64,000 nt of DNA, taken from positions 1-64,000 of the forward strand of contig NZ_BBIV01000028.1 of NCBI RefSeq assembly GCF_000730665.1. The letters run 5' to 3'. The notes below the pieces were generated by a model that ran no database searches, was not told the origin of the DNA, and saw only the letters and a list, made by a program, of their open reading frames with translations. This document shows positions 1 to 64,000 of the stretch, in pieces. This DNA is from Pseudomonas plecoglossicida NBRC 103162 = DSM 15088 (GTDB lineage: Bacteria; Pseudomonadota; Gammaproteobacteria; Pseudomonadales; Pseudomonadaceae). Each line of letters starts with the position of its first letter. Positions within the stretch are counted from its first letter, which is position 1. The translations under genes and the position numbers were made by a program.

Positions 1-61
1 GCTCGCGATGCGCCGCGCGGGCGGCGCTCGATCTCACAGGCGCCACACAACCCACGCCGGC

Positions 62-96
62 AAAAAAAACGGGAACCCGAAGGTTCCCGTTTTTTC
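62..96 (-). terminator. Rho-independent terminator after gap
   Basis: A perfect stem GGGAACC / GGTTCCC with a CGAA loop is flanked by a run of A on the left and a run of T on the right. It sits 18 bp past the stop codon of the minus-strand gap gene, and would also stop transcription entering from the left on the plus strand. Confidence 0.85.
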
Positions 97-113
97 ATTG
101 CCTTACAAGCGGA

Positions 114-1577
114 TCAGCGCGGAAACGCTGGCGGGTTCACACCGGCCATCTCTTCCATCACGCGAACCACCTGGCAGCTGTAACCGAACTCGTTGTCGTA
201 CCAGACGTACAGGACAACGCGGTTGTCGTTGGCGATGGTCGCTTCGGCGTCCACTACACCAGCGTGGCGCGAGCCAACGAAGTCGGTCGAAACCACTTCC
301 TGCGAGCTGACATAGTCGATCTGCTTGTGCAGTTCCGAGTGCATGGCGGTCTGGCGCAGGTACTCGTTGATTTCCTCGCGGCTGGTACCCTTTTCCAGGT
401 TCAGGTTGAGGATGGCCATCGACACGTTAGGCGTCGGCACGCGAATGGCGTTACCGGTCAGCTTGCCCTTGAGCACTGGCAGTGCCTTGGCGGCTGCGGT
501 GGCAGCACCGGTTTCGGTGATGACCATGTTCAGCGGCGCGGCACGGCCACGACGGCTGCCCTTGTGGAAGTTGTCGATCAGGTTCTGGTCGTTGGTGAAC
601 GAGTGAACGGTTTCGACGTGGCCATTGACGATGCCGTACTGGTCGTTGATGGCCTTGAGCACCGGCACGATGGCGTTGGTGGTGCAGGAGGCAGCCGAGA
701 TGATCTTGTCATCGGCGGCGATGTCGCCGTGGTTGATGCCGTGCACGATGTTCTTCAGCGCGCCCTTGCCAGGTGCGGTGAGGATCACGCGGGCAGCGCC
801 CGGGCAGGCCAGGTGCTGGCCCAGGCCGTCGGCGTCACGCCATACACCGGTGTTGTCGACGATCAGCGCGTTCTCGATGCCGTACTGGGTGTAGTCGACT
901 TCGCTCGGGCTCTTGGCGTAGATGACCTGGATCAGGTTGCCATTGGCGGTGATGGTGTTGTTGGCTTCGTCGATGGTGATGGTGCCATCGAACGGGCCGT
1001 GCACCGAGTCACGACGCAGCAGGCTGGCACGCTTGACCAGGTCGTTCTCGGCGCCCTTGCGCACGACGATGGCGCGCAGGCGCAGGCCGTCGCCACCACC
1101 GGTCTTCTCGATCAGGATGCGCGCCAGCAGGCGGCCGATGCGGCCGAAACCGTACAGCACGACGTCGGTGCCCTTGCGCGCCGAAGCGTTCTGCTGGCCA
1201 ACCACTTCGGCCAGTTCTTCACGCACGAACTGCTCGGCGCTGCGGCCGTTGCCTTCCTGCTTGAACTTGTTCGCCAGCTTGCCCAGGTCGACCGAAGCGG
1301 CGCCCAGTTTCAGCTCGCTCATGGCCTTGAGCAGAGGGAATGTCTCGTGGACGGACAGTTCGGTTTCGTCGGCTTGACGATGACGCGCAAAGCGGTGGGC
1401 CTTGAGGATCGAGATAACCGAACGGTTGATCAGGCTGCGGCCGTAGATCGAGCTCACCACGTTGTTGTTGCGGTAGAGCTGACCGATAAGCGGGATCATG
1501 GCTTCAGCAAGCGCTTCACGATCGATCCACTCACCAAGACACTGGTCGGGCTTCTGAGTCACGGGAACCTTCCACAT
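114..1577 (-). CDS. gap: Glyceraldehyde-3-phosphate dehydrogenase, long form (487 aa)
   Basis: Oxidises glyceraldehyde 3-phosphate to 1,3-bisphosphoglycerate with NAD(P) in central carbon metabolism. A Rossmann motif GFGRIG lies at residues 143-148 and the catalytic cysteine is C298 in SAASCTTNA. The usual enzyme is about 330 aa; here roughly 135 residues precede the Rossmann fold, a feature of the second GAPDH of pseudomonads. The ATG at 1577 (MWKVPVTQ) was chosen because the region further upstream reads as low-quality protein and overlaps the intergenic region shared with the divergent mfd. The gene is monocistronic, with a terminator directly downstream. Whether the N-terminal extension changes cofactor use or direction cannot be judged from sequence. 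Confidence 0.9.
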   Translation of the reverse strand: MWKVPVTQKPDQCLGEWIDREALAEAMIPLIGQLYRNNNVVSSIYGRSLINRSVISILKAHRFARHRQADETELSVHETFPLLKAMSELKLGAASVDLGKLANKFKQEGNGRSAEQFVREELAEVVGQQNASARKGTDVVLYGFGRIGRLLARILIEKTGGGDGLRLRAIVVRKGAENDLVKRASLLRRDSVHGPFDGTITIDEANNTITANGNLIQVIYAKSPSEVDYTQYGIENALIVDNTGVWRDADGLGQHLACPGAARVILTAPGKGALKNIVHGINHGDIAADDKIISAASCTTNAIVPVLKAINDQYGIVNGHVETVHSFTNDQNLIDNFHKGSRRGRAAPLNMVITETGAATAAAKALPVLKGKLTGNAIRVPTPNVSMAILNLNLEKGTSREEINEYLRQTAMHSELHKQIDYVSSQEVVSTDFVGSRHAGVVDAEATIANDNRVVLYVWYDNEFGYSCQVVRVMEEMAGVNPPAFPR

Positions 1578-1745
1578 GTAGGGACAGAAAAAAGGGGCTA
1601 CATTATGACGCCCCAGCGCGTAACCGGCAATGAGCGCCTGTCGCTGGATGCCAAGCCCGTGCTCTAGCCCCTTTCGAGCCTGACAGCACGCACCGGCACC
1701 GGTACAATCGATCTCTTTGCCGCAACGCTTGGAGTGCAATCTCCC

Positions 1746-5195
<3,450 letters not shown>

Positions 5196-5204
5196 GGAAG
5201 AAAC

Positions 5205-5777
5205 ATGCGTGCCATCCGTTGCCTGACCTTGTTGCTTGCGCTGTTCGCGCCAGCCGCCTTCGCCGAAGGCCTGTATCAGGTGGAAATGATCCTCGTGCGG
5301 CAGAACAGCGTGCCCGCCTTCACCAGCCAGTACGCCCCGGAAGACTGGAGCGCCGGCGCCCCGCGCCTGGACAAGGGCGCCGAACGCCCGCTGGCGCTGG
5401 AAGACGAAACCACCCGCCTGCAAGCCACCGCCGACTACACCGTGCTGCTGCACAAGGCCTGGCAGCAGCAGGTCGGCAGCGAGCCCAGCCGCATCGCCCT
5501 GGGCGCCGGCGAGGAGCGCTTCGGCCACTTCCCGATCGAAGGCAACCTGAGCCTCACCGAAGGCCGCTTCATCGCGGTCGAGGCCAATTTCTGGGTCAAC
5601 CAGCTCGATAGCAACGGCAACGTGCTGCAGAGCGAGCAGTTCAAGCAGACCAACAGCAACATGAAAGGCGGCCAGCTGACGTTCATGGACGGTGGCCACC
5701 TGGCACTGCTGTTGAAGGTCACTGCGCCAGGCGCGCCGAAAATGCCGGCGATGGACCCGGAGATGATGGAGCAGTGA
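5205..5777 (+). CDS. CsiV-family envelope protein
   Basis: A 190-aa exported protein whose signal peptide is cleaved after about residue 20 (LFAPAAFA-EG). The mature part has features of the CsiV family (formerly DUF2803), which is associated with peptidoglycan and cell shape; the family call rests on recognition of the YQVEMILVRQ start and the FIAVEANFW region. AAGGAAG precedes the ATG at 5205. It sits 9 bp after mfd and 1 bp before the helicase gene, so the three are likely one transcript. Substrate and partners are not visible. Confidence 0.75.
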   Translation: MRAIRCLTLLLALFAPAAFAEGLYQVEMILVRQNSVPAFTSQYAPEDWSAGAPRLDKGAERPLALEDETTRLQATADYTVLLHKAWQQQVGSEPSRIALGAGEERFGHFPIEGNLSLTEGRFIAVEANFWVNQLDSNGNVLQSEQFKQTNSNMKGGQLTFMDGGHLALLLKVTAPGAPKMPAMDPEMMEQ

Positions 5778-5778
5778 T

Positions 5779-8700
5779 GTGAGCGCGACCAATGCGCAGC
5801 AATTGTTGAGGGCCAATCCGGACTGGGTCGACTTCATCGAAGCCGGGGCACTGGCCCGAGGCCGGAATTACGCTGCGCAGGCGCGCACCAGAATCCTGTC
5901 GCTGGACGAAAAGACCATCGAATCGACGTGCGAGGGGTCGGCGGGCCAGACCTATCACCAGACGATTCACCTGGTATTGAACGGCGGCGACCTGCGTGTG
6001 CTCGGGCGCTGCTCCTGCCCGGTCGGCCTCAATTGCAAACACTGCGTCGCAACACTGTTCCATCTGCAGGACAGCGACAGCGGCCTCGATGCCCCCATCA
6101 CGCAAGAGCAGGCCGCATTGTCGCTGCCCCCGGACCTGAACCAGTGGGTCCAGGCGCTCGAATCGCCCTCCCAACCCACAACCACGCGCGAACCCGTGCG
6201 CAAAGGGCCGGCGATCTATTACCGCATCCGGATGGAGCACGAGCACTGCCAACTGGAAGCAATCAAAGGGACCCGACAAGCCGATGGGACCCTGAAGATC
6301 GGCCGAATCACCTCGATGCCCGAGTTGATCTACTACACCCCACGCTACGTGACCGAAGACGATGCGCGGCTGTTACGCCTGATCGATGCCCGCAGCAAGA
6401 CGATCGCGCCCGTGGTGCCGCTGGAGGGCAAACAGGGCGCAGAGATGCTCGGATATGCCCTGGCCACCGGGCGCCTGCTGTACGAGGAAGACCTCGTGCC
6501 ACTGGCGCTCGGGCCAGACCTGCACGCCGAATTCCGTTGGATCAGGCTCGACACGGGCTGCTATCGCGGTGCCTGGTACCACGATGATCAGTTGCAGTTG
6601 CAGGCCTTGCCTGTCGAACCCATGTACTACGTAGACAAAAAGGGACATCTGACGGGCAAGTTGCGTCATGACCTCGACCCCTTCATTGCCAGCCAGCTTG
6701 CGCGTGCACCCACCGTCCCCGAACACCTGGTCGTCCCCTTGAGTCACCGATTGAACGCCCTGAATCGCCAAGTCCCCACACCCACGGCCGTCAGCACCGA
6801 GCAGGTCGAATCCATCGAGCCAAAGGGCCGATTGACCCTCGGCAGCCTCGAATTCAGCGCCTACATGCCCAAGAGCGGCCGCATGCAGCGCCAGATGCAG
6901 CATCGCGCGGCGTTGTCGTTCGACTACGATGGCCTGCGCGCCAGCAGCAGCGACGACAAGCCACTGACCCGCCTGGTCGGCGTCACCAGCCAGCGCATCC
7001 GCCGCCAGCCCCAGGCTGAACAAGCCCTGCGCAAGGCCCTGCGCGACCTCGGCTTCAAAGCTGCCACCCGGCAGAGCAAGGCGCTGCCCGACAGCGCCGG
7101 CGAAATGCTTCAACTGCCCGACGACGAAGCTTGGCTGCGTTTCGCCCGCGATGGCCTGCCGCGCTTGCGCGAAGCGGGCTGGAACATCGACATCCACCGC
7201 GACTTCGCCTTCAACCTGCAGGAAGTCGACGACTGGTACGCCAGCATCGACGAAGCGCCGGGCCACGAATGGTTCGACCTGGAGCTGGGTATCGTCGTCG
7301 ACGGCCAGCGCCACAGCCTGCTGCCAATCGTCCTGCAGCTGCTGCGCAGCAACCCGGAACTGCTGCGCGCCAGCGAACTGGCTCGCCGCAGTGACGACGA
7401 GCACCTGCTGATCGACCTCAACCGCGGTCGGGTGGACAGCCCGGCGCTGCGCGTCGCCTTGCCCTACGGGCGGATCAAGGCGGTGATGGGCACCCTTGGC
7501 GAGCTGTACCTGCACGAAGACGCCGCCGGCCCGAGCCTGCGCATGGACCGTGCCGATGCGGCGCGCCTGAACGACATCGCACACCTGCCCCTGCACTGGG
7601 AAGGTGGTGCCCATGTGCGCGACCTGGGCCGGCGCCTGCGTGATGCCCGCGACCTGCAGGTCGAACCGCCCGCCGGGCTCAATGCCACCTTGCGGCCGTA
7701 TCAGCAACAAGGCCTCAACTGGCTCCAGGCTCTGCGCGAAATGGGCACGGGAGGGATCCTCGGCGATGACATGGGCCTGGGCAAGACACTGCAGACCCTC
7801 GCCCACCTGCTGCTGGAAAAGCAGCACGGGCGCCTGAGCAGCCCTGCCCTGGCGGTGATGCCCACCAGCCTGGTACCCAACTGGCTGGACGAGGCTCAAC
7901 GCTTCGCCCCCGAACTGCGCGTGCTGGCCCTGCAGGGCCCTGGCCGCAGCAAGCATTTCACCAAGCTGGGCGAGTACGACCTGGTGCTCACGACCTATGC
8001 CCTTGTGCAGCGGGACCTGGCGCACTTGAGCGAGCAACCCTGGAGCGTGCTGGTGCTCGATGAAGCACAGAACATCAAGAGCAGCACCAGCAAGGCGGCC
8101 CTCGCTGTCTGCGAACTGCAGGCCGACCAGCGCCTGTGCCTGACCGGCACGCCGATGGAAAACAACCTGGGCGAGCTGTGGTCGATCTTCCATTTCCTGA
8201 TGCCCGGCTGGCTGGGTGAGGTCAAACGCTTCAACCAGGACTACCGCACGCCGATCGAGCGCCATGGCGACGGCGAGCGCCTGGCCCACCTGGTCACCCG
8301 CATTCGCCCCTTCCTGCTGCGCCGCACCAAGGAACAGGTGGCCACCGAGTTGCCAGCCAAGACCGAAATGGTCCACTGGGTCGAGCTCAGCGACGCCCAG
8401 CGCGACACCTACGAGGCAGTGCGGGTGGCGATGGACAAGAAGGTACGCGACGAGATTGCCCGCAACGGCGCGTCACGCAGCCAGATCGTGATCCTCGACG
8501 CACTGCTCAAGCTGCGCCAGGTGTGCTGCGACCTGCGCCTGGTCAAAGGGGTGGAGAGCAAAGGCAACCAGGCCGACAAGGGCAAGCTCGGCGCACTGCT
8601 GGAGATGCTCGACGAACTGCTCAGCGAAGGACGGCGGGTCTTGCTGTTCTCACAATTCACTTCGATGCTGGCATTGATCGAGCAGGAGCTGGAAAAACGC

Positions 8701-9105
8701 AAGATCCGCTACAGCCTGCTCACAGGCGACACCCGCGACCGGCGCACCCCGGTGCAGCGATTCCAGCAGGGTGCCAGCGAAGTCTTCCTCATCAGCCTCA
8801 AGGCCGGTGGCGTCGGCCTGAACCTGACGGCGGCGGACACGGTGATCCACTTCGACCCGTGGTGGAACCCGGCCAGCGAAAACCAGGCCACCGACCGCGC
8901 CTACCGCATCGGCCAGGACAAGCCGGTGTTCGTGTTCAAGCTGATTACCCGGGGCACGGTGGAAGAGAAGATCCAGCAATTGCAGCAGGAGAAAGCCGCG
9001 CTGGCGGCGAGCCTGCTCGATGGTGGGCAGGCCGGGCAGTGGCGGCTTGGGGATGAGGAAATCGACGCCCTGTTTGCGCCGTTGCCCGGAAAGCGTGGGC
9101 GCTAG
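5779..9105 (+). CDS. SWIM zinc-finger SNF2-type helicase
   Basis: A 1108-aa superfamily 2 ATPase of the SNF2/RapA type. A SWIM zinc finger is visible near the N-terminus (C78-x-C80 ... C86-x-H88). The C-terminal half carries Walker A GDDMGLGKT near residue 665, a DEAQ box near 760, and the helicase C domain ending in the SNF2 motif around QATDRAYRIGQDKPV. It probably translocates on double-stranded DNA and remodels bound proteins; the actual target is unknown. The GTG start at 5779 follows directly on the csiV stop, which suggests translational coupling. It ends just before a REP pair. Confidence 0.85.
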   Translation: MSATNAQQLLRANPDWVDFIEAGALARGRNYAAQARTRILSLDEKTIESTCEGSAGQTYHQTIHLVLNGGDLRVLGRCSCPVGLNCKHCVATLFHLQDSDSGLDAPITQEQAALSLPPDLNQWVQALESPSQPTTTREPVRKGPAIYYRIRMEHEHCQLEAIKGTRQADGTLKIGRITSMPELIYYTPRYVTEDDARLLRLIDARSKTIAPVVPLEGKQGAEMLGYALATGRLLYEEDLVPLALGPDLHAEFRWIRLDTGCYRGAWYHDDQLQLQALPVEPMYYVDKKGHLTGKLRHDLDPFIASQLARAPTVPEHLVVPLSHRLNALNRQVPTPTAVSTEQVESIEPKGRLTLGSLEFSAYMPKSGRMQRQMQHRAALSFDYDGLRASSSDDKPLTRLVGVTSQRIRRQPQAEQALRKALRDLGFKAATRQSKALPDSAGEMLQLPDDEAWLRFARDGLPRLREAGWNIDIHRDFAFNLQEVDDWYASIDEAPGHEWFDLELGIVVDGQRHSLLPIVLQLLRSNPELLRASELARRSDDEHLLIDLNRGRVDSPALRVALPYGRIKAVMGTLGELYLHEDAAGPSLRMDRADAARLNDIAHLPLHWEGGAHVRDLGRRLRDARDLQVEPPAGLNATLRPYQQQGLNWLQALREMGTGGILGDDMGLGKTLQTLAHLLLEKQHGRLSSPALAVMPTSLVPNWLDEAQRFAPELRVLALQGPGRSKHFTKLGEYDLVLTTYALVQRDLAHLSEQPWSVLVLDEAQNIKSSTSKAALAVCELQADQRLCLTGTPMENNLGELWSIFHFLMPGWLGEVKRFNQDYRTPIERHGDGERLAHLVTRIRPFLLRRTKEQVATELPAKTEMVHWVELSDAQRDTYEAVRVAMDKKVRDEIARNGASRSQIVILDALLKLRQVCCDLRLVKGVESKGNQADKGKLGALLEMLDELLSEGRRVLLFSQFTSMLALIEQELEKRKIRYSLLTGDTRDRRTPVQRFQQGASEVFLISLKAGGVGLNLTAADTVIHFDPWWNPASENQATDRAYRIGQDKPVFVFKLITRGTVEEKIQQLQQEKAALAASLLDGGQAGQWRLGDEEIDALFAPLPGKRGR

Positions 9106-9118
9106 TGCTCTGCGACCT

Positions 9119-9190
9119 CATCGCCGGCAAGCCGGCTCCCACACTTCAAGGGCAGTGAGGATACTTGTGGGAGCCGGCTTGCCGGCGATG
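9119..9190. repeat. REP palindrome pair (BIME-like)
   Basis: Two perfect 25-bp inverted arms (9119-9143 and 9166-9190) built on GCCGGCAAGCCGGCTCCCACA, separated by 22 bp. They lie between the convergent helicase gene and nagZ. This is the common P. putida type REP unit and may act as a bidirectional transcription stop or mRNA stabiliser. Confidence 0.9.
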
Positions 9191-9200
9191 GGGTTTGGGA

Positions 9201-10211
9201 TCAGTCGATCAACTGCGCGTCCTTCAACGCCCCCAAAGCCTCCAGCCAACGCGGCTGCTGGCGATAGTCGGTACAGGCAAAACCTTGCCCGCGCATCCGC
9301 GCAATCCGTGGCGAAGGCTTGACCTTCAAGCGCTGCGCCGCAGCCAATGCCAGCTCCGCTGCCGCCCGGTCATTGCACACCAGGCCCATGTCGCAACCCG
9401 CGCTCAAGGCCGCCTCGATACGGTTCGCCGCATCGCCGACCACATGTGCCCCGGCCATGGACAGGTCATCACTGAAGATCACACCCTCAAAGCCCAACTC
9501 GCCGCGCAGGATGTCCTGCAGCCAGCGACGCGAGAAGCCGGCAGGCTGGTTGTCGATCTGCGGATAGATGACGTGCGCTGGCATCACCGCCGCCAGTTGC
9601 CCGCTCAGGCGGGTGAACGGCACCAGGTCGGCCTGACGCAGTTGCTCCAGGCTACGCTCGTCGGTGGGGATCGCCACGTGCGAGTCCGCTTCCGCCCAGC
9701 CATGCCCCGGGAAGTGCTTGCCGCAAGCGGCCATGCCCGCCGCGTTCATGCCGCGAATGAACGCACCCGCCAGTTGCGTGGCACGCTGCGGGTCGCCTTC
9801 GAAGGCACGGCTGCCGACCACGGCACTGCGCTGATGATCAAGGTCGAGAACCGGGGCGAAGCTCAGGTCCAGGCCGACGGCCAGCACCTCGGTGGCCATC
9901 AGCCAGCCGCACTGCTCGGCCAGGTATTCGGCATTGGCGTTGTCAGCGATCGCACGCATCGCCGGCAGGCGCACAAAGCCCTGACGCAGGCGCTGCACGC
10001 GACCACCTTCCTGGTCGACGGCAAGGATCAGGTCAGGGCGGATGGCACGGATCGAGGTGCACAGCTCGCGCACCTGGCGCGGGCTGTCGATGTTGCGGGC
10101 AAAGATGATCAGGCCGGCCACTTCTGGCTGGCGCAGGAGCTGGCGGTCTTCGGCGGTCAGCCATTTACCGGCGATATCCACCATCAGGGAGCCTTGCAGG
10201 CTGACGGTCAT
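9201..10211 (-). CDS. nagZ: Beta-N-acetylhexosaminidase NagZ
   Basis: A cytoplasmic glycoside hydrolase family 3 enzyme (336 aa) that removes GlcNAc from anhydromuropeptides in peptidoglycan recycling. The family signature KHFPGHG is at residues 165-171 with the D176-x-H178 dyad after it; the nucleophile lies in the later FSDDLSMAG motif. The ATG at 10211 (MTVSLQG) is preceded by AAGGA at a good distance; a TTG two codons upstream is possible but unneeded. The L,D-transpeptidase gene ends 10 bp upstream on the same strand, so the two cell-wall genes probably form an operon. Confidence 0.92.
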   Translation of the reverse strand: MTVSLQGSLMVDIAGKWLTAEDRQLLRQPEVAGLIIFARNIDSPRQVRELCTSIRAIRPDLILAVDQEGGRVQRLRQGFVRLPAMRAIADNANAEYLAEQCGWLMATEVLAVGLDLSFAPVLDLDHQRSAVVGSRAFEGDPQRATQLAGAFIRGMNAAGMAACGKHFPGHGWAEADSHVAIPTDERSLEQLRQADLVPFTRLSGQLAAVMPAHVIYPQIDNQPAGFSRRWLQDILRGELGFEGVIFSDDLSMAGAHVVGDAANRIEAALSAGCDMGLVCNDRAAAELALAAAQRLKVKPSPRIARMRGQGFACTDYRQQPRWLEALGALKDAQLID

Positions 10212-10221
10212 AGGCAATCCT

Positions 10222-10746
10222 TCATTTCAAACCAATGGAGGCCCACTGGGGGCAGGCGGCCTCGTCGATGCGTACCGGGCAATGCGCCGGGACACGCTCG
10301 AACAGGCCAAGCAGATCGGTGTTGCGCAGGCGTATGCAGCCATGGGATAGCGGCAGACCCAGTGGTTCCGAGTCTGGCGTGCCGTGCAGATAGATGTAAC
10401 GACGAAAGGTGTCCACCGCACCCAGGCGATTGACGCCAGGCTCGCAACCGCTGAGCCAGAGGATGCGGGTCAGGATCCAGTCACGCCCGGGGTGCTGCGC
10501 GTGCAACGCTGGCGACCACACCTCACCGGTCCAGCGTCGGCCGCACAGCACGGCCTTGAGCGGCAGGCTCGCGCCAATTTTCGCCCGCACCTGATGCAGG
10601 CCACGCGGAGTACAACCCGAACCCTTGCGCTCGCCAGCGCCATTGCGCGCGGTAGACACCTCGATGCGCACACGCAGCTCCCCATGGGCAAACCCATAGA
10701 GGCGCTGGTCGGCGAGAGAGATGTGCAGGAAATCGAGGTCAGGCAT
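10222..10746 (-). CDS. L,D-transpeptidase (YkuD domain)
   Basis: A 174-aa protein consisting essentially of one YkuD domain, with conserved H121 (YLHGT) and the catalytic motif SHGCIRLRN centred on C137. Such enzymes make 3-3 peptidoglycan cross-links or attach proteins to the wall. No signal peptide is visible with the ATG at 10744-10746 (MPDLDFLHIS), which is odd for a periplasmic enzyme; in-frame upstream sequence is proline- and arginine-rich and does not supply one. It lies just upstream of nagZ on the same strand. Confidence 0.85.
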   Translation of the reverse strand: MPDLDFLHISLADQRLYGFAHGELRVRIEVSTARNGAGERKGSGCTPRGLHQVRAKIGASLPLKAVLCGRRWTGEVWSPALHAQHPGRDWILTRILWLSGCEPGVNRLGAVDTFRRYIYLHGTPDSEPLGLPLSHGCIRLRNTDLLGLFERVPAHCPVRIDEAACPQWASIGLK

Positions 10747-10786
10747 GGGCGCTAGCTTAGCCCAAGCGCCCTGCCCCGCCCAGCCT

Positions 10787-11491
10787 TCAGGCCTTGGCGG
10801 TGGCGCTGGTCTTGCTGCGGGGGCGCAGTTGGGCCGAGGCCATGGCGTTGTCGGTAACGCCACTTTCGGCGCGCATGCCCGCCGCCAGGAACGGCACCAT
10901 CAAGCGCATCACCTGCTCGATCGACGTATTGATGCCGAAATCGGTTTCGGCGATGGCGCGCAGGGCCTTGATCCCCGACATACTGAATGCCGCAGCACCG
11001 AGCATGAAGTGCACGCGCCAGAACAGCTCCAGCGGCGGGATACGAGGCGCCGCCTCATTGACCAGCAGCATGTAGCGGCGGAACACCTTGCCGTACATGT
11101 CCTCCAGGTAGCGACGCAGGTGACCCTGGCTCTGGCTGAACGCCAGGCCCAGCAGGCGCATGAAGATCGACAGGTCATTGTTGCTGCGCGGCTGTACTGC
11201 CAGGGCCTGTTCGACCAGCATCTCCAGCAGCTCTTCGAGGCTGGGCTTCTGCTCAGGCTTGGCCTGGCGCCGCTCCAGTTCGCGTTCGAGACTGGCACAG
11301 AACGGGCCGAGGAAGCGCGAGAAGACGGCCTGGATCAACGCTTTCTTCGAACCGAAATGGTAGTTGACCGCCGCCAGATTGACGCCCGCCTTGCTGGTAA
11401 TCAACCGCAACGAGGTTTCCGCGAACCCCCTTTCCGCGAACAGCTGTTCGGCAGCATCGAGAATGCGTTCAACGGTTTCCGATTGGGCCAT
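10787..11491 (-). CDS. psrA: TetR-family regulator PsrA
   Basis: A 234-aa TetR-type regulator with an N-terminal helix-turn-helix (residues about 8-55, LRLITSKAGVNLAAVNYHFG). The sequence and the position next to lexA-sulA identify PsrA, the long-chain fatty acid responsive regulator of beta-oxidation and rpoS in pseudomonads. It binds (C/G)AAAC-N2-4-GTTT(G/C) palindromes and is released by acyl ligands. Two such palindromes lie immediately upstream of its own start (11515-11541), fitting autoregulation. The ATG at 11491 (MAQSETVERIL) starts the conserved protein. The fadBA operon, a likely target, lies about 5 kb away. Confidence 0.92.
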   Translation of the reverse strand: MAQSETVERILDAAEQLFAERGFAETSLRLITSKAGVNLAAVNYHFGSKKALIQAVFSRFLGPFCASLERELERRQAKPEQKPSLEELLEMLVEQALAVQPRSNNDLSIFMRLLGLAFSQSQGHLRRYLEDMYGKVFRRYMLLVNEAAPRIPPLELFWRVHFMLGAAAFSMSGIKALRAIAETDFGINTSIEQVMRLMVPFLAAGMRAESGVTDNAMASAQLRPRSKTSATAKA

Positions 11492-11514
11492 GAATACTCC
11501 GGCAGACAGACATA

Positions 11515-11541
11515 CAAACAAGTGTTTGAAACATACGTTTC
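11515..11541 (-). promoter_or_regulatory. Two abutting PsrA operator palindromes
   Basis: CAAACAAGTGTTTG (11515-11528) and GAAACATACGTTTC (11528-11541) both match the PsrA consensus (C/G)AAAC-N4-GTTT(G/C) exactly and share one base. They lie 24-50 bp upstream of the psrA start codon and indicate negative autoregulation. Confidence 0.8.
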
Positions 11542-11671
11542 AGCCCTGAAACTGTCAAGGCCAGCTGACCGGGCGGTCGCCATTTAAATGCGCCTGGCTG
11601 CGGGCTGCAAGCCACAATATGCGCCGATTGCAGCTTTTATCTGCGCTTTGGCGCTTGCAGCGCATCCAGCA

Positions 11672-11687
11672 CTGTATATAATCCCAG
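11672..11687 (+). promoter_or_regulatory. SOS (LexA) box 1 of lexA
   Basis: CTGTATATAATCCCAG matches CTG-N10-CAG and lies 30 bp upstream of the lexA start codon. Confidence 0.85.
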
Positions 11688-11690
11688 TCA

Positions 11691-11706
11691 CTGTACAAAA
11701 AGACAG
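11691..11706 (+). promoter_or_regulatory. SOS (LexA) box 2 of lexA
   Basis: CTGTACAAAAAGACAG matches CTG-N10-CAG, begins 19 bp after the start of box 1 and ends 10 bp before the lexA ATG. The tandem arrangement is typical of lexA autoregulation. Confidence 0.85.
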
Positions 11707-11716
11707 AGCGCTCGCC

Positions 11717-12325
11717 ATGTTGAAACTGACGCCACGCCAAGCCGAAATCCTGGCTTTCATCAAACGCTGCCTCGAAGAAAACGGCTTCCCGCCCACCCGT
11801 GCGGAAATTGCCCAGGAGCTCGGTTTCAAGTCTCCCAACGCCGCAGAAGAACACCTGAAGGCCCTCGCTCGCAAGGGTGCCATCGAGATGACCCCCGGCG
11901 CCTCCCGTGGCATCCGCATTCCGGGTGTGGAAGCCAAGCGCGAAGACAGCGGGCTGCCGATCATCGGTCGCGTTGCGGCCGGCGCACCGATTCTGGCCGA
12001 GCAGCACATCGAACAATCCTGCAACATCAACCCGACCTTCTTCCACCCCCGCGCCGACTACCTGCTGCGTGTACACGGCATGAGCATGAAGGACGTCGGC
12101 ATCTTCGACGGCGACCTGCTGGCAGTGCACACCTGCCGCGAGGCCCGCAATGGCCAGATCGTCGTTGCCCGTATCGGCGATGAAGTGACCGTCAAGCGCT
12201 TCAAGCGCGAAGGCAGCAAGGTCTGGCTGATCGCTGAAAACCCCGAATTCGCCCCTATCGAAGTCGACCTGAAAGAACAGGAACTGGTGATCGAGGGTTT
12301 GAGTGTCGGCGTCATTCGCCGCTGA
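11717..12325 (+). CDS. lexA: LexA repressor
   Basis: Repressor and self-cleaving protease of the SOS response, 202 aa, the standard length. It has an N-terminal winged helix-turn-helix (residues 1-70) and a C-terminal S24 peptidase domain with the scissile bond A88-G89 (RVAAGAP), nucleophile S123 (HGMSMKD) and general base K160 (VTVKRFK). All key residues are intact. The ATG at 11717 follows two SOS boxes. It is transcribed with sulA, which starts 13 bp downstream. Confidence 0.97.
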
Positions 12326-12338
12326 ACCAGGAGGCGTC

Positions 12339-12815
12339 ATGCAGCAGTTCATCCAAGCGCAACAGCAGGTCCAGCTTCCCTTGTTCGAAGCCTTTCTTGC
12401 ACAACCGGTTCTGCCAGGCCTGAAGGCCACCGAGCAGGCACGTAAAAGCAGCCGACCGGAGCTGTTCAGCGAACTGTCCCTGCGTGGCGCACCCGAACAT
12501 TGCCAGAGCCTGCTGGCGCCGGTGCTGCGCGAATTGAGCGAAGAGCAGGAGGCCCGGTGGCTGACCCTGATCGCCCCGCCCGCCAGCCTGACCCAGGCCT
12601 GGCTGCGCGATGCAGGTTTGAACCGCGAGCGTATCCTGCTGTTGCAGCCGCGTGGCAACCAGAACGCACTGCAACTGGCCTGCGAAGCCTTGCGCCTGGG
12701 GCGCAGCCACACTGTGGTGAGCTGGCTTGGCAGCGTCAACGCCACGGCACGTCAACAACTGGTACGCGCCGCCAGTGCCGGAAACGCAAAAAGCCTGAAC
12801 ATCCGCCTTGGCTGA
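12339..12815 (+). CDS. sulA: SOS cell division inhibitor SulA
   Basis: A 158-aa SulA-type inhibitor that binds FtsZ and blocks division during SOS induction. The family is recognised from the RWLTLIAPPASLTQAWLRDAG and GRSHTVVSWLG segments and from its place directly behind lexA. GGAG at 12330-12333 precedes the ATG at 12339. There is no separate SOS box, so it depends on the lexA promoter. Its 3' end overlaps the operon terminator. Confidence 0.9.
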   Translation: MQQFIQAQQQVQLPLFEAFLAQPVLPGLKATEQARKSSRPELFSELSLRGAPEHCQSLLAPVLRELSEEQEARWLTLIAPPASLTQAWLRDAGLNRERILLLQPRGNQNALQLACEALRLGRSHTVVSWLGSVNATARQQLVRAASAGNAKSLNIRLG

Positions 12816-12828
12816 TGTTCAGGCTTTG
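12788..12828 (+). terminator. Terminator of lexA-sulA, overlapping the sulA end
   Basis: An 11-bp perfect stem GCCTGAACATC (12793-12803) / GATGTTCAGGC (12814-12824), with an A run before and TTT after. Its left arm lies within the last codons of sulA and the stop codon is next to the loop. Confidence 0.8.
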
Positions 12829-12854
12829 CCTGCAAATTCAAACTCGATGAAGCC

Positions 12855-13088
12855 TTAGTGCAGCACGCGCGGCCCTTCGTCGCGCTCCAGCTCGCCATCC
12901 ATGAGGCGGCCAGCCATCTGCACACCAACGCTCAGCATGGCCTTGGCGACTTCGACATGCTGGCCCTGCAGGAATGCCTTGGCGTCTTCCGAGAAATCCA
13001 GGGTTACCAGGCAGCCTTCATCCTCGGCGCGACGCAGTTCGATCCGGCCATCAGGCAACTCGACAATTTCCAGAAACGACGTAGACAT
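12855..13088 (-). CDS. Conserved small protein of unknown function
   Basis: A 77-aa soluble protein (MSTSFLEIVELPDGRIELRR start). No catalytic or binding motif is visible. It has a small beta-rich N-terminus and a helical region FLQGQHVEVAKAMLSVGVQMAGRLMDGE. The next gene on the same strand (the 171-aa protein) ends 50 bp upstream, so the two may be co-transcribed. Function not recognised. Confidence 0.75.
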   Translation of the reverse strand: MSTSFLEIVELPDGRIELRRAEDEGCLVTLDFSEDAKAFLQGQHVEVAKAMLSVGVQMAGRLMDGELERDEGPRVLH

Positions 13089-13138
13089 ATAGGGCTGTTC
13101 TCCACGAAAGGCCAGTAGTGTACCAGCCGTAGCGACTC

Positions 13139-13654
13139 TCAGCACTCACTCAACGCGTCACGGAAACGTCTCACCAAACCTTTCAAATCACTGCGCCAGC
13201 TTTCCAGCTGCTCACGCGATAGAGCAGGCTGCTCGGCTTCGTCGAGGTTGATGGCCTGAATCAAAGGCTGGGTAACGTCGGTTTTCGCTGCTTTTTTCGC
13301 GACCGGTGGTCGGAACAAATCGGCATAAGCGCCGAGCAGTTGCGCCAGCCAAGTCTCCCTCTGGCGGGCCAACTCCAGCAACTCAGCGACTTCAGGGATG
13401 GCAATGGCGCTCAGGGCATCGTCGGCGAGCAACTGTTCGACACTCGGCGACGTCGGCAGGCGGTAATAGCCAGCGATCTCGTGACACAACCCCAGCAAGG
13501 CACCATACAGGTGGAACAACGCTGATTCGCGCTCGGCCTGGACCAGGCCCTGGGCATTCATTGCCTGGCTGTCGGCGGCCTTGGCCATGGATTCCAGGGC
13601 AAGGCCGGCGAAAAACAACTTCTGGTTGGTGCGGGTGTAGAGTTCCTGGGCCAT
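13139..13654 (-). CDS. DUF6586-type hypothetical protein
   Basis: A 171-aa, mostly alpha-helical soluble protein beginning MAQELYTRTNQKLFFAG, the form conserved in Pseudomonas next to topA. No enzymatic motif is seen. The ATG at 13654 was chosen because further upstream sequence reads as intergenic. It lies downstream of topA on the same strand with 115 bp between them. The family label is from recognition and not certain. Confidence 0.7.
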   Translation of the reverse strand: MAQELYTRTNQKLFFAGLALESMAKAADSQAMNAQGLVQAERESALFHLYGALLGLCHEIAGYYRLPTSPSVEQLLADDALSAIAIPEVAELLELARQRETWLAQLLGAYADLFRPPVAKKAAKTDVTQPLIQAINLDEAEQPALSREQLESWRSDLKGLVRRFRDALSEC

Positions 13655-13769
13655 GTCGGGTGGCCTCCTTGAAGGCTGAAGGGCGAATACCTGCAGTTTC
13701 AAGGATCGGGGTGTGCTTGTCATCAATGAAATGGGGTGCGAAACGGCCCCATTTGCTGGCACCGACGAA

Positions 13770-16382
13770 TCAGCGCTTGTCTTCGACCTTCCAGGCATTG
13801 CCGTCGTAGAAGGCCTTCCAGCCAGTCGGCTTGCCATCGACCTCGGACTGCACGTACTGCTCCTTGGTCTTGCGGCTGTAGCGGATCACTGCCGGACGCC
13901 CTTCCGGGTCCTTCTGCGGCGCATCACAGAGGAAGTGGTACTTCGGATCGATCTCATGCTTGTGCGGGAGAATTTCCAGCACCAGCGGCGCACGCGTTTC
14001 GCGGTTCTTGGGGAACTGGCTGGCGGCCAGGAACAACCCCGAAGCACCGTCACGCAGCACGTAGGTATCATCGACCTTCTCGCACTTGAGCTCAGGCATC
14101 TCCACCTTGTCCATCTTCGGTGGCGCTGCCTCACCGCTCTTGAGCAGCTTGCGGGTGTTCTTGCACGTCGGGTTGGTGCAACCGAAGAACTTGCCGAAAC
14201 GGCCGGTCTTGAGCTGCATCTCGCTACCGCACTTGTCGCATTCCAGGCTCGGCCCTTCGTAGCCCTTGATGCGGTAGCTGCCCTCTTCGATCTCGTAGCC
14301 TGCGCAATCCGGGTTGTTACCGCAGATGTGCAGCTTGTGCTTCTCGTCGAGCAGGTAGGCATCCATCGCCGTGGCGCAGATCGGGCAGCGGTGCTTGCCA
14401 CGCAGCACGAGGGATTCGGATTCGCCCTCGTCGTCGGCGGCAATCTCATCTCCCGGCACCAGGTTGACGGTGGCCTTGCAGCGCTCTTTCGGCGGCAGGC
14501 TGTAGCCGGAGCAGCCGAGGAACACGCCCGTGGAGGCAGTACGAATCATCATCGGGCGACCACATTCCTTGCACGGAATGTTGGTCATGGTCGGCTGATT
14601 GGCGCGCATGCCGTTTTCAGCAGACTCGGCATTGAGCAACTTCTTGCTGAAATCACCGTAGAACTCATCGAGCACGTGCTTCCAGTCGCGCTCGCCCTGG
14701 GCCACGTCGTCGAGGTTCTCCTCCATGCCGGCCGTGAAGCCGTAGTCCATCAGGTTGGAGAAGCTTTCCGAGAGACGTTCAGTAACGATGTCACCCATCT
14801 TCTCGGAGTAGAAACGACGGTTGTGCAGGGTGACGTAGCCACGGTCCTGGATGGTGGAAATGATCGCCGCGTAGGTCGACGGACGACCGATGCCACGCTT
14901 TTCCATTTCCTTGACCAAGCTGGCTTCGGTGAAGCGCGCAGGCGGCTTGGTGAAATGCTGGCTCGGGTCGAGCTGGATCAGCTTCAGCGCCTCGCCCTGA
15001 GCCATTTCCGGCAGTACATCGTCTTCGCCCGGCTTGCTCTGCTGCGGCAGCACGCGGGTGTAACCGTCGAACTTGAGGATACGGCCCTTGGCGCGCAGCT
15101 CGAACTCGCCAGCGGCCACGGTGACGCTGGTGGACAGGTATTGCGCCGGCGGCATCTGGCAAGCCAGGAACTGGCGCCAGATCAGCTCGTACAGGCGCTC
15201 GGCGTCACGCTCCATGCCACTGAGCTTGGTCGGGTGGGTGTTGACATCGGACGGGCGAATCGCCTCGTGCGCCTCCTGGGCGCCTTCCTTGCTGCCATAC
15301 ACCAGCGGCGCTTCCGGCAGGTACTGCTTGCCGAACTCGCGCTCGATGTAGCTGCGCGCCATGTCCAGGGCGTCAGCCGACAGGTTGGTCGAGTCGGTAC
15401 GCATGTAGGTGATGTAACCAGCCTCGTACAGGCGCTGGGCCATCATCATGGTCTTTTTCACCCCGAAGCCCAGGCGATTGCTCGCCGCCTGCTGCAGGGT
15501 GGAGGTGATGAACGGTGCCGAAGGCTTGCTGCTGGTCGGGCGGTCTTCGCGCTTGACCACGCTGTAGCTGGAAGCCTTGAGCTTTTCCAGGGCAGCCATG
15601 GCCTGGGCTTCGTTGAGCGGCTTGAAGGCCTCGCCCTTCTCGCGGGCCACTTCGAAGCGCACCTTGGCGTTCTTGGCAGTGCCAAGGTCAGCGTGCACTT
15701 CCCAGTACTCTTCCGGGTTGAAGGCACGGATTTCGCGCTCACGCTCGACCACCAGCTTCACCGCCACCGACTGCACGCGACCGGCGGACAGGCCACGGGC
15801 AATCTTGGCCCACAGCAGCGGCGAGACCATGTAGCCCACCACGCGATCGAGGAAGCGGCGTGCCTGCTGGGCATTGACGCGGTCGATGTCCAGCTCGCCT
15901 GGCTGCGAGAAGGCCTCCTGGATGGCTTTCTTGGTGATCTCGTTGAACACCACGCGCTTGTAGCGGCTGTCGTCGCCGCCGATGGCTTCGCGCAGGTGCC
16001 ATGCGATGGCCTCCCCTTCGCGGTCCAAGTCGGTTGCGAGATAGATGGTGTCGGCATCCTTGGCCAGGCGGCGCAGTTCTTCGATCACCTTTTCCTTGCC
16101 AGGCAGGATCTCGTACTTGGCCTTCCAGCCGTGATCGGGGTCGACGCCCATGCGCGCCACCAGCTGGCGACGGGCCTTCTCTTTTGGCGACAGGGCCGGA
16201 GCCTCACCCGCAGCAGCCTTGCCCCGCTTGGCGGCCGGCTCTTTGCTGGCGCTGGCCGAACCGCTGGTGGGGAGGTCACGGATGTGGCCGATACTCGACT
16301 TCACCACGTACTGGTTGCCCAGGTACTTGTTGATGGTCTTGGCCTTGGCCGGGGATTCCACAATGACCAGCGATTTGCCCAT
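13770..16382 (-). CDS. topA: DNA topoisomerase I
   Basis: Type IA topoisomerase (870 aa) that relaxes negative supercoils. The Toprim domain is at the N-terminus ([19 protein letters not shown]; acidic DLDREGEA motif). The active-site tyrosine is Y326 in [10 protein letters not shown]. The C-terminus carries cysteine-rich zinc-ribbon repeats (CKECGRPM ... [24 protein letters not shown]). Length and domain order are normal for the Pseudomonas enzyme. Confidence 0.97.
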
Positions 16383-16482
16383 GGATCGGAGTATTCCTGA
16401 ATCTGAAGATGAGAAACGCGTCAGGTGCCGGACGCGGCACCGCTATATATAGTGGCAAAAGAGTGAGGTCAAGCGCGGTCGT

Positions 16483-16734
16483 TCACGCGTGCGACTTGCC
16501 AGGCACACCAGGCAGCCCCTCTTCGGCCTTGACCAAAGCAAAGCGTGGCACCTGCTCGCCGTCAACCTCGACCGACTCCCGGAACATCGAAAGTGGCCTT
16601 ACCCAATAGCTGTAATCACCATACAGGCATTGGTAGAAGACCATCCACTCTTCGCTCTCGGAGTGCCGTGCAACACTGAAGACACGGTACTCAGGCCCTT
16701 TGTAATGCCGGTATACGCCTGGCTGTATCTGCAT
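16483..16734 (-). CDS. DUF1653 protein
   Basis: An 83-aa protein whose body (PGVYRHYKGPEYRVFSVARHSESEEWMVFYQ) is the typical single DUF1653 beta-rich fold. Function is unknown in the family. It starts at the ATG 16734, just past the fadBA terminator on the same strand, and lies upstream of topA. Confidence 0.8.
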   Translation of the reverse strand: MQIQPGVYRHYKGPEYRVFSVARHSESEEWMVFYQCLYGDYSYWVRPLSMFRESVEVDGEQVPRFALVKAEEGLPGVPGKSHA

Positions 16735-16762
16735 GTCGCCAATCCTCTTGAAACAAATTCCG

Positions 16763-16794
16763 TAAAAAACAAAAACCGGGGCACGAGGCCCCGG
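16763..16794 (-). terminator. Terminator of fadBA
   Basis: Stem GCCCCGG/CCGGGGC (16776-16782 and 16788-16794) followed, in the minus-strand sense, by a T-rich stretch (TTTTTGTTTTTT). It lies 20 bp past the fadA stop codon. Confidence 0.85.
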
Positions 16795-16813
16795 CTGCTG
16801 CCTTGCAACGCGA

Positions 16814-18004
<1,191 letters not shown>

Positions 18005-18020
18005 CTAACTCGTTGGCCGC

Positions 18021-20168
<2,148 letters not shown>

Positions 20169-20587
20169 CAACTGATCTCCACGATATGGAAGCTGAACTG
20201 TACACGCCGAACGCTGGTGGAAAGCAGCCCATCGCTGCCCTCACCCAGGCACACCCGTTAGCGCGCTAGTCGGGATCATGAACGAGCGGTGTGACATACA
20301 AACGCTCAATTCATACGCCCGTTTGATTTGGGTATGCACACATTCTCCGAAAAGATCAGCGTTGTCAAATGGTCGAAAGCGCGTTGAAAACGCGACTTTG
20401 CGGTCATTTTCCATCGGACGGGTGCAAAACCTGATGACAGTGATCACTGATCATTCATGTCAGCGATTGACCACAAAAGTTGCCCAGTGCTGCCTTTATT
20501 TCATGCAGCGCGAGAAAGCTGGCTACACTGCCTATCGCTCCATGAAATTCCCGGCCTGCCTGGCCTTTTCTGCACTGCAGAAACGAT
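20169..20587. promoter_or_regulatory. fadBA upstream region (no gene seen)
   Basis: About 420 bp without a convincing gene. It holds a CAAACG (20299-20304) / CGTTTG (20320-20325) inverted repeat and a CGCGTT-GAA-AACGCG hairpin at about 20381-20395. Short open frames here have no family features. Probably the fadBA promoter and leader. Confidence 0.5.
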
Positions 20588-20637
20588 AAAGCGGCAACCT
20601 GACACCTCCCCCAAGGGCGCTGCCAGGTTGCCGCTTT
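20588..20637 (-). terminator. Strong hairpin, terminator of the 20653 gene
   Basis: A perfect 14-bp stem AAAGCGGCAACCTG / CAGGTTGCCGCTTT with a 22-nt loop, 15 bp downstream of the minus-strand gene ending at 20653. In the minus sense the stem ends in CTTTATCG, a weak T run. Confidence 0.65.
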
Positions 20638-20652
20638 GTCGTTGAAATGCTG

Positions 20653-21105
20653 TCAAGCGAGGGTTTCGAAGGCGTGAGCAATATCCTGCAACACAGATTT
20701 ATCACCGCGTTCGCTCCAGTAGAGCGCAATCATGCGGGTGTCGGCCTCGACCTTGTAGACGGTCTGCGGCAGGCGGGCGAACACCTCGCACAGGCGCGGC
20801 TCCTCGCACACCTCACGCCACTGGTTCCACCAGACACCAGGGCTGACCTGCCAGTAACACCAGCTGTCTTCATGCCCCCGACGCCGCGCCCGATGGTACT
20901 GCGGGCACGGGCTGGGCGGTTCGTTTTCCAGCCAGTGCGGCCACTTCTGGGGCGCTAGCTGCATGGCCAGGCCCATGCGCCGCGCTTCCAGGCGCAGGCT
21001 CATCTGCTCGCCCTGTTTGCGCGAAAGGCGCAGCCAGGAAAGCGGACTGAGAATCAGCGCAAGGATTGACACCACCAGCCATACCGTCATATCTGTAGAT
21101 TCCAT
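20653..21105 (-). CDS. Conserved hypothetical membrane-anchored protein
   Basis: A 150-aa protein with one N-terminal hydrophobic segment (TVWLVVSILALILSPLSWL), then a basic, tryptophan-rich cytoplasmic or periplasmic part with paired cysteines (CPQYHRAR, DSWCYW, CEEPRLCEV). No family is recognised. The start is uncertain: ATG at 21105 (MESTDMTVW) or at 21090 (MTVWLV). Neither has a strong ribosome binding site. Confidence 0.6.
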   Translation of the reverse strand: MESTDMTVWLVVSILALILSPLSWLRLSRKQGEQMSLRLEARRMGLAMQLAPQKWPHWLENEPPSPCPQYHRARRRGHEDSWCYWQVSPGVWWNQWREVCEEPRLCEVFARLPQTVYKVEADTRMIALYWSERGDKSVLQDIAHAFETLA

Positions 21106-21199
21106 AAAGCGTTGCAAATGAGCGGGTTACTCGGTTTCACGGAAGACCTGCCCGAAAGCGACCATACTTCTACTAACGCGATTGTCAGGAGTACAGCTC

Positions 21200-21640
21200 A
21201 TGTCCTACGAACATCTTCTGGTCGCCGTCGACCTCACCGAAGAGTGCGACCCGGTGATCAAACGTGCCATGAAGCTCGCCGAACCGACCGGTGCCAAGGT
21301 TTCGCTGGTGCATATCGTCGAACCGATGGCCATGGCCTTTGGCGGCGATGTACCGATGGACCTGTCGCAACTGCAACAGCAGCAGTTCGACCAGGCCAAG
21401 GAGCGCATGGACCGGCTGTTCAACAAATATCCCGACATCAACCGTGGCGATTCGCACCTCACCTACGGCCAGCCACGTCAGGAAATCCACCAACTGGCCA
21501 AGGAGCAGAACTGCGACCTGATCGTGGTGGGCAGCCATGGCCGGCACGGCCTGGCGTTGCTGCTCGGCTCCACGGCCAATGATGTGCTGCATGGGGCGCC
21601 GTGCGATGTGCTGGCGGTGCGGTTGCAGAAGAAGGAGTGA
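21200..21640 (+). CDS. Universal stress protein (UspA family)
   Basis: A 146-aa single-domain UspA protein beginning MSYEHLLVAVDLTEE. The nucleotide-binding loop is visible in IVVGSHGRHGLALLLGSTA, indicating the ATP-binding subtype. Such proteins act in general stress survival. AGGAG at 21187-21191 sets the ATG at 21200. It is monocistronic, followed by a REP pair. Confidence 0.9.
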   Translation: MSYEHLLVAVDLTEECDPVIKRAMKLAEPTGAKVSLVHIVEPMAMAFGGDVPMDLSQLQQQQFDQAKERMDRLFNKYPDINRGDSHLTYGQPRQEIHQLAKEQNCDLIVVGSHGRHGLALLLGSTANDVLHGAPCDVLAVRLQKKE

Positions 21641-21660
21641 TATAGCCTGTACTGGCTCTA

Positions 21661-21740
21661 TCGCCGGCAAGCCGGCTCCCACAGGGTTTGCGCACATTCA
21701 GAAAAATGCGGAGCACCTGTGGGAGCCGGCTTGCCGGCGA
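21661..21740. repeat. REP palindrome pair (BIME-like)
   Basis: Perfect 25-bp inverted arms at 21661-21685 and 21716-21740 with the same core as the 9119-9190 pair and a 30-bp spacer. It lies between the convergent usp and uup genes. Confidence 0.9.
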
Positions 21741-21759
21741 TGAGGCGATGAGGTCGAAC

Positions 21760-23688
<1,929 letters not shown>

Positions 23689-23909
23689 GTTCGTCTCCAT
23701 AAAGCGGGCGCGCATTCTACCTGAGTTGGCCCATTCCGGCATTAAGTCGACGGCGTTGCCAGGGTATTGCGACATCCGGTCGGTGTTAACGCCTTGATAC
23801 AAGCACAGTGCTTTCACCCGCTGCCGGCAAACGGCTAAGCTAATGCAATTGCTTCCAACAGTGCTGGCTCCGCCGTCACTTCCCCATGGTTCAACTGCCC
23901 GGACGTATC

Positions 23910-25838
23910 ATGCGCAGCCGCCTGTTACAGATTGCTTCCTGCCTGCTGCTTACCGCCGCTACCGCCGGCGTGGCGCAGGCCACCGACCTCACCCTGCAGC
24001 GCCAGTACTATGACGAGGCCAAGCGTGCACTGGCCAAGGGCGACAAAGGCCCTTACCTGCGCTATGCCCAGGCCCTGCGCGACTATCCGTTGACGCCCTA
24101 CCTGGCCTACGACGAACTCACCGCACGCCTCAAGACCGCCAGCAACGAGGAAATCGAAGGTTTCCTCGCCAAGCACGGCGACCTGCCCCAGGCCAACTGG
24201 ATGAAACTGCGCTGGTTGCGCTGGGAAGCAGAACGTGGCGAGTGGAACACCTTCGCCAAGTACTACGACCCCAAGCTCAATTTCACCGAACTGGACTGCC
24301 TCAATGGCCAGTACGAACTAAGCCACGGCAAGCGTGCCGAGGGCTTCGCCAGCGCCGAAAAGCTGTGGAACGTCGGCAAGTCGCAACCGGCCGCCTGCGA
24401 CACCCTGTTCGGCATGTGGGCCGCCGAAGGACAACTGACCGAGGCCAAGCGCTGGAACCGCGCCAAGCTGGCGGCCCAGGCGCGCAACTACAGCCTGGCC
24501 AACAGTCTGGTCCAAGGCCTCACCACCCTCGGCCCGCAAGGTCGACTGCTGATCGATGTGGCACAGAAGCCCGAACTGCTCAACCAGCCGTCGCGCTTCA
24601 CGCCGGTCAACGAAGCGATGTCCGACGTGGTCAGCCTCGGCCTGCGCCGCCTGGCTCGCCAGGACCCTGAACGGGCCATGGCGCTGCTCGACGATTACGC
24701 CCAGCGCATGCACTTCTCCCGCGACGAGAAGGTTGCCATCGCCCGCGAGATCGGCCTGACCCTGGCGCGCCGCTACGACCCGCGGGCCCTCGACCTGATG
24801 ACCCGCTACGACCCCGAACTGCGCGACAACACCGTCAGCGAGTGGCGCCTGAGGCTGTTGCTGCGCCTGGGCCGCTGGGAAGATGCCTACGAGCTGACCA
24901 AGCGCCTGCCGCAGGACCTGGCCAGCAGCAACCGCTGGAAATACTGGCAGGCGCGCAGCCTGGAGCTGGCCCAGCCGAACAACCCGCAGATTCCGCTGCT
25001 GTACAAGAACGTGGCGCGCGAGCGCGACTTCTATGGCTTCCTCGCCGCCGACCGGGCGCAGACGCCGTACCAGCTGAACAACAAACCGCTGGTACTGAGC
25101 CCGGCGCTGGTCAACAAGGTGCGCAATACCCCAGGTGTCCAGCGCGCCCTGGAATTCCATGCCCGCGGGCAGATCGTCGAAGGCCGCCGCGAGTGGTACC
25201 ACGTCAGCCGTCATTTCACCCGTGACGAGATGGTCGCCCAGGCACGCCTGGCCTACGACCTGCGCTGGTATTTCCCGGCGATTCGCACCATCAGCCAGGC
25301 GCAGTACTGGGACGATCTGGATATCCGTTTCCCGATGGCCCACCGTGACACCCTGGTGCGCGAAGCCAAGGTGCGAGGCCTGCATTCGAGCTGGGTGTTC
25401 GCCATCACGCGCCAGGAAAGCGCGTTCATGGAAGACGCACGTTCCAGTGTCGGCGCCAGCGGCCTGATGCAACTGATGCCGGCCACTGCCAAGGAGACCG
25501 CACGCAAGTTCAGCATTCCGCTGGCCTCGCCCCAGCAGGTATTCAACCCGGACAAGAACATTCAGCTGGGTGCGGCCTACCTGAGCCAGGTGCACAGCCA
25601 GTTCAATGGCAATCGGGTATTGGCATCGGCGGCGTACAACGCCGGACCGGGGCGCGTGCGCCAGTGGCTCAAGGGTGCCAAGCACCTGAGCTTCGATGTG
25701 TGGGTGGAGTCGATTCCGTTCGACGAGACGCGCCAGTATGTGCAGAACGTGCTGTCGTACTCGGTGATCTACGGGCAGAAACTCAATGCGCCGCAGCCGC
25801 TGGTGGACTGGCACGAGCGGTACTTCGATGACATGTGA
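23910..25838 (+). CDS. slt: Soluble lytic murein transglycosylase
   Basis: A periplasmic 642-aa enzyme that cleaves the MurNAc-GlcNAc bond, forming anhydromuropeptides, the pathway that also feeds NagZ. The signal peptide is MRSRLLQIASCLLLTAATAG...AQA. The long helical U/L superhelix precedes the C-terminal GH23 domain with catalytic E503 (ITRQESAFM), GLMQLMPATA and AAYNAGPGRV. I chose the ATG at 23910 for the compact signal peptide; an ATG at 23886 is also possible. Confidence 0.93.
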   Translation: MRSRLLQIASCLLLTAATAGVAQATDLTLQRQYYDEAKRALAKGDKGPYLRYAQALRDYPLTPYLAYDELTARLKTASNEEIEGFLAKHGDLPQANWMKLRWLRWEAERGEWNTFAKYYDPKLNFTELDCLNGQYELSHGKRAEGFASAEKLWNVGKSQPAACDTLFGMWAAEGQLTEAKRWNRAKLAAQARNYSLANSLVQGLTTLGPQGRLLIDVAQKPELLNQPSRFTPVNEAMSDVVSLGLRRLARQDPERAMALLDDYAQRMHFSRDEKVAIAREIGLTLARRYDPRALDLMTRYDPELRDNTVSEWRLRLLLRLGRWEDAYELTKRLPQDLASSNRWKYWQARSLELAQPNNPQIPLLYKNVARERDFYGFLAADRAQTPYQLNNKPLVLSPALVNKVRNTPGVQRALEFHARGQIVEGRREWYHVSRHFTRDEMVAQARLAYDLRWYFPAIRTISQAQYWDDLDIRFPMAHRDTLVREAKVRGLHSSWVFAITRQESAFMEDARSSVGASGLMQLMPATAKETARKFSIPLASPQQVFNPDKNIQLGAAYLSQVHSQFNGNRVLASAAYNAGPGRVRQWLKGAKHLSFDVWVESIPFDETRQYVQNVLSYSVIYGQKLNAPQPLVDWHERYFDDM

Positions 25839-25847
25839 TTTCGGCTG

Positions 25848-25881
25848 AGCCCCTATCGCCGGCAAGCCGGCGATAGGGGCT
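25848..25881. terminator. Perfect 16-bp palindrome between convergent genes
   Basis: AGCCCCTATCGCCGGC at 25848-25863 and its exact complement at 25866-25881 are separated only by AA. The core GCCGGCAAGCCGGC is a REP core folded on itself. It lies between slt (ends 25838) and the MOSC gene (ends 25886), so it is likely a bidirectional terminator. Confidence 0.7.
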
Positions 25882-25885
25882 GTCA

Positions 25886-26689
25886 TCACTCCAGAATTTC
25901 GACTTCCATCCCCACTTCCAGCCAGCCATTCCCATCCACGGCCAGGTTCTGCCCGAACAGGATATCCCCCTCTTTCTCCCGGAAGGTTTTCAAGGTAGTC
26001 AGCGGCTCGCGGTCCGGGCTGCGTTCCCCGGTCGTGGGATCGAGCGTGGTGAAGATGCACCGCACACTGGGTTTGAGCACGCGAAACACCAGATCACCAA
26101 TGCGAATCCGCTTCCAGCCATCCTCGGCGAATGGCTCGGCTCCCTGAACCACCAGATTCGGCCGAAAGCGCAGCATTTCCATGGGCCGACCAATCCGCCG
26201 GTTCAGCTCGTCCAGCGAACCCTGCCCTATCAGCAGCAAAGGGAAACCATCGGGAAACGCCGCACGATCACTGTTCAGGCCGTAGCCGTTGGGCAGGTAA
26301 CGCGCACGTTGTTCGGGACAGTGAACCAGGCGAACCGGCTTGCCGAGCAGCTGCGACAACCAGGCCGCGGCCTCGTCGCCCGCATCGGGCACACGCAAGG
26401 TGTCGCGCCAGATGGTCACCCCGCGCAAGCTGTCATCCTCGGCGGGCACCGCCACCTGCAGCGGCGGCTGCCCCGGCGCTTCCAGCAACAATACGCCAGC
26501 CTCGTCCTCATGGGCCTTGAGCTGACTTAGCCGTGGCCAGGCACGCTGGGTAAGGAAACGTCCGTTCTCTTCCTCGACCACCATCCAGCGTCGATCGCCG
26601 TGCAACCCCAGAAGGCTGACCGGCGAGCGCTCGAGGCGCTGTGCCTGCCCTGACTTCACCGGGTACCGATACAACTCGCTCAGAAACAT
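25886..26689 (-). CDS. MOSC domain protein
   Basis: A 267-aa protein with the N-terminal MOSC beta-barrel (MFLSELYRYPVKSGQAQRLE) and a C-terminal MOSC domain, including RFRPNLVVQG and the cysteine region KPSVRCIFTTLDPTTGE. Family members bind molybdenum cofactor or transfer sulphur; a reductase of the YcbX/mARC type is the closest role. Starts at ATG 26689. It converges with slt and is head-to-tail with cheV. Its substrate is unknown. Confidence 0.88.
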   Translation of the reverse strand: MFLSELYRYPVKSGQAQRLERSPVSLLGLHGDRRWMVVEEENGRFLTQRAWPRLSQLKAHEDEAGVLLLEAPGQPPLQVAVPAEDDSLRGVTIWRDTLRVPDAGDEAAAWLSQLLGKPVRLVHCPEQRARYLPNGYGLNSDRAAFPDGFPLLLIGQGSLDELNRRIGRPMEMLRFRPNLVVQGAEPFAEDGWKRIRIGDLVFRVLKPSVRCIFTTLDPTTGERSPDREPLTTLKTFREKEGDILFGQNLAVDGNGWLEVGMEVEILE

Positions 26690-26745
26690 CCTTGCCTGCC
26701 TCTTGCCTGGCCAAAAGCCAAGCTTATACCTGGCAGACGCAAGGA

Positions 26746-27681
26746 TCACGCCATGGCGGTATCGAGCAGCAGACGTTGCTTGACCACGTCGACCAGACGA
26801 TCAGGCTGGAACTTGGAGAGGAAGTTGTCGCAACCGACTTTTTTCACCATCGACTCGTTGAAGCTGCCCGACAACGAGGTATGGAGCACAACGTGCAACT
26901 TGCGCAGGCGAGCATCGCTGCGGATCTCGGTGGTCAGCCGGTAACCGTCCATTTCCGGCATTTCGGCATCGGTAAAGACCATCAGCAGCTTTTCACACAC
27001 ATCCTCACCGGCGTCAGCCCACCCTTTGAGCATGCGCAGGGCCTTGAGGCCATCGCTGGCCACATGCAGCTTCATCCCCAGTTGCGACAGGGTGCCACGC
27101 AGTTGCGCCAGGGCCACACTGGAATCATCCACCAGCAGTACCTCTCGCCCACGGGCACGCGCCAGCACCGGATCGGCGAGCTTGTCGCCCGAGACCCTGG
27201 CGTTGTACGGCACGATTTCAGCCAGCACCTTCTCCACATCGATCACCTCCACCAATTGCTCCTCTACCTTGGTGATGGCGGTCAGGTAGTGCTGGCGGCC
27301 GGCGCTCGAAGGCGGTGGCATGATGGCTTCCCAGTTCATGTTGACGATGCGGTCGACACCACCGACCAGAAATGCCTGCACCGAGCGGTTGTACTCCGTG
27401 ACGATGATGGTGCTGTTCGGCCCGGGCTGCAGCGGTCGCATGCCGATGGCCTGGGACAAGTCGATGACCGGCAGGGTCTGGCCGCGCAGGTTGACCACAC
27501 CGCAGACGAACGCATGACGCTGGGGCATCAAGGTCAGCTTGGGCAGTTGCAGCACCTCTTGAACCTTGAACACGTTGATGGCGAACAGCTGGCGACCGGT
27601 CAGGCGGAACATGAGAATCTCCAGGCGATTCTCCCCCACCAGTTGCGTGCGTTGGTCTACCGTGTCGAGAATGCCAGCCAT
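26746..27681 (-). CDS. cheV: Chemotaxis protein CheV
   Basis: A 311-aa coupling protein with an N-terminal CheW domain (residues about 15-155) and a C-terminal receiver domain with phospho-acceptor D238 (VFTDAEMPEMDGY) and the acidic pair VDDSS near 185. It couples chemoreceptors to CheA and buffers the signal through phosphorylation. The ATG at 27681 (MAGILDTVDQRT) has a G-rich ribosome binding site. An HPt-like protein is encoded divergently. Confidence 0.93.
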   Translation of the reverse strand: MAGILDTVDQRTQLVGENRLEILMFRLTGRQLFAINVFKVQEVLQLPKLTLMPQRHAFVCGVVNLRGQTLPVIDLSQAIGMRPLQPGPNSTIIVTEYNRSVQAFLVGGVDRIVNMNWEAIMPPPSSAGRQHYLTAITKVEEQLVEVIDVEKVLAEIVPYNARVSGDKLADPVLARARGREVLLVDDSSVALAQLRGTLSQLGMKLHVASDGLKALRMLKGWADAGEDVCEKLLMVFTDAEMPEMDGYRLTTEIRSDARLRKLHVVLHTSLSGSFNESMVKKVGCDNFLSKFQPDRLVDVVKQRLLLDTAMA

Positions 27682-28035
27682 TGGAAAACCCCCGGGCTTG
27701 AGTGGGAAAAGGTGATTTCTGTGTCCCTGTATCGGCGGCTTCGCACGCACCTTGACCCTCACTGGAAAATGCCGCACAGATGATTGATATCACATTACCA
27801 TCATGCTTTACTGCGAGACATCGCCCTGTTGGATCCAGTCCTGCGAGCAGCAGTTACACCCTAAGCAGCCATCAGGGAAACCCCTAGAGGCAGTCGGGTG
27901 CAACCTGATGTTCGCGATATCCTTTAGCCATTAATGTGACGCCATTCTCACTGCATGAATGGAGTCAGGCTTTTGCTAGCGATCGACTTGACGTCGCCAA
28001 CCCCCTGCTCCAGCCCTACGCGCCGGAGTGGCATC
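27682..28035. promoter_or_regulatory. Intergenic region between cheV and the HPt-like gene
   Basis: About 350 bp shared by two divergent genes. No RNA gene, repeat or recognisable operator could be supported; it presumably holds both promoters. The TGTGACGCCATTCTCAC stretch near 27935 looks like a CRP/Vfr site but has the wrong half-site spacing. Confidence 0.4.
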
Positions 28036-28482
28036 ATGGACAGCACCGTCTTCAACAACAGCGGCTTCCAGGAATTTCTGCTGGATGCGCAGGTCCTGCT
28101 GACCCAGTCCCAGGAATGTCTTCAGCACCTGGAGCTGATCGCCAATGACCCGGACGCCTGTCACTGCCTCGAACACACCCTCGACACCCTCGCCCGACGG
28201 GCCAGCGGCCTGAACCTGAGCGAAGTCGCCCAGTACGCGGACGCCCTGCAACAACTGCTCTCGCCAGCCTGCCGCAACATGCGCCTGCACCCCGAAGCGC
28301 TGCCTGCGCTGGAAGCCTGCCTGACACTGCTTGCCTGGCAACTGGAGCTGCTGGATGTGCGCACCGGGCGGCTCGCCCTGGATACCAGCGAGCAGGCAGC
28401 ACTGTTGGCCGAACTTGCAGAATCCCTGGGTCAACCCGTGCCGCAAACGTGTGCGCCCCGCCAGGAAAACGGCCCGAACTGA
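28036..28482 (+). CDS. HPt-like all-helical protein
   Basis: A 148-aa helical protein. Residues 45-77 (LEHTLDTLARRASGLNLSEVAQYADALQQLL) follow the pattern of a histidine phosphotransfer helix pair, with H47 in the place of the phosphorylated histidine; the usual HTLKG is replaced by HTLDT. It lies next to cheV. The role is inferred only from this resemblance: a phosphotransfer or decoy protein is possible. The ATG at 28036 is preceded by GGAG at about 10 nt. Confidence 0.55.
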   Translation: MDSTVFNNSGFQEFLLDAQVLLTQSQECLQHLELIANDPDACHCLEHTLDTLARRASGLNLSEVAQYADALQQLLSPACRNMRLHPEALPALEACLTLLAWQLELLDVRTGRLALDTSEQAALLAELAESLGQPVPQTCAPRQENGPN

Positions 28483-28812
28483 CCATCCGATACGGATTCA
28501 GCCGCCCACTAGCGTTTCATGTCCATCTATCGTCGGATCGACGGGTCGCAAGCGCTGCGCCAGTCAGGGCATATTGTCATCAGCGAGCAAAGGCAAGACC
28601 CACGATCTACCTGTATTTCCTGATGTTTCAAAGCATTGGCGGCCGCGACCAACGCTGTGCGAAGTGATACCATGTGCGCTAAACAATCACCGGCCACCCG
28701 TATATGAAATGCTTTCAACGTGCGCTCGCCAATTCTTGAAAGCTCGCCGCCAAAGTCTCTGGTAGACATGTGCAAGGCCTCCATCAGCAAGACTTCAGTG
28801 GCTTCCCAATCT
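28483..28812. other. Intergenic region upstream of the kinase gene
   Basis: About 330 bp with lower GC than its surroundings. No RNA gene or operator was recognised. An antisense open frame crosses it (see findings) but cannot be called a gene with confidence. Confidence 0.4.
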
Positions 28813-29700
28813 ATGTTTCCACGCTTGAAGATCCCTCTGCGTCGCTGCTCCCGCGACAGCTTGCTGCGCTGGACCATGGCGTTGCTGTGCGTGGTGTCAT
28901 TGCTGGCCAATGCCGCATGGGCGCTCACGCAGACCCTGCCGGCCGGCCTGCTGCTGTTGCAACTGGTCGCCACCCTCGGCATCTGTTGGCACCTGCGCCA
29001 GGGCGCCAGGTCGATCAGCCTGCGGCCGGCGGAACTGGCCGATCGCATGCTCAAGGTGCAGGAAAGCGAACGCCAGCACCTGAGCCGTGAATTGCATGAC
29101 GACATCGGTCAGTTGCTCACGGCCGCCAAATTGCAGCTGGACTGGCTGCAGCGGCGCATGCCCGGTGAATTGCAGACGCACTGCACGACGTTGCGCAGCA
29201 CGCTGGAAGACTCGCTGAGCAAGGTGCGTGACGTGTCGGCGCTGCTCAACCCACGGCAGCTGGCCAGCCTCGGCCTCGAGGCAAGCCTGCGTGCACATCT
29301 GCTGCGCACCCTGGAAAGCAGCGATGTGCACTGGAGCCTGGAGTGCCATCAGCGCCTGGGCGGAGTATCGGAAGAGGTCGCCATGGCCGCCTTCCGTATC
29401 ACCCAGGAAGCCGTCACCAACATGCTGCGCCACGCCCAGGCACGCAACTTGACCATCCGCCTGCAGCGCAGCTCTGCCGGGCTGACCTTGTCGATCCAGG
29501 ACGATGGCCTGGGGTTCATCCCGGCAGCCAACCCTGCCGAGGCGGGTCAACGCGGCATGGCGGGCATGCTGGAGCGCGCCACCGCGCTCAAGGGCAGCCT
29601 GGAAATTACCAGCCAACTCGGCCTGGGCACGCGGATCGATGCTTTGTTCCCGTGGCCGCCACGCACTCAAGAACGCGCCAGGACCCCGCTTTCGCCATGA
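28813..29700 (+). CDS. NarL-family sensor histidine kinase
   Basis: A 295-aa inner-membrane kinase with two transmembrane segments (about 18-37 and 42-60) and almost no periplasmic loop. It then has a HisKA_3 dimerisation domain with phospho-acceptor H95 (SRELHDDIGQ) and a HATPase domain with the N box (AVTNMLRHAQ), DDGLGF and GQRGMAGMLERA. With no extracytoplasmic domain, it probably senses the membrane or an internal signal. Its stop overlaps the start of the regulator gene (ATGA), so the two are coupled. An alternative start is the ATG at 28768. Confidence 0.85.
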   Translation: MFPRLKIPLRRCSRDSLLRWTMALLCVVSLLANAAWALTQTLPAGLLLLQLVATLGICWHLRQGARSISLRPAELADRMLKVQESERQHLSRELHDDIGQLLTAAKLQLDWLQRRMPGELQTHCTTLRSTLEDSLSKVRDVSALLNPRQLASLGLEASLRAHLLRTLESSDVHWSLECHQRLGGVSEEVAMAAFRITQEAVTNMLRHAQARNLTIRLQRSSAGLTLSIQDDGLGFIPAANPAEAGQRGMAGMLERATALKGSLEITSQLGLGTRIDALFPWPPRTQERARTPLSP

Positions 29701-30356
29701 CCTGTAGACTGCTGCTGGTGGATGACCACTCACTGATTCGCGCCGGGGTACGTGCCCTGGTGTCCGATATTCCTGGGTACATCGTGGTTGGTGAGGCCGA
29801 TGACGGCGATCAGTTGCTCGAGCAAGCTCAGTCGCTGGAACCCGACATCGTCCTGCTCGATATTTCCATGCGCTCGACCAGCGGCCTGGATGCCCTCACC
29901 CTCCTGCGCGCCAATGGCCATACCTGCAGGGTGCTGATCCTGTCCATGCACACCGACCCGGAACTGATCATGCGCGCGCTGGAAAGCGGCGCCCATGGCT
30001 ATCTGCTCAAGGATGCCACTTCCACCGAACTGGAACAGGCACTGACGGCCCTGCGCAGTGGCGAACGCTACCTCAGCCCGGCCATCGCACATACCGTGAT
30101 CAACCAGGCACTGACGCGCACTCAGCGTGGCAAGCAAGCCCATGCCGACCGCCACAACCTGACCGCTCGGCAACTGGAAATCCTGCGCCTCATCGTGCGC
30201 GGCAAGTCCACACGCGAAATCGCCAGCGGCCTTGGTCTGTCGATCAAGACCGTGGAAACCCATCGCTCGCAAATCATGAAACGCCTGCAGATCTACGACG
30301 TGGCCGGTCTGGTGCTGTTCGCCGTGCGCGAAAAGATCATCAGCCTGGATGACTGA
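29697..30356 (+). CDS. LuxR/NarL-family response regulator
   Basis: A 219-aa regulator with a receiver domain (acidic VDDH, phospho-acceptor D55 in VLLDISM, K105 in LLKDA) and a C-terminal LuxR-type helix-turn-helix (LTARQLEILRLIVRGKSTREIASGLGLSIKTVETHR). Partner of the preceding kinase through the 4-bp ATGA overlap. Its 3' end overlaps the convergent yegS-like gene by 17 bp. Target genes are not evident. Confidence 0.9.
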   Translation: MTCRLLLVDDHSLIRAGVRALVSDIPGYIVVGEADDGDQLLEQAQSLEPDIVLLDISMRSTSGLDALTLLRANGHTCRVLILSMHTDPELIMRALESGAHGYLLKDATSTELEQALTALRSGERYLSPAIAHTVINQALTRTQRGKQAHADRHNLTARQLEILRLIVRGKSTREIASGLGLSIKTVETHRSQIMKRLQIYDVAGLVLFAVREKIISLDD

Positions 30357-31227
30357 ACAGCGGCGAGTTCGCCGGCACATGCAGGCGCAATGCCGAGGGA
30401 CAGGCTTCGAACCGCAAGCTGTCAGCCTGCAAGGGTTCACCATCGAGGTTGATGTCCAAGCCCTGGGAGCATTTGATTTCGACCCAGGGCAGGCGTGAAC
30501 GCACGAACAGCCCCTCCCCCGCCAACAATTCGCGCAGTGCCCCTACCATCTCCTGCGGTGCCGGCAGGATGGCAATGTCCAGCAGGCCGTCATCGATGCG
30601 CGCGTCCGGGCACAATACCTGCCCACCCCCAGCCTGACGGCCATTGCCGATGCCCAGCGCCAGCAGTTCGCCTTGCCATTGGAAACCCGGCCCGGCGACC
30701 TCCACGGCTGCAGTCTGGAGTTCACTGAAGCGCGTCAGGCCGGTGAACAGGTAGGCTGCCGCGCCCAGCACTTTCTTCAAGTCTTCGGACGTATTGGCGG
30801 TGACCTGGCTGCCGAAACCACCGGTGGCCATGTTGAGGAACCATTGATCGCCGACCCGCCCCAGGTCGATCGGCCTGGGCGGCAGCTCGAGCAATGCCAG
30901 GGCTTCGCCAGGTTGCAACGAAACCCCGGCAGCTTTGGCGAAATCGTTGGCTGTTCCCAGCGGCAGCAGGGCCAGGCTGGCATCGGTGCCCGCCTGGCCC
31001 ATGGCTTCGGCCACATCGCGCAAGGTGCCATCGCCGCCTCCGGCAATCAGGTGGCTGTAGCCTGCGGCCAACGCTTCGCCGACCAGGCGCTGGGCATCCC
31101 CACCTTCCCAGGTGACGCGTACATCCAGCGTCCAGCCGCGCTCGCGCATGGCCATCACGCCCTGACGCACGTCTTCGTTCATTGCCTGCTTGCCATGCAG
31201 GATCAGCATCGCCTTGCGCGCTTGCAT
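30340..31227 (-). CDS. yegS: YegS-type lipid kinase
   Basis: A 295-aa diacylglycerol-kinase-like protein. The nucleotide-binding GGGDGTLRDVAEA and the LPLGTANDFA motif are intact. The family phosphorylates lipids such as phosphatidylglycerol at the membrane; the substrate here is not known. The ATG at 31227 has AGAGG upstream. It converges with the regulator gene, with a 17-bp overlap of the coding ends. Confidence 0.88.
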   Translation of the reverse strand: MQARKAMLILHGKQAMNEDVRQGVMAMRERGWTLDVRVTWEGGDAQRLVGEALAAGYSHLIAGGGDGTLRDVAEAMGQAGTDASLALLPLGTANDFAKAAGVSLQPGEALALLELPPRPIDLGRVGDQWFLNMATGGFGSQVTANTSEDLKKVLGAAAYLFTGLTRFSELQTAAVEVAGPGFQWQGELLALGIGNGRQAGGGQVLCPDARIDDGLLDIAILPAPQEMVGALRELLAGEGLFVRSRLPWVEIKCSQGLDINLDGEPLQADSLRFEACPSALRLHVPANSPLFSHPG

Positions 31228-31469
31228 TGCGCCTCTCCATGGAAAACCTTCGGTGCAGATCTCGACCACAGCCACGGGCAGATTGCTGCATGCCATTCGA
31301 ACATTCGCTGCTGCAGCGTCATCGGCCTGTGATGATGATGCTTTCAGGCTGGCCTGGCTGGGCGAAGGCGATATCGTGCGCTTTACTGATAGCTACGGAC
31401 GCGTCCCGGCAACAGCTGATTGCGCAGGGCGCGTTTTTTGTCTGCGGTCATCAGCGAGGATTCCGGGTC

Positions 31470-32717
31470 ATGCGCATTCTCTGGACACTGCCCTACCTGC
31501 CCTGGCCCACCACCAGCGGCAGCAAGACCCGGCAATACCACCTGCTGCGCGCCCTGGCGCAGCATGGTCACCGGATCACCTTGCTGGTGCAGTCCAAGAT
31601 TCCCCTGAGCGATGCTACCCGCGAAGTCCTCGAACCGCTGGTCGAACGCCTGATCGTGCTGCCCAGGCGGGCCCTGCACAGCCCCCTCAACCTGCTGGCC
31701 TCGCCGATCATCGACTACCCGATGCGCGCAATCATCAATGGCCTGGCGCCCTGCCTGCGGCACCGCTTCGAGCAATTGCTCGACGAGCCGTGGGATGTCA
31801 TCCAGATCGAACACAGCTACAGCTTCCAGCCGTTCGAAAAGGCCCTCCAGGCCCACGGCCTGCCCTACCTGCTCAGCGAGCACACCCTGGAGTCAGTGAT
31901 GGGCGCTGCCTGCCACGATCGTCTGCCGCTGTGGCTGCGGCCGCTCAATGCCTTCGACCGCTGGCGCTATCGTCGCTGGGAGCAACGCGTGCTGCGCCAG
32001 CCCAACGAGGTGGTGGCGGTGAGCGCGCACGACGCCGAACTGATCAGCCAGGTCAGCGGGCGGCCAGTGAACGTGGTGGTCAACGGCGTGGATTGCGACT
32101 ACTACCAGGATGTGCGCCCGGCCCTGCACAGCCAGCGCCTATTGTTCGTTGGCAACTTCGAGTACGGCGCCAACCTCGAAGCCATCGAATGGGCACTGGA
32201 AGAAATCCTGCCGCAGGTATGGATGAGCAACCCGGCGGTACGCCTGGCGATTGCCGGGCATGCGCTGCCGGCCAGCTGGAAACTCCACTGGAACGACCCC
32301 CGCATCGAATGGATCGGCTATCGCCCCGACCTGCGCGAACTGCAACGTCGTTCGGCGCTGTTCTTCGCGCCATTGCGATACGCCGGCGGGTCCAAGGTGA
32401 AAATCCTTGAAGCCATGGCCGCCGGGCTGCCGGTGATCACCACGGGCAAGGGCGTTTCAGGCCTTGCGCTGAACAACGGCGAGCACTACCTGGGCAGCGA
32501 CGACAGCGGCCAGCTGGCGCTGTTGATCACCCAGTTGCTCAACCAGCCTTGGCGCATGTGCCAGTTGAGCGAGGCCGGCCGCCAGTTTGCCCGGCAACGC
32601 CACGACTGGAGCGTGGCTGCGCAGCAACTGGAGACCGTGCACATGCGCTTGACCCAGTCGGCACCGGCCGACGCCATGCGGCGCAGTGCCGACTGGGTCG
32701 GTCGCTCAACCGAGTAG
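31470..32717 (+). CDS. Glycosyltransferase (family 4-like)
   Basis: A 415-aa GT-B fold glycosyltransferase beginning MRILWTLPYLPWPTTSGSK, with the acceptor-binding N-lobe and a C-lobe containing FAPLRYAGGSKVKILEAMAAGLPVI, the usual nucleotide-sugar binding stretch. GAGGA at 31456-31460 supports the ATG at 31470. It is isolated, not in a polysaccharide cluster, so donor and acceptor cannot be guessed. It overlaps the convergent moeA by 12 bp. Confidence 0.85.
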   Translation: MRILWTLPYLPWPTTSGSKTRQYHLLRALAQHGHRITLLVQSKIPLSDATREVLEPLVERLIVLPRRALHSPLNLLASPIIDYPMRAIINGLAPCLRHRFEQLLDEPWDVIQIEHSYSFQPFEKALQAHGLPYLLSEHTLESVMGAACHDRLPLWLRPLNAFDRWRYRRWEQRVLRQPNEVVAVSAHDAELISQVSGRPVNVVVNGVDCDYYQDVRPALHSQRLLFVGNFEYGANLEAIEWALEEILPQVWMSNPAVRLAIAGHALPASWKLHWNDPRIEWIGYRPDLRELQRRSALFFAPLRYAGGSKVKILEAMAAGLPVITTGKGVSGLALNNGEHYLGSDDSGQLALLITQLLNQPWRMCQLSEAGRQFARQRHDWSVAAQQLETVHMRLTQSAPADAMRRSADWVGRSTE

Positions 32718-33929
32718 CTCGCTCAACGGGATGAAAGGCAGACTGTCACCCACTTTCGGCGTACTGCCTTCACGCACCTCTACCAGGCCTTCGGCCCAGG
32801 CGGCGCTACGCAGCACGCCAGAGCTCTGGTTCTTGTAGATCCGCACCTGGCCATCGTCGATGCGGGCGCGCAGATACTCGCGCCGAGTACCGGCCTTGGG
32901 CCAATCGAAACCGGCTGGCACATCGAACCGCAGCGGCGCGACCGCCACCACTCCCTGGCGACGCAGCAGGTAGGGGCGTGTGAGCAGGCCGAAGGTGACC
33001 AGCGTCGACGCTGGATTGCCCGGCAGGCCGATCACCGGCACGCCTTGGTAATGGCCAAAGGTCAGCGGCTTGCCCGGCTTGATCGCCAGCTTCCACAGGG
33101 CCAGCTCGCCTGCTTCGCGCAGTGCAGCACCCAGGTAGTCGGCTTCGCCCACCGAAACACCCCCGGTGGACAGGATCAGATCGACATCGCCCAGGCTGGC
33201 CAGACACTCGCGGGTACGCGCCAGGTCATCGGGCAGGATACCCATGTCCCGTACTTCGCAGCCCAGACGCTGCAGCCAGCTGGCCAACAGGCGCCGGTTG
33301 CTGTTGTAGATCTGCCCCGGGCCCAGCGGCAGGCCCGGTTCGACCAGTTCGTCGCCGGTCGACAGCACCGCCACGCGCACCCGCCGCACCACCTGCAGAT
33401 GGGCCTGCCCCAAGGTCGCAGCCAGGCCCAGTTCGATCGGCCCCAGCCGAGTGCCAGCGGCCATCACCTGCTCGCCTTTGCGCGTTTCCTGGCCCTGCGG
33501 GCGAACGTTCTGGTCTGGCTGCAGGGGTTCGAGGAAGCGAACCCGGCCATCCTCCAGCACCTGGGTGTTTTCCTGCATCTCGACGCAGTCGGCACCGGCA
33601 GGCAGCGGCGCGCCAGTGAAGATCCGCGCACAGGTGCCAGGCTGCAAGGGGTCGGGCGCGTGGCCGGCGAAAATCCTCTGGCTCACCGGCAAAGGCTCGC
33701 CGTGATCGGCCAGGCGCAGGGCATAACCATCCATGGCGCTGTTCGGCCACGGCGGCAGGTCGAGCGCGGCGACCAGGTCGGTCGCCAGCACCCGGCCTTC
33801 GGCATCGGCCAACGAAACGTGCTCGATGTCCTTGATCGGCGCCGCCTCAGCCAGGGCCAGCAAGCGCTCCAGGGCCTCTTCCACCGGCATCAACGGCCGT
33901 GCTTGCGGCGCCTCAGCCACGGCTTTCAC
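32706..33929 (-). CDS. moeA: Molybdopterin molybdenumtransferase MoeA
   Basis: Inserts molybdenum into adenylylated molybdopterin. The 407-aa protein has family motifs NSAMDGYALR, FTGAPLPAGADCV, VLSTGDEL, SNRRLL and GLPGNPAS. Start codon choice is uncertain: GTG at 33929 (MKAVAEAP) fits best; TTG at 33938 and GTG at 33920 are alternatives. All of them overlap the 3' end of moaB, so the two genes are translationally coupled. Confidence 0.93.
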   Translation of the reverse strand: MKAVAEAPQARPLMPVEEALERLLALAEAAPIKDIEHVSLADAEGRVLATDLVAALDLPPWPNSAMDGYALRLADHGEPLPVSQRIFAGHAPDPLQPGTCARIFTGAPLPAGADCVEMQENTQVLEDGRVRFLEPLQPDQNVRPQGQETRKGEQVMAAGTRLGPIELGLAATLGQAHLQVVRRVRVAVLSTGDELVEPGLPLGPGQIYNSNRRLLASWLQRLGCEVRDMGILPDDLARTRECLASLGDVDLILSTGGVSVGEADYLGAALREAGELALWKLAIKPGKPLTFGHYQGVPVIGLPGNPASTLVTFGLLTRPYLLRRQGVVAVAPLRFDVPAGFDWPKAGTRREYLRARIDDGQVRIYKNQSSGVLRSAAWAEGLVEVREGSTPKVGDSLPFIPLSELLG

Positions 33930-34452
33930 AGGCCGCAACCTGCTTCAGGTGAGGCACGAAATTGCACGGGCGATGACGAGCGTCGAGCTGTTCGGCGAGG
34001 ATGCCCTCCCAGCCGGTGCGCACGGCATTGGTCGAACCCGGCAGGCAGCACACCAGGGTGCCGTTGGCGAGGCCGGCCAGGGCCCGCGACTGCACGGTGG
34101 AGGTGCCGATGTCGGCCACCGAGATCTGCCGGAACAGCTCGCCGAAACCTTCGACCTGCTTGTCCAGCAGGCAGGCGACAGCCTCTGGCGTGCTGTCGCG
34201 GCCGGTAAAGCCGGTACCACCGGTAATCAGCACGACCTGCACGTTGTCGTCGGCGATCCAGGTGGCGACCTGGGCGCGGATCTTGTAGAGGTCGTCCTTG
34301 AGCAGCACGCGCGCTGCCAACTGGTGGCCTGCGGCACTCAGGCGATCGACGAACAGCTGGCCGGACGTATCGGTTTCAAAGGTGCGGGTATCGCTGACCG
34401 TCAGCACGGCGATGTTCAGCGCCACGAAGGGGGTATCTGCCTTGGCTTTCAT
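33913..34452 (-). CDS. moaB: Molybdenum cofactor biosynthesis protein B
   Basis: A 179-aa MogA/MoaB-type protein that adenylylates molybdopterin before metal insertion by MoeA. The signature is ITGGTGFTGRDSTPEAV, with LPGSTNAV later. The ATG at 34452 starts the conserved MKAKADTPFVALNIAVLTVSD. It is first in the moaB-moeA pair. Confidence 0.93.
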   Translation of the reverse strand: MKAKADTPFVALNIAVLTVSDTRTFETDTSGQLFVDRLSAAGHQLAARVLLKDDLYKIRAQVATWIADDNVQVVLITGGTGFTGRDSTPEAVACLLDKQVEGFGELFRQISVADIGTSTVQSRALAGLANGTLVCCLPGSTNAVRTGWEGILAEQLDARHRPCNFVPHLKQVAACESRG

Positions 34453-34626
34453 GATTGTCCGTCGCAGGAAAAGTGGATGGCGCATTTTATATCACAGCCA
34501 GCGAACGGCCTGCCCTGCAGATCCAGGTCAACAAGCCGCCACCGGGTCTATGCTGAACAGCGAAGGAACTTGCGCAGACGCCTCGCGTCATAAAGTCATC
34601 TAGCACCCTTGCACTGGAGAAACACG

Positions 34627-34848
34627 ATGATTCAACGGACTCTTCCCGCCTTCCTGCTCGCCCTTGGTATCGGTGCGCTCGCAGGCTGCTCTTCGCCGGC
34701 CGTGATTACCCTCAACGACGGCCGTGAAATCCAGGCAGTGGACACCCCTTCCTACGACGAAGATTCCGGTTTCTACGAATTCGAGCAGCTTGACGGCAAG
34801 CGCACGCGCCTGAACAAGGACCAGGTGCGCACCGTCAAAGAGCTCTGA
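34627..34848 (+). CDS. YgdI/YgdR-type small lipoprotein
   Basis: A 73-aa lipoprotein: signal peptide with lipobox LAGC, then a small SH3-like beta barrel (ITLNDGREIQAVDTPSYDEDSGFYEFEQLDGKRTRLNKDQV) typical of YgdI/YgdR. GGAG at 34615-34618 precedes the ATG at 34627. Function unknown. It stands just before tRNA-Pro. Confidence 0.88.
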   Translation: MIQRTLPAFLLALGIGALAGCSSPAVITLNDGREIQAVDTPSYDEDSGFYEFEQLDGKRTRLNKDQVRTVKEL

Positions 34849-34929
34849 TCCAGACGCTGTTCTGGACATAAGCCCTTTTAACAACAAGGGCTTGCGCTCA
34901 AAAATGCGATGCAGTAGGATTTCGTTCAT

Positions 34930-35006
34930 CGGAGTGTAGCGCAGCCAGGTAGCGCGTCTCGTTCGGGACGAGAAGGCCGCAGGTTCGAATCCTGTCTCTC
35001 CGACCA
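34930..35006 (+). tRNA. tRNA-Pro (CGG)
   Basis: A complete 77-nt cloverleaf beginning CGGAGTGTAGCGCAGCCAGG and ending with an encoded CCA. The acceptor stem CGGAGTG pairs with the 3' side, the anticodon stem is TCTCG/CGAGA with loop TTCGGGA, giving anticodon CGG at 34964-34966, and the T loop is TTCGAAT. Confidence 0.95.
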
Positions 35007-35017
35007 GATCCTTCTCG

Positions 35018-35044
35018 AAAAGCCCGCCTTGTGCGGGCTTTTTG
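35018..35044 (+). terminator. Terminator of tRNA-Pro
   Basis: Stem AGCCCGC (35021-35027) / GCGGGCT (35033-35039) followed by TTTT, 12 bp past the tRNA end. Confidence 0.85.
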
Positions 35045-35111
35045 TTGGGCCCGAGAAAATGCTGTGCGCCTTGCAAAGCATTGCTGGTGAGCCTGCCCGG
35101 CTTGTGGCGGG

Positions 35112-36875
35112 TCACCCGCTGGAAAACTGCAATGCAGCCAGGCGGGCATACAACGGGCTTTCCTCGATCAACTGACGATGGCTTCCCACCGCCACCAACC
35201 TTCCGTGGTCGATGACCGCGATCCGGTCGGCATGCTGCACCGTGGCCAGGCGGTGGGCGATGACCAGCGTGGTGCGGCCGGCCATCAGGCTAGGCAGAGC
35301 CTGCTGGATCAGGTATTCGCTCTGCGCATCGAGGGCACTGGTGGCTTCATCCAGCAACAGGATGGGCGCATCCACCAGCAGCGCGCGGGCTATCGCCAGG
35401 CGTTGCCGCTGGCCGCCCGACAGCCCGACACCGCCCTCGCCCAATGGTGTCTGGTAACCCTGCGGCAACTGTCGGATGAATTCGTCGGCATGGGCGCCGT
35501 GGGCCGCCGCCTCGACTTCGGCCATGGTTGCCTCTGGCCGGCCGTAGCGAATGTTGGCCTCGACGGTGCCACGGAACAGTGCGGGGTTTTGTGCCACCAG
35601 GGCGAACTGTCGGCGCAGATCGCGGGGGTCCAGCGCGGTGAGCGGCACGCCATCGAGGAGTATGCGTCCGCGCTGCGGGTCGTAGAAGCGCAGCAGCAGG
35701 TCGAACAAGGTCGACTTGCCCGCACCCGACGGCCCCACCAGGGCCAGGGTCTGGCCGGGCTCGATGACCAGGTCCAGATTATCGATGGCAGCCACCGAGG
35801 GCCGCGAAGGGTAGGCAAATCCGACCTGCTGCAACTCGATTCGCCCAGCGCCGCGCTGGCGAGCCGGCGCAACTGCTTGCTCGGGCGCGAGGATCGCGCT
35901 GCGCGCCGCCAGCAGTTCGGCGATGCGCTCGGCCGCGCCGGCAGCGCGCTGCAGCTCCCCGATCACTTCGCTCAGGGTGCCGCAGGCACTGCCGACGATC
36001 AGGCTGTAGAACACGAATGCTGCCAGGTCACCTGCAGAAATACGCCCGGCGATCACATCCATGCCCCCCACCCACAGCATCACCCCTACCGCACCGAGTA
36101 CCAGCACGATGACCAGGGTGATCAGCCAGGCACGCTGGGCAATGCGCCGCCGGGCCACGGCGAAGGCCGCCTCGACCGTCGCAGCGAACAACTGGCGATC
36201 GTGCCCTTGGTGGTTGTAGGCCTGAACGGTCTTGATCTGCCCCAGGGTTTCAGCTACGTAGCTGCCCACATCGGCCACCCGGTCCTGGCTCTGCCGCGAC
36301 AGGCTGCGCACGCGCCGTCCGAACAGCAGGATCGGCGCGAGCACCAGCGGCAAGGCCAGCACCACGATGCTGGTCAGCTTCGCGTTGGTGATGAACAACA
36401 GCACCACCCCACCGACAACCATCAGCAGGTTGCGCAGGAACATCGACAGCGAAGAGCCGATCACCGATTGCAGCAACGTGGTGTCGGTGGTCAGCCGTGA
36501 CTGGATTTCCGAGCTGCGGTTGTCCTCGAAGAAACCGGGATGCAACCCGATCAGATGGTCGAACACGGCCCTGCGGATATCGGCCACGCAGCGCTCGCCG
36601 ATCCATGAGACCAGGTAGAAACGGCTGAAGGTGCCAATCGCAAGCGCCAGCACCAGCAGCAGGAACAGGCCGATGGTCTGGTTGAGCTGGTGCGCCGAGC
36701 GGGTCATGAAGCCTTCGTCGACCAGCAGGCGGATGCCCTGGCCCATGGACAGGGTGATGGCCGCAGTCACCACCAGGGCCAACAAGGCCAGCAGGACCCG
36801 GCTACGGTAAGGACGGATGAATTGCCAGCCCAGGCGCACGGCGCGGCGTTGGCGAAACGGGACCGATCGAGGCAT
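35112..36875 (-). CDS. ABC exporter, fused permease and ATPase (MsbA-like)
   Basis: A 587-aa half-transporter with six transmembrane helices (residues about 20-300) and a C-terminal ATPase: Walker A GPSGAGKST, signature LSGGQRQR, Walker B ILLLDEATSALD, H-loop VIAHRLATV. It probably works as a homodimer that exports a lipid or hydrophobic compound; the substrate is unknown. The ATG at 36875 (MPRSVPFRQR) was chosen over one 13 codons upstream. Confidence 0.9.
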   Translation of the reverse strand: MPRSVPFRQRRAVRLGWQFIRPYRSRVLLALLALVVTAAITLSMGQGIRLLVDEGFMTRSAHQLNQTIGLFLLLVLALAIGTFSRFYLVSWIGERCVADIRRAVFDHLIGLHPGFFEDNRSSEIQSRLTTDTTLLQSVIGSSLSMFLRNLLMVVGGVVLLFITNAKLTSIVVLALPLVLAPILLFGRRVRSLSRQSQDRVADVGSYVAETLGQIKTVQAYNHQGHDRQLFAATVEAAFAVARRRIAQRAWLITLVIVLVLGAVGVMLWVGGMDVIAGRISAGDLAAFVFYSLIVGSACGTLSEVIGELQRAAGAAERIAELLAARSAILAPEQAVAPARQRGAGRIELQQVGFAYPSRPSVAAIDNLDLVIEPGQTLALVGPSGAGKSTLFDLLLRFYDPQRGRILLDGVPLTALDPRDLRRQFALVAQNPALFRGTVEANIRYGRPEATMAEVEAAAHGAHADEFIRQLPQGYQTPLGEGGVGLSGGQRQRLAIARALLVDAPILLLDEATSALDAQSEYLIQQALPSLMAGRTTLVIAHRLATVQHADRIAVIDHGRLVAVGSHRQLIEESPLYARLAALQFSSG

Positions 36876-37024
36876 GGCAGCGACCACGGCAGCAGGAAAA
36901 CTGCAGCCTATCACTCATGTGCCGTGCCTGTGGCTATAGCCCAACGGTCTAAGGGAGCACTGGAGGTTTGCCAAGCTTTCTGTTGGACTGTGGCCTGTTA
37001 CTGGACCTGATGAGGAGACAGCGA

Positions 37025-37198
37025 ATGAGCTTGCAGCATGGCAGCGATACGCCGAAGAGCCAGAGCAACTCACCACCGAAGGCCTGCGGTTCGATCATCG
37101 ATACCCAGGGGCGTGAGGTTCCGATTACCGAGCAGATGATCCAGCAGGCTTGCAAGAAGCTGGAGGACAGTCGGAGCGAGAAGGTTCGCAAGGGCTGA
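37025..37198 (+). CDS. Small conserved protein of the PA1571 type
   Basis: A 57-aa protein, MSLQHGSDTPKSQSNS..., ending in a charged helix (VPITEQMIQQACKKLEDSRSEKVRKG). AGGAG at 37013-37017 gives a 7-nt spacing to the ATG, and a terminator follows, so it is very likely a real gene. No function is known. Confidence 0.75.
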   Translation: MSLQHGSDTPKSQSNSPPKACGSIIDTQGREVPITEQMIQQACKKLEDSRSEKVRKG

Positions 37199-37212
37199 GC
37201 CGCGAATTTCTC

Positions 37213-37241
37213 AAAACCCGGCACGTTTGCCGGGTTTTTTT
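37213..37241 (+). terminator. Terminator after the 57-aa gene
   Basis: Stem AACCCGGC / GCCGGGTT with an ACGTTT loop followed by a run of seven T. Confidence 0.9.
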
Positions 37242-37249
37242 ATGTGCCG

Positions 37250-37281
37250 GGCCCTGTCGCCGGCAAGCCGGCGACAGGGCC
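37250..37281. repeat. Perfect REP-derived palindrome
   Basis: A 15-bp arm GGCCCTGTCGCCGGC at 37250-37264 and its exact complement at 37267-37281 around AA. It has the same design as 25848-25881 and lies before the 3' end of pdxB, so it probably terminates pdxB transcripts. Confidence 0.8.
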
Positions 37282-37306
37282 AGCCCTGACACCAGAGAAG
37301 TCCTGG

Positions 37307-38449
37307 TCAGACCACCGCCGCGCCCAAGGCACTGACCATCTGCACCAATTGCGGTGCCTCCCCACGCACCCGCACCACCAACCCCTCGATCTCGCGGCGC
37401 GGCGGATAATGCTTGCGCAACTGGTCGAACGCCGCCCGTTGCTCGGCGACATCCTCACTCAGGCTACGGCGAAAATCGGCGTCGTCGCGGCGAGGGTCAT
37501 ACACCGCACGACACAGGGTCGCCAGCGCCCAGCCCAGGTCGGCCTGGTCATCCAGTTCGATCTGCGCCAACGGCGCCCTGGGCAGCAGGTCGGCCAGTCG
37601 CACCCGCTCCGTTTCGCCGAGGAAGCGGCACAGCGCCTGATAGATCTGCGCCGTGCCGCGCTGACGGCCGTCCAGGCTGTAACCTGCGATATGCGGCGTG
37701 GCCAAGGTGCACAGGTCGGCCAGCTGCAGGTCGACTTGAGGTTCGCCTTCCCACACATCGAGCACGGCATGCACGTCCTCGCGCTCCAGCAGCAGTTCGC
37801 GCAAGGCCGCGTTGTCCACCACCGGGCCCCGGCTGGCGTTGATCAGCCAGGCGCCAGGACGCAGGCAGGCCAGTTGCTCAGTGCCCAGCAGGTGCCAGGT
37901 CGGGTGTTCGCCGTCACGCTGCAACGGCGTGTGCAGGCTGATCACGTCGCACTGTTCGAGGATTGTCTGGAGGCTGACGAAGTCGCCGCCGTCGCTGGCC
38001 TGACGCGGCGGGTCGCACACCAGCACCTTCCAGCCCAGGCCGTGCAACACACGCACCAAGCGGCCGCCGACTTCGCCGGCACCGACCACGCCATAGGTGC
38101 GCCCTGGCAAGGCCACGCCATCCAGGTCGGCCAGGGTCAACACGCTACCCAGCACGTAGTCGACGACGCCGCGGGCATTGCAGCCCGGGGCGCTGCTCCA
38201 GTGGATGCCGGCTTCGGCGAAATAGTCGAGGTCCAGATGATCGGTGCCGATGGTGCAGGTACCGACAAAGCGCACCTTGCTGCCTTCGAGCAGCTGCCGG
38301 TCGACCTTGGTCACCGAACGTACCAGCAGCACATCGGCGTCTTTGACACTGGCGGCGTCCAGGCTCCTGCCAGGATATCGGCGGATCTCGCCGAAGCCTT
38401 CGAAGAAGGCATCGAGCAGCGGGATATTCTCGTCGGCAACTATCAGCAT
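37307..38449 (-). CDS. pdxB: Erythronate-4-phosphate dehydrogenase PdxB
   Basis: A 380-aa NAD-dependent 2-hydroxyacid dehydrogenase in pyridoxal phosphate synthesis. It shows the Rossmann motif [16 protein letters not shown], the [11 protein letters not shown] stretch, catalytic R/E/H positions (including [11 protein letters not shown]) and the PdxB-specific C-terminal dimerisation domain. Start [13 protein letters not shown] at 38449. Confidence 0.95.
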
Positions 38450-38509
38450 GGCGCTCTCCTGTCAGGGGAACGCAGTGTAGGCGCTACGGCGGGCGCGTTC
38501 CAGCGCGGC

Positions 38510-38752
38510 TCAGTCGGCTTTCTTGCGGATCCAGTAGAGGAAAGTGCCCGCCTCTTCCTGCTGCTGCAGCAGCTCATGGCCAAGGAAGTTGCAGAACTTG
38601 GGAATGTCGCGCCGGGTCGAGGGGTCGGTGGCGATGACCTTCAGCAGGCCACCGGCGGCCAGGTTGCGCACGTGCTGGTGCAGCATCATGACCGGCTCCG
38701 GGCAGTTCAGGCCGGTGGCATCGAGGATCGCGTCTGGGGTGAATTCAGTCAT
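38510..38752 (-). CDS. tusA: Sulphur carrier protein TusA
   Basis: An 80-aa protein carrying a persulphide on C17 in the signature [12 protein letters not shown]. It relays sulphur for tRNA 2-thiouridine and molybdenum cofactor synthesis. It is the standard length, starts at ATG 38752 and lies 60 bp upstream of pdxB on the same strand. Confidence 0.93.
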
Positions 38753-38846
38753 GGGGGGCTCCGCAAATGATCGCTATTGTGGCGCATAGCGTGGCGCGGT
38801 CCAATAGCCACCTGTAGCGGCGGCGCACAGCGCAACACGCCCTGCC

Positions 38847-39265
38847 TTGCTTTCGCTTTTGCTTTTAGGAGCGCGGTAGTTCAGTCACCGCCAATTGCGA
38901 CTTCAGGAGGCCGAGCGGAGGTCTTGCGGAGGGAGGTGACGGGCATGGATGCCCGTCAAGCGCTGGGCCCCAGGATGGGGCCTGCAGCGCGGTCCTCCCG
39001 GGAGCAAGACCGGAGCGAGGGAACCCCGGAGCGAAGCGCAGGGGCCGGATGCAGGAGCCAGCCTTTTTTGGTTACTTTTTGGGGCGTTTGCCAAAAAGTG
39101 ACCCGCCGTAAGGGCGGAAAGGTGATTCAGCGTCGCCTTGGCAAATGGATATGTTCAAGCACATCGCAACCACCGCCTGAGCTTTTGGCTTTTGGCCTCC
39201 TGAAGTCGCAATCTGCGGCGCCTGGACTATCGCGCGCTTAGAAGCAAAAGCCGAAGCAAGAGCAA
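38847..39265. repeat. 420-bp palindromic intergenic element
   Basis: A 19-bp perfect inverted repeat (38894-38912 and 39194-39212, core GACTTCAGGAGGCC) sits inside longer imperfect arms of about 70 bp (38847-38912 against 39194-39265). Between them are nested hairpins: GGGCATGGATGCCC, GGGCCCCAGGATGGGGCC and GGTTACTTTTTGG / CCAAAAAGTGACC (39070-39103). No protein is plausible. It fills the 532-bp gap between tusA and rlmM. It resembles the long structured repeats dispersed in Pseudomonas genomes, and may be MITE-like. Confidence 0.7.
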
Positions 39266-39284
39266 GCGCTGCGGCAGCAGCGTA

Positions 39285-40349
39285 TTACCGTGGTTTCAAA
39301 TCCAGTCGGCGCAGATGGCAGGTCACTTCCTCACGGTCGTGATACAGCTGCTTGCAGGCAATCGACACTTTGACTTTGCGCGCCTTGAACGTCGCTTCCA
39401 TGCGGTCGAGCAAGCGCCGCACCTCGGCATAACGCTGCTTCATCGGCAACTTGAGGTTGACCACCGCCTCACGGCACAGGCCCTCGCCCAGCCAGGTCTC
39501 GATCAACGCGGTAGTCCGCGCCGGCTTCTCGACGATGTCACAGACCATCCAGTCCACCGGCCGCTTCGGTTGCCAGGTAAAACCATCGGCCATGAGATGC
39601 TGGACCAGGCCAGTGTCCATCAGGCTTTCGGCCATCGGACCGTTGTCGATGGCGGTGACCAGCATGCCGCGGCGCACCAGCTGGTAAGTCCAGCCACCAG
39701 GCGATGCCCCCAGGTCGACACCGGTCATGTCGTCACCCAGGCGCTGCTCCCAGTGCTCACGCGGGATGAACTGGTGCCAGGCCTCTTCCAGCTTGAGGGT
39801 CGAGCGGCTGGGCGCTTCGCGCGGGAACTTCAAGCGCGGGATACCCATCGGCCACAACGCGCTGTTGTTGGCCTCGGCCACACCGACGAACACCCGTCGA
39901 CCGCTGATGAAGGTCAGCAGCAGGCGGGGACGGCTGGCGTCATCGACCAGGCGCCCGGCCTTTTCCAGGGCCTTGCGCAATGGCACCTCGAACTTGCGGC
40001 AGAACGTCGACAGCTCCTTGCCTTCGTTGCTGTCCACCACTTCCAGCCACAGGCTGCCGAACTGCGGCTGCCCGGCGAGGTGCTCGAGCAGCACGCTGAT
40101 GCGATCGCTCTCGGGCAGTTCGATGAAGCTGCCCCGCGCCCACTGGCGCGGGAAGATCAGTTGGCCGAAGCGCAGTAGCACCATCAACCGTTCGGCACCG
40201 TCGGCTTCGGCACAGACGAACTCGGCACAGGCGCTCTGCGCCTTGCCCTTGGCATAGCCGGCAACCCCCAGCCGTGCGGCATGTTCGCTGATTTCGGCGC
40301 AGACCTCGCCCTCGAAGCCGGGCCGGCAATGCATGAACAGGGTACTCAT
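39285..40349 (-). CDS. rlmM: 23S rRNA C2498 2'-O-methyltransferase RlmM
   Basis: A 354-aa protein with an N-terminal THUMP-like domain and a C-terminal FtsJ-type methyltransferase: SAM motif GVDLGASPGGWTYQLV, WMVCDIVEKP, and NLKLPMKQRY with the catalytic lysine. It methylates C2498 of 23S rRNA using SAM. The ATG at 40349 is conserved (MSTLFMHCRPGFE). Confidence 0.95.
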   Translation of the reverse strand: MSTLFMHCRPGFEGEVCAEISEHAARLGVAGYAKGKAQSACAEFVCAEADGAERLMVLLRFGQLIFPRQWARGSFIELPESDRISVLLEHLAGQPQFGSLWLEVVDSNEGKELSTFCRKFEVPLRKALEKAGRLVDDASRPRLLLTFISGRRVFVGVAEANNSALWPMGIPRLKFPREAPSRSTLKLEEAWHQFIPREHWEQRLGDDMTGVDLGASPGGWTYQLVRRGMLVTAIDNGPMAESLMDTGLVQHLMADGFTWQPKRPVDWMVCDIVEKPARTTALIETWLGEGLCREAVVNLKLPMKQRYAEVRRLLDRMEATFKARKVKVSIACKQLYHDREEVTCHLRRLDLKPR

Positions 40350-40567
40350 TTCTCACTCCACTACGGCTGGCGCCACGGGCGCCGGCAGGGCGGCGATGAT
40401 AAAGGAAGTTCGGAACCCGCGACACGCCCCGCCGGTCCAGAAAAGGGTCAGGGATACCAAAGCGGTCTAACCTGACCTTTCAGCCAGGTCCGTGCCGTGC
40501 GGGCCGAAACAGAGCGGTGACACCGGCCATCCACAGATGCCGGGCACCGGTGCAGAAGGAGTTGGCA

Positions 40568-43309
<2,742 letters not shown>

Positions 43310-43420
43310 CGCCGCTGGGGCTGCCCTGCGGCCCCTTTTCACCCGGCGCCCGCAAATATTCATTCAATGAAACCGCCAGCCTGCCGATACCCTTCGAAAG
43401 CCTTGCGGATTACACGACCC

Positions 43421-44986
43421 ATGCGTAACAACCAGCCGATTACCCAACGCGAGCGGACCTTCCCCGCCCAACAACGGTTGATCTCCACCACCAACGCCAA
43501 GGGTGTGATCACCTACTGCAACGATGCGTTCATCGAGATCAGCGGTTTCTCGCGAGAGGAGCTGACCGGTGCGCCGCACAACCTGGTGCGCCACCCCGAC
43601 GTTCCGTCGGCAGTGTTCGCCCACATGTGGCAAACCCTCAAGCAAGGCTTGCCGTGGATGGGCATCGTCAAGAACCGCTGCAAGTCTGGCGACCATTACT
43701 GGGTCAACGCCTACGTCACGCCCATCTTCGACAACAACCAGGTGGTCGGTTTCGAGTCGGTGCGAGTCAAGCCCAGCGCCGAGCAGATCCGCCGCGCCGA
43801 GGCGCTGTACCAGCGCATCAACCAGGGCAAGACGGCCATTCCGCGCCGGGACCAATGGCTTCCGGTCCTGCAGGACTGGCTGCCGTTCATCCTGGTCAGC
43901 CAGGTCGGTTTCCTGATCGGCAGTTGGCTGGGCCATTCCTGGGGCTTCGCCCTGGCTGCCGGCCTGTCGGTGCCGCTCGGCCTGCTGGGCCTGGGCTGGC
44001 AGCAACGGGGGCTCAAGCGCCTGCTGCGCCTGGCCGAACAGACCACCTCCGACCCGCTGATCGCGCAGATGTACACCGACAGCCGCGGTGTCCAGGCGCG
44101 TCTGGAAATGGCCATGCTCAGCCAGGATGCGCGCCTGAAGACCTGCCTGACGCGCCTGCAGGACAGCGCCGAACACCTGAGCGATCAAGCACGCCAGTCC
44201 GATGACCTGGCCCACATGAGTTCCTCGGGGCTGGAGCGCCAGCGGGTAGAGACCGAACAGGTCGCCACCGCTGTGAACCAGATGGCCGCCACCACCCAGG
44301 AAGTGGCCAACCATGTGCAACGCACTGCCGATGCCACCCAGGAGGCCAACCGCCTGACCGCCCAGGGCCGGCAGATCGCCGGGGAAACCCGCGACGCCAT
44401 CGAGCGCCTGTCGAGCGCAGTGGGCGAGACCGGTGCCACCGTGACCCAGCTGGCCAAGGACAGCGACGAGATCGGCGGCGTGGTGGATGTGATCAAGGGT
44501 ATTGCCGACCAGACCAACCTGCTGGCGCTGAACGCGGCCATCGAAGCGGCCCGCGCGGGCGAAATGGGCCGTGGCTTTGCCGTGGTCGCCGACGAAGTGC
44601 GTCAGTTGGCCCAGCGTACCGCCGAATCCACCGGGCAGATCCACAGCTTGATCGCCAAGCTGCAGCAGACCGCCAACAATGCCGTGCAGACCATGGAAAG
44701 CGGCCATCGCCAGGCGCAGGAAGGTGTCGAGCGAGTCATGCAGGCCGATCAGGCCCTGGTCGGCATCAGCGAGGCAGTGGCCAACATCACCGACATGGCC
44801 ACCCAGATTGCCGCCGCCACCGAAGAACAGACCGCCGTGGCGGACGAGATCAGCCGCAACATCAGCACCATCGCCCAACTGGCCGACCAGACCGCCGAAC
44901 AGGCGCAGCATTCGGCGCTGCTGAGTGAAGCGCTGAGCACCACGGTCGGTGGTCAGTATTCACTGGTAGAGCGCTTCAACCGCTAG
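43421..44986 (+). CDS. aer: Aer-like PAS chemoreceptor
   Basis: A 521-aa methyl-accepting protein with an N-terminal PAS domain (residues about 15-115; [21 protein letters not shown]), two short membrane segments near 150-200 and a cytoplasmic signalling domain with the hairpin tip [25 protein letters not shown]. There is no periplasmic sensor, so it resembles Aer, an FAD-PAS energy/oxygen receptor. The ATG at 43421 has only a weak ribosome binding site. Confidence 0.88.
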
Positions 44987-44994
44987 CCTCGGGT

Positions 44995-45103
44995 GGCCTC
45001 ATCGCCGCGGTTCGTCGCCACGACAAGCCGGCTCCTACAGGTACAGCGTTGATCTCAAAGGCACTGATATCTCTGTGGGAGCCGGCTTGCCGGCGATGAG
45101 GCC
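44995..45103. repeat. REP pair with a variant left arm
   Basis: The right arm (45073-45103) is the usual REP unit extended to CGATGAGGCC. The left arm (44995-45040) carries the related variant with GCGGTTCGTCGCCACGACA inserted before AGCCGGCTCC. It lies between the convergent aer and pseudouridine synthase genes. Confidence 0.8.
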
Positions 45104-45121
45104 ATCACGGCCAGCAACCGC

Positions 45122-46006
45122 CTACCAATCCAGCGTCAGGCGGCTTTCAAAGTAACGCTCTTCGCCCGTCAACGGGTCGTCGAAGCGCAGGCTGTGCGCC
45201 AACAGTTTCAATGGCCGCTGGTAATCGTCGTCTTCCTTGAGCAGCTCGGGATAGAACGGATCATTGCAGATGCCCGCCCCCAGGGCCACCATGTGCACTC
45301 GCAACTGGTGGGTCTTGCCGGTAACCGGCGACAGGCCATAGCGCCACAGCTCGCCGTGCTTCTCCAGCACCTCGGCCAGGGTTTCGCTGTTGTCTGCCCC
45401 CTCCACCTCATGCATGCGAAAGAACGGTTCGCCATGCACCAGTCGGCTTCTGTGAACCAACGGGAAATGGCGCTGGGGCATGGCCGCGGCGATGGCCTGG
45501 TATCGTTTGTCGATACGCCGCTCCGGGAACAGCCGCTGGTAGGCGCTGCGGGTCTGCGGATTGGCGGAAAACAGCACCAGGCCAGCGGTATGCCGGTCAA
45601 TGCGGTGCAGCGGCACCAGGTGCGGGTTGTCCAGGCGGCGGATCAAGCGCCGGAGCAAGGTCTGCTCGACGTACTCACCCGTCGGCGTGACCGGCAGAAA
45701 ATGCGGTTTGTCGGCCACCACCAGGTGCTCGTCCACGTGCAGGATGGTCTCCTCCACCGGGATCGGCCGCTCATTGGCCACTTCGCGAAAATAGTGCAGG
45801 CGCATGCCGCGGCGGTAAGGCAGGTCGGCAGCGACCGGCTGCCCTTGGGCGTCAAGCACCCGGCCCCGGGCAAAACGGTCGAGCCACTGGTCGCGGCCGA
45901 TGGCGCTGAAGTGCTCACACAGGCAATCGAGTACCGTGGGCCAGTTGCCAGGTGGCAGGCACACCGTGCTGGCTTGCTGGCGAGAGGGGTCGAAGGGGCT
46001 GGTCAT
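45122..46006 (-). CDS. RluA-family pseudouridine synthase
   Basis: A 294-aa RNA pseudouridine synthase with catalytic D137 in HRIDRHTAGL and the C-terminal GKTHQLRVHMVALG motif. A short N-terminal S4-like part is present. Such enzymes isomerise uridine in rRNA or tRNA; the target is not deducible. Start ATG at 46006. Confidence 0.88.
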   Translation of the reverse strand: MTSPFDPSRQQASTVCLPPGNWPTVLDCLCEHFSAIGRDQWLDRFARGRVLDAQGQPVAADLPYRRGMRLHYFREVANERPIPVEETILHVDEHLVVADKPHFLPVTPTGEYVEQTLLRRLIRRLDNPHLVPLHRIDRHTAGLVLFSANPQTRSAYQRLFPERRIDKRYQAIAAAMPQRHFPLVHRSRLVHGEPFFRMHEVEGADNSETLAEVLEKHGELWRYGLSPVTGKTHQLRVHMVALGAGICNDPFYPELLKEDDDYQRPLKLLAHSLRFDDPLTGEERYFESRLTLDW

Positions 46007-46036
46007 GGCGAGACTCGAATCGATCAGAGCCGGGCA

Positions 46037-46366
46037 TTATCCTCCAAGCCCGACAGCGCAACCAGCCTCGCCCCTGCGCTCGCTGCGGTGCTTCAGCCAG
46101 CGCAACACCTCCACGGCTTCCCAGCGGCCAGGGTCATAGAGTGCATACAGCAAGCCCTGGTACCCCACCACATCGAGCCCACGGTGATAGCCGGCGCGCT
46201 GGAACAAAGCTTCGATTTCGGCGAAACAGGTGTTGAAGTGGACCTTGCCGAACGGCGTTCGGTCATCGGTGACCAGACCTTCAAGGCGCAACTCCACCAC
46301 GGCGTCTTGCACGCGCGCTATCGGCATGCGGTTGACGCTGTACTTGAGTTGCTCGACGTTGAGCAT
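46037..46366 (-). CDS. SOS-controlled hypothetical protein
   Basis: A 109-aa soluble protein (MLNVEQLKYSVNRMPIARVQDAV...) with a predicted helix-strand pattern and no recognised catalytic motif. It is notable because a consensus LexA box lies only 18-33 bp upstream of its ATG (46366), so it should be a single-gene member of the SOS regulon. The strongly basic end (RWLKHRSERRGE) might bind nucleic acid. The function is not known to me. Confidence 0.75.
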   Translation of the reverse strand: MLNVEQLKYSVNRMPIARVQDAVVELRLEGLVTDDRTPFGKVHFNTCFAEIEALFQRAGYHRGLDVVGYQGLLYALYDPGRWEAVEVLRWLKHRSERRGEAGCAVGLGG

Positions 46367-46383
46367 GGACTTCCCTCTTGGTA

Positions 46384-46399
46384 CTGTATTTATATACAG
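46384..46399 (-). promoter_or_regulatory. Consensus SOS (LexA) box
   Basis: CTGTATTTATATACAG, embedded in TACTGTATTTATATACAGCA, fits the proteobacterial LexA consensus almost perfectly and is symmetric. It directly precedes the 109-aa gene on the minus strand. Confidence 0.85.
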
Positions 46400-46433
46400 C
46401 ATACGAACATACTCCTGGCGCCGTCAATGTGGC

Positions 46434-46865
46434 TTACTGCAGCCCAGGCAGATAGCCAGTGCCTTTGCGGACCGTCAGCACCTGACGCCGCGGTACGCCC
46501 GGGGAAACCGACAAATGCACCCAATGGTCGAACTCGAGGATCAACTGATCGAAGGGCACACGGCTGTCGCTGATCCGTTGCACCAGGTTGCGCGGACTCA
46601 CGCCCGGCACCGTGAAATCGGCCGCCAACCCTTGCATATGCTGGCTCGCTACCCCGCCGCCAACGCGCTTGTTGAGTTCGGGACTGCGATAGCCGCTGCT
46701 GACGATGATCGGTGCGCCCATCAGCGAGCGCACCTGTTCCAGTGCACTGCACAGCAATTGCAGATTGGCGTACGCCTCGGGCGGCGGGGTGTTGTCGAGC
46801 CCTTCCCTGGCAGCGAGCTGGGAAACGGTCATTTCATCAAGGGTGAAATGAGGAGTGATGAGCAT
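46434..46865 (-). CDS. M15 family peptidase (endolysin-like)
   Basis: A 143-aa peptidase M15A domain. Zinc ligands H76 and D83 are in SQHMQGLAADF and H117 in WVHLSV, with E111 as likely base. It resembles phage endolysins that cut peptidoglycan peptide bridges, but no signal peptide or holin is nearby, so it may be a domesticated phage gene. AGGAA precedes the ATG at 46865. The SOS box at 46384-46399 is downstream of this gene. Confidence 0.85.
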   Translation of the reverse strand: MLITPHFTLDEMTVSQLAAREGLDNTPPPEAYANLQLLCSALEQVRSLMGAPIIVSSGYRSPELNKRVGGGVASQHMQGLAADFTVPGVSPRNLVQRISDSRVPFDQLILEFDHWVHLSVSPGVPRRQVLTVRKGTGYLPGLQ

Positions 46866-46972
46866 GGCGATTCCTGATGATTCATGAAAAATGCCGGCGT
46901 CAACACGCCGGGCACTCGATCATCACAACGCAACACGCCCTCTGGAGCAGGGATAAAGCTCCCCTGGTGCCA

Positions 46973-47212
46973 TCACTGCGCGAGGAAGGCCACCACCTGT
47001 TCGGCATCGAACGGCCAGTGCAGTTCGGCGCGGGTATCACTACGGCGCAGAACAGGGATGATCAAGCCATAGCGCTCGAAAAGCGCCTCGCTATCGGCGA
47101 TGTCGACCAGCTCGATCAGCAAGCCATGTTCGACGAATGGCATCAGCACAGCTTCGGCCACTTCGCACAAGTGGCAGCCGACGGTGCCGAAGAGTTGGCA
47201 TTCAGGCAGCAT
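46973..47212 (-). CDS. Glutaredoxin-family protein
   Basis: A 79-aa thioredoxin-fold protein with redox pair C13-H-L-C16 near the N-terminus (LFGTVGCHLCEVAE), as in the DUF836/YfcF-like glutaredoxins. The cis-proline segment is IIPVLRRSD. Probably a cytosolic disulphide oxidoreductase. It starts at ATG 47212 and lies 71 bp after the decayed amt gene. Confidence 0.8.
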   Translation of the reverse strand: MLPECQLFGTVGCHLCEVAEAVLMPFVEHGLLIELVDIADSEALFERYGLIIPVLRRSDTRAELHWPFDAEQVVAFLAQ

Positions 47213-47283
47213 GGAGTAAGGCTCGGTTGGCTTGGAGAGAGACCATTCTAGGTCCCTCCCGGCCACCGTGCACCTTGACTCGC

Positions 47284-48079
47284 TCAATCCTGGCTGGTGG
47301 CACCGATGCGGTGCAGCGACAGGTCGGCGCCCTGGAACTCCTGTTCATGGCTCAAGCGCAGGCCATGCTCGCTGCGGATCAGGCCATACACGGCAAAGCC
47401 GCCAATCAGCGCCACCAGCACGCCACCCAGGCTGCCAAGCAGCTGACTGACCAGGCTGACACCCCCCATGCCGCCCAGAACCGACTGCCCGAAGATGCCG
47501 CAGGCGATCCCGCCCCACAGCCCGCAAAGCCCATGCAGCGGCCAGACACCCAGCACATCGTCGATCTTCCAGCGGTTCTGCGCCGCAGTGAAGCTCCACA
47601 CAAAAAGCACGCCCGCCACCAGCCCGGTGGCCAGCGCACCGACCGGGTGCATCAGATCGGATGCCGGCGCAGATCGCCACCAGCCCGGCCAGCGGCCCAT
47701 TGTGCAGGAAACCTGGGTCGTTGCGCCCGGCCAGCAGGGCTGCCAGGGTGCCGCCGACCATGGCCATCAGCGAGTTGATCGCCACCAGGCCACTGACGCC
47801 TTGCAATTAGCCATGGTCCGCCGCCAACTGCGGTGCCGGCTGCATGAAGCTCACACGGTAGGCGATCCAGTAGCCGATGAAGAAGTACACCAATGCCGAG
47901 ATGGCGAAGTCGCTGAGGATCTTCGACAAGGCATTGACCTGGTTCTTGTGCCGCACCGTGCCCACTTCGAGGAAGGCAAAGCCGGCGTGCATGGCCAGCA
48001 CCAAAATGGCGCCCATGAGGATGAACAGGGTGTTGGAACCGTGGACGAGGGAGTCCATCGCGCTGTGCATGTTTTCCAT
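47284..48079 (-). pseudogene. amt: Ammonium transporter Amt, internally deleted and frameshifted
   Basis: The first 90 residues (MENMHSAMDSLVHGSNTLF ... LAADHG) match the start of a Pseudomonas Amt. The frame then hits TAA (47807-47809) and continues in the same frame with LQGVSGLVAINSLMAMVGGT, which belongs about 140 residues later in intact Amt. An extra base near 47662 then shifts the frame before SDLMHPVGAL. The tail up to GADLSLHRIGATSQD is otherwise well preserved. About a third of the channel is missing, so no functional transporter can be made. Confidence 0.9.
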
Positions 48080-48403
48080 GAATGAGGCAGACCTGCTGAA
48101 AAGGCACCAGGACAGTTCAAGAACCTGCATCCATGCACCGAATCGGTGCCGACCTACGAGCCCGTCTTGCCGAATCGGGCGAAGCCTGCGTGGTTTTTTC
48201 TTCGGTTTGTCGTGGATTGGGTTAAGGTTTATCGGTATCCGCCGGGCATGTTCCGCCCTGCATCGGCGCACGACCCGCAATGACGCCCCGGGTTGTGGCA
48301 AGGTCCTTTGCGCAAGGACTAGCAAGGCCCATACCAGCGCCACAGTGAACCTTCGGCGCTTTGGCAAACTCGAAAGACCACACACCTACACAGGGAGAGC
48401 TCC
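48080..48403. other. Intergenic region between amt and the DUF883 gene
   Basis: About 320 bp. No gene, repeat or clear operator was found. I looked for a sigma-54 promoter facing amt and found none that fits well. Confidence 0.4.
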
Positions 48404-48718
48404 ATGGCCAGCAAATCGGCAAAGACTGCACAAGAAATCCTCATGGCTGACTTCCAGGCCTTGGTCCGTGATACCGAGAAACTGCTGGCCGACACGGCCA
48501 ACCTGGCTGGCGACCAGGCCGACGACTTGCGCGAGCAGATCCACGAGCGCCTGAGCCAAGCCCGCGAAACCCTGCAACTGACCCAGGACTCCGTGCGAGA
48601 ACATGGCCAGGCGGCACTGGGCAGCGCCGAACAATACGTACAGGAAAATCCTTGGCAGGCCATCGGCATCGCCGCCGGTGTCGGCCTGCTGATCGGCCTG
48701 CTGGCCAATCGGCGCTGA
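48404..48718 (+). CDS. DUF883 (ElaB/YqjD-type) membrane-anchored protein
   Basis: A 104-aa protein with a long amphipathic helix and a C-terminal membrane anchor (PWQAIGIAAGVGLLIGLLANRR). E. coli relatives bind ribosomes at the inner membrane in stationary phase. First of three small genes (48404, 48728, 49099) placed like yqjD-yqjE-yqjK, ending next to dgt. Confidence 0.88.
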   Translation: MASKSAKTAQEILMADFQALVRDTEKLLADTANLAGDQADDLREQIHERLSQARETLQLTQDSVREHGQAALGSAEQYVQENPWQAIGIAAGVGLLIGLLANRR

Positions 48719-48727
48719 GGAGCCCCC

Positions 48728-49102
48728 ATGGAGAATGACACCATTGCCAGCGGCGCCTCGGGCAAGCGCCTCGGCGCGGCACTGCTGGGGCTGCTGCACA
48801 GCCATATCGAACTGTTCGGCATCGAGTTGCAGGAGCAGAAGGCACGCACCTTGAGCCTGCTGCTGTTCGCAGGCCTGGCGCTGGTGTTCGCCCTGCTGTT
48901 GCTGACCGCTCTTTCAGGCCTGCTGCTGGTGCTGCTGTGGGACAGTTATCGCCTGGCCGGCATCATCGGCCTGTGCGTGTTCTATGGCCTCGCCGCGCTG
49001 TATTGCGGGCTGCGCCTGAAAGCGGCGGTGTTCGACGAATCGTCGCCATTCAGTGCCACCCTCGAAGAACTTGCCAAGGACCGGGAGCGAATGTTGCCAT
49101 GA
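48728..49102 (+). CDS. YqjE/phage-holin-like membrane protein
   Basis: A 124-aa protein with two transmembrane helices (about 45-70 and 78-98) and charged ends, matching the YqjE (DUF1469, holin superfamily III) type. It starts 9 bp after the DUF883 gene and overlaps the next gene by ATGA, so the three are one translation-coupled unit. Confidence 0.85.
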   Translation: MENDTIASGASGKRLGAALLGLLHSHIELFGIELQEQKARTLSLLLFAGLALVFALLLLTALSGLLLVLLWDSYRLAGIIGLCVFYGLAALYCGLRLKAAVFDESSPFSATLEELAKDRERMLP

Positions 49103-49428
49103 GCCTGCCTGAACTGCCGAACACCCGTAACCCACGAGAGCTGCGCAAGGCCCTGCTGCGCTTGCGTCTGGAGATGCATCGCCAGGAAATCCGCCACGAA
49201 TCGGGGCAATTGCTGCAACCGCTGCAGCGGCTGCGCGGCATGGGCGGATCGCTGCACGATGGGCTGGGCATCAAGCATGCGCCGCTCTGGGGCATCGGTG
49301 CAGTCGTCGCGCTGGGCTACCTGACCGGCAAAGGCGTGCGCAGCGGTAACCTGACGCGCCTGGTGCGCCTGGGCAGCAGCCTGTTGCCGCTGGTACGCCT
49401 CTACCTGCAAGCAGGGCGACGCCCCTGA
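49099..49428 (+). CDS. YqjK-like small membrane protein
   Basis: A 109-aa basic protein with one central hydrophobic stretch ([19 protein letters not shown]). Its start ATG at 49099 overlaps the stop of the YqjE gene. Its position after yqjD/yqjE-like genes suggests a YqjK counterpart; sequence similarity could not be checked. Confidence 0.7.
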
Positions 49429-49528
49429 ACCACTGGCGCCGCTGCATCGCCAGCGGTGCCCACCTGCCCCTTGCGCGGCCCTGCTCCACGCAGGATGCTA
49501 TGTCCTTCGATCGATAGGAGACCGAGCC

Positions 49529-50860
49529 TTGGACTGGCATACCCTGCTCACCCGCGAACGTCTGGGCAAAGCCCTGTACAGCCCCGAAGAACTGGGGCGA
49601 AGCCCTTTTCACAAGGACCACGACCGGATCATCTTCTCAGGTGCCTTTCGCCGCCTGGGACGCAAGACCCAGGTCCACCCGGTCTCCAGCAACGACCATA
49701 TCCACACACGCCTGACACACTCCCTGGAAGTCAGCTGCGTCGGCCGCTCGCTGGGAATGCGCGTGGGCGAAACGCTGCGTGACAGCCTGCCCGACTGGTG
49801 TGCGCCCAGCGACCTGGGCATGATCATCCAGTCCGCCTGCCTGGCCCACGACATCGGCAACCCACCGTTCGGCCACTCCGGCGAAGACGCCATCCGCCAC
49901 TGGTTCCACCAGGCTGCGGGGCGTGGCTGGCTGGATGGCATGACTGATGACGAACGCGGCGACTTTCTCAATTTCGAAGGCAATGCCCAGGGTTTTCGCG
50001 TGCTGACCCAGCTTGAGTATCACCAGTTCGATGGTGGAACCCGGCTGACTTACGCCACCCTCGGCACCTACCTCAAGTACCCCTGGACAGCACGGCATGC
50101 CGATGCCCTGGGCTACAAGAAACACAAGTTCGGCTGCTACCAGAGCGAACTGCCGCTGCTTGAACAGATCGCCCGCAAGCTGGGCCTGCCACTGCTCGAA
50201 GAGCAACGCTGGGCACGCCACCCGCTGGTGTACCTGATGGAGGCCGCGGACGACATCTGCTATGCCCTGATCGACCTGGAAGACGGCCTGGAGATGGGGC
50301 TGCTGCACTATGCCGAAGTCGAAGCGCTGCTGCTCGACCTGGTCGGCGACGACCTGCCTGAGACGTACCGCCAACTCGGCCCTTCGGACTCACGCCGGCG
50401 CAAACTGGCCATTTTGCGCGGCAAGGCCATCGAGCACCTGACCAACGCGGCCGCGCACGCGTTCGTCGAGCAACAGCAAGCACTGCTTGCTGGGCGGTTG
50501 AGCGGGGATCTGGTCGAGCACATGCACGGCCCGGCCAAGCGCTGTGTGCTGCAGGCCAAGGACATGGCGCGCAACAAGATCTTCCAGGACAAACGCAAGA
50601 CGCTGCACGAGATCGGTGCCTACACCACCCTGGAAATCCTGCTCAACACCTTCTGCGCCGCCGCCCTTGAACAACACGGCGGGCGCACCCCGTCGTTCAA
50701 GAGCCGTCGCGTGCTCGACCTGATCGGCAACAATGCGCCCAGCCCGCACGACTCGCTGCACACATCCTTCTTGCGGATGATCGATTTCATCGCCGGCATG
50801 ACCGACAGCTACGCCAGCGAAATGGCCAGGGAAATGACCGGTCGCTCCAGCCCGACCTGA
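49529..50860 (+). CDS. dgt: Deoxyguanosinetriphosphate triphosphohydrolase (dGTPase)
   Basis: A 443-aa HD-domain enzyme that converts dGTP to deoxyguanosine and triphosphate, limiting nucleotide pools and restricting some phages. Metal ligands are H64 (RLTHSLEVS) and H107-D108 ([12 protein letters not shown]). TTG start at 49529 with AGGAG about 9 nt upstream. It is type 2 length, shorter than the E. coli hexamer-forming enzyme. Confidence 0.92.
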
Positions 50861-50901
50861 AACTGTGCGATGCCGCCAGGCCAAACTTGCCGGCGGCATT
50901 C

Positions 50902-50921
50902 TTGTAGGATGCTTCCTACAA
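50902..50921 (+). promoter_or_regulatory. TTGTAGGA inverted repeat upstream of rocA2
   Basis: TTGTAGGATGCTTCCTACAA is a perfect 8-bp inverted repeat with a 4-nt spacer, and a further TTGTAGG copy lies at 51031-51037. It is too weakly followed by T to be a terminator. The region (50861-51140, about 280 bp, AT-rich) also has a TGTTTAA/TTAAACA palindrome at 50926-50942. An operator for the regulator gene is the likely role. Confidence 0.5.
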
Positions 50922-51140
50922 AGGATGTTTAAACATTAAACACCTTCCAACAAACCTCATCCGAACCCACCTTAAAACAGCGTCTACTCGGAATTGTTTT
51001 ATTACATTTCGTAGCGTTAGTTGCTTTCTCTTGTAGGCAATTTCCCTTAAAGCGCAATTCGCCTCCCGTCGTACCCCCGGCGACAGCCAACTGGGTTAAG
51101 GTGCGCCCTGCCTTCGTCACCCGTCGCAGGGAACTTGAAC

Positions 51141-51761
51141 ATGTACACCGTATTCATCGTCGATGATCATCCGGTCATTCGCCTGGCCGTCCGTATGTTG
51201 CTCGAGAACCAGAACTACAAGATCGTTGGCGAGTCGGACAATGGCGTCGACGCCATGCAGATGATTCGCGAAACCCTCCCGGACCTGGTCATTCTCGATA
51301 TCAGTATTCCCAGGCTGGACGGCCTGGAGGTGCTGTCTCGGTTTCAGGCCATGGCCCTGCCTTCCAGGGTGCTTATCCTCACCGCGCAATCACCCGCACT
51401 GTTCGCCCCGCGTTGCATGCACTCGGGCGCCGCCGGGTATGTCTGCAAGCAGGAAGACCTCAGTGAACTGCTCAGTGCGATAAAAGCCGTACTCGCCGGA
51501 TACAACTACTTCCCCAGCCAGGTTGTTCATAACAGCCATGAAACAGCGCAGGCCGAGCTCAGACTATTCCGTCAGGTCAATGATCGAGAACTGATGGTCC
51601 TGCAACTTTTCGCTCAGGGAAGAAGCAACAAGGAAATTGCCTCCGGCATGTTCTTGAGCAACAAGACCGTCAGCACCTACAAGAAACGCCTGATGCAGAA
51701 GTTGCAGGTCGACACCTTGGTCGATCTCATCGAAATGGCCAAACGCAACGCACTGGTCTGA
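51141..51761 (+). CDS. LuxR-family response regulator, RocA2/EvgA-like
   Basis: A 206-aa regulator with a receiver domain (VDDH at 8-10, phospho-acceptor D53 in VILDISI) and a LuxR-type helix-turn-helix (NKEIASGMFLSNKTVSTYKKRLMQKL). It pairs with the following BvgS-like hybrid kinase. In P. aeruginosa the corresponding position beside dgt holds the rocA2/rocS2 pair, which affects fimbriae and efflux genes; this identity is from gene order and sequence recall. ATG at 51141 with AGGG upstream. Confidence 0.85.
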   Translation: MYTVFIVDDHPVIRLAVRMLLENQNYKIVGESDNGVDAMQMIRETLPDLVILDISIPRLDGLEVLSRFQAMALPSRVLILTAQSPALFAPRCMHSGAAGYVCKQEDLSELLSAIKAVLAGYNYFPSQVVHNSHETAQAELRLFRQVNDRELMVLQLFAQGRSNKEIASGMFLSNKTVSTYKKRLMQKLQVDTLVDLIEMAKRNALV

Positions 51762-51769
51762 GGTGGCCG

Positions 51770-54700
51770 ATGGCGCGATTCATTGGCGTCCTGCTGGTTT
51801 GCCTGGCATTGGCCACTGGCACAACCCAGGCACTGGAGCAAGAGGTCACACCTTACTCCCTGCTGGCCCGCTCAGCGGCTTCATCGGTACGGTTGCAGCT
51901 GACGCCACCGCAAAAGCAATGGCTGCAGGGAAGGCAACAGCTGACCCTGGGCACATCGGCACCCGATTACCCACCGTTCGACATCACCAGTGGCGGGCGC
52001 GACTATCAGGGCCTGACTGCCGAGTATGCCAACCTGATCGGGCAGGCCTTGCAGCTGCCGATCCGGGTACTGCGCTACCCCAGCCGGCAAGAAGCCGTGG
52101 CCGCGCTCAAGCGGGGTGACATCGACCTGCTTGGCAGCGCCAACGGCTATGAAGCCGCCAGCGACGGGCTCGCCCTCTCGCACGCCTATGCCATTGACCA
52201 GCCGGTACTGGTCACCCGCGAGGACGAGCCGCGCACGCTCGATCCCGGCATGGAAGGCATGCGCCTGGGCATGCTTTATCATTACCTGCCCACCAAAAAC
52301 GTCCTGGCAGCCTATCCAAAGGCCGAACTGCTGGCCTTCGGCTCCTCATCCCAGGCCCTGAATGCTGTCGCGTTCGGGCAGGCCGACGTGTTCCTTGGCG
52401 ATACCCTCTCGACCCACTACCAACTCAACCGCGGCCACCTGCCACGCTTGCGCATGGCCAGTTTCGGCGAGCACGAGAATATCGGCTTCGGCTTCGCCAT
52501 GCGGGCCCAGGACACGCTGCTGCTCGAGCTGGTGAACGCCGCCCTCGACCACCAGCCAAGCGCCATTCGCTCTAGCCTGTTCAAGCGCTGGAGTGCTGGT
52601 GGCGAACAGCTGTTGAGCAATCGCAAACTCAGCCTGACCGCGGACGAAGCCCAATGGCTGCAAGACCATCCGATCATGCAGGTGGCCATCGACGAGACGG
52701 CCGCCCCCCTGTCCTATTTCGACGGCACGGGCCATTTCCGTGGAATTGCCGCCGACCTGCTGGAGCTCATTCGCTTGCGCACCGGACTGCGTTTCGAAGT
52801 GCAGCGGGCCAACGGTATTGCCGACATGGTCACTCGCCTTGAAGACGGGCGCGTGAACCTGATCGCCGTCCTGGATGTCGAGGGCATGCGCGAACGACGC
52901 CTGCACCTGAGCCGTCCCTACCTCGAGAGTCCCCACGTACTGGTGACCCGCGCGCAAGACGCTGAATACGCATCGCTCGAACAACTGCGCGGGCACCGTA
53001 TCGCGATCACCCGCTACAGCACCGTGGCCGAATGGCTGGCAAGCCGTTATCCGCAAACGGGCTGGATCGAGACCGAAAGCCCCTTCTACTCCATGGCATT
53101 GCTGAGCAGTGGCGCCGTCGATGGCGTGATCACCACGTTGATCGATGCCAACCCTACCTTGGCCGGCAATGCCGACCTGGTCATTCGCAGCACGGTCGGC
53201 AGTGAGCCGGCCAACTTCGCCATGGCCACGACCGTCGAGGCCAAGGCGCTCGCCTCAATCCTGGACAAAGCCTTGCTGAGTATCTCGCCCGAAGAGATGG
53301 GAAGCATCAACAACCGTTGGCGCGACTTCAACCGACATGACGACAGCAGTTGGGAAGGGTTCCGCCGCCTGGCCATGCAAGTGCTGCTGGGCACCGGCCT
53401 GCTTCTGCTGCTGGCGCTGATCTGGAATGCCCGCTTGCGACGCCAGATCAAGCAACGCCAACGCGCCGAACGCGCCCTGAGTGATCAGTTGCAGTTCATG
53501 GGGGCCCTGCTCGACGGAACGCCGCATCCCATGTACGTGCGTGACCGAGATGGTTGCTTGCAAAGCTGCAACGCCAGTTACCTCGATGCCGTGCAGGCAA
53601 GCCTCGATCAAGTGCTGGGCAAGCGCCTCGAAGACAGCCTGTTCGCGGCCGCGGAGTATACCCGGCAGATCCACGCCGATTACCTGCAAGTGATGGCCGC
53701 AGGCGTACCGCTGGTGGTCGACCGCCCATTACGGCTCAAGGACCAGGAAATCACCATCTACCATTGGATCCTGCCTTACCACGACTCACTGGGTGAGGTG
53801 CAAGGCATCATCGGCGGCTGGATCGACATCAGCGATCGCCGCAAGCTGGTTCAGGAGCTGCGTGAGGCCAAACAGCAAGCCGACGATGCCAACCGGGCCA
53901 AGAGCACCTTCCTGGCCACCATCAGTCACGAGATCCGCACGCCGATGAATGCGGTGATCGGCATGCTTGAACTGGCAGTCAAACGCGCCAATCACGGCCA
54001 GGTCGACCCGATGTCCCTGGAGGTTGCCCACCATTCGGCGAAAGACCTGCTGGGGCTGATGGGCGATATCCTGGATATCGTGCGCATCGAGTCCGGCCAT
54101 CTGACCCTTGCACCGGAGCCTGTCGAAGTGGCGGCACTGGTCGAGTCGGTGGGCCGAATATTCGAAGGCCAGGCGCGACAGAAAGGCCTGGCACTGGAAG
54201 TGATCATCAACCCAAGCGCCCGCTGCCATGCCCTGCTCGACCCACTGCGTTTCAAGCAGATCCTCTGCAATCTGGTCAGCAATGCCATCAAGTTCACCGA
54301 ACATGGTCATGTGCGTGTCTGCCTGAGCCTTCGCGACGCAGGCCCTGCGGCCAGCACAAGCCTGGCACTTGAAGTGCGCGACAGCGGCATCGGCATTCAT
54401 GACGATGACTTGCAGCGCCTGTTCAACCCGTTCGTCCAGGCCAACCCGCACAGCCAGAGTGCCCGCGCAGGCACAGGGCTGGGCTTGGCCATCTGCCGCA
54501 GCCTGTGCGAAATGATGGGTGGCAGGCTGAGCATCAAGAGCCTGCCGGATTTCGGTACCAAGGTGCGCCTGACCCTGCCCCTGCAGCGCGTCGGTGCGCC
54601 GCCACTGCTTTCCCGAATGGAGGACGATGTCGACGTGCCCGACCCGCAGCTGAATGTGCTGGTGATCGATGACCATCCCGCCAACCTGCTGCTGATGGCA

Positions 54701-55372
54701 CAGCAGCTAGGCTATCTGGGCCTGCGCCATGCCACCGCCAGCGGCGGCCGCGAGGGCCTCGATCAATGGCGCGAAGGACAGTTCGATGTCGTGGTGCTCG
54801 ATTGCAACATGCCGCACATGAACGGCTACCAGCTGGCCGCAGCAATTCGCGCCGAAGAACGCCGTAGCGAACGCCCACCCTGCGTCCTGCTCGGCTACAC
54901 CGCCAATGCCCAGCCAGAAGTCAGGCAGAAATGCCTGAGTGTCGGCATGGACGACTGCCTGCTCAAACCCATCAGCCTGCGCACCCTCAGCCAGCGCCTG
55001 GCCGTTATCGCCCGACGCGAGCAGCAGGCAGGCCCCCGACGGCCGTTCGACTTGAAGGGTCTGCGCAGCATCGTAGGCGACAATGCCGCCGAGCGTGATC
55101 GGTTGCTCACGGCCCTGCACCAGAGCCTGCAAGAGGATTTCACCGAACTGATGGCCCTGAACCCCGAGCGCGAGGCCATTGCCCTGCGCGAACAGGCGCA
55201 CAAGATCCTCAGCGCGGCACGCATGCTGGAATCGCGCAGCATGATGTCGGCCTGCGAGGCGATGAACGAGGAGAATGTGCCAGTAGCACAGTTGAAACTG
55301 CGTCGGCAGGCATTGGCGCGGCATATGCGCCGCGTGGAGAAAGCCCTGGCCAAGGCGCTGGCCGGGGCTTGA
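51770..55372 (+). CDS. Hybrid sensor kinase, RocS2/BvgS-like
   Basis: A 1200-aa multidomain phosphorelay kinase. It has a signal peptide, two periplasmic solute-binding (SBP_bac_3) domains (about 50-275 and 290-520), one transmembrane helix (536-553), a PAS domain (about 570-690), HisKA with H720 (TISHEIRTPMN), a HATPase, a receiver domain with D1011 (VVLDCNMPHMNGY) and a C-terminal HPt with H1144 (REQAHKILSAARML). The phosphate passes H720 to D1011 to H1144 and then to the adjacent regulator. The ligand is probably an amino acid or nicotinate-like compound, but is not known. It starts 8 bp after the regulator gene. Confidence 0.92.
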   Translation: MARFIGVLLVCLALATGTTQALEQEVTPYSLLARSAASSVRLQLTPPQKQWLQGRQQLTLGTSAPDYPPFDITSGGRDYQGLTAEYANLIGQALQLPIRVLRYPSRQEAVAALKRGDIDLLGSANGYEAASDGLALSHAYAIDQPVLVTREDEPRTLDPGMEGMRLGMLYHYLPTKNVLAAYPKAELLAFGSSSQALNAVAFGQADVFLGDTLSTHYQLNRGHLPRLRMASFGEHENIGFGFAMRAQDTLLLELVNAALDHQPSAIRSSLFKRWSAGGEQLLSNRKLSLTADEAQWLQDHPIMQVAIDETAAPLSYFDGTGHFRGIAADLLELIRLRTGLRFEVQRANGIADMVTRLEDGRVNLIAVLDVEGMRERRLHLSRPYLESPHVLVTRAQDAEYASLEQLRGHRIAITRYSTVAEWLASRYPQTGWIETESPFYSMALLSSGAVDGVITTLIDANPTLAGNADLVIRSTVGSEPANFAMATTVEAKALASILDKALLSISPEEMGSINNRWRDFNRHDDSSWEGFRRLAMQVLLGTGLLLLLALIWNARLRRQIKQRQRAERALSDQLQFMGALLDGTPHPMYVRDRDGCLQSCNASYLDAVQASLDQVLGKRLEDSLFAAAEYTRQIHADYLQVMAAGVPLVVDRPLRLKDQEITIYHWILPYHDSLGEVQGIIGGWIDISDRRKLVQELREAKQQADDANRAKSTFLATISHEIRTPMNAVIGMLELAVKRANHGQVDPMSLEVAHHSAKDLLGLMGDILDIVRIESGHLTLAPEPVEVAALVESVGRIFEGQARQKGLALEVIINPSARCHALLDPLRFKQILCNLVSNAIKFTEHGHVRVCLSLRDAGPAASTSLALEVRDSGIGIHDDDLQRLFNPFVQANPHSQSARAGTGLGLAICRSLCEMMGGRLSIKSLPDFGTKVRLTLPLQRVGAPPLLSRMEDDVDVPDPQLNVLVIDDHPANLLLMAQQLGYLGLRHATASGGREGLDQWREGQFDVVVLDCNMPHMNGYQLAAAIRAEERRSERPPCVLLGYTANAQPEVRQKCLSVGMDDCLLKPISLRTLSQRLAVIARREQQAGPRRPFDLKGLRSIVGDNAAERDRLLTALHQSLQEDFTELMALNPEREAIALREQAHKILSAARMLESRSMMSACEAMNEENVPVAQLKLRRQALARHMRRVEKALAKALAGA

Positions 55373-55409
55373 TCGAGCGCCGCCCAGGCGGGCGGCACTC
55401 AAGCGTGCA

Positions 55410-55718
55410 TCAGGAAGCCGGGTTGATCGGCTTTTCCGGATACCAGGCGTCCAGCAACGGGCTGACTTCGATGGTGGTCAGTTCGTTGCGGCCCTTGAGC
55501 CAGGCTTCGACGGTAGCGCGCTGCTCTTCGCTGACCGAGCCACGGTTGGCCAGGCAGACCAGGCCGAAGTCATCGCCGCCGACGTAGTCCAGGCCATTGG
55601 CATCCATGGCTTCTGCCAGGAAGGCGTCGAGGAAGGCATCGATGGCTTCGTCAGACAGGTCTTCCTTGAAACCCAGGTTCAGTTCGAAACCCAGCTCCTG
55701 GATTTGACTACTTAGCAA
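55410..55718 (-). pseudogene. yggL: yggL, 5' end replaced by the island
   Basis: Intact YggL (DUF469, 50S ribosome-binding) begins with a basic segment and DEFQELGFEL (M-x-x-N-RSRRLRKK in E. coli). Here QELGFELNLGFKEDLSDEAID onward is preserved but the basic segment and about the first 18 codons are gone; the frame runs into island DNA as LSSQI with only a TTG (55718) as start. The join is near 55702. The remaining 95 codons look undamaged, so a shortened protein is possible but would lack the presumed RNA-binding tail. Confidence 0.85.
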
Positions 55719-55734
55719 GCCATGTCATTATTCT
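55704..55734 (+). promoter_or_regulatory. Possible sigma-70 promoter at the island edge
   Basis: TTGACT (55704-55709) starts one base after the yggL/island join; ATTATT (17-nt spacing) or TATTCT (19-nt spacing) follows. It would drive the recombinase operon at 55787. No experimental support. Confidence 0.35.
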
Positions 55735-55786
55735 CTAAAGGCCCACAGAATGCGGCTTACAGACCACATTATCATCTCTAGAAAAA

Positions 55787-58081
55787 ATGACAATTATCAA
55801 AAATACCTCAGCCATCCGCCAACACCCCCTCACCGCCATTGATGGCGAGGTTGGAGACCTGATCCTCCAATCTGCCGAGTCGTTACGTCAGTCGCTCAAT
55901 CTCAAAAGCTTCGTCATCAGGCCTCAACTGATGGCGCTTGAAGCCTACTGCGACGTGATGGGCCATCGGGTCACAATGGACACGCTCCGCTCCCCCGAGA
56001 TTCGGGAAATCCTGGAAGGCTTCACTACCGCAATGGCCGGAGAGGCACTCATCGTCCTGCCGGATAGAGAGCCCATCAAATTTTGCCGCACCCTCTATCA
56101 AGTGCTGAATGAAGCCAGAGCAAAATACCCAGACCACCACCGATTGGAATGGGACTTCCGGACTTTCAAACCAGACCCGGAGGTGTGCATTGCAATCCGA
56201 GCACGCACAAACGAATTTCACGAGTGGTACTGGAAAGGTTGGGACATCCAACAGCCACGGCAGGCAGCTGTATATCTGCGTCTAGCCCAGCTGGTCGTCC
56301 CCTATGGCCGGACTTTTGTACAGGACGTTTACGAAGAGCTGCTGCAGTATTTCCGGAACCGTACGGGCAGATTCCGTAGCGAATGGAACATCCTGTTTGA
56401 CTACCTCGCCAAGCACCACCATTCCTGGCCACTGAGCCGGTTCAAAACGGAGGTGGGACTTAAGCAGTTCATGCAGGAGTTCTCCATTTCCTATTTTAAC
56501 AATGCCAAGATAGCCGGGCTGGACGCTCAGTCTCAGATCAAAAACTGGAACCGATTCCTTAACTCTGTAGAGCAATGCCTCTGCAAGCCAACTATCTGGG
56601 CAAGCATCAGCTCTCCAATTCGACGCCCGCCGCCCGATACCAAGCATGGCTCAGAGACCAAGGTGACGGAAGACGAAGAAGGCACGCTCGTTCAAGAGAA
56701 GTTGCTCACGAACATCCCTTTGCACGTGACCGATGCCGAAGCCGTTGAAATCCTCTTTTTCCACATCAAAAGAGATGTCACGACGGTTCGCAATTGGGCG
56801 ACGGCACAAGCGGCTGACCTCAAATCTCGGTATATGTGGCGAATTGAGCAAGCGAATAAAGGCACTCCGATTGAACAATACGAAGGCAGGGGGCTCTACA
56901 AAACCTATAGCGTGGCTGATGTCTGCGCAACTCTAGAAGACGTTAATTCAAACGTCCCCACTGCGTTTCTCTGCAAGGTATATCAAAACGCGACCAGTTC
57001 GAAGTGCAGCGCGCCGGAACTTGCCAACGCATTAGGATTTGCGGTGGCAGGAAGCTTATTTCCATTCCAGTGCCTGCTTGTGCTTGAGCACCCCGAAATC
57101 ACATCTGAGTTTTTGAAAAGTTTCGAACTGTATAACCAAGACGGTCAGCTGGTCGGATTCGACGAGCAGCAACGGCTACTCATCGGGTACAAAGACCGCA
57201 AACAGCCAGACGTACGAGAGCAGGTCATCGAACTGAATGACCAGTCGTTTGCCATTGTCAAAGACATTATCGCGATCACCAGTTTGGGCCGTCGCACACT
57301 GAAGGCGGAGAAAAACGACGATTGGCGCTACCTCTTCATCACATCCGGGAAGGCCCTAAAGCCCTTCCAGGTAGCAAAGCCGACTCTTTGGAATGACAAC
57401 TCGTTTATCAACAACCGCACCCTGCGGGAACGGTTGCTCAAAGAGTTCAGGCCGCACAGCGATCTTTCAGATGGTGAGCTAGTCGAGCTCATCAAGCGGG
57501 TTCGCCTGACGAAAATCAGGCCTTCCAGGGCGGTGGAAATTTTCATTCAGAGCAAGAGCTCAGAAAAGATGTCCGATGCCTTGGGTCATGAGCACTATTA
57601 CCCGGATCTACTCAGCCACTACCTACCTGACGCCATCCTGGCGTTCATCAAAGCGCGCTGGATCCGGATCTTCCAAAAGGCCCTTGTCTGTGTAGCCATG
57701 GAAGAGAGCCCTCATCTGCTTAGGGTAACCAAATTTACCAGCATCGATGAATTGGACGCCTTCCTTGAAAATCACCGTATCGAGGAGATTCCTTCTGAGG
57801 CGTCCGACCCGAACGCAAAGCGCAACGCGAAGAAGTCAATAGCAGCGAAGCGGTGCTTTCGATTGGCGTTCCTTTCCTGGCCTCCCTGTTGTCACTGGAG
57901 GCCGCAGTAAAGGCAGCCACCAACAGGGCCCGTGTGTGGCAAAGCCGAATACTGGGCATCCTTTGCGGAGAAGATCAAAACGGAAATCACGACCGGGAGA
58001 AAGGCGCCGCTGAAGAAATACCTGGCTACCGCACTTGAAATGGTGGATGCGAAGAAAATGGAGGCGCTGATCTATGCGTAA
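55787..58081 (+). pseudogene. Large recombinase-associated protein, degenerate, frame-disrupted
   Basis: A predicted 764-aa protein beginning MTIIKNTSAIRQH, first of a four-gene recombinase operon. The C-terminal half looks like a degenerate tyrosine recombinase: R578-x-x-R581 (IRPSRAV) in place of H-x-x-R, GH at 600-601 and Y612 (LGHEHYYPDLLSHYLP), with no clear first arginine. It resembles the large proteins placed beside integrases in VPA1269-type islands. The frame is broken near its end: reading shifts after about 57800 (one base short in a C run near 57810) and shifts back at an extra C near 57940. Between these the original frame meets TAA at 57908. The original frame ends at 58081, overlapping the next start by 8 bp. 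Base composition is more AT-rich than the host. Confidence 0.7.
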
Positions 58082-60152
58082 GCTTAAGGCGGTCAAATCC
58101 AGCTATGACTTCCTACAGACGTTTGACCAAGAAAAGGCCTCGGCGCATACCACCGCCCCCTGGTTGCTTAACGATTTCAGTGAAAATGACTGGAAAATGC
58201 AGACCAATCAGAAGGTGCCATTCCATCTCGCATGGAGTGTTCAGCTCTGGGATGGGAGCTTGCTGACTGACGCGAAGAACGACGTGCTGCTGCGTTCGCT
58301 CAAACATCTCCTCATCATCGGCGGCAATGGCATGAATGAAGAGTTTGCGATGCTGGCTCCTAGCAGCAAGCACATGAGGGTCACTTACACCCTAAAGCTC
58401 ATCGACTATCTGTTGATCCATGCCGAGAGCTATGGATTAGTGGAGTTTGGCCTGGGATCTCTCGATGGTGACCACTTAAAGGGCATGCTGAATCACCTAG
58501 CCACTCAGGCAAGATCCGAGGACTCCGTGTATGCCTGGAAAGATCGGGTAACGGCATTTAGCACTTCAGAACTCGGCAAACTCACTCCTTCGGAAGAAGA
58601 GGCGCTATTCAAGAAATATCCCAGCATGTTGGAGGTCAGCGACGACGAGCTAGAGGACTTCTCGCTCGGCATCGAAGCATCGGAGATTCCGAGGGTACGC
58701 GCTGCACTGATGAAAGCGGGTGTGTATTACGGCAATCGCAACCATGGGTTCCGGATCAGCACAAAACAACTGTCGGAGCTGATCTACAGCGATACGCTAC
58801 GAGGCTGTCAAACCCCCAAATCTGCGCTTCACGCACTCAGTTTTTATCCCAATGAGCGGAGCTACCGTCGCGAGTTTCCAGGCGTACGGGTCACGACAGG
58901 CGAGTCCGAGAGGCTGCAGGAAAGCATCTATTTCTACTACCGCTACACCCTGATCGGCAGTGCTGCCCTGGGGACATTGGAGCTACCCTCCCCATCCGAT
59001 ATCGAGACCATCAAAGAGTATGTTCCCGATGTGAACGAGTCCAAACGCTTCAGAAGCGTTCCGTCGGCCAACCTACTTAAGCTGTTCCGCCGAAGCATGG
59101 AGTTTCATGTCGAGAAGGGCAGGATGATCCTGAACGGCTTCGTGAGGGTCGCTGCCTATTGCAAGGCAAAAGGTCTGTCGATGACCCAGCTCCCAGAAGC
59201 CGAATTTCTGAATGTCATCGGCCCGGAACTCGTCAGCCTCGGCGTCAAAAAACTGGGTCTTTCAAGCAACCGCAGAACGAAAAACAGACTCCCGCGTAAA
59301 GGCAGCCGTGAGAAATACTTCAAAGATTTGCGTGCAAACCACGGCTTGATTGAGCTGGTGTACGTGTACCTGGGCAGCATCCAGATGGCCGTCGGTATGC
59401 TCATGGCACGGCGGGTCGACGAACTGGTGACGCTCAAAGCGCGAGATTGCCTCGACGGTAGCAAATCCTGGCTTATCTTCGGCCTAGCAAAGTCGACCCG
59501 CCAAGCGCTCGGCTTGCGGCAGCGTGAGTCTCGCCCTATCGATGCTATCGCGGTTGAAATGATTGAAGAGCTTCGTCGTTTCCAGAAGCTGCTTAAGCTG
59601 CCGGGAATCATCGACGACCTGGGCGACCTGTATGCCACCCCCTCTTCGTTGGGCTACGCGGGCCTGCAGGAGTGCTCAACACATCTCTACAACCGGCACC
59701 TGGATTTCGCTTGCGACTACTTCGAAAGCGATCTGAACGATGACGGCCAGCGTTACTACGTCCGCCAGCATCAGCTCCGGCGCTTCTTTGCCATCATGTT
59801 CTTCTACACCAACAGCTTCGGCGAACTTGACACGCTACGCTGGATGCTCGGGCACCGTGACATCGAACACGTATGGCACTACCTGACCGAGTGCCTGGAA
59901 CCTTCAGACATTCGGGGAGCTGGCGCCCGATATTTCGCTGATCAAGCAAAAAAAGATCGCCTGGAAAACTACCAAAACCTAAAGGACTTGCTGGCTGCCA
60001 AATTTGGTACCACCTCGTTCAAGTTGGTCGATGAGCAGGAGATCGAGTCGTATCTCGAAGCCATGCTGGAAGAGGGTAAAGCCCGGATCGAGCCGCACTT
60101 CTACAACGATGAAAATGGCAAAGCCATGAAAGTCCTCTTCATCGTCAGCTGA
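58074..60152 (+). CDS. Tyrosine recombinase (integrase), 692 aa
   Basis: An unusually large tyrosine recombinase. The C-terminal catalytic domain has R447 (ARRVDELVTLK), H566-x-x-R569 (RQHQLRRFF), H594 (LGHRDIEHVW) and nucleophile Y603, a complete set. The N-terminal 350 residues are helical with no recognised domain. Its ATG overlaps the end of the upstream gene (ATGCGTAA), so translation is coupled. It probably cuts and joins the island ends at the yggL target together with the other recombinases here. Confidence 0.88.
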   Translation: MRKLKAVKSSYDFLQTFDQEKASAHTTAPWLLNDFSENDWKMQTNQKVPFHLAWSVQLWDGSLLTDAKNDVLLRSLKHLLIIGGNGMNEEFAMLAPSSKHMRVTYTLKLIDYLLIHAESYGLVEFGLGSLDGDHLKGMLNHLATQARSEDSVYAWKDRVTAFSTSELGKLTPSEEEALFKKYPSMLEVSDDELEDFSLGIEASEIPRVRAALMKAGVYYGNRNHGFRISTKQLSELIYSDTLRGCQTPKSALHALSFYPNERSYRREFPGVRVTTGESERLQESIYFYYRYTLIGSAALGTLELPSPSDIETIKEYVPDVNESKRFRSVPSANLLKLFRRSMEFHVEKGRMILNGFVRVAAYCKAKGLSMTQLPEAEFLNVIGPELVSLGVKKLGLSSNRRTKNRLPRKGSREKYFKDLRANHGLIELVYVYLGSIQMAVGMLMARRVDELVTLKARDCLDGSKSWLIFGLAKSTRQALGLRQRESRPIDAIAVEMIEELRRFQKLLKLPGIIDDLGDLYATPSSLGYAGLQECSTHLYNRHLDFACDYFESDLNDDGQRYYVRQHQLRRFFAIMFFYTNSFGELDTLRWMLGHRDIEHVWHYLTECLEPSDIRGAGARYFADQAKKDRLENYQNLKDLLAAKFGTTSFKLVDEQEIESYLEAMLEEGKARIEPHFYNDENGKAMKVLFIVS

Positions 60153-60170
60153 AATATCGGGAAAACATCA

Positions 60171-60785
60171 ATGAGCACACTGACTAAACGCGAGCAGATC
60201 GAACAATCCATTGACGGGATCTTTAAGCTTTTGCATGAGATCCGGCGCGAGCCTGGCAGCTATGCCCAGAACGAACAGGTGCTTCACGCCCTCAAGAGTC
60301 AGGGCTACCTGTGCGCGCTGGAGATGGATTTCTGGATCCGGGACGAACAAGTGAAAATCCAGCCAATCAGCCTGAATACGCTCAAGAAGAAGCTGGCGGG
60401 TAATGGCCCTGATCGCGACTTCACTTATTTGGACAAACTACGAACTCATGCCCAGGCCGCCATTGCCAAGTTCAGCGAGGAGCCGCCCGAGCCCAAAAAG
60501 CGTTCGCGAAGCGCCATTGAGAGTCAGATCGAAGATCTCAAAGCCTCAGTCTCCTCACTCCACGCAGTCAACATGGTGCTGGTACAGGCTTTGGAGGTTA
60601 ACCGTAGAGACTTGATCACCATCGCGGACACCGTGAACACTGGGTTACGGCAGAAGCGAATCAATGACGCGATCAATCGGATCATTAAAATTCTTGGGAT
60701 GAACCCTGCCCCATTTGACGACACCTCCGTCCTCTCTATGGAAAAACATCTGAAGCTGGTGCCCAATGACAAAACGAACCGTTGA
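60171..60785 (+). CDS. Coiled-coil accessory protein of the recombinase operon
   Basis: A 204-aa helical protein with no catalytic motif. Residues about 110-175 (ESQIEDLKASVSSLHAVNMVLVQALEVNRRDL) form a likely coiled coil after a basic linker (PPEPKKRSRSAIE). It is placed between the two tyrosine recombinases, 18 bp after the first and overlapping the second by 20 bp. It may be a VPA1267-like accessory factor that bridges recombinases; this is inference from position. Confidence 0.75.
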   Translation: MSTLTKREQIEQSIDGIFKLLHEIRREPGSYAQNEQVLHALKSQGYLCALEMDFWIRDEQVKIQPISLNTLKKKLAGNGPDRDFTYLDKLRTHAQAAIAKFSEEPPEPKKRSRSAIESQIEDLKASVSSLHAVNMVLVQALEVNRRDLITIADTVNTGLRQKRINDAINRIIKILGMNPAPFDDTSVLSMEKHLKLVPNDKTNR

Positions 60786-62184
60786 ATATCCCGAGTCGGG
60801 CCAGCTTTTCACTCCCATTCCGAAGCTGCGGCTCTACGATTATCTGACTCATGGCGAGCTGCATACGCTTGACGGCAGCATGATGCCGTTCATGTCCTGG
60901 CCTGACGGTTCACCGTGCCTGCAAGCTAATGCTTATATGATCAAGCTCAGAATGCAGCCTGGCAGGGGCGGGCATGGCCCGTCGAGGCATGGCACTAAAG
61001 GCGGATCATTTGGGCAGTACGCCGGCCAGATCAGCCACCTGATTCGCTTCTGCTACTACAACAAGCTGAGCTTCATCGCCCTGTCGGATGACGATTTTTG
61101 CGACTTCATCGATGGGCTCCGTCAAGAGAAGAAGCCTGACAACCCTAAACAGCAGAAAAGGAATGAGCGCACCATCACCGGTATTGGCAGACGGTGTCTT
61201 AATTTCCTCAGCCATGTCGCTGAAATGAATGGCCTGCATAACTTCGTGGGGATCAATGGCACCATTTCTATTGTCATGGTGGACGCCATTTATTATCGGA
61301 ATGGTAAAGCCTTCAAACGCTCAAGCGTCCATCATAGGTCGTTCAGGACGCCTTCTGCGAAGAAGACTCGTAAACCGATCGGTGAGGCGACTATCGAAAA
61401 GCTGAGGGATACGATTGATGCTCACTCATCGTCTGAGTTTTTGAGTACTCGCCGGCACTTGATGATCTCTCTATTCGAAGAAATGGGAACTCGAAGAGCT
61501 GAGACCCAGCCCATTACGGTGGCCGAGGTCATTGCCGCCAGCAAAGTGAAATCTCCAACCCTCATCGTCAATACGCTAAAACGTGGAGGCATGGGGATCA
61601 CACGAGAGCTTGAACTGAGTCCTCCCCTGATCGATGAGCTCATGGATTACATTCGCGGCCCCAGACGTACAATCATGAAGAAACACAAAGGTATCCCAGA
61701 CCATGGGTACTTATTCGTCACTGAGCGCGGAGGTCGCCCCTTGGGCATCGACAGCATTACGACGGAGTTTTCTAAGATTCGCAGGTTAGCAGGCATCGAA
61801 GAGCAAGCGTGTGCACATTTGTTCCGACACACCTTTTGCACCAACATTGTGGCCCAGCTCATTGCGGCCACTCAGGCGTTGAGTCCAGATTCGTTTAGGC
61901 AGACGTTGATGACCAACAAGATGCTCGCTGAGTCTGCGATGGCTAAGAGCGGGCACGCCACACTTGAGAGCCTGCTGGACTACGTTGATTCCGCATTCAA
62001 GCAAAAATCCAAGTACCAGCAGATCATTAAGACCGTCGAAGCCGCCAAGACATTTGAAAGCTATGAGAGGCGCAGGAAGCGACTCCGTGATGATTTCAAA
62101 AAGGGCAAGCTCACAAAGGAGCAATACATTGAACGTGATGAACAACTGGATGCAGCTATGGATCGCGACCTCCAAGCTGCATAG
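60766..62184 (+). CDS. Tyrosine recombinase (integrase), 472 aa
   Basis: A 472-aa site-specific recombinase with a full catalytic set: R243 (EEMGTRRAETQP), H351-x-x-R354 (AHLFRHTFC), H397 (KSGHATLESLL) and Y406 (DYVDSAF). The N-terminal part has a core-binding helical region (FGQYAGQISHLIRFCYYN). Start ATG at 60766 lies inside the end of the accessory gene. It is the last gene of the quartet. Confidence 0.88.
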   Translation: MTKRTVEYPESGQLFTPIPKLRLYDYLTHGELHTLDGSMMPFMSWPDGSPCLQANAYMIKLRMQPGRGGHGPSRHGTKGGSFGQYAGQISHLIRFCYYNKLSFIALSDDDFCDFIDGLRQEKKPDNPKQQKRNERTITGIGRRCLNFLSHVAEMNGLHNFVGINGTISIVMVDAIYYRNGKAFKRSSVHHRSFRTPSAKKTRKPIGEATIEKLRDTIDAHSSSEFLSTRRHLMISLFEEMGTRRAETQPITVAEVIAASKVKSPTLIVNTLKRGGMGITRELELSPPLIDELMDYIRGPRRTIMKKHKGIPDHGYLFVTERGGRPLGIDSITTEFSKIRRLAGIEEQACAHLFRHTFCTNIVAQLIAATQALSPDSFRQTLMTNKMLAESAMAKSGHATLESLLDYVDSAFKQKSKYQQIIKTVEAAKTFESYERRRKRLRDDFKKGKLTKEQYIERDEQLDAAMDRDLQAA

Positions 62185-62204
62185 TCTCAGTCAGGAGGAC
62201 AACC

Positions 62205-62239
62205 TGGAGTGCCCCCGAATATGAAATGCTGGCACTCCA
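62205..62239 (+). terminator. Hairpin behind the recombinase operon
   Basis: A 9-bp perfect stem TGGAGTGCC (62205-62213) / GGCACTCCA (62231-62239) with a 17-nt loop, 20 bp past the last recombinase gene. There is no clear T run (TGGTTTCTG follows), so it may be a processed 3' end rather than a classical terminator. Confidence 0.4.
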
Positions 62240-62296
62240 TGGTTTCTGAATCCATTGGGCAATGGCTCTGAGGATTAAAGATGCCTGGCTTGCTAG

Positions 62297-62700
62297 GCTC
62301 TGTACGAAATCCCGAGAAACCTAATCGTCGCTCCTCTAGCGCTGAGATTTTGTAGAGTCACGCGCCATTAACGGTAAGGAAGTCTGTGATGCCAAGGCGC
62401 TACGAACTCACGAACAAGGCCTGGGATGTGGTCTCCGATCTCTTCATCGAAACCCTTGGCCGAGGTCTGCCCCGACTGAGCGACCGGCTGATGCTCGATG
62501 GCGTGCTGTGGGTGCTCTGCTCATGAACAGCCTGGCGAGATATGCCCGAGAGTTTCGGATCTTGGGCAACCCGAGCCGCAGATGGCGCTCGGGCAAAAGA
62601 TTGGCTGAAGAGACTGCCGACCTCGCTCTTGGCTGCAGTCGCGATGACCTGACAGCCAAGATCCACCTGCTCTCGCCGAGCCCTGCCCGACCTGCGCCTG
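62297..62700 (+). pseudogene. IS5-family transposase remnant
   Basis: A reading frame from ATG 62389 to the stop at 62526 encodes MPRRYELTNKAWDVVSDLF and then RLMLDGVLWVLCS, the recognisable N-terminus of an IS5-type transposase. Downstream, in another frame, LGCSRDDLTAKIHLL (about 62625-62675) matches the LGRSRGGLTTKIHLL block. The bases GGCTCTGTACGAAATC at about 62297 could be the left terminal repeat. The element is deleted and frameshifted and cannot move by itself. The remainder up to 62922 holds nothing I recognise. Confidence 0.75.
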
Positions 62701-62922
62701 GCCTCAGGCGCAGTTGTTGTTCGCCATCCTGGTACCCCTCCCCGGGAGGTATCGCCGTCCCCGAGTGGCAAAGTGCGCTAGGGCATTGCACGGTTTAATA
62801 GCAAATTGATAGCGTAGGCACTACTGCGAAATTCAGGCGGCAGACGTGCCCCCCCCCACAGTGCTAGGCAACCCCGTAGCAACGCTGGCAGAAGAAGCTC
62901 AGGGATGAGATGGAGTGTGCGT

Positions 62923-63960
62923 ATGGATAGGCAAGCCCCCGAGTACCTTCTCAACCTGCTCGCACAAGGAGCCTCACTCTGCGCTACAGATCGGGGTCAA
63001 GCGTTCGTTCTTTTCCAGCGAGCATGTGCCCTTCTCTGGCGACTCGATCCCACGGGGAGTCCTATCTCCCCGATCGAGCTGGAGCGCAGGCTTCGAACGC
63101 CCTTGGAGGACTGGTTGCCCGAGTCCGTCAGAGCCGACTATTCAGGCCCCCTTCTCTACTTCGATATCTTCACCCAGACATGCAGTGAAATGCTGCTGGA
63201 GCTTGATGCGAAGGCGGTTTGGGATCGTGTGCAAGAAAGTGTGAATCGGGTCAAGCAGGCATGCCGACTGCGAGCAGACGGTGAATTGCACTACCGAAAT
63301 TTCCGCCTGTTTCTGGTTCAGCATGGTGTGATCTGGCCCGCTCAAGCCAGTGACACCTTCCTGCCCTTGAACCTGTCATTGAGCGAATTTTACGAGCCTA
63401 TTGCGCCGCACCTGTTTCACAACGGGCTCCTATACCTGTGTCCGGAATGCAAGTGGCCAATGAACACCCAGCGGCACGAAGTCAGCTGCGCGTCAGCGTG
63501 GTGCCAGGACAAGAAAAGTCTCTTCGTTCGAAATGGCGATGCCCTGACTAACCGGGTCGACGGAACCGCTTTGAACGGGCAGGCTGTCGATGGCCGGCTG
63601 ATGCTCAAACCAGCGTTGTGGAAGTTTACGCTTCAGCCCGGGCTCATTGAATTCGAGCTCGCTCAGACTCTGGCCGGTATGGGATTCGACGTGCAGCTAT
63701 GGCCAGATGTTGACCGTACAGACCTACGCTTTCGACTGGGGCATACCCACCAGGATATCGATGCCAAGGTCTGGATGTCCGCCTACAGACTTGCCGAGCA
63801 CATCAAGGCGATTCCAACGAGCTCACCTCGATGGATTGTAATCCCGGATTACCAGAAGCAAAGCCTCCCCTTACTCCGAAAACACTGTAACCCCGGCGTG
63901 AGCGTGTACACCCAGAGCCAATGTGTACAGGAGGCGAAGAAACGTGCAGCCCCTTTCTGA
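62923..63960 (+). CDS. PIWI-RE system nuclease-like protein
   Basis: A 345-aa protein with an N-terminal helical domain (residues 1-165), a zinc ribbon C173-x2-C176 ... C189-x4-C194 and a C-terminal restriction-endonuclease fold: E245 (GLIEFELAQTL), D267 (DRTDLRF) and D280-A-K282 (QDIDAKVW), the PD-(D/E)xK pattern. This order matches the nuclease protein (Y domain plus REase) of the prokaryotic PIWI-RE three-gene conflict systems. GGAG precedes the ATG at 62923 by 8 nt; another ATG lies at 62905. The next gene begins inside its 3' end, so an operon continues. The family call is from pattern recognition, not a search. Confidence 0.7.
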   Translation: MDRQAPEYLLNLLAQGASLCATDRGQAFVLFQRACALLWRLDPTGSPISPIELERRLRTPLEDWLPESVRADYSGPLLYFDIFTQTCSEMLLELDAKAVWDRVQESVNRVKQACRLRADGELHYRNFRLFLVQHGVIWPAQASDTFLPLNLSLSEFYEPIAPHLFHNGLLYLCPECKWPMNTQRHEVSCASAWCQDKKSLFVRNGDALTNRVDGTALNGQAVDGRLMLKPALWKFTLQPGLIEFELAQTLAGMGFDVQLWPDVDRTDLRFRLGHTHQDIDAKVWMSAYRLAEHIKAIPTSSPRWIVIPDYQKQSLPLLRKHCNPGVSVYTQSQCVQEAKKRAAPF

Positions 63961-64000
63961 CATCAGCGTCACGCTGTTCCTCGCATTGGCTGCACGCTAT
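63944..64000 (+). CDS. Partial gene downstream of the nuclease (cut by window end)
   Basis: GTG at 63944, preceded by AGGAGG at about 10 nt, opens a frame MQPLSDISVTLFLALAARY that stays open to the window edge. It overlaps the nuclease gene by 17 bp. In PIWI-RE systems the neighbour is usually a DinG-like helicase or the PIWI-RE protein; the visible 19 residues do not decide between them. Confidence 0.55.
   Translation, partial: MQPLSDISVTLFLALAARY

What the first reader, a model, noticed from the sequence alone, without database searches (positions are those of the whole stretch)
62923..64000. Candidate PIWI-RE defence module on a recombinase-driven island
The 345-aa protein combines a helical N-domain, a C4 zinc ribbon (C173, C176, C189, C194) and a PD-(D/E)xK motif (E245, D267, D280-A-K282). 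That combination is characteristic of the nuclease of PIWI-RE three-gene systems, which also contain a DinG-type helicase and a PIWI protein with R and E signature residues. An overlapping gene follows at 63944. PIWI-RE systems are among the least characterised prokaryotic Argonaute relatives, so a complete copy inside a mobile island would be worth study.
Basis: partly seen in the sequence, partly recalled or inferred. Interest (0 to 1): 0.85.

Follow-up and report, generated by a model that had tools for sequence, protein, structure and literature searches.

The report
Complete PIWI-RE system on yggL island
The gene at the window's end is the first of an intact three-gene bacterial Argonaute-like defence system, and it rides on a mobile island that cuts a ribosome-binding-protein gene in two, brings a spare copy of it, and seems to carry a second Argonaute system at its other end.

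Summary
The 345-aa protein is a PIWI-RE nuclease (Pfam pPIWI_RE_REase 1.5e-17; PADLOC PprRE 1.8e-21). The contig continues 13.7 kb past the window and holds the other two genes: a 1030-aa DinG-type helicase (PprDinG 2.6e-249) and a 783-aa PIWI-RE protein (PprPIWI 1.3e-124). Gene order is the published one. The signature R and E are present, and both catalytic aspartates (D525, D610) sit at the numbers shown to be catalytic in P. stutzeri PsPIWI-RE. So the triad is a new member of a known kind, probably active. New is the setting. The island starts at window position 55706, inside codon ~19-20 of yggL, with a four-gene recombinase cassette. Its right end lies on contig C57: a complete spare yggL, then the severed yggL start and the native neighbour. 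Two other genomes show the same architecture. C57 also encodes a SMEK-nuclease/short-pAgo pair and a retron-like pair. C70 and C57 are joined by inference from the split yggL, not by sequence. Guide source and target remain unknown.

The parts
62923..63960 (+). PIWI-RE nuclease gene (345 aa): helical Y-like domain, C4 zinc ribbon (C173/C176/C189/C194), PD-(D/E)xK domain (E243, D267, D280-A-K282)
   Evidence: Pfam PF18154 1.5e-17; PADLOC PprRE 1.8e-21 and pPIWI_RE_Y 5.5e-4; invariant residues in 16 sequences; AF2 model pLDDT 86
63923..64000 (+). start of the DinG-type helicase gene, which continues outside the window to C70:67015 (1030 aa); followed by the PIWI-RE gene C70:67012-69363 (783 aa, 4-bp overlap)
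   Evidence: Walker A G244-K245, DEID and four cysteines C323/C342/C364/C370 invariant in 18 helicases; PIWI D525/D610/R639/E718
55706..64000 (.). left part of the integrated island (continues to the contig end C70:77732; the right end is inferred on contig C57, up to about 28484)
   Evidence: homology to relatives without the island ends at 55705 inside yggL; severed yggL 5' end plus native dacB-like gene on C57; GC drops from about 0.62 to 0.52
55410..55705 (-). yggL remnant, native codons ~19/20-114, cut off from its start codon by the island (mechanical ORF 55410-55718 has a TTG start made by island DNA)
   Evidence: Pfam YggL_50S_bp 8e-26
55787..57910 (+). recombinase cassette gene 1 (707 aa); tyrosine-recombinase-like C-terminus (R..R, GH..Y)
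   Evidence: no Pfam match at 0.001
58074..60152 (+). recombinase cassette gene 2 (692 aa); HQLRR...LGHRDIEHVWHY motif of tyrosine recombinases
   Evidence: homologue annotated 'integrase' in CP136011.1; no Pfam match at 0.001
60171..60785 (+). recombinase cassette gene 3 (204 aa, no Pfam match at 0.001)
   Evidence: conserved in order in the islands of G151 and G005 and in two more distant cassettes
60766..62184 (+). recombinase cassette gene 4 (472 aa), Phage_integrase family
   Evidence: Pfam PF00589 3.9e-9; HLFRHTF box
62389..62526 (+). remnant resembling an IS4/5-family transposase N-terminus in the gap before the triad
   Evidence: Pfam DUF4096 2.1e-4, below the family's cut-off

Best explanation
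This is a complete PIWI-RE restriction triad (nuclease, DinG-type helicase, PIWI-RE) carried as the first cargo of a site-specific integrative island. Shown here: gene order, overlaps, domain content, intact active-site residues, and an island that splits native yggL near codon 19-20 and brings a complete spare yggL at its other end. Inferred: one polycistronic message; the PIWI-RE protein loads short guides and pairs them with complementary nucleic acid, giving an RNA:DNA hybrid; the helicase opens or translocates the target; the PD-(D/E)xK nuclease and the catalytic PIWI cut it. The likely target is invading, actively transcribed or replicating DNA (plasmid, conjugative element or phage). 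The island recombinases moved the system between hosts, and the spare yggL makes up for the damage of integration.
For: Profiles. Catalytic D525 and D610 and the R639/E718 signature at the same numbers as PsPIWI-RE, whose described coding region also ends at base 2352 and whose purified protein does RNA-guided DNA and DNA-guided RNA cleavage. REase active site and zinc ribbon invariant in 16 of 16. Helicase motifs and four cysteines invariant in 18 of 18. MID-PIWI model of a 72%-identical homologue matches Argonautes, Z 17.3, rmsd 4.4, 312 residues. The three genes keep roughly parallel identities across loci. PprPIWI is patchy: 10 of 298 genus genomes, G000 included. Island.
Against: No guide source and no conserved flanking non-coding element was found; outside the genes the window's flanks matched the ten relatives compared only in one 35-bp stretch shared with a single locus. 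The published knockout phenotype concerns ciprofloxacin survival and cell length, which fits a replication or R-loop role as well as defence. The REase model matches solved nucleases only weakly by Foldseek (best E 0.02). The link between contigs C70 and C57 is inferred.
Confidence: 0.75

Rival explanations
1. The triad is a housekeeping-like replication or R-loop clearance device (helicase plus hybrid-specific nucleases) rather than a defence system.
For: Deletion of PsPIWI-RE lowered ciprofloxacin survival about 15-fold and gave filaments. DinG helicases act on R-loops (Burroughs et al., section read).
Against: Patchy distribution, 10 of 298 genomes of the genus; carried on an island; broken or reduced copies in several named genomes; Gabija genes directly behind the triad in several relatives.
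Confidence: 0.2
2. The triad is a three-gene counterpart of DdmDE: PIWI-RE plays the guided Argonaute (DdmE), and helicase plus separate nuclease play DdmD, so the main target is plasmids.
For: In the second-look structural alignment the REase model aligned to 14 DdmD-containing entries over 180-197 residues (REase ~97-345 on DdmD 911-1190, Z 6.5-7.5, rmsd 4.5-5.7), whereas most other nucleases listed align over about 82-110 residues (PspGI, Ecl18kI and one Can2 entry over 133-142). Same parts list: Argonaute-like protein, SF2 helicase, PD-(D/E)xK nuclease (DdmDE as described in passages read).
Against: All DdmD rows have Z below 8, which the tool calls a possibly common arrangement, and the best row is Cdn1 (Z 8.5, rmsd 3.0, 105 residues), not DdmD. 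No sequence-level match of the REase profile to DdmD up to E 10; the helicase profile finds reverse gyrase, CasDinG and DinG among PDB sequences up to E 10, not DdmD. DdmE uses DNA guides and is catalytically inactive; this PIWI keeps its aspartates.
Confidence: 0.25
3. The triad is a decaying passenger with no function in this host.
For: A transposase-like remnant lies just upstream; related triads elsewhere show split, partial or interrupted PIWI genes.
Against: All three frames here are open and every signature and active-site residue checked is intact.
Confidence: 0.07

Closest known systems
PIWI-RE (pPIWI-RE) three-gene systems (Burroughs, Iyer and Aravind 2013, PMC3702460)
   Same: Gene order REase - DinG helicase - PIWI-RE with overlapping termini; X, MID and RNase-H-like domains; Y-like helical domain plus zinc ribbon plus REase; conserved R and E
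   Different: No extra HTH fused to the nuclease; carried directly behind a four-gene recombinase cassette
PsPIWI-RE of Pseudomonas stutzeri DSM4166 (PMC10991935)
   Same: Coding region described up to base 2352, as here; first four bases shared with dinG; catalytic D525 and D610 and R639/E718 at the same numbers
DdmDE plasmid-elimination system
   Same: Argonaute-like protein plus SF2 helicase plus PD-(D/E)xK nuclease; loose structural overlap of the REase with the DdmD C-terminal part
   Different: Nuclease and helicase are separate genes; helicase is DinG-type by sequence; PIWI active site retained
SMEK-APAZ / short pAgo systems (other end of the island)
   Same: C57:24618-26210 SMEK_N 6.6e-44 and PADLOC Aga_REase 1.1e-183; C57:26200-27615 pAgo_I 2.5e-183
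   Different: A separate system; shares only the island with the triad

Membership tests
PIWI-RE three-gene system | REase gene first, then DinG helicase, then PIWI-RE, overlapping or nearly so | tested here: met
   62923-63960, C70:63923-67015, C70:67012-69363
PIWI-RE three-gene system | Conserved arginine and glutamate in the PIWI domain | tested here: met
   R639 and E718, invariant in 10 of 10 and 13 of 13, checked by residue
PIWI-RE three-gene system | X, MID and RNase-H-like domains in the PIWI protein | tested here: met
   Pfam 2.8e-9, 4.5e-13, 3.5e-17, all above cut-off
PIWI-RE three-gene system | Helical domain, zinc ribbon and REase-fold domain in the first protein | tested here: met
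   fold matches to PD-(D/E)xK enzymes are consistent but weak
PIWI-RE three-gene system | DinG-type helicase with cysteine-rich iron-binding region | tested here: met
   PprDinG 2.6e-249; C323, C342, C364, C370 invariant in 18 of 18; iron binding itself not testable
PIWI-RE three-gene system | Large helical insertion in the helicase before the second P-loop domain | not tested
   No helicase model was made
Catalytically active PIWI-RE subset | Aspartates equivalent to D525 and D610 of PsPIWI-RE | tested here: met
   Both present here; one or both are not aspartate in 5 of the 10 genus sequences
Anti-invader defence system | Restriction of phage or plasmid | not testable with these tools
   No experiment
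DdmDE | Helicase and nuclease fused in one protein (DdmD) | tested here: not met
   Separate genes
DdmDE | Nuclease region related to the DdmD C-terminus | tested here: inconclusive
   Z 6.5-7.5, rmsd 4.5-5.7, 180-197 residues, but below Z 8 and no sequence match
Gamma-mobile-trio islands | GMT recombinase proteins | tested here: inconclusive
   No GMT-named NCBIfam model among the matches of the four cassette proteins at E up to 0.01; that such models exist is recalled

The most novel reading that the evidence does not exclude
One yggL-targeted, self-repairing island carries two different Argonaute-superfamily systems, an active-site-intact PIWI-RE triad at its recombinase end and a SMEK-nuclease/short-pAgo pair at its spare-yggL end, with a retron-like pair between. 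The triad would be a three-gene counterpart of DdmDE that destroys competing plasmids or elements, so that a mobile island uses two guided systems in layers to keep rivals out.
Probability: 0.25. Interest if true: 0.75.

Novelty: new member of a known kind. Interest (0 to 1): 0.48.

Why it matters
PIWI-RE systems were described in 2013, but the listings that I saw (30 of 202 papers, 1 of 1, 11 of 11) showed one paper titled as an experimental study of a PIWI-RE protein, and no solved relative of the PIWI profile, of the whole helicase or of the REase turned up by sequence at the limits used. A copy with every active-site residue checked intact, on an integrative island with mapped ends, is a good candidate for a first functional test. 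The island is of interest itself: it breaks a conserved gene and carries a spare copy, the same way in three genomes.

Tried and rejected
A fourth gene of the window's system: the Cauli_VI plus GIY-YIG gene 294 bp downstream (C70:69658-70560) looked like a partner, but tblastn found it in none of 29 other PIWI-RE loci (L013-L041, at least five of them the same contig fetched twice, flanks of limited length). The 9 genomes besides G000 that hold a match to it are not among the 9 besides G000 that hold PprPIWI. I treat it as separate cargo.

Gabija genes behind the triad: one search showed that L024, L028 and L029 resemble each other downstream of PIWI. One search shows why: a GajA-like and a short GajB-like gene follow PIWI within about 80 bp in L024, L028, L029, L035 and L016, and part of the GajA-like gene in L013; PADLOC names them GajA and GajB (two of these loci scanned). 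No match lies in L002, L085 or L086, so this is not part of the window's island as far as it was read.

A guide or promoter RNA: comparison of 600 bp upstream and 700 bp downstream with ten relatives gave no shared non-coding element with the window except 35 bp (83%) shared with L024. Rfam found nothing at gathering score in 47950 bases.

Plasmid carriage: no plasmid record matched the PIWI or GIY-YIG protein at E 1e-5. The helicase has only distant plasmid relatives, 17 records, all under 60% identity, 13 from Streptomyces.

Co-occurrence of PIWI-RE and this short-pAgo subclass: 10 of 298 and 2 of 298 genomes, both together only in G000, the genome under study, so no enrichment can be claimed. 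A Piwi-domain search of the ten PIWI-RE genomes was useless: it missed the known short pAgo of G000.

Relatives of the cassette at about 40% identity have no yggL within the 20 kb that I read in two cases (L080, L081).

Papers: Burroughs 2013, section 6 read whole; P. stutzeri paper, abstract, section 4, first part of section 11 and section 16; passages only from PMC7641849, PMC10810196, PMC12409362, PMC12904381 and PMC12564509. Two DdmD papers are not held. No held paper has yggL together with 'tyrosine recombinase'. One held paper contains both DdmDE and PIWI-RE, as a class name and in a cited title, without linking them in the passages shown.

Full report
OBSERVATION. The window is the first 64000 bases of contig C70 of its genome; the contig has 77732 bases. 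The ORF at 62923-63960 encodes 345 aa (351 aa from an earlier ATG). It matches Pfam pPIWI_RE_REase at 1.5e-17, above the curated cut-off, and PADLOC PprRE at 1.8e-21, with a weak match of its N-terminal part to pPIWI_RE_Y. In an alignment of 16 homologues, its own included, the four zinc-ribbon cysteines and E243, D264, D267, D280, A281 and K282 are invariant.

THE REST OF THE SYSTEM. Beyond the window, in contig coordinates (L002 plus 60000), follow a helicase gene 63923-67015 (1030 aa, PprDinG 2.6e-249) and a PIWI-RE gene 67012-69363 (783 aa, PprPIWI 1.3e-124; Pfam X, MID and RNaseH domains above cut-off). The helicase has Walker A, DEID and four cysteines between them, invariant in 18 of 18 helicases apart from S/T at Walker A position 246. 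The PIWI has D525, D610, R639 and E718. These are the residue numbers given for P. stutzeri PsPIWI-RE, whose described coding region also ends at base 2352 and shares its first four bases with dinG. D525 and D610 were shown there to be needed for cleavage; R639 and E718 were not. Across the ten genus sequences R639 and E718 never vary, while in five of them one or both aspartates are another residue.

STRUCTURE. No PDB sequence matches the PIWI profile at E 0.1, the helicase at 0.01 or the REase at 1; a helicase profile reaches reverse gyrase at 2e-4 over a short motor stretch, and CasDinG at 0.07. An AlphaFold2 model of the REase (pLDDT 86) gives a helix-strand order that fits a PD-(D/E)xK fold. 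Foldseek finds nothing below E 0.001; its ten best rows are nucleases or a DdmDE complex (Can2, FokI, HindIII, Hjc and others). The second-look aligner gives Cdn1 Z 8.5, rmsd 3.0, 105 residues, and 14 DdmD-containing entries at Z 6.5-7.5, rmsd 4.5-5.7, 180-197 residues. Z below 8 is weak by the tool's own note, so this is a lead. A model of the Stutzerimonas xanthomarina PIWI (L022, 72% identical, pLDDT 67 overall) matches Thermus Argonaute at Z 17.3, rmsd 4.4, 312 residues and RsAgo by Foldseek at 4.2e-11.

RELATIVES. The PprPIWI profile rings in 10 of 298 genus genomes, G000 included. The species-level scan returned 20 loci, mainly Pseudomonas and Stutzerimonas. The organism is a Pseudomonas by inference: several unnamed genus genomes have contigs of the same length as named Pseudomonas contigs. 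Where all three genes were found they keep the same order, with identities that fall roughly in parallel. Some copies look damaged, judged from tblastn segments only: the PIWI match of L039 is split by about 5.8 kb; those of L033, L037 and L038 come in two segments; L036 and L041 keep only the C-terminal part. In five loci a GajA-like and a short GajB-like gene follow PIWI directly, and in a sixth part of the GajA-like gene; two of the pairs were scanned and match PADLOC GajA (2e-104, 7.6e-106) and GajB (3.4e-47, 1.1e-49). The window's triad has no such pair.

THE ISLAND. Homology to genomes without the island stops at 55705, inside yggL. On C70, yggL lacks its first ~19 codons. On contig C57 those codons reappear (28485-28542), followed by a dacB-like gene that is the neighbour of intact yggL in G003, G007 and G009. 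Just inside this end lies a complete second yggL (C57:27886-28230, 114 aa). So the element entered yggL, cut off its start, and carries a spare. Two other genomes with close relatives of the recombinase cassette, G151 and G005, show the same three signs: cassette beside truncated yggL, spare full yggL, and a severed 5' end near a dacB-like gene. In the single contig of G005 the two ends are about 145 kb apart; in G151 they are on different contigs. The cassette has four genes: three with tyrosine-recombinase motifs (one supported by Pfam, two by motif only) and a 204-aa protein. A Pseudomonas megaplasmid of 909734 bp holds a 70% homologue of the second protein, annotated integrase, in a four-gene run of the same layout, with type I restriction genes in the same 30-kb stretch; homology of the other three was not tested there. 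Rec692 homologues are in 44 of 298 genus genomes, but only two besides G000 are at 60% identity or more. A motif scan found the recombinase box in none of 29 other PIWI-RE loci, at least five of them the same contig fetched twice; flanks were limited, shorter where contigs end, and this scan can miss recombinases.

OTHER CARGO. After the triad on C70 come a Cauli_VI plus GIY-YIG gene, an FRG-domain gene (PDC-S15) and an AAA_13 gene (PDC-S06). On C57 are a PRTase and a reverse transcriptase that match type III-A retron models, a Mrr_cat nuclease, a KAP NTPase, and next to the spare yggL a SMEK_N protein with a short pAgo. Total island length is at least about 50 kb if C57 is all island up to 28484; what lies between the contigs is unknown, and the last 833 bases of C70 match no other contig.

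MECHANISM. Shown: anatomy and intact residues. From the literature: a relative of the PIWI cleaves DNA with RNA guides and RNA with DNA guides, and the triad was proposed as RNA-dependent restriction. Inferred: guide-directed recognition, helicase opening and nuclease cutting of invading DNA. The rival of a replication or R-loop role is real, because the published knockout changed ciprofloxacin survival.

VERDICT. A true, complete, probably active member of a known kind, in an unusual and well-bounded mobile setting. Interest is moderate because the system class is known; the two-Argonaute island and the possible kinship to DdmDE would raise it.

Noticed in passing
C57:24618-27615 (L085:4618-7615) of the same genome: SMEK_N nuclease-APAZ-like protein plus short pAgo, next to the spare yggL at the island's right end; a match to this pAgo model occurs in only 2 of 298 genus genomes.
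   Followed up: partly
L024:12408-15010, L028:12418-14999, L029:12420-14998, L035:9301-11873, L016:7238-4663, partly L013: A Gabija-like pair (GajA-like ATPase and a short GajB-like helicase) directly behind PIWI-RE on the same strand, in triads whose PIWI proteins differ widely; possibly a recurring five-gene unit.
   Followed up: partly
C57:6340-8941 (L086): PRTase-CE protein and reverse transcriptase matching type III-A retron models; no Rfam RNA found at gathering score.
   Followed up: partly
L002:9658-10560: Protein joining an RNase H1 N-terminal (Cauli_VI) domain to a GIY-YIG nuclease; 83-84% relatives in four genus genomes without a PprPIWI match.
   Followed up: partly
L002:10756-14320: FRG-domain protein (PDC-S15) and AAA_13 ATPase (PDC-S06) on the minus strand, both candidate defence families in PADLOC.
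   Followed up: no
L039, L033, L037, L038, L036, L041: PIWI-RE matches that are split or partial in other Pseudomonas, Stutzerimonas and Azotobacter genomes, suggesting broken copies.
   Followed up: partly
L101 (IMGVR_UViG_2571042114_000001): A 14.4-kb contig in the viral collection encodes a helicase 80% identical to this one.
   Followed up: no
window 62799-62813: 15-bp sequence in a 35-bp stretch (83%) shared with P. cichorii locus L024 at nearly the same distance upstream of the nuclease start; possibly a promoter or operator.
   Followed up: partly
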